In this document: piece after piece, positions 1 to 39,031 of the stretch
Position numbering within the stretch: position 1 is the stretch's first letter
Layout: each line of letters begins with the position of its first letter
Assembly: GCA_949127665.1 (NCBI GenBank)
Contig: CASBQE010000337.1
Location: 1 to 39,031 of the forward strand
Direction: 5' to 3'
Source of the DNA: Synechococcales cyanobacterium PMM_0083
Lineage (GTDB): Bacteria; Cyanobacteriota; Cyanobacteriia; Leptolyngbyales; Leptolyngbyaceae
Length of the DNA stretch: 39,031 nucleotides
The notes under the pieces: model-generated
The model's database searches: none
Told to the model about the DNA's origin: nothing
What the model saw: only the letters and a program-made list of their open reading frames with translations
Position numbers and translations under genes: made by a program

Positions 1-423
1 AGTAAGGGGGAAGTAGAAGCCCGCATACAAGGGCATTCTATGGGAGCAGATGACTATTTGATGAAGCCGTTTGAACCCCTCGAACTATTAGCAAAAATTG
101 AGGCGCAATTGGAGCGATCTCGCCGCATCCATTCTGAAATTGTTCGGCTGATGCAAAAACTAGACGTAGAGCATAGCTCAGGTTCTGCGGCTCATCCGCC
201 ACAACCTTCTCTGCCGCTAACTCCAGCAGAGGAAAAAGTATTTTGGGAGGTTGTGCAGGGTTTAACAAATAAGCAAATCGGCGATCGCTTGTTTATCAGT
301 CCACGCACCGTGCAAACCCATTTGAGCAATATTTTGAACAAACTTGATCTGGAAAATCGCTCTCAACTGGTTCGATTTGCGTTTGAACGAGGTTATAAGT
401 CCCCGATCAACGAACAAGTTTAG
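1..423 (+). CDS. Response regulator with LuxR-type HTH output domain (5' truncated by window edge)
   Basis: Frame is open from base 1; receiver-end motif GADDYLMKPFEPLELLAKI, then LTPAEEKVFWEVVQGLTNKQIGDRLFISPRTVQTHLSNILNKLDL (LuxR/GerE HTH). Confidence 0.9.
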   Translation, partial: SKGEVEARIQGHSMGADDYLMKPFEPLELLAKIEAQLERSRRIHSEIVRLMQKLDVEHSSGSAAHPPQPSLPLTPAEEKVFWEVVQGLTNKQIGDRLFISPRTVQTHLSNILNKLDLENRSQLVRFAFERGYKSPINEQV

Positions 424-425
424 AA

Positions 426-1691
426 CTAATCGCTTCTTAGGGCAGCAATGGGATCAAGCTGAGCCGCATTACGAGCGGGAATCACTCCAGCGATTAATCC
501 CACTGTGGTCGATAGAGCAAGTCCAGCAGCGATTGACCACAGAGAGATCACAAAGGGAAAGCGAAAGAGTTGAGCGGCGGCGAATGCTAACCCAACACCC
601 AGAGCAATGCCAATCGCGCCGCCGATAATCGACACAACGATCGCTTCTGTCAAAAACTGGCTGAGTACAGCACTGTTGGTGGCTCCTACCGCTTTACGGA
701 TGCCAATTTCACGAGTGCGTTCCACAACCGACACTAGCATGATGTTGGCAATCCCGATTCCGCCGACGACCAGGGAAATACCCGCGATCGCCCCCACCAT
801 TACCGTGAATAATCCAACAATGTTACCAAAGGCATTGATGATATCAATTTGATTACTCAACCGAAAGTCATCCAGTTGAGGTGGGTAGATGTTATGTCGA
901 ATTCGCAGCAGATTAGTCACCTGAAATTGAGCCGCCTCTAGTTGAGTGTCGTCTTCAGCCTGTAGCCAAAACCCACTGATCGAGATGCCGTTAATCGCAT
1001 TGTTGCCTACAATTCGAGCAGACATGTTGGTTAAGGGAATATAAACGCGATCGTCCTGATCCTGTCCACCCACCGAGCCTTTTGGCTCCATCACCCCAAT
1101 GACGGTATAACTCCCCCCTTGGATGCGAATGCTGGCTCCCAAGGCACTGTTGCCCGATCCAAATAGGTCGTCTCGCACCTTACTGCCTAAAACCGTAACG
1201 GGTTTAGCAGCATCCAAATCGGCTTGACTAAAAAATTGCCCTGTTTGAGGATTAATATTTTTTACCTCTGGGTAATTCAAATCAACCCCTAAAAGGCTAG
1301 TTGAGGTGTTTTCTCCCGAATAGACAACCTGAGTAGGGCGCTGAAGAAAGGCAGTGACCGCTTTGGCTGCGGGAGCTTGGCTGGCAACGGCTTTGGCATC
1401 TTCCCACGTCAACGTCGAAGCGGAACCGCTTCCTTGACTGATGCCACCAGAGCGAGCAACCCCCGACAACACTAGCATCACGTTCGATCCCAGTGCTTGA
1501 ATTTGCTGCTCTGTTGCTTTTTGAACGCCTTGCCCAACCGAAGTGACCGTAATCACGGAGGCAATGCCAATAATCACACCCAGCATGGTCAACGCGGTAC
1601 GCAAGCGGTTGCTCCAGAGCGCATTGAGCGCCATGGTCAACACTGCAAACAAAGGAACGGTGGTTGGGCGAATTCGAGTAGGCTGTACCAT
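426..1691 (-). CDS. ABC transporter permease, MacB/FtsX type
   Basis: N-terminal NRLRTALTMLGVIIGIASVITV and C-terminal ERTREIGIRKAVGATNSAVLSQFLTEA. Start moved from 1721 to the internal ATG at 1691, which follows AGGAG. Confidence 0.9.
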   Translation of the reverse strand: MVQPTRIRPTTVPLFAVLTMALNALWSNRLRTALTMLGVIIGIASVITVTSVGQGVQKATEQQIQALGSNVMLVLSGVARSGGISQGSGSASTLTWEDAKAVASQAPAAKAVTAFLQRPTQVVYSGENTSTSLLGVDLNYPEVKNINPQTGQFFSQADLDAAKPVTVLGSKVRDDLFGSGNSALGASIRIQGGSYTVIGVMEPKGSVGGQDQDDRVYIPLTNMSARIVGNNAINGISISGFWLQAEDDTQLEAAQFQVTNLLRIRHNIYPPQLDDFRLSNQIDIINAFGNIVGLFTVMVGAIAGISLVVGGIGIANIMLVSVVERTREIGIRKAVGATNSAVLSQFLTEAIVVSIIGGAIGIALGVGLAFAAAQLFRFPFVISLWSIAAGLALSTTVGLIAGVIPARNAAQLDPIAALRSD

Positions 1692-1701
1692 TTGAATTCT
1701 C

Positions 1702-3069
1702 CTAACGCTGTCGAGAACCACCGCCGCCTGAGCCGCCCATCCCTGGAAGCATTGAAGGCGTTCTAGATTGAGGGCGCTCTCCTGGAGGAAAACTGAGCAT
1801 GACCCGATCGCCAGCTTTCAACCCAGACAGCACGACTGTTTTGTCGCTGACGCTGACTCCGGTGGTAATGGGGCGAAACTCTGAGCGGCGATTCGTGGAA
1901 CGATCCCCTTGGGAATCGCCTTTCTCTCCAGCCATGACCAACACGCCGCTGGCTCCCTCTTGCCGCACGATCGCCACCGTTGGAATCACCAACACATCTT
2001 TCAACGTGCCAACCTTAAACTCTACATCCACACTCATTCCGACTCGAAGCAACTTTGTAGGATCGGCAACAGAAGATTTCACTTCAAAACTGGTGACATT
2101 TTGCACTGTGGTGGATTGGGTCGCCAGTTGAATTGCTCGTCCCACAAAGGTTTTGTCGGGATAGGCATCTACTTTAATTTCGACAGGTTGCCCTAGTTTG
2201 ATCTGGGCAATATTAGACTCCGCCACGTTTGCCATAATTTGATTGTTAGAAGCCAGAGACAAAATTGAAGATGACGTTGCAGAAGAGACTGCGCTTCCAG
2301 AAGTGGTGGGAGCGACAAAGGCTCCGGGATCAGCGAACTTTTTGGTGATAACACCACTAAATGGCGCACGAATCACGGTGTCCGCAATCTGAGTCTGCAC
2401 GGTTTGGAGTGAACCTTCGGCAGTGGTCACCTGGGCACGAGCTTCAGCGATTTCTTCAGGGCGAAACCCTGCCTGTTGTAGGGAAAGAGCTTGTTTATTT
2501 TGAGCAAGCTGGGCGATCGCGCTATCCCGGTCTGCTAAGGAGTTATTTAACTCCCGTTGAGAAATGGCTCCGGTGTTAAATAATTGTTGATTTTGCCGTA
2601 AGACTTGCTCTGTCCGTCTCAAACTTGCTTCGGAATCTCGAACCCGCGCCTGAGCTTGGGCAACGTCTTGAGTGCGATTGCCTGCCAGCAGCCGTTGCAG
2701 AGTGGCTTGGGCGGATGCAACTTGTCCTCTCGCCTGGGTAAGTTGTCCTTGAAAGTTGGAATCATCCATGTAGGCAAGAATTTGACCCTGCTCCACGCGA
2801 TCGCCCTCTTTCACCAACAGTTCTTTCAGCCTGCCTGATGTTTTAGGACTAATGTTAACAGAGCGTTCTGGCTGCACTGTGCCATTTGCCGAGATCGTCA
2901 CAGGCAAGTTGACTTGCTCAACTGCTACAGTTTTTCCTCGACGCTTGCCTTCTTTGAGATTGGCAGCGGTTACCTGGGTATACACCGCATAGCCAGCACC
3001 TGCTAATAGACTCAATATCAACAGAGTAATCAACCACTTGGGCACTCTTAGCTTTCTTAAGTCTTTCAC
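1702..3069 (-). CDS. HlyD/RND-type efflux periplasmic adaptor subunit
   Basis: N-terminal TM, barrel-sandwich NGTVQPERSVNISPKTSGRLKELLVKEGDRVEQGQILAYMD, coiled coil, VIRAPFSGVITKKFADPGAFV; Gly-rich tail. Confidence 0.92.
   Translation of the reverse strand: MKDLRKLRVPKWLITLLILSLLAGAGYAVYTQVTAANLKEGKRRGKTVAVEQVNLPVTISANGTVQPERSVNISPKTSGRLKELLVKEGDRVEQGQILAYMDDSNFQGQLTQARGQVASAQATLQRLLAGNRTQDVAQAQARVRDSEASLRRTEQVLRQNQQLFNTGAISQRELNNSLADRDSAIAQLAQNKQALSLQQAGFRPEEIAEARAQVTTAEGSLQTVQTQIADTVIRAPFSGVITKKFADPGAFVAPTTSGSAVSSATSSSILSLASNNQIMANVAESNIAQIKLGQPVEIKVDAYPDKTFVGRAIQLATQSTTVQNVTSFEVKSSVADPTKLLRVGMSVDVEFKVGTLKDVLVIPTVAIVRQEGASGVLVMAGEKGDSQGDRSTNRRSEFRPITTGVSVSDKTVVLSGLKAGDRVMLSFPPGERPQSRTPSMLPGMGGSGGGGSRQR
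1887..1920. repeat. Small palindromic dispersed element, copy A, inside the HlyD-like CDS
   Basis: GGCGATTC-GTGGAACGATCCCCTTGG-GAATCGCC: 8-bp perfect inverted repeat. Its core is shared with 24881..24912. Confidence 0.7.
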
Positions 3070-3111
3070 AGATCTGTTCCTTGATTAGGTCAACAGTATT
3101 TCGACCATGAA

Positions 3112-3156
3112 TCTATTTCTACAAGATAGGAAAGAAACTTATGTTGTAGAAATAGA
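3112..3156. promoter_or_regulatory. 13-bp perfect inverted repeat upstream of the hlyD-like gene (possible operator or hairpin)
   Basis: TCTATTTCTACAA (3112-3124), 19-nt spacer, TTGTAGAAATAGA (3144-3156); about 43-87 nt upstream of the adaptor start. Confidence 0.6.
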
Positions 3157-3239
3157 GTACAGAGCGCAATATAGAACATATTTCTTTTAGACTCTAACGT
3201 CTAAAGAACAGTTCAGGCTCCAGCAATTCATTAGTAATT

Positions 3240-4019
3240 CTAAACAAAGCGGGTTAGCTGGACGCGATAGCGATCTTTTTTGGTAATCATGACCTCGCCT
3301 ACTGCAACTCGTCCTTTCCCACTAACCGCAATCAAGTCGCCTGATTTAACTGCGTAGCTAGTACTTGAAATGTCTTTCCAGTTAACTCGCACATCACCCG
3401 CAGAGATCAGATCAACCATTTTGCTGCGAGACATGCCAAACCCTGCGGAGGCGATCGCATCTATCCGCATTGAGGCTTCAACTGTCACAAGCTCCTTTTT
3501 TTTAGGTTCACGAATTTTGAGTTCGCTCAGATCTATGCGTCTAGTTTTTACTGGGACAGAGCGCACTTGAACTAAGGTTGCTGTGAGGAAATCGACCAGT
3601 TCTGGAACCGCGATCGCCTGTCCCCCTCTCTCACCCAAAACGATAATGTCGCCCACCTTATCCCGAACAAGCCCAGTTCCTAGTAAAGCACCCAAAAAAT
3701 CTCGGTGAGTTGCTGGATCAAATAAAAAATTTCCAGCAATTTCTAGCGCTGCGAGTTCGATTTGGGTCGGGTCGAGGGGCAGTTCTGAACGAGCTATCGC
3801 TAACCGTTGGCGTTCTGCTTGAGGATAGCCACCCCAAGAAACTGCATGAACTTCCGCTAGCTGGCTAAGAACTTTTTGAATCTCAACTAACTCAGGAGGA
3901 GATAAAAAATCTGTCGTCACGACTTCCCAAGTTTTGATTGCCTGATCTGCTTGATCAATGACTCGCGCCATAGTTTCGCGATTCTCAACCTGTTTCAGCA
4001 GATCTTCTCGTGGCAACAT
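3240..4019 (-). CDS. S4-domain RNA-binding protein (photosystem II S4 domain / YlmH-like family)
   Basis: C-terminal S4 domain RIDAIASAGFGMSRSKMVDLISAGDVRVNWKDISSTSYAVKSGDLIAVSGKGR; domain layout typical of the cyanobacterial family. Confidence 0.85.
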   Translation of the reverse strand: MLPREDLLKQVENRETMARVIDQADQAIKTWEVVTTDFLSPPELVEIQKVLSQLAEVHAVSWGGYPQAERQRLAIARSELPLDPTQIELAALEIAGNFLFDPATHRDFLGALLGTGLVRDKVGDIIVLGERGGQAIAVPELVDFLTATLVQVRSVPVKTRRIDLSELKIREPKKKELVTVEASMRIDAIASAGFGMSRSKMVDLISAGDVRVNWKDISSTSYAVKSGDLIAVSGKGRVAVGEVMITKKDRYRVQLTRFV

Positions 4020-4021
4020 AT

Positions 4022-5134
4022 TTATATAGCCGAAGCCTGACCGGTGCTCTCAGCCGCAAGCAATTCTAGGCGCTCTTGCTGGTCTTGAGAAATACAGGTC
4101 TGGATTAAAATATCAACATCCCCTTCCAAGATTGGGGGGAGTGAAAAATTTTGGTTTAATCGATGATCTGTAACGCGACTATCTTTATAGTTATAGGTAC
4201 GAATTTTTTCGGAGCGAGAACCAGTGCCTACTTGCATTTTCCGAGCAGAACTTACTGCCTCTTGCTGCTCTTGCAGTTTCAGTTCGTACAACTTTGCTCG
4301 CAAAATTTGCATGGCGCGTTCCCGATTTTGAAGCTGCGATCGCTCTTCCGTACATTTGATCCGAATACCTGTCGGCTTATGCATCAGGTCAACAGCCGTT
4401 TCCACTTTGTTAACGTTCTGACCGCCTGCGCCCCCCGATCTCATTGTGGTCATTTCAATATCTTTTGCGTCGATGTGAACCTCCACATCATTCACTTCTG
4501 GCATTACCGCAACCGTTGCTGTTGAGGTGTGAACTCGACCTTGCGCCTCCGTCACCGGAACGCGCTGCACCCGATGGACTCCCGCCTCAAATTTAAGCTT
4601 GCTATAAACGCGATCGCCCTGAATTTCAAGGATGATTTCCTTAAAGCCACCCATATCAGCGAGAGACTCACTCACCAACTTCACCCGCCAACCTTGACCC
4701 TCAGAGTATTTTGAGTACATCCGTAGCAGATCACCCGCCCAAATGCTAGCCTCATCTCCACCCGTACCCGCTCGGATCTCTAACATGATGTTTTTATCAT
4801 CATTTGGATCAGTGGGTAACAACAAAATCTTTAAACGACTCACGAGCAAATCTAGCTTTTCCTCTAGCTCTGCCACTTCCAAAGATGCCATTTCCTGTAG
4901 CTCCAAATCACCACCCGACTCCTTCAAGATCTGTCGGGCTTCAACCATTGAAACTTGAGTATCTTTCCAATTTTCGTAGGTAGCAACAACTTCTTCCAAT
5001 GAAGCACGGGTCTTTGCTATCTTCTGAAATTCAGTTGGATCTTTAGCAATGTCAGGATCTGCCAGCCGTCGAGTTAACTCATTAAAGGTTTGTTCAACCG
5101 ACTGGAGCTTATCAAGCAAATAGACTTCAGCCAT
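4022..5134 (-). CDS. prfA: Peptide chain release factor 1
   Basis: [24 protein letters not shown] (GGQ motif), [14 protein letters not shown]. Start at [10 protein letters not shown] preferred over the ORF-track start at 5140. Confidence 0.96.
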
Positions 5135-5230
5135 ATACAAAAATACTTTTCGAGAAGAGCAAATAATTGGATGTATGGCTGTTTGTCATATAGCTTACCA
5201 AGCAAAATTGTAAAACGATGCAATACCTGA

Positions 5231-5479
5231 TTAAGCTTTCTTATCACTTTCAGGAGAGCTTTGTTCTGCATTATCAATCATGCCGTACTTACGTAAAAAC
5301 CGCTCAACTCGCCCTTCAGTATCAATCAATTTTTGAGTACCTGTAAAGAAAGGGTGATTGCCTGACCAAACATCAACGTTAAGTTCAGGTTTTGTAGAAC
5401 CCACTGTCATTATGACTTCACCATTGCAGTAGACTTTAGCTTCGGGATACCATGTGGGGTGGATGTCTGACTTAGGCAT
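5231..5479 (-). CDS. rpmE: 50S ribosomal protein L31
   Basis: MPKSDIHPTWYPEAKVYCNGEVIMTVGSTKPELNVDVWSGNHPFFTGTQKLIDTEGRVERF. Confidence 0.95.
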   Translation of the reverse strand: MPKSDIHPTWYPEAKVYCNGEVIMTVGSTKPELNVDVWSGNHPFFTGTQKLIDTEGRVERFLRKYGMIDNAEQSSPESDKKA

Positions 5480-5578
5480 AATTCGCTCACTTTTGTAATT
5501 CTAACTATCTATGTGAATTCTAACAATTTGGTCTAAATAACCAAGTAGTATTCACCCACAGATCTCGTGCCAAAAGCA

Positions 5579-5986
5579 CTAACGCTTTGAGAACTGAGGT
5601 GCTTTCCGAGCTTTCCGCAAACCATACTTTTTACGCTCTTTAGCACGCGGGTCGCGGGTTAAATAGCCCTCGGTTTTCAGTGGCTTGCGATTATCTGGAT
5701 CAAGCTGACATAAGGCGCGGGCAACACCCAAACGAACCGCATCCGCTTGTCCCGTCAAACCGCCACCATGAGCATTCACCAAAATGTCATACTCGCCTTC
5801 TAGCCCAAGGGTTTCTAAAGGCGCTCTAGTCGCCGACAAGTATTCGGGGTTAAATTGCAAATAAAGATCACCGGGCTTACCATTAATGGTTAGTTGACCA
5901 TTTCCAGGAACCAAGCGTACTCGCGCGACCGCCGACTTGCGACGACCTGTCCCCATATATACGACGCGTCCTTCTGTAGCTTGCAT
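5579..5986 (-). CDS. rpsI: 30S ribosomal protein S9
   Basis: [17 protein letters not shown] ... [20 protein letters not shown]; start overlaps the rplM stop by 1 nt (TAATG). Confidence 0.97.
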
Positions 5987-6441
5987 TACGCTTCTTCTCC
6001 TGGGATAGTATTGATTTCAAGAATGTCAGGTTTTTGAGCCTGGTGAGGATGCTCAGATCCCGCATAGACATTGAGTTTAGTAAAAAGCTGTCGTCCTAAG
6101 GTATTTTTGGGCAGCATTCCTTTTATGGCTTGCTCAATAATTCTCTCTGGAACACGCGCCTGCAGTTTGGCAAATGTTTCTATTTTCATGCCGCCTGGAC
6201 GACCAGAATGACGACGATAGAGCTTTTGAGTTCGCTTTTTGCCGGTCACGCTAATTTTGTCGGCGTTAATGATGATCACAAAATCGCCGACATCCATAAA
6301 AGGAGTGTAGCTTGGCTTGTTTTTGCCACGAAGCACTTTTGCAATCTCGCTAGCAAGGCGACCAAGCCGCTGATCAGTTGCATCTACGACGTACCATTTA
6401 CGTTCAATAGTGTCGATAGGAGGAAGATAGGTTTTGTTCAT
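5986..6441 (-). CDS. rplM: 50S ribosomal protein L13
   Basis: [60 protein letters not shown]; internal ATG chosen over 6450. Confidence 0.96.
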
Positions 6442-6503
6442 GATGGGCACCTGTAAAAAAGGTAATAGAAAGATTCGATTACTAGATTATTAAATGTTGA
6501 TTG

Positions 6504-7355
6504 CTAAGTGGCTATATGAGAAATCTCAGAAAACGACGAAAAACCAAAGGATGGCTGGGTATCAAACCATATTTCAGGAGGAAAGGGAAACTCAGCATAG
6601 CCTACTCGTAAAAGACATAAACCTTGGGCTGGCGCTGCATATCTCACTTCTTCACGACGTTCCGCAGTCCACAAATCTGTAAAACTATTGGGCGATCGCA
6701 ATCCCTGACCAACCTGTACCAGCACCCCTACCAACAAACGCATCATTCCATACAAGAAACCGCTTGCCTGAAGCTCTATCGAAACAAACGAGCCTTGGCG
6801 ATCGCATTTGGCGGCTTGAACATCCACCCAAGAATGAGGACGTTTAGACCCCGCTCGATGAAATGCGGCTAAATGATGATGACCAATCAACGGGGTTAAA
6901 GCTTCTTGAATCAAAGTTTCACTAATTGGCTCACGATAGTAGTGCCAGCAAAACGGACGAATGAATAAATTTGGGTGAGAATCGGTATACAAGAGATAGC
7001 GATACCGCCGCCAAAGCGCTGAGAAACGAGCATGCCAATCATCAGAAACCACCGCCGAGCCTCGAATCAAAATGTCTTTTGGTAATCGGGCATTCAGAAT
7101 GCTTGCCCATCGACAAGCCGGAATCCTAAGTGGCGCATTAAAGTGGGCAACTTGAGCCGCTGCATGTACCCCAGCATCAGTTCGACCCGCACCATGGATA
7201 CGAACTGGATAATCTAAGACACTTTGCAGTGCCAACTCAATCTCTTCTTGGATGGTGCGATGATTTGGCTGCCATTGCCAACCATGAAAATGCGTACCCA
7301 AATATTGAATGACAATGGCAATGCGCTGAGTTGGTTGCAAATCGACAGAAATCAT
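6504..7355 (-). CDS. truA: tRNA pseudouridine(38-40) synthase TruA
   Basis: YLGTHFHGWQWQPNHRTIQEEIE, GRTDAGVHAAAQVAHF (catalytic Asp motif). Confidence 0.95.
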   Translation of the reverse strand: MISVDLQPTQRIAIVIQYLGTHFHGWQWQPNHRTIQEEIELALQSVLDYPVRIHGAGRTDAGVHAAAQVAHFNAPLRIPACRWASILNARLPKDILIRGSAVVSDDWHARFSALWRRYRYLLYTDSHPNLFIRPFCWHYYREPISETLIQEALTPLIGHHHLAAFHRAGSKRPHSWVDVQAAKCDRQGSFVSIELQASGFLYGMMRLLVGVLVQVGQGLRSPNSFTDLWTAERREEVRYAAPAQGLCLLRVGYAEFPFPPEIWFDTQPSFGFSSFSEISHIAT

Positions 7356-7373
7356 ATCGTGAACTTAAAACAA

Positions 7374-7724
7374 TCAAATCAACTCGATAAATGCCATTTC
7401 AGCATTATCGCCGCGACGATGAATCGTTCGGATAATACGGGTGTATCCACCTTGGCGATCGCCATATCGAGCAGTAGCCTGCTCAAATAAGGCATGAACC
7501 AACTGTTTGTCATAGATATAACCGAGTGCTTGCCGTCGAGCGGTCAAGGAACCATCTTTTGCCAAAGTAATCATACGTTCAGCTTCAGAGCGAACGGCTT
7601 GAGCGCGAACTTTAGTCGTTTTAATTCGACCATTCCGAATTAACTCAGTCGTCAATGCTCTTAAAAGAGCTTTACGCTGATCAGCAGGTTTCCCAAGCAA
7701 AGGGACATTACAACGATGACGCAT
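7374..7724 (-). CDS. rplQ: 50S ribosomal protein L17
   Basis: [45 protein letters not shown]. Confidence 0.97.
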
Positions 7725-7790
7725 AGGACTATGAATGAATAACGATATTGCTCAACTCAATGCTAATAGAAGATTCCTCGAAAATCTCCA

Positions 7791-8741
7791 CTAATGGTTG
7801 TTTTTAGAGGACTTTTCTTGAGGTAGAGTAATCCCCAAACGCTGCTGCAACGCTTCAACCACCTCTTCAGCAGATTTCTGCCCAAAATTCTTGATCTCCA
7901 ATAAATCCTCTTGAGTATAGTCAAGCAGATCTGCTACAGAATTAATTTGGGCTCGCTTTAAGCAGTTGTAAGCCCGAACAGAAAGCTGTAATTCTTCAAT
8001 CGGAATCTGATTAGTAGGATCATTGTCCTCGTCGTCATCCTTCTCAGTCGGCTCAAATGTGATTTCTTTTAGTGGGTTAAATAGATCCACCAAGATATTG
8101 GCAGCTTGACTTAGAGCTTCTTGCGGAGTCAGACTACCGTTAGTCCAAACCTCCATTACTAGGCGATCCTTTTCAACAGCTTCACCAATCCGCGCATCTT
8201 CGACTGAATAATTAACCTTGCGAACAGGCATGAATATCGAATCAATCTGAAGAAAATCTACTCCCGCTGTTTCATCACGAGTTTTATCTACTCCTCGATA
8301 GCCTTTACCCTTCTCAACTCGAAATTCCATTTCTAAAACAGATCCCGATGAGAGAGTCGCAATATATTGATCTGGATCAACTAGCTCTACATCGGAGGGA
8401 AGCTCAAACTGCTCCGCTGTGATAGTTGCGGGACCCTGAATGAACAGCCGCCCGATTTGAGGTTGTGAAGAATAAGTCTTCAAGACAACTTTCTTCATAT
8501 TTAGAAGAATGTCCAGAACGTCTTCTCGCACACCAGGAACGGTTGCAAACTCATGACTAACACCTGCAATACGTACAGCCGTAATAGCTGCTCCTTCCAG
8601 GTTAGACAGCAATACACGCCGTAGAGCATTACCAAGAGTTGTTCCTTGTCCTCGTTCTAGAGGTTCGATTACAAATCGGCTAATCTGACTGTAATCTTTC
8701 TCGACCTTTGATTCAACGCATTCAACTTGAAAGTGTGCCAC
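7791..8741 (-). CDS. rpoA: DNA-directed RNA polymerase subunit alpha
   Basis: FVIEPLERGQGTTLGNALRRVLLSNLEGAAITAVRIAG; alpha-CTD PIEELQLSVRAYNCLKRAQINSVADLL. Confidence 0.98.
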   Translation of the reverse strand: MAHFQVECVESKVEKDYSQISRFVIEPLERGQGTTLGNALRRVLLSNLEGAAITAVRIAGVSHEFATVPGVREDVLDILLNMKKVVLKTYSSQPQIGRLFIQGPATITAEQFELPSDVELVDPDQYIATLSSGSVLEMEFRVEKGKGYRGVDKTRDETAGVDFLQIDSIFMPVRKVNYSVEDARIGEAVEKDRLVMEVWTNGSLTPQEALSQAANILVDLFNPLKEITFEPTEKDDDEDNDPTNQIPIEELQLSVRAYNCLKRAQINSVADLLDYTQEDLLEIKNFGQKSAEEVVEALQQRLGITLPQEKSSKNNH

Positions 8742-8877
8742 TGAGCGTCCTCTCCTTCCGAACTGTGAAGGTTAATTCCCTTGTAAATCTTGGTTAACTA
8801 AAACCCGGTGTAAATGATAAACCTCTTGAGGCACTCAAACTAATCTAAAAAAACCTAACCATTGAATAATGATCCGG

Positions 8878-9273
8878 CTAAACTCGACGTCGCTTGGGAG
8901 GACGACAACCATTATGAGGGATGGGGGTAACATCACGAATCAAAGTAATCTCCAAGCCTGCGCCTTGAAGCGCTCGGATAGCGGTTTCACGTCCTGCGCC
9001 GGGACCACTGACCATCACCTCAAGCTGCCGCATCCCTTGATCGGCAGCACGTCGAGCGGCGTTTTCGGCTGCTGTTTGTGCCGCAAACGGAGTCCCTTTC
9101 TTAGCACCCTTGAATCCGCTAGAACCTGCTGATGCCCATGAAACTACTTCACCATTTGGGTCAGCGATCGTGACAATGGTGTTGTTAAAAGTAGATTGAA
9201 TGTATGCCACACCGCTCGGAATATTTTTCTTCTGTTTACGTGAACCAGTGCGCTTCTGTTGTCTTGGTGGCAT
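8878..9273 (-). CDS. rpsK: 30S ribosomal protein S11
   Basis: [46 protein letters not shown] ... [19 protein letters not shown]. Confidence 0.98.
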
Positions 9274-9414
9274 TTCCTAATTCCTATCTCAACCTAATAA
9301 CTGAATACTTTTCATGCTGCTACTGCACTGACAACTCACATCTTGCTCACAATTGGCATCGTGAAGCTATTTTCGCAGGTAATATATCGCCCTAGCAGTA
9401 AAAAACAATGAGAA

Positions 9415-9798
9415 TTATTTCTTGCTAGGCGCTTTTTTCTTGCCGGCTACTGTACGACGACCACCTCGGCGAGTCCGCGCATTGGTACGGGTTCTTTGTC
9501 CGCGAACTGGCAAGCCTAGACGATGACGGCGCCCTCTGTAGGTGCCAATATCCATCAGGCGTTTTATATTCATTGCCTCTAAGCGGCGCAAGTCTCCTTC
9601 TATCTGATAGCTACCCTCAACTTCAGATCTTAAAGCTGCAACCTCTGCATCACTCAAGTCTCTAATTCGAGTGTCAGGGTTTACTCCAGTCACCTTCAAG
9701 ACTGATTGAGAGCGAGTAAGTCCGATCCCATAAATATAGGTCAAACCTATTTCTACTCGCTTGTCTCGAGGTAGGTCTACTCCGGCAATCCGTGCCAC
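9415..9798 (-). CDS. rpsM: 30S ribosomal protein S13
   Basis: [26 protein letters not shown] ... [22 protein letters not shown]. Confidence 0.98.
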
Positions 9799-9881
9799 GC
9801 TATTCTCCCCTACTGCTTAAACTAACGCTAACTGAACTTGAAACTCTCTACACCATAAAAATAGAACCCGACAACAAAACA

Positions 9882-9995
9882 CTAACCCTGACGTTGTTTG
9901 TGCTTTGGGTTAGGACAGATAACCATAACTCGCCCTTTCCGACGAATCACACGACATTTTTCACAGATTTTACGAACTGATGCTCGAACTTTCAT
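9882..9995 (-). CDS. rpmJ: 50S ribosomal protein L36 (37 aa, zinc-binding form; below the ORF-track length cutoff)
   Basis: Read by hand from the minus strand: [40 protein letters not shown] at 9995, TAG at 9882-9884. Confidence 0.95.
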
Positions 9996-10093
9996 CTCTC
10001 TTCGCAGCTCTACAAACTCAATATTTTAGCAAGATAGTATTATAGTTGTCAACTGTACTTGGATGTTTTAAATGATAAATCTGCAACATAAAG

Positions 10094-10321
10094 TTATTTC
10101 TTATTGCGCAAACGATAAGTAATTCGACCTTTGGTCAAATCGTATGGGGTCAATTCAACTTTTACGCGATCGCCCGGTAAGATCTTGATGTAGTTCCGCC
10201 GAATTTTTCCTGAAATATGAGCCAGCACATTAAATCCATTATCTAAATCAACACGAAACATTGCGTTTGGAAGTGATTCCGTTACCGTGCCTTCCATTTC
10301 AATTAAATCTTGCTTCGACAA
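10094..10321 (-). CDS. infA: Translation initiation factor IF-1
   Basis: [67 protein letters not shown]. Confidence 0.98.
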
Positions 10322-10490
10322 TTCAACTCTCCTGCTTTACTAAGATAATGACTATCTAAAATCTAAATGAGCCACTTCATCTGAGTCTAGACTATTTAAC
10401 AAAAACTCTTCTTAAAAAAAGAACGAAACAGTCTGCTGAAACCCACGCATGGCAGAACGCTTAAAAAGTTCTTGTTCTTAAGATTAACCT

Positions 10491-11045
10491 TTACCTTTGG
10501 ATAAGCTTCTTGAGATCATCTGTGACACCGTCCATAAGTTGATCACCATTGACAATGGCGAGTTTCTTCCGCTTTGAATAGAAATCAATTAAAGGGGAAG
10601 TTTGCTCTCGATAAACCTTTAATCGATTGCGAATCACTTCCTCCGTATCATCAGTTCTTCCCCTTTCAAGCATCCGCTGAACTAAAATGTCATCAGGCAC
10701 ATCAAGGTTCACAACATAATCGCAGGGTTGATCAATTTCATTCAAAAGAGAATCCAAGAATTCCGCTTGAGCTACATTACGTGGAAAACCATCTAGAATC
10801 CAACCCTCTTGTGCGTCATGATTCTTTAATCGCTCTTGAATCAGGGCAACTACAAGCTGATCGGGCACTAGATCGCCTCTATCCATGTATAACTTTGCTT
10901 GAAGACCTAAAGAGGCTTGATTTGTGACAGCGGTACGAAGAATATCGCCTGTAGATACATGAGGAATACTACAAAGGTTTGCTATTAGCTTTGCTTGAGT
11001 CCCTTTGCCTGCTCCAGGGGCACCCAAAAAGATTAGTCGAGTCAC
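10491..11045 (-). CDS. adk: Adenylate kinase (GTG start)
   Basis: MTRLIFLGAPGAGKGTQAKLIANLCSIPHVSTGDILR; start GTG overlaps the secY stop TAG by 1 nt. Confidence 0.97.
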   Translation of the reverse strand: MTRLIFLGAPGAGKGTQAKLIANLCSIPHVSTGDILRTAVTNQASLGLQAKLYMDRGDLVPDQLVVALIQERLKNHDAQEGWILDGFPRNVAQAEFLDSLLNEIDQPCDYVVNLDVPDDILVQRMLERGRTDDTEEVIRNRLKVYREQTSPLIDFYSKRKKLAIVNGDQLMDGVTDDLKKLIQR

Positions 11046-12439
11046 TATTGATTCACCATTCCTTCATAACGCTGGGAAATTATGTAAGTTTGAATTTGCT
11101 TTGCGGTGTCAATTGCTACGCCGACTACAATCAAGAGTGATGTTGCTCCAAATCCTTGGAAAGTAGTTACTCGAGTGGCACTTTCAACGGCTGTTGGAAC
11201 GATCGCAACTAAACCTAAAAAGATTGCGCCAAGGAATGTAAGTCGATTTAGCACACGTTCGATGTAGTCACTAGTCGCTTTTCCTGGGCGAACACCGGGA
11301 ATACTAGCTCCCATTTTTTTAAGGTTCTGAGACAAGTCAACAGGATTGATCGTTAATGATGTCCAGAAATAACTAAAAAAGACGATGAGAAGAAGATAAA
11401 AAATTACATATATCCAAGGGGCTTGTCCATTTGGACTTAAATAATTAGCAACCTGACCTAAAAGAGGATTTTTGGTGAATTCAGCTAAGTAAATTGGCAA
11501 GAAAAGAATGGCAGAAGCAAAAATGATAGGCATTACACCGCTGGAGTTTAATCGAAGCGGTAAATAGCTACTTCTCTCAAGATAAGTTTTGCGACCCACT
11601 TGACGACGTGCAGAAATGATAGGGATACGTCGAGTTCCTTCTTGAACAAACACAATACCTACGATCATGACTAGAAAAACAATAAAGAGCATGATTACAC
11701 CCCCTACTAAGCCGCGATCGCCTGTCTGCGCCAATTCCAAAGTTTGCCCCAACGAGCGAGGCAATCCAGAAACGATACTTATAACAATTAATAAAGAAGC
11801 TCCATTCCCAATCCCGCGCTCAGTAATTAACTCGCCAATCCACATAACCAGCATTGAACCTGCGGTCAAAGCCAACGCAGTAGAGGCAATAAATGGAATT
11901 AGAGTTATGGGACTAACGGGCACACCAGCTTGAGTCGAAAATGAAAACCCAGTGGGTGTCCTCTGAGAAAGAATTAGATCTCCACCTATTCTTGCAGCAC
12001 CACTGTTGATCACCCACCAAGCGAGTCCTATGCTCTGGATAATTGCCCAACCAAGCGCTACATATCGGGTAATTTGCGAAATCTTGCGTCGCCCAGCCTC
12101 ACCCTCATTTTTTTGAAGATTTTCTAGTTGGGGAACAGCAGTCGTTAAAAGCTGCAAAATGATAGACGCATTAATATAGGGCAGAATGCCGAGCGCAAAA
12201 ATTCCAAGTGCAGACAGCCCACCTCCTGAAAAAATATCCAAGAAGCTTACAACAGGATTGTTTTGAACGCTTTGTGCAAATGCACTGCGATCTATATCAG
12301 GAATAGGTAGAAAAATACCAAGTCGTACCAGAATTAACATCCCGATAGTCAGCAGGACACGCCCTCGCAATCCAGCCGCCTGAGCCATCTGAGAAAAAGT
12401 CTCTTGCGCACTTGGTGCTTTGTCTCTGTTAACAACCAT
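11045..12439 (-). CDS. secY: Preprotein translocase subunit SecY
   Basis: RGRVLLTIGMLILVRLGIFLPIPDID ... LGILPYINASIILQLL; start trimmed to MVVNRDKAPSAQ, preceded by AGGAG. Confidence 0.97.
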   Translation of the reverse strand: MVVNRDKAPSAQETFSQMAQAAGLRGRVLLTIGMLILVRLGIFLPIPDIDRSAFAQSVQNNPVVSFLDIFSGGGLSALGIFALGILPYINASIILQLLTTAVPQLENLQKNEGEAGRRKISQITRYVALGWAIIQSIGLAWWVINSGAARIGGDLILSQRTPTGFSFSTQAGVPVSPITLIPFIASTALALTAGSMLVMWIGELITERGIGNGASLLIVISIVSGLPRSLGQTLELAQTGDRGLVGGVIMLFIVFLVMIVGIVFVQEGTRRIPIISARRQVGRKTYLERSSYLPLRLNSSGVMPIIFASAILFLPIYLAEFTKNPLLGQVANYLSPNGQAPWIYVIFYLLLIVFFSYFWTSLTINPVDLSQNLKKMGASIPGVRPGKATSDYIERVLNRLTFLGAIFLGLVAIVPTAVESATRVTTFQGFGATSLLIVVGVAIDTAKQIQTYIISQRYEGMVNQ

Positions 12440-12540
12440 GGGGAAATCTCCTACTCCTAATACACACTTTACATAGCAGGTGTGCGACTGCAATTTCAAT
12501 AAAAATCTAGCCAGAAGCACATTAAAAAACTCAAGGTGAG

Positions 12541-12993
12541 CTACTCATCACCCAAAATTTCACAAGTTCCCTTTGCCGCCTCAATTTTAGCGCGGGCGGA
12601 CTTCGTAAAGGCAGCAGCTTTGACAGTCAAAGCGACAGTTAGCTCTCCATCACCCAAAATCTTCAGAGAACCATCGTTGGCAGTCAAAATACCAGATTTA
12701 ATTAAAGACTCCAGAGTCACTTCAGAATTTGCTGCAAGCGATGATAACGCCCCAACATTAATAATAGTAAAGTTTTTGGGATTTACTAGAGTAAAGTACT
12801 TCAGCTTTGGTACGCGGCGATATAGAGGAGTTTGTCCACCTTCAAAACCAGGACGAGTTGGACGACCCGAACGAGATTTTTGACCCCGCATACCAAAACC
12901 GCAACTTGCACCTTGTCCAGCCGCAATCCCCCGACCAACACGACGACGACGGCGTTTGGAGCCTATTTGGGGTGCTATATCGTTAAGTCTCAT
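12541..12993 (-). CDS. rplO: 50S ribosomal protein L15
   Basis: [43 protein letters not shown]. Confidence 0.96.
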
Positions 12994-13076
12994 GGCTAAT
13001 ACTCTCATTCACGATCAGGTCATCAAACATTCACTATCACAAATCAGGTGGAAGCTAAAAAATAACTAAATCTGAC

Positions 13077-13598
13077 TTAAGCATATAAGTTCTCAATCGA
13101 AACACCCCGTTCTTCCGCCACTTCGGCAAAGGTTCTCAAGGTGCCAAGCGCATTAACAGCAGCTCTTGCATTGTTAAGAGGATTATCAGAACCAAGCTGC
13201 TTAGCCAAGATGTTTTTAACACCTGCCATCTCAAGAACAGTCCTAACCGCACCTCCGGCAATGACTCCAGTCCCAGGTGCAGCAGGACGCATCATTACTT
13301 TTGCGCCACCGCCCTGACCTGTCGTCGGGTGAGGGATGGAGTTATTTTTAGTTAAAGGAACTTCAACAAGGTGCTTTTTACCATCTGCGACACCTTTTTT
13401 AACGGCTCCAATCACATCTGCCGCTTTACCAACTCCAACACCGACTTGCCCTCGTTCGTTGCCAATAACAACGATCGCCCGAAAGCTAAGTTTCTTACCG
13501 CCTTTGACAACCTTAGTGACACGACGAATTTGAACAACTCGCTCCTGCCAATCGGTTTCCTTTTCGCGGCTTTTCGTATTCTTACGACCCTTCGCCAT
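13077..13598 (-). CDS. rpsE: 30S ribosomal protein S5
   Basis: [54 protein letters not shown]. Confidence 0.98.
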
Positions 13599-13610
13599 AA
13601 TTATTGTTCC

Positions 13611-13973
13611 TTAAAATTCTAGTCCAGCTTCACGTGCAGCATCAGCCAAGGCTTTGACACGACCATGATAAAGATTACCACCTCGGTCAAACACGACGCG
13701 CCTAATCCCTTTCTCTATAGAGCGCTCAGCTATGAGTTTTCCGACCTGAGCAGAAGCATTACAGGTTGCTCCCGTATTCAAATCTTCCTTGAGATCTGAT
13801 TCTACTGTTGAAGCCGACGCTAACGTGTGATGTTGGGTATCGTCGATTAACTGTGCATAAATGTGCTGATTGGAGCGGAAAACAGCTAGGCGAGGGCGCT
13901 CTGATGTTCCCAAAACCTTGCGGCGTACACGATAATGACGACGACGAGTTGATTCTCTACGACTTGTTTTCAT
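13611..13973 (-). CDS. rplR: 50S ribosomal protein L18
   Basis: [31 protein letters not shown] ... [28 protein letters not shown]. Confidence 0.98.
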
Positions 13974-13975
13974 AA

Positions 13976-14515
13976 CTACTTTTTACCTGCCTTACCCGCT
14001 TTACGCTTAACGACTTCGCCAGCATAACGAATCCCCTTGCCTTTGTAAGGCTCCGGGGGACGAACCGCTCGAATCCGTGCCGCTGTGTTACCGACAATCT
14101 CTTTGTCGATGCCGCTTACTAAGACGTTTGTGTTGCCTTCTACAGCAAACTGAATACCATCAGGTGGCTCTATTTGAACTGGATGACTGTAGCCCATGTT
14201 GAGAGTCAGGTTTTGACCTTGAACTTGTGCTCTATAGCCGACACCAATAATCTCCAATCGACGCTGAAATCCTTGTGATACGCCTTCAACCATATTTGCG
14301 ATCAAAGTTCGACTGAGACCATGGCGTTGACGGGCAGCGCGTGACTCATCGCGCTGTTTGACAAGAACAGTCTCCCCCTCGTGTGAGATTTCAACCTCAG
14401 CAGGCAAGGTTCGAGACAGATTGCCTTTAGGCCCCTTAACCGTAACAGATTGACCGTCAATGGCGACAGTCACTTTATCAGGAATACTGATTGGACGCTT
14501 ACCTATACGTGACAT
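13976..14515 (-). CDS. rplF: 50S ribosomal protein L6
   Basis: [38 protein letters not shown] ... [26 protein letters not shown]. Confidence 0.98.
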
Positions 14516-14577
14516 AGCTGCCTACTCCTAATACTGCGATCGCTGGAACGATCTGACGATGTTTATCCTCAACGTAA

Positions 14578-14979
14578 CTACCACACGTAGCAAAGAACTT
14601 CGCCACCTAAGCCCTGGTGACGAGCCTCACGGTCAGTCATGATGCCACTTGAGGTAGAGATGATGGCAATACCAATGCCACCCAATACGCGAGGCAAATC
14701 ATTTCGGTTTGAATAAACTCGAAAGCCTGGTTTGCTAATCCGCTTCAAAGAGTTGATGATGGGTCGTCTAGCCTTACCCTTGTACTTCAAAGAAATAACC
14801 AAGTTCTTCTTAATACCTTCGCCTGCTTCTTCATATTCAACAATGAAACCCTCATCCTTAAGGACTTTGGCAATATTGCGAGTCATTTTTGTGGATGGGA
14901 CTTCAGTGGTTTGGTGTCGCGCGAGATTCGCATTACGAATCCGCGTCAACATATCTGAGATCGTATCGTTTACCGCCAT
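14578..14979 (-). CDS. rpsH: 30S ribosomal protein S8
   Basis: [29 protein letters not shown] ... [31 protein letters not shown]. Confidence 0.98.
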
Positions 14980-15003
14980 AGTATTCCCTTTGATAAACCT
15001 GCC

Positions 15004-15549
15004 TTAGTTGTCCCGGAAGGGCATACCAAATTCTTTCAACAAGGCTCGACCCTCCTCATCAGTGTTTGCCGTTGTAATGATGGAAATATCCATCCCACGA
15101 ATTTGATCAATGCTGTCGTATTCGATTTCTGGAAAGATAAGCTGCTCACGAATTCCCAGAGTATAGTTCCCCCGTCCATCGAAGCTTTTCGGACTAATTC
15201 CTCGAAAGTCTCGAATTCGAGGCAGTGCAAGGTTTATAAATCGGTCTAAAAATGCGTACATCCGATCAGCTCGCAAGGTAACCATGATGCCAACGGGCAT
15301 TCCTTGACGAAGCTTAAAACCTGCGATCGCTTTTTTAGCTCGGGTTACAACAGGCTTTTGACCAGTAATGACCCCAATCTCAACTAGTGATGCTTCCAAT
15401 GCTTTGGCATTTTGAGCCGCTTCGCCTAACCCTCGATTTAGGGTTACCTTTACTAATTTAGGAACTTGGTGAAGGTTTGTGTAACCAAATTGCTCCGTTA
15501 ATTTTGGAACAATTTCCTCTTGATAGCGAACTTTAATTTTTTGTGGCAT
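15004..15549 (-). CDS. rplE: 50S ribosomal protein L5
   Basis: [59 protein letters not shown]. Confidence 0.98.
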
Positions 15550-15602
15550 GTGAGTCAGTGTCCATAAAATCCCTGGTCTTTGTCAGGAAAGTAGATATTG
15601 AG

Positions 15603-15947
15603 CTAATCAATGGTTTCTCCAGTCTTTTTCAGCATTCGCACCTTCCGCCCGTCAGCATCAAAGCTATAACAAATTCGACTAGCAACTTTCTGCTTCTCGG
15701 AGTAGAGCATGACATTAGAACTGTGGATCGGTGCTTCATTGGTCACTATTTGTCCAGATTCGCCCTCTTGCTGAGGCTTGACATGTTTTGTCCGAAAGTT
15801 AACTCCTTTGACCAGAACTTTGCTTTCCTTTTGCAAAGTTTGCAAAATCTCTCCAATCTTTCCTTTATCTTTTCCGGAGATAACTTGAACCGTATCTCCC
15901 TTCTTCACATGCATCTTGTAGCGAGTAACCGCTTTAGTCTTCGGCAT
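15603..15947 (-). CDS. rplX: 50S ribosomal protein L24
   Basis: [47 protein letters not shown]. Confidence 0.97.
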
Positions 15948-16312
15948 TACAGCACCTCCGGAGCCAGAGAAACGATTTTAGTAAACTCTTTGTCACGCAA
16001 TTCACGTGCCACAGGACCAAAGACGCGAGTTCCACGGGGGTTTTTATCTTTATTTATAAGTACGGCAGCATTATCGTCGAAGCGAATACTCATTCCATTG
16101 TCACGACGTAAAGTATGCCGGGTTCGGACAATCACTGCAGTCACTACATCAGACTTTTTAACCGCCATATTGGGAATCGCATCTTTGACAACAGCGACAA
16201 CAACGTCACCGATGCCTGCATAACGGCGACGACCACCTAAGACGCGGATGCACATTAACTTACGGGCTCCACTGTTGTCTGCTACGTTGAGATAGGTTTG
16301 CGGCTGAATCAT
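15947..16312 (-). CDS. rplN: 50S ribosomal protein L14
   Basis: [45 protein letters not shown]; stop overlaps the rplX start by 1 nt. Confidence 0.98.
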
Positions 16313-16325
16313 GAATCACCTTCTT

Positions 16326-16577
16326 TTAAACTTGCGCAGATGTTGTTAAAACATCGATCACTTGCCACCGTTTGGTGCGGCTCAAGGGACGAGTTTCTTG
16401 AATGCGGACGCGATCGCCAGTTTTGCATTGATTTACTTCATCATGAACCTTGTAGCGCTTGGTACGAGCAACGATTTTGCCGTATTTTGGATGTGCAGAA
16501 CGACTCTCAACTGCTACCACTACTGTCTTATCCATTTTGTCGCTAACGACTAAACCAACTCTTTCTTTTACTGCCAT
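16326..16577 (-). CDS. rpsQ: 30S ribosomal protein S17
   Basis: [44 protein letters not shown]. Confidence 0.97.
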
Positions 16578-16634
16578 CTCATGTACCCTCTCGGAGGCTA
16601 TAAAACTACTTGTAAACTGGATTCTGTCTATTAC

Positions 16635-16847
16635 TTAAGATGATGACTTTTGTAATTGACGTTCTCGTTCGACAGTCATCAATTGAGCCAGCCGATGACG
16701 AGTGTGTTTGAATTGATGAGACTTTTCTAGTCTGCGAGTGCCTTTCTGAAAACGGAGATCAAACAATAGCCTTTTCGTGGCTACAATCTGTTCGTCAAGT
16801 TCTTCTTCGCTCAGGTTCCGAACTTCACTGACTTTAGGTAGTGACAT
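16635..16847 (-). CDS. rpmC: 50S ribosomal protein L29
   Basis: [56 protein letters not shown]. Confidence 0.95.
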
Positions 16848-16849
16848 TG

Positions 16850-17269
16850 TTATGACTCCTCCGTTTCACGAGTAATAAACTTTGTCTTAATCGGCAGCTT
16901 ATATTGGGCTAATCGCATCGCTTCACGCGCAATTGCTTCGGACACTCCGGCAATTTCAAATAAAATTCGACCGGGCTTTACAACAGCAACCCAATATTCA
17001 GGAGCGCCTTTACCAGAACCCATGCGGGTTTCTGCCGGACGCATCGTAACGGGTTTATCTGGGAAAATACGAATCCAAATTTTGCCGCCCCGACGAATAT
17101 AGCGAGTCATTGCACGACGACTCGCCTCAATTTGGCGAGAGGTAATCCAAGTTGGTTCTAAGGCTTGCAAACCAAACTCGCCAAAGTTTAGACTGCTCCC
17201 ACGCGTCGCAAGACCTTTCATGCGTCCACGCTGCTGTTTACGAAATTTTGTTCTTCTTGGGCTTAACAT
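16850..17269 (-). CDS. rplP: 50S ribosomal protein L16
   Basis: [75 protein letters not shown]. Confidence 0.98.
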
Positions 17270-17344
17270 AGCTCACTACCTTAGGGAATCAAAAGTTAAA
17301 GATTAGACAATAGTAGAGATAAATCATCTCTCGTCTTCTAAGCT

Positions 17345-18094
17345 TCATCCTTCATTCGATCGATCTTCAAATTGTTGACGACGATGCTGTTGACGACGCT
17401 TGGGCTGGTTATTGGTAGGGACAGGTGCCTCCTCTTGCCCAGGAATAATTTCACCTTTGAATACCCAAACCTTGATACCAAGCGTTCCGTAAACTGTGCT
17501 AGCAGTGCAGTAGGCGTAATCAATGTCTGCACGGAGAGTATGTAATGGAACGCGTCCCTCCCTGGTCCATTCGGGGCGGGCAATTTCAGCCCCATTTAAA
17601 CGACCGCTGACCTGAATCTTGATGCCCTCAATTCCAGCTTTTTGAGCACGTTGGATTGTTTGACGCACTACGCGACGGAAAGAGACGCGACGCTCCAATT
17701 GCTGAGCAATATATTCACCAATCAACATAGCGTCTGCATCAACTCGCGTTACTTCAACCACATTGATGCGAATTTGACGATCGCCGCCCCCCAGCACTTT
17801 TTGCAATCCGCCTCGCAGTTCTTCAATTCCTTGCCCTCCCCGACCGACCACGACACCGGGACGAGCCGTATGAACTTCTAAATCGATCTGATCTGCTTTT
17901 CTTTCAATCCGAATTTGAGAAATTCCAGGACTCTCTAGCCCCTTGAGCTTCAAAGGATTCTTTTGGAAAAAATGTCTAATTGTATAATCTTCCTGAAGTA
18001 GCTCAGGATAGCGATTAGCATCAGCAAACCAACGAGAGCGATGCTCTTGGGTAATGCCTAAACGTAAGCCAGTTGGATGAATCTTTTGTCCCAC
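17345..18094 (-). CDS. rpsC: 30S ribosomal protein S3
   Basis: [25 protein letters not shown] ... [30 protein letters not shown]. Confidence 0.98.
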
Positions 18095-18140
18095 AAAATG
18101 CTTCCTAATACAAATTCAACAATATTGATTGAAATACGAA

Positions 18141-18509
18141 TTATTCATCTCCAGCGCTCGGAGCGACGGAAATTGTAATGTGACAAGTCGGCTTGCGGAT
18201 TTGGTAAGCACGACCTTGAGCGCGAGGTCTAAACCGCTTTAATGTTGGACCTTGGTCGGCATAAGCAGTACTAACAACTAAATCTGCTCGGTCGTATCCT
18301 TGATTGTGTTCAGCATTTGCAGCAGCAGAACGCAGCAGCTTTAATACAGGTTCACAAGCACGATAAGGCATGAATTCCAAAACAATTAGCGCTTCTCGGT
18401 AGGAAAGCCCCCGAATTTGATCGAGGACACGACGAACCTTACGAGGGGACATCCGAATGTAGCGAGCGATCGCCTTTACTTCAGTTGTAGTCTCAACAGC
18501 CATACTCAT
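18141..18509 (-). CDS. rplV: 50S ribosomal protein L22
   Basis: [55 protein letters not shown]. Confidence 0.97.
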
Positions 18510-18558
18510 TACTCCTTAACTGACCACCACTAGCCTTAAGCCAGCAGTAAAATCCCTC

Positions 18559-18837
18559 TTATCGACGTGCTTTTTTATCAGTGCCAGCGTGCCCTTTGAA
18601 GGTGCGCGTGGGTGAAAATTCCCCCAGCTTATGCCCCACCATCTGTTCGTTGACATAAACTGGCACGTGTTGCTTTCCATTGTGAACAGCAATGGTGTGT
18701 CCAATCATCTGAGGCAAGATAGTAGAAGAGCGAGACCAAGTTTTAATCACTTGCTTTTCACCCTTCGCATTTAATGCTTCAATTTTACTAAGTAGATGAT
18801 CCGCAATAAACGGACCTTTTTTCAATGAACGAGACAT
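18559..18837 (-). CDS. rpsS: 30S ribosomal protein S19
   Basis: [62 protein letters not shown]. Confidence 0.98.
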
Positions 18838-18854
18838 CCCTTAGCTCCTTATCA

Positions 18855-19718
18855 CTATGAATCCCGACCGCCACGACCGCGCTTAGAAGACTTACGGCGG
18901 CGGCGAACAATGAGAGCACTACTTAGCTTGCGTTTATTCCGAGTTTTATACCCTAAAGCTGGCTTACCCCAAGGAGTAACCGGTCCAGGGCGACCAATCG
19001 GTGCCTTTCCTTCACCACCGCCATGAGGATGATCCACAGGGTTCATGACGCTGCCGCGAACCTGAGGGCGACGACCTAAATGCCGCTTTCGACCCGCTTT
19101 TCCTAAACTTGTGTTCCGTACATCTGCATTCCCAACCTGACCAATCGTGGCATAACATTCACGACGAATCATACGAACTTCACCGGAAGGGAGCTTTAGG
19201 GTGACAAAGTTCCCGTCTTTTGCGGCGACTTGGGCACTTGCTCCAGCAGCTCGAACAACTTGTCCGCCACGCCCAGGAGTTAATTCCACATTGTGAACGG
19301 TTGTACCCAACGGGATATTGCTGAGCGGTAAAGCATTACCAATTTCGATGGGCGAGTCAGATCCAGCAATTATGGTTGTTCCAACAGCAAGACCTGCGGG
19401 ATGTAGTATGTACCGCTTCTCACCATCTTTGTAATATAACAATGCAATTCGAGCATTCCGATTGGGATCATACTCTATCGCTGCAACCTTAGCGGGGACG
19501 TTACGCTTGTCTCGTCGAAAATCAATTTGCCGATAAAGACGTTTGTGCCCACCGCCACGGTGACGACAAGTGATCACACCACGATTATTGCGACCCTTAG
19601 GACGATGGCGCGATTTTGTCAGCGACTTTTCAGGCTCGTCACGAGTAATCTCAGCAAAATCCGAGACGGTTCGTTCACGAGTACCGGGGGTGTAGGGTCG
19701 ATAAATACGAATGCCCAT
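18855..19718 (-). CDS. rplB: 50S ribosomal protein L2
   Basis: [26 protein letters not shown] ... [40 protein letters not shown]. Confidence 0.99.
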
Positions 19719-19754
19719 AACTTAATCTCTTGAATGCCTTACCAAATAGAAAAA

Positions 19755-20060
19755 TTAAACTTCTGGGAATAGAGCGATCGAGTCCCCATCTGCCAAAGTG
19801 ACAACTGCTCGCTTGTAGATAGGACGATAGCCTAAAAACTTGCCAACTCGACGCTGCTTACGTGGAGGGTTAATCGTACTAACACCCACCACCTTGACAT
19901 CAAACAAAGACTCAATAGCAGCTTTGATTTCAGGCTTAGTGGATCTAGGAGACACTTCAAACGTGTATTGATTGTTCTCCAAAAGCAATGTTGCTTTTTC
20001 AGTAATAATTGGACGACGAACCAGATCCATTAAATTTCGAGGATTAAATTCAGTCACCAT
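19755..20060 (-). CDS. rplW: 50S ribosomal protein L23
   Basis: [63 protein letters not shown]; start at [10 protein letters not shown] assumed (ORF track starts at 20081). Confidence 0.95.
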
Positions 20061-20682
20061 ACACCTCCTGAATTTTCGCAATAGCAGCCTGAGTAATCAC
20101 AATGCGATCTGCAGCTAAGAGGTCAAAAACGTTTAAGTTGGACGCAGAAATCAATCGGAGTTTAGCCACGTTGCGCGCAGACAAATAAACCATTTCCTGA
20201 CGCTCTGCCAAAATCAACAAAACCTTTGATTCAGCTTGAATTCCCCAGGTTTGCAAAGCTCCAACCAAATCTTTTGTCTTTGGGCGAGGGAACTTGTCAG
20301 CAAAATCTTGGACAACGATTACATCTTCAATACGGCTTTGAATTGCCGTCCTCAGAGCAAGTCGTCGTTCCTTACGATTCATCTTAAGCGAGTAATCTCT
20401 TGGCTTCGGACCAAAAATAACTCCGCCGCCCCGCCACAGTGGAGAACGATTAGAACCAGCACGAGCACGCCCAGTGCCTTTTTGGCGCCATGGCTTTCTG
20501 CCACCGCCTCTAACTTCTGCCCGAGTCTTGGTTGATACCGTACCTTGACGAGCATTTGCCATTTGGCGCACTAATGCTCGATGGACGACATGAGCGGCGC
20601 TTTTCTCACTTGCTACCTGCAAGTCTAAAGAAGCACTACCAACCTCGTTCCCATTCCAATCCTTAACTGCACAATCCGCCAT
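20050..20682 (-). CDS. rplD: 50S ribosomal protein L4
   Basis: [47 protein letters not shown]; start at MADCAVKDW assumed. Confidence 0.96.
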
Positions 20683-20762
20683 AATCATCAACCCTATTCA
20701 ACTTTCCCGTGCTTCAAAAGCTAAAAATTAAGAAAATTCTCAATTTCTTACGACTTAGTTTT

Positions 20763-21401
20763 CTACTTATGTCCAACAATCGTTGCAGGAACCACATTGA
20801 CTAACGCGCCTGGTTTTCCAGGAATAGCACCTTTAATTAAAATCAAGTTTCGTTCAGAATCAACTCGAATGACTGTTAATTTGCGAATAGTAACTTGACT
20901 GCCTCCTAGTCGACCCGCCATACGCTTACCTGGATAGACACGTCCTGGGGTAGTACCTGCACCAGTAGAACCAGGAGCACGATGGTTTTTCGATCCGTGG
21001 GACATAGGACCGCGCTTGAAGTTATGACGCTTTTGGTATCCTGCAAATCCGCGACCAATACTGGTTCCGATTACGTCAATGGTCTGACCAGTAGAAAATG
21101 CATCTACTTTGATTTGTTGTCCCAGTTGAAATTCACTAGGGTTTTCCAAGCGATATTCATGTAGATGCCTCATCGGAGCGCAGTTAGATTTTGCTAGATG
21201 TCCCAATTCAGGCTTATTCAAAGCCTTTTGCTTGACCTCGCCATAAGCAACTTGAACGGCTGAATAACCATCTGTCTGAATCGTTTTAACCTGAGTAACA
21301 ATACAAGGACCTGCCTGGATGACAGTCACCGGAATTGCTTTACCTGTTTCATCAAAGACTTGGGTCATGCCAAGCTTTGTGCCGAGAATACCCACAGACA
21401 C
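20763..21401 (-). CDS. rplC: 50S ribosomal protein L3 (probable GTG start)
   Basis: (V/M)[32 protein letters not shown] ... [51 protein letters not shown] at 21401 with upstream AGGGAG preferred over 21452. Confidence 0.95.
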
Positions 21402-21798
21402 GATGAATGGTCTCCCTTTCGTACACAGTTTAGAGCAGCAAACAAATAACACTTGCCTGCTTAACTGATTGATAGTTTTTGTGCTTCAAGATTTGGATGA
21501 CTTTAAGGAGTGACGCGATCGCGCAGAACTAAAAATCTAACTATTCTTGTGAAAAAGCGCTAAACGTTGCCAAGTCCGAAGGAAATGTGCAAAATCAGTT
21601 GATTTGAGTGCCAGCTAAGGACTTGAATGGCTTGCCATTCAGTATCCACTTTAATAATTCAAGATTGACTTTAGCGAGCTAAGCCACTCAAGCATTATTA
21701 GCGATAAGCATTAGGCAACAGTTCCTAACTATAGACTAATCGATTTGATTCTGTCTAGTGCTACGCCAAAGTTTTTTGACTTGTTGTCAAGATGCTCT

Positions 21799-23682
21799 CT
21801 AAGCTGGATAGATTCTCAGTCGTCGATTGGGTTCTTCGCCAAAACTGCGTGACTTAAGATGATAATGCTCAACTAGCTCATGCTGCATTTTGCGAACGGT
21901 CGCAGAGCGGGGTAGCAATTCTACAGGTTGCCCTTTAGGAATTACAATTTGTTCGACAGCAAGTCTGGCTTCTTCTAAGGCTTCAATCTCATCGTCATTA
22001 TCGCCTCTTAATAAGTCAAAATCAGTTGCATCGGGAATTCCAGGGTTATCCATATCCAGCATTCGGCGTAAGCCACGAGCAATTTGAGGAATGCTGCTGG
22101 CTTTAATAGTGTGAATGGGGACTTGCCGGGATTTTGCAAATTGGCGCAGTTTTGAATGATTTTTGACATGCGATCGCAGCGCTAAAACGGCATCTGCACT
22201 ATCAATATCTTTGGTTAAGATAACTGGCAATTTTAAGGTGCGAACCACTTGATCAAGCTGATGACGACTCACTCCATACGGATAAATATATAAGAAGTCT
22301 TCCCCGTTTGGACCTAAGCGTCGCTCATCTTTCGCAGTTTCCTCAAAGTCATAGCCATTTCGCTCCAAAGAGTTTTGCAAAAAAGGTTCTGCGGTTTCAT
22401 CGGAAAACAAAGAAGCCTGTAAAGACTCATCCAACAAATGCTCAAATTGCTGCTCATCAGGTAATTTGTTGAGTGCAGCATCTGTTGATAAAGGTCGCAT
22501 TTGACCAGAAGATCGCCATCCCTTCCCCTGAAGATCTGAGCGCCCAATAAAAGGACGACTAACGAGTGAATTATCGCGCTGCCCAAAATCGATGGGAGTT
22601 GATCGTGTTCTGCCAGGTCTAGAGGCTGCGAACTCATCGCTCGACAATTCGTGAGTGACGACTACTTTGCCAGTTTCACTGACTGATCGCACTTGAGGGC
22701 TTGGTTGACGACCCCTCAATAAGCTGTCAACGGTCTCTGCCACCTGTTCATGAACGACCCAACTCTGTCGTTCCATCATTTCAACAGCGATATCAAAAGT
22801 GGGAGGTGCTTTTCGCTCTAGGACGCTTTTTTGACTTCCTCGTCGGCGCGCCTCTTCGTCTCCGAGGGTGACCGATTGAATGCCACCCACTAAATCTGAC
22901 AGGGTTGGATTTTTGATCAGATTCTCTAACCGATTGCCATGAGCAGTTCCTACAAGCTGAACTCCTCGTTCAGCGATCGTGCGGGCTGCTAAAGCCTCAA
23001 GTTCTGTACCGATTTCATCAATCACAATGACTTCTGGCATATGGTTTTCCACTGCCTCAATCATGACTTGGTGTTGTAATTCAGGACGAGCCACTTGCAT
23101 TCTTCGGGCACGACCGATCGCTGGATGAGGCACATCTCCGTCCCCGGCAATTTCATTAGATGTATCAATGATGACCACTCGTTTTTCTAATTCATCTGCC
23201 AAAACACGGGCAATCTCCCGAAGCGCAGTGGTTTTACCCACTCCAGGACGACCCAGCATGAGGATGGATTTGCCGCTTTCTACCAAATCACGAATCATGG
23301 AGATCGTCCCGAAAACAGCACGACCAACTCGACACGTTAGCCCAATAACTTCCCCACGCCGATTACGAATGGCGCTAATGCGATGAAGGGTTCGCTCAAT
23401 GCCAGCGCGATTATCGCCGCCAAAATCACCAACGCTCTTGATACATTCGTTGAGGTCACTTTGGGTAATCGGGATTTCAGAAAGATACTCTGCTTGACCA
23501 GGGAAACGAGCCTCTGGGCGACGACCTAGGTCTAACACAACTTCAATCAGCATGTTGCGTTGAGGATGTTGCTGTAGTTGAAGCTGAATAGAACCCGGAA
23601 GAATGTTAAGCAGTTTATTTAAGTCGTCTGTAATGAGCAAGTCAGCCGATACGGTGTTATCCATCTTGGATGTAGTTTTCAA
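21799..23682 (-). CDS. AAA ATPase with C-terminal R3H nucleic-acid-binding domain (Ycf45-like)
   Basis: Walker A MLGRPGVGKTTALREIARVLADEL, VVIIDTSNEIAGDGDVPHPAIGRARRMQV, VIVIDEIGTELEA; C-terminal RKMQHELVEHYHLKSRSFGEEPNRRLRIYP resembles R3H. Confidence 0.88.
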   Translation of the reverse strand: MKTTSKMDNTVSADLLITDDLNKLLNILPGSIQLQLQQHPQRNMLIEVVLDLGRRPEARFPGQAEYLSEIPITQSDLNECIKSVGDFGGDNRAGIERTLHRISAIRNRRGEVIGLTCRVGRAVFGTISMIRDLVESGKSILMLGRPGVGKTTALREIARVLADELEKRVVIIDTSNEIAGDGDVPHPAIGRARRMQVARPELQHQVMIEAVENHMPEVIVIDEIGTELEALAARTIAERGVQLVGTAHGNRLENLIKNPTLSDLVGGIQSVTLGDEEARRRGSQKSVLERKAPPTFDIAVEMMERQSWVVHEQVAETVDSLLRGRQPSPQVRSVSETGKVVVTHELSSDEFAASRPGRTRSTPIDFGQRDNSLVSRPFIGRSDLQGKGWRSSGQMRPLSTDAALNKLPDEQQFEHLLDESLQASLFSDETAEPFLQNSLERNGYDFEETAKDERRLGPNGEDFLYIYPYGVSRHQLDQVVRTLKLPVILTKDIDSADAVLALRSHVKNHSKLRQFAKSRQVPIHTIKASSIPQIARGLRRMLDMDNPGIPDATDFDLLRGDNDDEIEALEEARLAVEQIVIPKGQPVELLPRSATVRKMQHELVEHYHLKSRSFGEEPNRRLRIYPA

Positions 23683-23848
23683 AAATCACTTAAGGACAAT
23701 TTGAGAGGAGGTTGGCAAACTTGTGAAGCATTTTAATTGCTGCTATTGGAGTGCCAATCAAAAAACTTAGAGCCGTCGTAGATTGCCATGTAGAGGTGCG
23801 TCATGGTCAGAAGAACTGACAGAATTTTGTGATGGAGACATTGAAATC

Positions 23849-25123
23849 TTAGGGTAATTCATAGTTGAATTGCGGTGTTGACCGGAACGGTTTGAGTTGA
23901 GAGACAAGGGAATAGGCAAGCTTCACGGCTTGTTGTAGAGATTGGGGGGCTTGTTCTAAAAGAATCGGCTGAGGCGATCGCAGCGTAGGTACAGATGATT
24001 CAGCAAGGCTTGTGATCAATCGCCCATCTCCTTTTTTACTTGCAAGAACCGACAGCGATTTGTCGATATTTTCTATCGCTTCCAACTGTTCTAAGATGGG
24101 CGACAACAAGGTTCGAGCGTAGCTTCCATAGGCAACTCCTGAAATATGTGAAGGTGAAAGCGGTTGCGTGGGTTGAACTGTTTCAAAATGTGGCGTTTTA
24201 CAGTGCAGCATTGGGCGATCGCTGGAAGGATTAGAAGCTAGCAAGTTGAGCGATCGCAGTTTGGAAACAGTATAGCCATTCGTTCCTCCTGCCAACTGAA
24301 TATATCCTGGCAAGCCTGCAGTTATAACTTTTTGCCCTAACCGAATAGCGGCTCTGGTCGCGCCATTGCCAATATCTCCACTCATCGGGCGACCATCGGT
24401 TTGCCAAATTAGCGGACACGCTAACGGCGAAACAACATCGTAGAGTGCCCAGAGATATTCGAGCAGATTTTCGCCATCAGGGCAACTAATTGCAATGAGT
24501 TGCAGTTGGGGCAACCAAGGTTTAATCGCTGACCAGAGGCGCTGAAAATCTGCAAGCCGCCCTACTTGGGTATGAATTTCGATCGCATCAATGCCCATCT
24601 CTAGCACTAAGGGCGCGATCGCTTGAGCCGTTGAAACATAAGAATAGGCTGAAATGTGTTGAATGGGGCAAATCGGCAAGCAGCGCCCACAACCATAACA
24701 ACGATCTTCAATTACGCCAGTGCTTTTAATCGCATCAGCCGGACAAATCTGTTCACAAGGACGTGGACAATCTGAGGGGCAATTAAGCGGCAAAAATGAT
24801 GCCTTGCGAAAATGAGGATCTTCGCCATCATTTAGACTAACCATCAACAATGGCTTTTGAATAGGGGAAGAATTTTGCAGGCGATTCGTGGAACGCCCCT
24901 TCTGAGAATCGCGATGACTAATCTCCATCGCCACGCGAATTGCTTCTTTTGCAGCGATCACCACGGCTGGATCAGCAGCAATATCTACACAATCTACGCC
25001 AGCCAACGTGTATGCCAACGTTAGGTTGCGAACAGCGGGGAGATTTTGGAAACTGGCTCCGCAGATTAGTTTGAACCAGTGACCTTCTCTTAAGGATTGC
25101 AGCGGATAGTTTTGTTCACTCAC
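23849..25123 (-). CDS. ldpA: LdpA-like iron-sulfur protein (light-dependent period A; circadian input family)
   Basis: Ferredoxin-like cysteine clusters CPSDCPRPCEQICPADAI and CYGCGRCLPICPIQHI; cyanobacterial LdpA-like architecture next to ndhN. Confidence 0.85.
   Translation of the reverse strand: MSEQNYPLQSLREGHWFKLICGASFQNLPAVRNLTLAYTLAGVDCVDIAADPAVVIAAKEAIRVAMEISHRDSQKGRSTNRLQNSSPIQKPLLMVSLNDGEDPHFRKASFLPLNCPSDCPRPCEQICPADAIKSTGVIEDRCYGCGRCLPICPIQHISAYSYVSTAQAIAPLVLEMGIDAIEIHTQVGRLADFQRLWSAIKPWLPQLQLIAISCPDGENLLEYLWALYDVVSPLACPLIWQTDGRPMSGDIGNGATRAAIRLGQKVITAGLPGYIQLAGGTNGYTVSKLRSLNLLASNPSSDRPMLHCKTPHFETVQPTQPLSPSHISGVAYGSYARTLLSPILEQLEAIENIDKSLSVLASKKGDGRLITSLAESSVPTLRSPQPILLEQAPQSLQQAVKLAYSLVSQLKPFRSTPQFNYELP
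24881..24912. repeat. Small palindromic dispersed element, copy B, inside the ldpA CDS
   Basis: GCGATTC-GTGGAACGCCCCTTCTGA-GAATCGC: 7-bp perfect inverted repeat, same arm spacing and same reading frame as copy A. Confidence 0.7.
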
Positions 25124-25201
25124 TCCTTAATGCTAATGCCCTATGAAGAAATTTAGGGTTTTAAGGCGAAAATATTTTAATTTTGGCTTGGGGTGGGTTT
25201 C

Positions 25202-25274
25202 GGCTACGCTCAACCCGCAGACTTTAACTTTTGGCTACGCTCAACCCGCAGACTTTGGGTGTAAGCGTAGCCAA
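25202..25274. repeat. Two direct 24-bp repeats plus an inverted partial copy, intergenic
   Basis: GGCTACGCTCAACCCGCAGACTTT at 25202-25225 and 25233-25256; TTGGCTACGC (25231-25240) pairs with GCGTAGCCAA (25265-25274). Confidence 0.85.
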
Positions 25275-25344
25275 GACATTTACTACAATTTCTGTATTGC
25301 AGCGCCTCTCCAATCAATTCTCCTTCACCATACAGATGAGCAGA

Positions 25345-25845
25345 CTACGCAGACATCACAGCCTGCTTTAAAGGTTGCCAGCGGAAATAGCGATCGCCGC
25401 CAAGTTCCACGGCAATTTTCACTCGTGGCTCTGTGATAGGTAAAGTTGTCAAATATTCAATCTCTTGGCTCGTCAAGATATGACCCTCAATAATCCACAG
25501 CAAAAGCCCTTTAGAGTTGGTAGGCAACTTCTCCAACTCGTAAGTAATGATGGGTGGAATGTAATAACGATACCCAACCATTGCCCCTGTAACCGTACCG
25601 CTTTTTTTACCCAAATGAGGCGGACGAACCCCATGAATCTCGGTTAGATAGGCAGCTACATCTCCTAAACCCCGCGCTGTAATGGTCAGAGAATTATATC
25701 CAGCAGCCCGAATTCGGCGCTGATAGCGTCCTTCAAAACCACCCTCTAGAGGAACATACAAACCTAACGAACCATAGAGTTCCAAATCTCGGATCAACTT
25801 TTTGCCAGTTGTAATTAGGGGCATCGATTTCTCTCTAACTATCAA
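25345..25845 (-). CDS. ndhN: NAD(P)H-quinone oxidoreductase subunit N
   Basis: MPLITTGKKLIRDLELYGSLGLYVPLEGGFEGRYQRRIRAAGYNSLTITARGLGDVAAYLTEIHGVRPPHLGK. Confidence 0.95.
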   Translation of the reverse strand: MIVREKSMPLITTGKKLIRDLELYGSLGLYVPLEGGFEGRYQRRIRAAGYNSLTITARGLGDVAAYLTEIHGVRPPHLGKKSGTVTGAMVGYRYYIPPIITYELEKLPTNSKGLLLWIIEGHILTSQEIEYLTTLPITEPRVKIAVELGGDRYFRWQPLKQAVMSA

Positions 25846-26024
25846 AAGTTTCTAAAACAATGTAGCCGAAAGCAACCTAAGCGACATTTCAACGCCTCGA
25901 TCGCCTACCTATACCACACCAATAGTCTCTCATACTCTATAAAAAAGCTTCAAGCTAGAACAATAGAGTTTTGCTATTGCTGGAATCAGAACAATCAAAA
26001 AATCTTTTCACCCATAAACACAAA

Positions 26025-26528
26025 TCAACTAGAAAGCCTACTCCCGTGTCTCAATGTGTTAACGGTTTGAGGCAAAACTCCAACCATTAAAGCAAAGGCT
26101 TCGTCAGGAATTTTAGCAACAGTATCCGCTCCAAAGTAGTTGTCAAACTGATTTAAAATCATCTGCGCTCTTTGGGATGGAATGGGGTTATCAGTCAGTT
26201 GATGAGTCAACCGAATCCACTGTCGCCGAATGAGATAGGCTTTTTGCCGCTCTTCTTGATCTTCAGGGCAAACCAAAGACAGTTCTCCCACGGGCAGTAC
26301 ATGATGGGAATTTACATCAAAAAAACTGCCGATCGCAGCCCCAGGACCGGCAAATTCTGCATAAAACTGCTTATAAATGATCAGCCCATTTCGCCGTCTA
26401 CTATTGACCATCCAAAGCTGCCCACTAGTTAGTTGGCACAGCACAAGGCTGCTAGCTTGTTCTTCAGGATTGGGAGGGGAGCTTGGACTTTCCGTCATAT
26501 TGCTGTGATCAATCAACAAATTACTCAA
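26025..26528 (-). CDS. Conserved cyanobacterial protein of unknown function
   Basis: 167-aa ORF with protein-like composition (LVCQLTSGQLWMVNSRRRNGLIIYKQFYAEFAGPGAAIGSFFDVNSHHVLPVGEL); the start may be the internal ATG at 26498. Confidence 0.7.
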   Translation of the reverse strand: MSNLLIDHSNMTESPSSPPNPEEQASSLVLCQLTSGQLWMVNSRRRNGLIIYKQFYAEFAGPGAAIGSFFDVNSHHVLPVGELSLVCPEDQEERQKAYLIRRQWIRLTHQLTDNPIPSQRAQMILNQFDNYFGADTVAKIPDEAFALMVGVLPQTVNTLRHGSRLSS

Positions 26529-26610
26529 CCTGCTAGAAATGGTAACCCCTTAGATTTGAAAACAAGCATTGACATGGTAGATCACCCAATTGTTTCAGTC
26601 AATTCGAGCT

Positions 26611-27813
26611 TTACTTTTCAGGTAATTTGTACTGGCTTACAATTCGCTTAGCGTACTCAGGAACATGAGCTTCTAGCTTTTCGGGATAGTTGCGCTTGAC
26701 GTAGAGATAGTTGCGGGTGAAGTGAGAGTCAATTGAAAAGCGGGCATATTCCAAACCTTTCGGACCAATGCGCTCAATTACTACGCCCATTAGCTTGGCT
26801 GCCCACATTGGCAAAGTTACGCCTTTATCGTAAGCAGGAATGCTTTGCTGAACCGCTTCTTTGCGATCGCCCTGTGACATTACAGGTTTGGTTTCAATCT
26901 GATCTTGCATAAGATCCAGCATCTCCTGACCGCGATCGTTCCGAACCACAAGCCACTGCCAGCCAAAGGGTGCGCCCATATAGCCCACCACCAAATCTGC
27001 CAAAGAATTCACATAGTCAAAGCAACTCATGCAGGATGGCGCAAACACATCTTTAAGTTGATTAGTTTTTAAGCCAAAGAAAGGCACAGTTTCCGTGGAG
27101 CCATCTTCATGTTTGAAATGCACCCGAAAATCCTGCATGAATTCGTAGGAAACCACGGTGGAGGGCGATCGACTGGTGGTGTCCAAAAACTTTTGCAATC
27201 CAGCACGAGTCACATTATCGACACAGGGCGTTCCCAATACATACAGCTTTTCCAAGCCCAGTTGCTTTTCTACCGTCCGCAGCGCTTGAATTTGACAACC
27301 GACTCCGATCACCAGCAACCGCTTCATGCCCGATTGTTCAATTTGCTCTAACACCGACAAATTGGGGGAAAGGGTTGGTTTATTGACTCGCGCCGCCAAA
27401 ATTTCTTCTGGCGTACGGGCAATAATAGGTTTGGGCTGAAAGCGGTCTTCCTCGGTGTTCTGAACACACACAACCCCTTCGACCATGCCGCGATTCAGCA
27501 TCTCGATCGCAATACTGCTGACAATTCCCGTCCATTGCGCTCCGGCGATCGGCTCTGTTTTTCGCGCCGCTGTCATACTTTGATGCACGCCAAAGTACCA
27601 CTCGTCTTCGCTATCTAGATTGCGGCTGCGATCGTGGGTTTCTTCCTCCAGTTCTGCAATATGCTGGGTTAAAAAAGCGCAAGCGTCTTTCACATAGTGA
27701 ATGTAGTGGGTGTCGCACAGCCCGCATTCACTGCACAATTCTTTTGCAGGGCGACGGCTAGTGGGTTTGAGCGCTTTGGCTTTCTTATGAGAATCAATGG
27801 CAGCCATAGTCAA
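26611..27813 (-). CDS. bciB: Coenzyme F420 hydrogenase/dehydrogenase beta-subunit family; probable 8-vinyl reductase (BciB/slr1923-like)
   Basis: CSECGLCDTHYIHYVKDAC; LLVIGVGCQIQALRTVEKQLGLEKLYVLGTPCVDN; FAPSCMSCFDYVNSLADLVVGYMGAP. Confidence 0.85.
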   Translation of the reverse strand: MTMAAIDSHKKAKALKPTSRRPAKELCSECGLCDTHYIHYVKDACAFLTQHIAELEEETHDRSRNLDSEDEWYFGVHQSMTAARKTEPIAGAQWTGIVSSIAIEMLNRGMVEGVVCVQNTEEDRFQPKPIIARTPEEILAARVNKPTLSPNLSVLEQIEQSGMKRLLVIGVGCQIQALRTVEKQLGLEKLYVLGTPCVDNVTRAGLQKFLDTTSRSPSTVVSYEFMQDFRVHFKHEDGSTETVPFFGLKTNQLKDVFAPSCMSCFDYVNSLADLVVGYMGAPFGWQWLVVRNDRGQEMLDLMQDQIETKPVMSQGDRKEAVQQSIPAYDKGVTLPMWAAKLMGVVIERIGPKGLEYARFSIDSHFTRNYLYVKRNYPEKLEAHVPEYAKRIVSQYKLPEK

Positions 27814-27963
27814 AGGTTGTGATTAAAAGTTTTTTAGACATGTCTAGAGTCTTTCTCACCATACCTTAGCGAAGATGTCAGATGTTCGCGGTGTGCGAAA
27901 TGCTGTCGGGAGATCGTGATGTTAAGCCACTGGACATGCTAAACAATTGTGAGATATTCCACT

Positions 27964-28440
27964 ATGGATCTACCTACTATTCGCGTCTCTGTTGGTGCAT
28001 ATATCATCCGCAAAAGCTTTCAAGGGTATCAACTGTTGTTGTTTCACCATCCCGATTGTCCTGAAACGCCGCTACAAATTCCTGGAGGCGGAGTCGATGC
28101 CGGTGAAACCCATGAGCAGGCTTTGCATCGAGAGATCTGGGAAGAATCAGGTTTAACAAACTTGCGCTTAATTCGCAAACTTGGCATTGCTGGAAGTTGT
28201 TGGCTCCAGCCTCGCAAGCTGATTTCCCAACGTCATTGCTTCCTGCTAGAAGCAACGGATGACACATTGGATCATTGGCAGCATGTCGTTCAAGGAGACG
28301 GTATGGATTTGGGAATGGTGTTTTCTTACTTTTGGCTGCGTCCGACTCCGGATTTTGCCATTTCTCACGACTTGGGGTGGTTCTTGTATCTCAATCATAT
28401 TCCAGAGCTTTACCAGAACGTTCTGATGCAACACAGTTAA
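27964..28440 (+). CDS. NUDIX hydrolase
   Basis: NUDIX box GGGVDAGETHEQALHREIWEESGL; start at MDLPTIRVSV assumed. Confidence 0.9.
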   Translation: MDLPTIRVSVGAYIIRKSFQGYQLLLFHHPDCPETPLQIPGGGVDAGETHEQALHREIWEESGLTNLRLIRKLGIAGSCWLQPRKLISQRHCFLLEATDDTLDHWQHVVQGDGMDLGMVFSYFWLRPTPDFAISHDLGWFLYLNHIPELYQNVLMQHS

Positions 28441-28706
28441 ATCGCCTGAATCCATTCTTTCACTTCATAGTCAGTCCATACACCGTTTTGCCAGTAGGGG
28501 TCAGATTCAATCAGTTGGCGGATGGTGGCTTCATCGTCCGCTTCGTAAATGCCAAAGCATTGGGTCAGATCTTTGGTCGGTCCAATTGTGATCAATACTG
28601 CGGCTGCTTTTTGCTGAGCCAATCCATCTAAATGAGCCTGACGGTGAGGAGCGCGTTTTTCTAAAACGTCGTTGCAGTAGGTGCCCCACATAATATATTT
28701 CGGCAT
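28437..28706 (-). CDS. YciI-family protein
   Basis: RQAHLDGLAQQKAAAVLITIGPTKDLTQCFGIYEADDEATIRQLIESDPYWQNGVWTDYEVKEW. Confidence 0.85.
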   Translation of the reverse strand: MPKYIMWGTYCNDVLEKRAPHRQAHLDGLAQQKAAAVLITIGPTKDLTQCFGIYEADDEATIRQLIESDPYWQNGVWTDYEVKEWIQAI

Positions 28707-28749
28707 AGGAGATTTGGGTGTTGATTAAGGTGTGGAAAAGATAGGGCAA

Positions 28750-29337
28750 TCAGGACTGAAGTGCAAATACTTGATCGATGATCAGTTTCCAGGCAGGAAT
28801 GAGTGGCGATCGCAGACATTCTGCCCCCACAAAAACCGTATCTTCATATTGACCCTCCACCCATTGGCAAACCGTGATTTGCCGAGTTTCAGGGTCAACA
28901 ATCCAATATTCAGCAATTTCTCTGGCGGCGTATTCTGTGTGTTTATGGCGATAGTCACGAGTGCGATTGGCAGCACCGGGGCTGACAATTTCAATTACCA
29001 GTGCGGGAGGCGGCAAATCGCGGGTGAGAATGTTTCGTTTGCTGTCAACCAGTGCGGCTCTTGATTCCTCCGTGTGAACGACCAAATCGGGTAAGCGACA
29101 TTTTGCTCTGCGCCCTGTCACTTCAATTTCGAGGTCTTTGTAGGCTAAAAGAGTCAAAGGAAAAAACTTTAGCAGTTCAATCAGCAAAAATCTGGCAAGG
29201 TCACAATTTCCCAGGCTTTCCGGCGGCAGTTCAAAAAGTTCTCCATTGACCAATTCGTAGCGAGTATCGGTGCCATCGTCGTAGGCAAGATATTCCTCCA
29301 TCGTCATCAGTTTTTGGGTCGTAATAGCTTGGCTCAT
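28750..29337 (-). CDS. Uma2-family (DUF820) putative restriction-endonuclease-like protein
   Basis: [31 protein letters not shown] ... LPDLVVH ... [37 protein letters not shown]. Confidence 0.9.
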
Positions 29338-29354
29338 GGCATTTCCCCTAGCTT

Positions 29355-31808
29355 CTAACTTCTCAAATCAACTCTAAATTTTTCCACCAGAGTTTCGCGG
29401 ACTTTTTGCTGAATCGGGTTGATGTCCTCCTCGGTGAGGGTGCGATCGCCCGATCGATAAACTAACCGAAATGCCAAACTGCGCTGACCTTCAGGGACGT
29501 TTTGACCGCGATATTCATCAAATAAATCGATGGAATCTAACAGGGTGCCCCCGGCAGTGCGGATGGTACGTTCAATGTCTGCGACTGAAAACTGGGTGGG
29601 CACGAAAAAGGCTATATCGCGATCGGAGGCAGGAAACGTAGAGAACTGGTTGAAATTGGGCATAAGCATGTCTTCTTGATCAAGCTGGCTCAGTAGTGCA
29701 TCCAGATCTAACTCAAAAGCATACACTTCATCGGGAAAGCCACGTTCCAACCGAAGTTGTGGATGCAATTGCCCAAAGGTGCCCAAACGATTCCCACGCA
29801 CCCAAAGCGACGCAGTCCGACCCGGATGGAGGCGATGATCTCGCAGGTCAGGCTGATATTCCACAGCCAGTCCTAGTCTGCGAAACACGCTTTCCAGCAG
29901 CCCTTTTGCTTCAAACCAGGTGGTGGGTTTGTCGCGCCCTGCTTGCACCCATTTACCGTAAACGGGGTCGCCGCCAAAAATACCCGCGATCGCATCGGCT
30001 TCTTGCAGCCCTTCTTCTTCAGACCAAAAGATGCGCCCACATTCAAACCCTTGCAGCGCTCCATTGCCTTGCTCTAGGTTGTATTGAAACGCATCAATTA
30101 AACCTGACAATAAGTTGGTTCTAAGAGCAGAGTAATCAGGAAAGAGGGGATTGGATAGAACGACTTGGCGCTCTTCACCAGGTTTGACTAGGGAATAGTG
30201 GGAGAGTTCAGTAAGCCCTACCGCACGGAATGCTTCTCGAATGTTGCGGGTTAGTTGCTGCTCAATCGATAAATAGCCAGCTTCTGTTTTTTCAGGTAAG
30301 GTTTCAGAGAAGTTGTTATAGCCATACAGACGAGCAATTTCTTCAATCAGATCAATTTCTCGTTCTAAATCGCGATAGCGGTAAGGTGGCACGGTGACGT
30401 TCCATACGCCTTCGGACGTTAACGAAGACACTTCACATCCTAAGGCTTTTAAAATCCGTTCAACTTCCGGAGATTGCAGTTCGCCCAGGTCTTCACCCAG
30501 AGTGACGGGACCTAAAATCTGGTTGACTCGTTCTAACCGTAGCTCAATCGATCGCGTCATGCTGGACTGATTGCGCGTATCGACGATTGATTGGGCTGCG
30601 ATCGCTCCGCCTGCTAATTCTGCAATCAGCGCTAGGGCACGACGACAGGCAAATTCTAGCTCTGCCTGGTTGACTCCTCGCTCATAGCGCGCTGAAGCCT
30701 CGGTGCGTAACCCTTGAGAGCGAGCAGATCGCCGGATTGCAGCAGAGTCAAATAATGCTGCTTCCAGCATCAAGTTTTGGGTGCCTTCGTCTACTTCAGA
30801 CTCTTCGCCACCCATCACCCCTGCGAGTGCTACAGGCTTATCATTGGCGGTGATTAATAAGGCTTGCTCTCCAAAAGTTCGCGTTTGCCCATCTAGCGTT
30901 TTCAAGGTTTCGCCTGCGTTGGCAAACCGCACACCCATGGACAGGGGAGTTCCTAGCGGCTGATTGCTGACTGTTAGGAGGCGATCGCGATCAAATGCGT
31001 GTAGCGGTTGCCCCCATTCCAGCAAGACGTAGTTTGTTACATCCACCACATTGTTGACGGGGCGCACACCAGACGCTTGCAACCGTTGCTGTAGCCAAAT
31101 CGGAGAGGGAGCGATCGCAATTCCTGTCACCTCTGTCCCAATATAGGTTGGGCAAGCCTGAGATTCAGAAATTTTGAGCAAAAGGGTACTGGCATCGGAT
31201 GGTACTTCTAGCTCTGGCACTTGAGGCAAGCGTAGGGCCGCGCCCGTCAGCGCCACAATCTCCCGCGCAATTCCTACCAGGCTCAAAGCATCTGCCCGAT
31301 TTGCGGTAGAAGTGAGATCCAAAATCACATCATCCAGCCCCAACAACGGACGAACGTCCATGCCGGGTTTAAGAGACTCATCCTCAAACCGATGAATTCC
31401 CGCAGATTCTTTTGCTAATCCCAATTCTGCAAGGGAACAAATCATCCCTTCGGATGCAACCCCGCGCAGGGTTGCAGGCTTAATTTTAAGCCCATCTGCT
31501 CCCGCTTTCGGTAAAGTAGCCCCCAGGGTGGCAACTGGGACAAACAGGTTGGCTTGAACGTTGGCTGCTCCACAGACGATGGTAGAGTGCTGTGCTTGAC
31601 CAATATCAACGGTGCAAACGCTCAATTTATCGGCGTTAGGGTGCTGTTCTCGTTTTAGAACTTTGCCAACGATTACCCCTTCTGCCCAAGTCCGACGATC
31701 TTCAATATCTTCCACTTCAAATCCTGCCATCGTCAGCATCTCTGCCAATTCTGCTGGAGTGATGGAGATGTCAACTAGTTCTCGCAACCAGTTCAAAGAA
31801 ATACGCAT
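29355..31808 (-). CDS. pheT: Phenylalanine--tRNA ligase subunit beta
   Basis: [35 protein letters not shown], tRNA-binding domain, [10 protein letters not shown]-terminal anticodon-binding [16 protein letters not shown]. Confidence 0.97.
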
Positions 31809-32215
31809 GGATGCTTCAGTCTAACTACACCCGCTATTCTACCGCCTTACTTCCCAAGCCTTTTCATTCATGTTGGGTGTCTCTCCCTAGGAGGTTGCTT
31901 TTTTTTAGGAATTATTATAAATATTCCCATGATTTCAAGTTCTCGAAAGGCGGTATTGATAGGATTGAGATATGCTTTGTTACAGAGTTTCTGATTGTGG
32001 GCATGTTAGATAAGAGAGTGCATCCTGACCAGTCATCACAGTCCATGAATATATAGAGGTATTCATCACTGCTTGAAGCCGAAACGCGAAAGCTTTAGTG
32101 ATTCTTTATGGGACTACTGCAAGAATGCCACCCCAATTTGGGGTTCGCGTTTGGATAATGGAAAGTAGTGTAACTAAATGTCCTCAGCAGTTGAAATTAG
32201 AGCGAGTGAAGCTGA

Positions 32216-33835
32216 ATGAGCTACTGCTTAAATCCAGCCTGTCCTAGTCCTGAAAATCTGACCCACACTGAATCTTGTCAGGCTTGTGGTTATAAGTTGC
32301 TGTTGCGCGATCGCTACCGCATTATTCAAGCCCTTGGGCAAGGTGGCTTTGGTGCAACGTTTTTGGCAACCAATGAAAGTCTTCCGGGTAAACCAAGCTG
32401 TGTGATTAAGCAACTGCGCCCCAATGCCACGGCTCCTCATGTGATGGAAATGGCACGAGAGCTTTTTGCACGAGAAGCTACGACTCTTGGCAGAATTGGT
32501 AATCATCCACAAATTCCTTCTTTACTGGATTACTTTGAAGAAGGCTCAATTTTTTATCTCATCCAAGAATATGTGAGTGGACTAACCCTCCAGCAAGAGA
32601 TTAAAGCATCTGGTCCGCGGAGCGAAAACCAGGTAAAAACGTTTCTCAGTGAAATTCTGATCATTTTGGATCATGTTCATGGAAACCAGGTGATTCACCG
32701 CGATATTAAACCTGCCAACATGATTCGACGAAACCAGGATCAGAAATTGGTGCTAATTGATTTTGGGGCGGTGAAAAACCAAGATCCTCAGCAAAATAGT
32801 GCATCCGACCAAACAGCGTTGACTTCCTACGCGATCGGCACTCCTGGCTTTGCCCCTCCCGAACAAATGGCAATGCGTCCTGTTCCTGCTAGCGATATTT
32901 ATGCTCTTGGGGTGACTTGTATTTATTTGCTAACTGGTAAGTCTCCTAAAGATCTGGATTATGATCCTGCAACAGGCGAAATGCTCTGGCAGAAGTATAT
33001 TACTGTTAGTGATCATTTTCAAGCGGTGCTGATCAAGATGCTTGAAATTTCAGTCAAGCAACGCTATCGGACAGCGATGGATGTGTTTCGGGATCTGGAT
33101 TTAGAAGACCATTTGGAAACGTTGGAAAATAGTCTGACTTCAATCAAACCGGGTGCCAATAATGGACGTAAAAATTCTGATTACCGAGGTGCAGATTCGA
33201 TCGCATCAAGGGGATCGCCCTATGCTCGGCAGGCAATGGGCATTCGGACGAGACAACAACACCGCCCTGATTCTACTAATCTTCAGTCTGGCTTTAGCCG
33301 TGGACGACTTGCAGATTCAGACCGTTTAAATTCTGGCATTGGTTCTAGAGGTAAAAATTCTGCTGGAAAAGGGCGAGACAACTCAAACGAAAAGAAACCT
33401 CCCTTACGGTTAGATGCGGAAGGACTTCAAAACTATTACGCCAAGGGCAAACGGGATTTCGCAAGTCACGATTTGCGATCGCTCTCACTCATAAAAGCAA
33501 ACCTGGAAGGGGCAAACTTTCATCAGGCAAACCTTAGCAAAATCAACTTGCAAGGTGCCAACCTATTCAACGCTGATTTTGGCAAAGCAACTCTAAATCA
33601 AGCCAATCTGCGCGATGCCAACTTGGGTAAAGCTTATATGAGTAACGCTGACTTGGAAGGGGCTGATCTTCGTGGAGCAGATCTAAGCGGCGCTTACTTG
33701 CTAAATGCCAATCTACGGGGTGCCAATTTGTGCGGCACAAACCTGTCGAGTGCTAAGGTGACCGAAGAACAGTTGGCAACGGCGCGGATTAATTGGATGA
33801 CTACCCGACCCAACGGCAAGCGTGGCATTTGGTAA
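32216..33835 (+). CDS. Serine/threonine protein kinase with N-terminal Cys motif and C-terminal pentapeptide repeats (SpkB-like)
   Basis: CLNPACPSPENLTHTESCQACG; LGQGGFGATFLA; VIHRDIKPANMI; DFGAVK; GTPGFAPPEQ; then A(N/D)LxxANLxGA repeats. Confidence 0.93.
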   Translation: MSYCLNPACPSPENLTHTESCQACGYKLLLRDRYRIIQALGQGGFGATFLATNESLPGKPSCVIKQLRPNATAPHVMEMARELFAREATTLGRIGNHPQIPSLLDYFEEGSIFYLIQEYVSGLTLQQEIKASGPRSENQVKTFLSEILIILDHVHGNQVIHRDIKPANMIRRNQDQKLVLIDFGAVKNQDPQQNSASDQTALTSYAIGTPGFAPPEQMAMRPVPASDIYALGVTCIYLLTGKSPKDLDYDPATGEMLWQKYITVSDHFQAVLIKMLEISVKQRYRTAMDVFRDLDLEDHLETLENSLTSIKPGANNGRKNSDYRGADSIASRGSPYARQAMGIRTRQQHRPDSTNLQSGFSRGRLADSDRLNSGIGSRGKNSAGKGRDNSNEKKPPLRLDAEGLQNYYAKGKRDFASHDLRSLSLIKANLEGANFHQANLSKINLQGANLFNADFGKATLNQANLRDANLGKAYMSNADLEGADLRGADLSGAYLLNANLRGANLCGTNLSSAKVTEEQLATARINWMTTRPNGKRGIW

Positions 33836-33872
33836 TTCCCCAGTGCGCTTGATGTTTGAGTTTTTTAAAGCA

Positions 33873-33910
33873 GGAAGGCTTGAACAGGGTGAAATTTTTC
33901 AAGCCTTTCC
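33873..33910 (+). terminator. Candidate terminator hairpin after the kinase gene
   Basis: GGAAGGCTTGAA ... TTCAAGCCTTTCC (12-13 bp stem with one bulge) about 40 nt after the stop; following T-tract is short (GGATTTTG). Confidence 0.5.
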
Positions 33911-34151
33911 GTTAGGATTTTGTCCCAGACTCTAAAACTTTTTAGGAGGTTCAAACTATCAGAAACTCGTGCCGCAAACAATAGACTTCTCTCAAGCCAA
34001 CTCATCCTGGATCTTGTGGCGGTCTTCTCTGGCTGATCCACTCGCCGTTTTACGAATTTTTCTCTCCTCTGTGCAAACTCCTAAAAGCTGGCGCGGCAGA
34101 ATCTACGAGGGATGAGCCAAATTTTATGCTCTAGCTTTTTCTGGAATGTTC

Positions 34152-34625
34152 CTATTTGCGGTTCACATTGCGAATCAGCCAATAGCTTGCAGACAAAGCA
34201 AAAATCGCGATCGCCAGCGCAATTAAATCCATTGCCGTTTTCTTTTCTAGGTCGAGAATAATAATTTTTCGAGCCACCGCAATTAAGGATGTCACAATTA
34301 CTAGCTCAACTTGAATTACGTGCTTTTTGAGGTAGGCAGTAATATTTTCTAAAATTTCTAGGGCAATCAGAATATTAAGAAACAATCCAAAAACTGCAAA
34401 TAAGCTGGTATTAAATTTTGTAATATCCGGTGAGAATAGTTCTGGAATCAGAAAGTCGCGGACTAAAAAAATACAAAAATCATAAATAGAAACCAGAATC
34501 ACCAATACCATCGCGATCGACAAAAACTTAGAAACAAACGCCTCAACTTGCTCCAGATGATGAATAAAGTTCTCGTCTTTGAAAGCTTCTCGAATTTGTC
34601 TAAAAAATCGGTTTAAGAATCTCAT
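34152..34625 (-). CDS. PsiE-like (phosphate-starvation-inducible) small membrane protein
   Basis: Several TM segments: FLSIAMVLVILVSIYDFCIFLVRDFL, SLFAVFGLFLNILIALEILENITAYLKKHVIQVELVIVTSLIAVARKIIIL; start trimmed to MRFLNRFF. Confidence 0.8.
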   Translation of the reverse strand: MRFLNRFFRQIREAFKDENFIHHLEQVEAFVSKFLSIAMVLVILVSIYDFCIFLVRDFLIPELFSPDITKFNTSLFAVFGLFLNILIALEILENITAYLKKHVIQVELVIVTSLIAVARKIIILDLEKKTAMDLIALAIAIFALSASYWLIRNVNRK

Positions 34626-34813
34626 TGCCTTTCGTGTAAACAAATTCAGCCGAGGTGAGCATACTCGACTGTGCAGAACTAATCCAATCAATTTGTTGAA
34701 TTCGTAGCGATCGCTGGGGCTTTCTATCCCATAGGATGAATGAGCAATCGTGGCTTTGTTTCAGCCTATTTGCATAATTCCGATCCTTCTGCACATTTAA
34801 ACCTGCAATAACT

Positions 34814-35305
34814 ATGACAGACCTGGGAAACAATTTAAGTAAACTGCTCCAGCCGATCGCCGATTGGTTTAGTGGCTTAGGCGTTCCTGAGCCGATTGTA
34901 CATTGGGGGCATCCTGCCATGATGGGCATTGTAGTGGTGGTTTTGGGTAGCTACGTCGCCTACGCGGGTTGGCGTGGACGGCTGGCTGAGGATAAAGACC
35001 TTGCCCTAAAAAATCGCGCTGATCATCGCAAACTAGCGCCGCTGATGACCTTGTTTCTCACCTTGGGCTACACGGGCGGTATTCTGTCCCTCGTGATGCA
35101 GGGCAAGCCAATCATGGAAAGCCCCCATTTCTGGACAGGCTCCATTGCGCTGTTATTGCTGTGGAGCAACGGGCTGATTTCCTTATCTGGGTTTGGCGGC
35201 GGCAAACCAGTGCTGCGGATGACCCACGCCTACATTGGCACCGTGATTATGCTGCTGCTGGTTGTTCACGCGGCGTTTGGCTTAAAACTGGGACTCTCAA
35301 TTTAA
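34814..35305 (+). CDS. DUF4079-type membrane protein
   Basis: HPAMMGIVVVVLGSYVAYAGWRGR ... HRKLAPLMTLFLTLGYTGGILSLVMQGKPIMESPHFWTGS ... RMTHAYIGTVIMLLLVVHAAFGLKLG. Confidence 0.8.
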   Translation: MTDLGNNLSKLLQPIADWFSGLGVPEPIVHWGHPAMMGIVVVVLGSYVAYAGWRGRLAEDKDLALKNRADHRKLAPLMTLFLTLGYTGGILSLVMQGKPIMESPHFWTGSIALLLLWSNGLISLSGFGGGKPVLRMTHAYIGTVIMLLLVVHAAFGLKLGLSI

Positions 35306-35346
35306 TTTCTTCAATTTGTCCCAGTAGATGGGCACTCTAACGAAAG

Positions 35347-35373
35347 CCTGAAGCTTTGTCTTAAGGTTTTTTT
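35347..35373 (+). terminator. Weak candidate terminator between the DUF4079 gene and comEC
   Basis: CCTGAAG CTTTGT CTTAAGG (7-bp stem, one mismatch) followed by seven T. Confidence 0.35.
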
Positions 35374-35393
35374 GTTGTGCTGAGGGTGCTTTC

Positions 35394-37604
35394 ATGGGTT
35401 CTGTTCAGGCGATCGCGGGTTGTTTGGCATACATTTTAGGATTACTCGCTACGGCGCATTCTTGGGGTGGATGGGTGCTGTTGATCGGGTCAGTGATCAT
35501 CGGGCTAGCGATTCGGCGAGTGTGGCGCGGGGCACCCAAGTTTCAAGTGTGGCTGATGGCAGGCGCGATCGCCCTAGCGGCAACGTTCTATTTTCAAGCC
35601 CGGATTCCTTATCCTGCCGCAAATGATGTCAGCCAACTCGCAACACCCGACTCATCGCTCAATGTGCTTGTGGAAGGACGAGTCATAAGCCTGCCGCGCC
35701 TGACCCGCAGCCAAAAATCACAGTTTTGGTTAGAGGCAAAACAGATCGCCCCGATTGGCGAGGGCAAACCTGTCAGCGGCAGACTTTACGTCACAGTGCC
35801 ACCCGATCAGGCAAAAGACCTGCATCCGGGGCAAATTGTCGGCGTAGATGGGGCGCTCTACTTGCCCAAATCCGCCACCAATCCGGGTGGTTTCAACTTT
35901 AAGGATTATTTGCAGCAAGAGGGCAGCTTTGCCGGATTGCGCGGAACACAGGTCAGTGTGTTAAAGCCCTCGACGGGTTGGGGCTGGTGGCAAGTGCAGC
36001 AACGAATTGCGCGATCGCAGCTTTTGGGGGCTGGCAATCCTGAAGGCGCATTGATTAGCTCAATGGTATTGGGCAGTAAAGCGGTGGATCTGCCCTACGA
36101 CGTGAAAGATGCCTTTGTGCGCGTCGGTCTTGCCCATGCGCTAGCGGCTTCTGGCTTCCAAACCTCGCTAATTTTGGGCGTAGTACTGGCGTTAACCCGG
36201 CGATTTTCTGAGCGAGTACAGTTTGTGGCAGGCACGGTTTCTCTTGCCAGTTTTGTCGGGTTGGCAGGATTGCAGCCTGCGGTGCTGAGGGCAGCAATCA
36301 TGGGGTTTGGCGGTCTAATCGCGCTGGTGCTGGGTCGGAAAGTGAAGCCGCTGGGTTCGATGCTGCTGACGGCGACATTGTTGCTGGTGATCAATCCCCA
36401 ATGGATTTGGAATTTGGGCTTTCAGCTTAGCTTTCTTGCCACCCTGGGGCTGTTGGTGACGGTGCCATCATTGACCAAAAAATTGGACTGGTTGCCTAGC
36501 GCGATCGCTCCTCTGATCGCCGTTCCCATTGCTGCCTATTTGTGGACATTGCCCCTCCAGCTTGGGGCGTTTGGGGTACTCTCGCCTTACAGCATTCCGG
36601 TTAACATTCTCACGTCACCGTTTATCTCGCTGATCAGCCTGGGCGGTATGGCGAGTGCATTGGCATCGCTGATTTGGTCACCCGCCGGAAGTGCGCTGGC
36701 ATTACTGCTGAAATATCCCACTTACTGGTTAATCGCGATCGTCAATGGGTTTGCTCAGCTTCCCGGCAATGGGTTCGCGGTAGGCACCATTTCGACGCTG
36801 ACGGTGATTGGGCTGTATGCGCTGCTGGGATTGGCGACCGTGCATCCTTTTTGGCAACGCCGCTGGTGGATCGCGCTGGCGTTGGGTGTAGTTGTAACGC
36901 TGATTCCTCTGGGGCTGGGAGCCAATCTGATGCAGGTGACCGTGCTGGCAACCGATCGCGATCCGGTGATGGTGATTCGAGATCGCGGACGAGTTGTGAT
37001 TGTCAACAGCAATGATGAAAAGACCGTGCAATTTACGCTGTTGCCATTTCTGCAAAAGGTAGGCGTTAACCAAATTCACTTGGCGATCGCATTGAATGCC
37101 ACTGCTCCCATGAACGGCTGGCAAACACTCGTTGAAAAAATCCCGATCAAAACGCTGGTGGCATCCTCTAGCCTGCCGTCGTCGCCAGCCGCTGATCACA
37201 CGCCATCCAAAATCTTGCCGTTCAATCAAGGGGTGCAATTGGGCGCGATGCAGATCCGGCTACTTCAAGCAGAACCAAATCTAGTCGCCCAACTGACGCT
37301 TGGCGATCAAACTTGGCTTTGGCTGGGGAATTTGAATATTAATGAACAGGAAGCTCTGCTTCAAACCAACATTCCCACTGCCCAAGTGATCCTTTGGTCG
37401 AACGCCTCTCTCAGTCCGGCACTGGTTGAAAAGGTGCGCCCCAAAGCCGCGATCGCTTCCGGCAAAGGTGTTAATCCCGAAACCATCGCCTACCTCAAAC
37501 AGCAAAGCATTTCCCTCTACCAAACCAATCAGGATGGCGGCGTTCAATGGACTCCTACTAGTGGCTTCAACATTACCTCAGACTCCAATTCCTCAGCGTT
37601 TTAA
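35394..37604 (+). CDS. comEC: ComEC/Rec2-family DNA uptake channel protein
   Basis: DUF4131-like N-terminus, then competence domain VRVGLAHALAASGFQTSLILGVVLALTRRF ... LSFLATLGLLVTVPSL ... SPYSIPVNILTSPFISLISLGGM; divergent C-terminal domain. Confidence 0.87.
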   Translation: MGSVQAIAGCLAYILGLLATAHSWGGWVLLIGSVIIGLAIRRVWRGAPKFQVWLMAGAIALAATFYFQARIPYPAANDVSQLATPDSSLNVLVEGRVISLPRLTRSQKSQFWLEAKQIAPIGEGKPVSGRLYVTVPPDQAKDLHPGQIVGVDGALYLPKSATNPGGFNFKDYLQQEGSFAGLRGTQVSVLKPSTGWGWWQVQQRIARSQLLGAGNPEGALISSMVLGSKAVDLPYDVKDAFVRVGLAHALAASGFQTSLILGVVLALTRRFSERVQFVAGTVSLASFVGLAGLQPAVLRAAIMGFGGLIALVLGRKVKPLGSMLLTATLLLVINPQWIWNLGFQLSFLATLGLLVTVPSLTKKLDWLPSAIAPLIAVPIAAYLWTLPLQLGAFGVLSPYSIPVNILTSPFISLISLGGMASALASLIWSPAGSALALLLKYPTYWLIAIVNGFAQLPGNGFAVGTISTLTVIGLYALLGLATVHPFWQRRWWIALALGVVVTLIPLGLGANLMQVTVLATDRDPVMVIRDRGRVVIVNSNDEKTVQFTLLPFLQKVGVNQIHLAIALNATAPMNGWQTLVEKIPIKTLVASSSLPSSPAADHTPSKILPFNQGVQLGAMQIRLLQAEPNLVAQLTLGDQTWLWLGNLNINEQEALLQTNIPTAQVILWSNASLSPALVEKVRPKAAIASGKGVNPETIAYLKQQSISLYQTNQDGGVQWTPTSGFNITSDSNSSAF

Positions 37605-37677
37605 CAACCAACATTGCTGTTATTGTCATCCTAAATCTGAAAGCGATCGCTGGATATAAGATGGTAGGATCATCGAT

Positions 37678-37762
37678 GGAGAGGTGGCAGAGTGGTTGAA
37701 CGCGCTTGACTCGAAATCAAGTTTGGGGTAACTCAACGGGGGTTCGAATCCCCCCCTCTCCG
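37678..37762 (+). tRNA. tRNA-Ser (anticodon CGA)
   Basis: GGAGAGG...CCTCTCC acceptor stem, CTTGA-CTCGAAA-TCAAG anticodon arm (CGA at 37712-37714), long variable arm, GGTTCGAATCC T-arm; class II tRNA. Confidence 0.95.
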
Positions 37763-39031
37763 TTCACATTGCTGCATTAGATAAGTTGCGATGCGCTGAG
37801 CGGCACCCGGAGCGCCCATACGATGGCGACCATTTTCAGCAATATGCTCTAGCCGTTCAGGATTTTGCAAAACGGATTGCAGCGCCTCAGCAACTTGGGC
37901 AGGATGTTGCACAAAAATGAGCGATCGCCCCAGTAAGCGAGTTTGGGCTTCCGCGAATTTTGGCGTAAATTGAGGTCCCTTCCCTGCCAGGGTAATCGCA
38001 GGCTTGCCTAACCCCACGAATTGCTCGGTGGCGGTGCCTGCCATGGCGATCGCGCAGTCTGATTGCTGCAAACAGTCGGCAAATGCTTGTTGAGACACGA
38101 CGAGCGTTGCTTTTCCCTGTTGATACCATTGGGCGGCGGCATCAGGGAAGTGGCGACTTGCAGAAATGCCGACAGCGGAAACAAGCGACCATCCTTGAGT
38201 TTCCAAATCGTCATGCAGCGGCTCTAGATGAACCGTAGGCGCGATCGCTGCCAAAAATAGCAGTGATTTAGTAGTGAAAGTCTCGACCACTCCGGCGACT
38301 GCCTGCAAAATATGTTGCCAGTTATCATAGGCTTCGGGCACCCGTGAACCCGGTAACAGCAGCACGTTTAACGGTGGCTGAGACGGTACCGTGGAAACAC
38401 CATCCCAACTAGAGCGGCGCAAACTCGCCGTAACCGATGCGTTATAAGCGAGCGATCGCGTTTCAGTCGGCTCTAGCCCATCCATCATTGGGTTGCCTAG
38501 ATCCAGCGCTGGCACCGCTAACTTTTGCAAAATTTGAGTGGTAAGCGTATCTCGTGGAAACACTCCCCGACAGCGATCGCGGCTCATCAACCACCGTTCC
38601 CAGGGATAGTACACCGACCCTGACCAGGCATCCAACATTTCCGCCGCAAACAGCTTCCCGTTATCATCCCGCAGATAATATTCTGATTTAGCCGTGCCAA
38701 TGAAGGTATAGGGCACTCCACTCAGCAACGCTAGCAGGAGTGGGAAAATATCTCCTACCGCTAAAATTGTGCCGCCTTGCCGTGCCCACTGCCGAATTTC
38801 CTGCAACTGCGACCAAGTAAGCTGCACCAATCCGCCCCGAAGATCTCGCGCTAGTTGGCGACTATCCATCCAAAAAAAGCCGCCCGATGGCATCGCCTTC
38901 ACCGCGCCAACTAAGGGAATCTCTGCCTGTTGATATGCCCGTCCTTCACCCACTAATGGTAAAGCCGCAATTTGAGGTGGATTTGCCTGCTCTCGTAGGG
39001 CTTGCAGCACCCGCACTGCAATGATGTCTTC
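37733..39031 (-). CDS. Lipid-A-disaccharide synthase-related (LpxB-like) glycosyltransferase, truncated at the right window edge
   Basis: Frame stays open to the window end (EDIIAVRVLQALREQ); LNVLLLPGSRVPEAYDNW, DCAIAMAGTATEQFVGLGKPAITLAGKGPQFTPKFAEAQTRLLG. Confidence 0.87.
   Translation of the reverse strand, partial: EDIIAVRVLQALREQANPPQIAALPLVGEGRAYQQAEIPLVGAVKAMPSGGFFWMDSRQLARDLRGGLVQLTWSQLQEIRQWARQGGTILAVGDIFPLLLALLSGVPYTFIGTAKSEYYLRDDNGKLFAAEMLDAWSGSVYYPWERWLMSRDRCRGVFPRDTLTTQILQKLAVPALDLGNPMMDGLEPTETRSLAYNASVTASLRRSSWDGVSTVPSQPPLNVLLLPGSRVPEAYDNWQHILQAVAGVVETFTTKSLLFLAAIAPTVHLEPLHDDLETQGWSLVSAVGISASRHFPDAAAQWYQQGKATLVVSQQAFADCLQQSDCAIAMAGTATEQFVGLGKPAITLAGKGPQFTPKFAEAQTRLLGRSLIFVQHPAQVAEALQSVLQNPERLEHIAENGRHRMGAPGAAQRIATYLMQQCERRGGDSNPR

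Follow-up and report, generated by a model that had tools for sequence, protein, structure and literature searches.

A 24-nt palindromic element at HIP1 sites, mostly within genes, of a Leptolyngbya-type cyanobacterium closely matches the SDR5 kind of small dispersed repeat

The stretch of DNA analysed here (the window; 39,031 nt, contig CASBQE010000337.1 of Synechococcales cyanobacterium PMM_0083, assembly GCA_949127665.1) encodes an HlyD/MacA-type adaptor protein and, 23 kb away, LdpA, and each of the two genes carries one copy of a short palindromic repeat. The window's assembly (4.6 Mb, referred to as G000) was compared with that of Leptolyngbya sp. MAG ULC077bin1 (G041), the only other genome of the genus, and with more distant genomes. 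The features are as follows.

1702-3069, minus strand: gene for an HlyD/MacA-type membrane-fusion (adaptor) protein of 455 aa, insert after residue ~384 (Pfam HlyD_D23 2.6e-13, Biotin_lipoyl_2, HlyD_3; PDB match MacA 9qgy, 8.8e-14)
1888-1919, plus strand: copy A, a 32-nt unit made of the 24-nt element and both halves of the HIP1 target octamer (covariance model R1, 51.5 bits, E = 3e-10 in the window; present in G000 and the sister G041 only)
1891-1914, plus strand: inserted 24-nt element of copy A, ATTCGTGGAACGATCCCCTTGGGA, placed as GCG^ATCGC (8-residue gap in orthologues; exact 24-nt indels at HIP1 at other loci)
23849-25123, minus strand: gene for LdpA (light-dependent period A), 424 aa, insert near residue 70-80, ahead of the Fe-S domain at 115-162 (PF12617 and PF25160; Pfam LdpA_C 1.7e-74, LdpA_Fe-S-bd 1.6e-23)
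24881-24912, plus strand: copy B, a 32-nt unit in ldpA with a diverged interior (R1 42.3 bits, E = 4e-8; the G041 orthologue is without the 8 residues)

The original prediction placed a palindrome with perfect 8-nt arms at 1887-1920, read on the minus strand of the HlyD-like gene, and both its position and its letters agree exactly; within the ORF at 1702-3069 the 34 nt are read as GDSQGDRSTNRR. The second copy expected in ldpA lies at 24880-24912, within the ORF at 23849-25123, where it is read as RDSQKGRSTNR, and the two copies share 82% identity across 33 nt. A model search of the window with filters off returned copies A and B, their own reverse strands and noise, with no third copy, and the 34-nt sequence had no other match in the window at up to 3 mismatches (0 expected by chance). 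The HIP1 octamer is about 100-fold over-represented in the window (47 observed versus 0.46 expected).

Alignment of orthologues showed that the 8-residue insert of the HlyD-like protein is found in G000 and G041 and is missing from all other relatives examined, while that of LdpA is confined to G000 and absent from the sister orthologue. In the alignment with MacA (9qgy) the HlyD insert faces a 10-residue gap, which places it at a turn. The gap is clean, as had been anticipated, and spans 8 codons (24 nt) rather than the 11 or so proposed. At filled and empty sites compared between G000 and G041 the indels measure exactly 24 nt; a longer form of the element gives 27 nt. Of the empty sites of the sister species, readable at 12 loci, five are exact HIP1 (GCGATCGC), six differ from it by one letter and one by two; the one-letter differences probably reflect later divergence. 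Removal of the insert restores exact HIP1 in 126 of 147 copies from five genomes.

The outer letters of the palindrome, GCG...ATCGC, are thus a HIP1 octamer, GCG^ATCGC, that was in place before the insertion and was split by it. Since the filled and empty indels leave HIP1 behind, the outer arms are HIP1 halves and the element itself is ATTCGTGAAACGATCCCTACGGGA, or a version of it shifted by 1-2 nt; owing to the repeated AT, the exact insertion point can be placed only to within 2 nt. In the 34-nt palindrome the first G and the last C are flank, eight of the other 32 letters are the target octamer and 24 nt are insert. The palindrome as first described is therefore real, although only its 24-nt core, and not the ~34 nt supposed, is the mobile part. 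The consensus of the family under R1, a covariance model built from 20 copies, is GCGATTCGTGAAACGATCCCTACGGGAATCGC, and the inserted element starts with ATTCG and ends with GGGA. Any target duplication is at most the 2-nt AT and indistinguishable from none, and the indels are compatible with insertion without target duplication. A filled and empty pair could in principle also arise by precise excision of a very old copy instead of new insertion. Dispersal is recent at the scale of the genus, as judged from the ldpA copy absent from the sister and from the precise empty sites between species at 12 other loci.

The element has also inserted into itself. At one locus a 32-nt unit of G041 corresponds to 56 nt in G000, the extra 24 nt being TTCGCGAAGCGTCTCCAAAGGAGA at ACG^ATCCC, without target duplication, and at another locus a nested insertion has the opposite polarity between G000 and G041. 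A 53-nt form is a copy with a 21-nt insert at ACG^CTCCC, and here too the other species shows the empty state. The inner target, which falls between the two hairpins of the element described below, has CG^AT or CG^CT in common with HIP1. Approximately 18 copies of the 53-nt composite (32 + 21 nt, nested) occur in G000 (for example locus L121, 1501-1553), which suggests that the composite may have spread as a unit. In G041, two copies lie 310 nt apart within one ORF (locus L135, 1501 and 1811), one of which is missing from the G000 orthologue. The two sister genomes together provide a dozen filled and empty pairs as well as nested insertions, and fix the target to the letter.

The search for further genomic copies that accompanied the prediction of a small mobile dispersed repeat, tolerated in proteins, yielded many and bore that prediction out. 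The pattern GCGATTC-N12-26-GAATCGC has 34 matches in G000 compared with 0 for the reversed pattern, and the 15-nt left half combined with the right arm occurs 4 times. The R1 model gives 71 matches in G000 and 51 in G041, with 3 weak singletons across the remaining 40 genomes of the family. Among 390 genomes of the class the strict pattern matched only in G000, G041 and G064, and among 31 genomes tested with R1 there were 103 matches in G064, 51 in G239 from the same genus as G064, and 13 in G165, which belongs to a third family; some of these are reverse-strand matches of the same copy. The three genomes harbour related families, with compensatory changes in the stems. The element is patchily distributed and has expanded in bursts within single genera. 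One good plasmid match, a near-identical copy, lies within a methyltransferase gene on Planktothrix agardhii plasmid p1, and a Cylindrospermopsis plasmid has a weak match. Viral contigs held no exact match to the element; partial matches in Streptomyces phages (E about 0.3) were dismissed as chance.

Folded as DNA, copy A forms a three-way junction, with two inner hairpins that covary between lineages. Pair 9-13 is T-A in the window's genus and C-G in G064 and G239, and pair 20-24 changes from C-G to G-C in G165. In total 15 cells are changed on both sides compared with 5.3 in shuffles, by a statistic that ignores shared ancestry, and 94% of cells are paired compared with at most 45% for slid structures. 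An alignment holding the two strands of identical palindromes was left out of the pair counts. Minimum free energy folds of individual copies often favour one long hairpin over the three-way junction. A loop-inverted subfamily (L108, L109, L015, L115 and L116 in G000; L130 in G041) has CGT-TCC-ACG with CCC-AAA-GGG, both hairpin loops being reverse-complemented relative to the CGT-GGA-ACG / CCC-TTT-GGG type.

Among 76 copies read in detail, 61 fall within ORFs of at least 200 aa. De-duplicated copies fall in coding sequence as often as random positions of the same loci do; copies occur inside genes in both orientations, and some lie outside ORFs. Stops in the consensus close two of the six frames; of the 54 coding copies of G000 and G041, 0 lie in frame +1 and 1 lies in the second closed frame. 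In G064 and G239, where the hairpin is CGCGAAGCG and the TGA is gone, frame +1 holds 18 of 58 coding copies, as opposed to 0 of 54 in G000 and G041 (Fisher p = 2e-6). Frame usage is thus set only by stop codons. Inserts measure 24, 27, 45 or 48 nt, each a multiple of three, and off-length copies (30 and 33 nt) are in short ORFs. The comparison of the two lineages cleanly shows that insertion is blind to frame and is followed by loss of disruptive, stop-bearing copies. Most copies land in genes because the genome is mostly coding and insertion ignores the frame. The copies use four open frames and most encode other peptides, such as AIRETIPTGIA, RFVKRSLRES and AIPVGIVSRIA. The observation that two unrelated genes share a palindrome and a peptide in the same frame therefore holds, but means only that both copies use the same one of four open frames: insertion ignores frame and disruptive copies are lost, so the peptide common to the HlyD-like protein and LdpA is a coincidence of frame and not a functional feature.

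A link to known small dispersed palindromes of cyanobacteria had also been suggested. SDR5, a HIP1-inserted small dispersed repeat of Nostoc, was reportedly described by Elhai et al. in 2008 in Genome Res 18:1484 (cited in PMC4390886), the abstract of which is said to give SDR5 a length of 21-27 nt and a structure with compensatory changes, and to mention nested copies among the SDRs. The family described here has indels of 24 and 27 nt, and inner inserts of 21 and 24 nt where copies are nested, has nesting in common with SDRs, and shows compensatory changes of structure (by a covariation statistic that ignores kinship). SDRs have been reported to be confined to the heterocystous clade. The present family differs in being amplified in a Leptolyngbya-type genus outside that clade, mostly as in-frame coding copies. 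The target is the same: the SDR5 passage of PMC4390886 states that SDR5 inserts precisely between the third and fourth letters of HIP1, with which the 2-nt-ambiguous insertion point found here is compatible, and the suggested link holds for the architecture given in that passage. By length, target and structure we file the family as the SDR5 kind, likened by description and not by SDR5 primary sequence. A 24-nt palindrome with dozens of copies in the same frequent octamer, mostly in genes and each time adding 8 amino acids, thus closely matches a kind already described.

The element differs from other known repeats. The Rickettsia palindromic elements (RPE) are likewise palindromic repeats in frame in unrelated protein genes, but they are ~150 bp and described as encoding a conserved peptide (PMC10969869), whereas the present element is 24 nt, targets HIP1 and is read in any open frame as four unrelated peptides; it is not an RPE. 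MITEs such as Nezha are also non-autonomous, dispersed palindromic DNA of cyanobacteria, but at 70-300 bp they are far larger, and the present element is without separate terminal repeats and has at most a 2-nt AT duplication, indistinguishable from none.

The copies are most probably (at roughly 0.88) a very small, non-autonomous mobile element of the SDR5 kind, 24 nt and sometimes 27 nt long, which inserts precisely into HIP1 irrespective of frame and adds tolerated passenger residues. Insertion is precise into the palindrome HIP1 (GCG^ATCGC), with no target duplication beyond the unavoidable 2-nt ambiguity, and the single-stranded insert together with the HIP1 halves could fold into an outer stem bearing two small hairpins. 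Stop-free copies with a length that is a multiple of three survive as 8-9 extra, tolerated residues. As a tentative further step, with the odds somewhat against it, the element may move as a folded single strand that is pasted at a cut in HIP1 by some host or transposon enzyme. A wider proposal is more doubtful than that step: that a 24-nt mobile DNA without an enzyme of its own exploits a HIP1-cutting host activity and keeps extending the proteins of scattered cyanobacterial genera by in-frame segments of 8 residues. SDR-type elements rank with the smallest known mobile DNAs. The complete genome G064, with ~100 model matches, is one place to seek the enzyme.

The strongest of the competing explanations, albeit a rather unlikely one, is that dispersal is driven by the host: a HIP1-directed nicking or repair activity, such as the methylation-linked system proposed for HIP1, would capture at HIP1 short folded DNA, or fragments derived from RNA, with no dedicated transposase. 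The target is exactly HIP1, the SDR5 passage of PMC4390886 notes that cutting directed to HIP1 could account in part for the insertion of SDR5, and the searches for Y1/HUH transposases, beside the copies and across genomes, revealed no mobilising enzyme. HIP1, however, occurs in many cyanobacteria and the element in few genomes.

Improbable, by comparison, is a REP/REPIN-like element whose hairpin is acted on by a RAYT or an IS200/IS605 HUH transposase that moves it. Enzymes of the HUH type insert single strands in folded form and leave no duplication. The present element resembles REP/REPINs in being small hairpin DNA of high copy number, patchy and amplified at the genus level, and Y1_Tnp genes are present in both sister genomes (one intact and one broken in G000; four matches in G041). 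None of these genes is flanked by copies, however, and the two do not correlate across genomes: G239 (~85% complete) has 51 matches and 0 Y1_Tnp, and G012 has 42 Y1_Tnp and 0 matches. The copies are also mostly intragenic, without the GTAG/CGTC tag or association with RAYT, and are thus not REPs; an IS200/RAYT transposase was rejected as the mobiliser, as copies neither flank it nor track it across genomes.

A conserved regulatory or structural DNA site (a terminator, attenuator, or replication or recombination signal) kept at useful places would be palindromic, structured and dispersed as the element is, but this reading is very improbable: copies lie within genes in both orientations at the rate of random positions, many loci are not conserved between species, positional conservation near specific genes was not seen, and Rfam returned nothing at E<=1. 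That the peptide common to the two proteins is a genuine motif (an RSTNR linker), arising by homology or convergence with the palindrome as a by-product, has virtually no probability left, despite the similar peptide and same frame of both window copies, since the same DNA is read in four frames as unrelated peptides, frame usage tracks stop codons across lineages and copies also lie outside ORFs; the frame diversity rules out homology.

Three further observations were made. The intact Y1_Tnp gene of G000 (C470:2349-2696, L151) encodes a 168-aa protein with the motif Y-x-x-x-Q-x-x-HH (YVDNQKSHH), which resembles subclass 1.2 of PMC6006769, and no copies adjoin it. The chromosome of G012, a complete genome of the family, carries ~42 copies of an IS200-type transposase gene and no R1 elements. 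In the window, two 28-nt direct repeats, TTT(C/T)GGCTACGCTCAACCCGCAGACTTT, with a spacing of 31, lie at 25198-25256 in the intergenic region upstream of ldpA and represent a type of repeat other than the 24-nt palindromic element.
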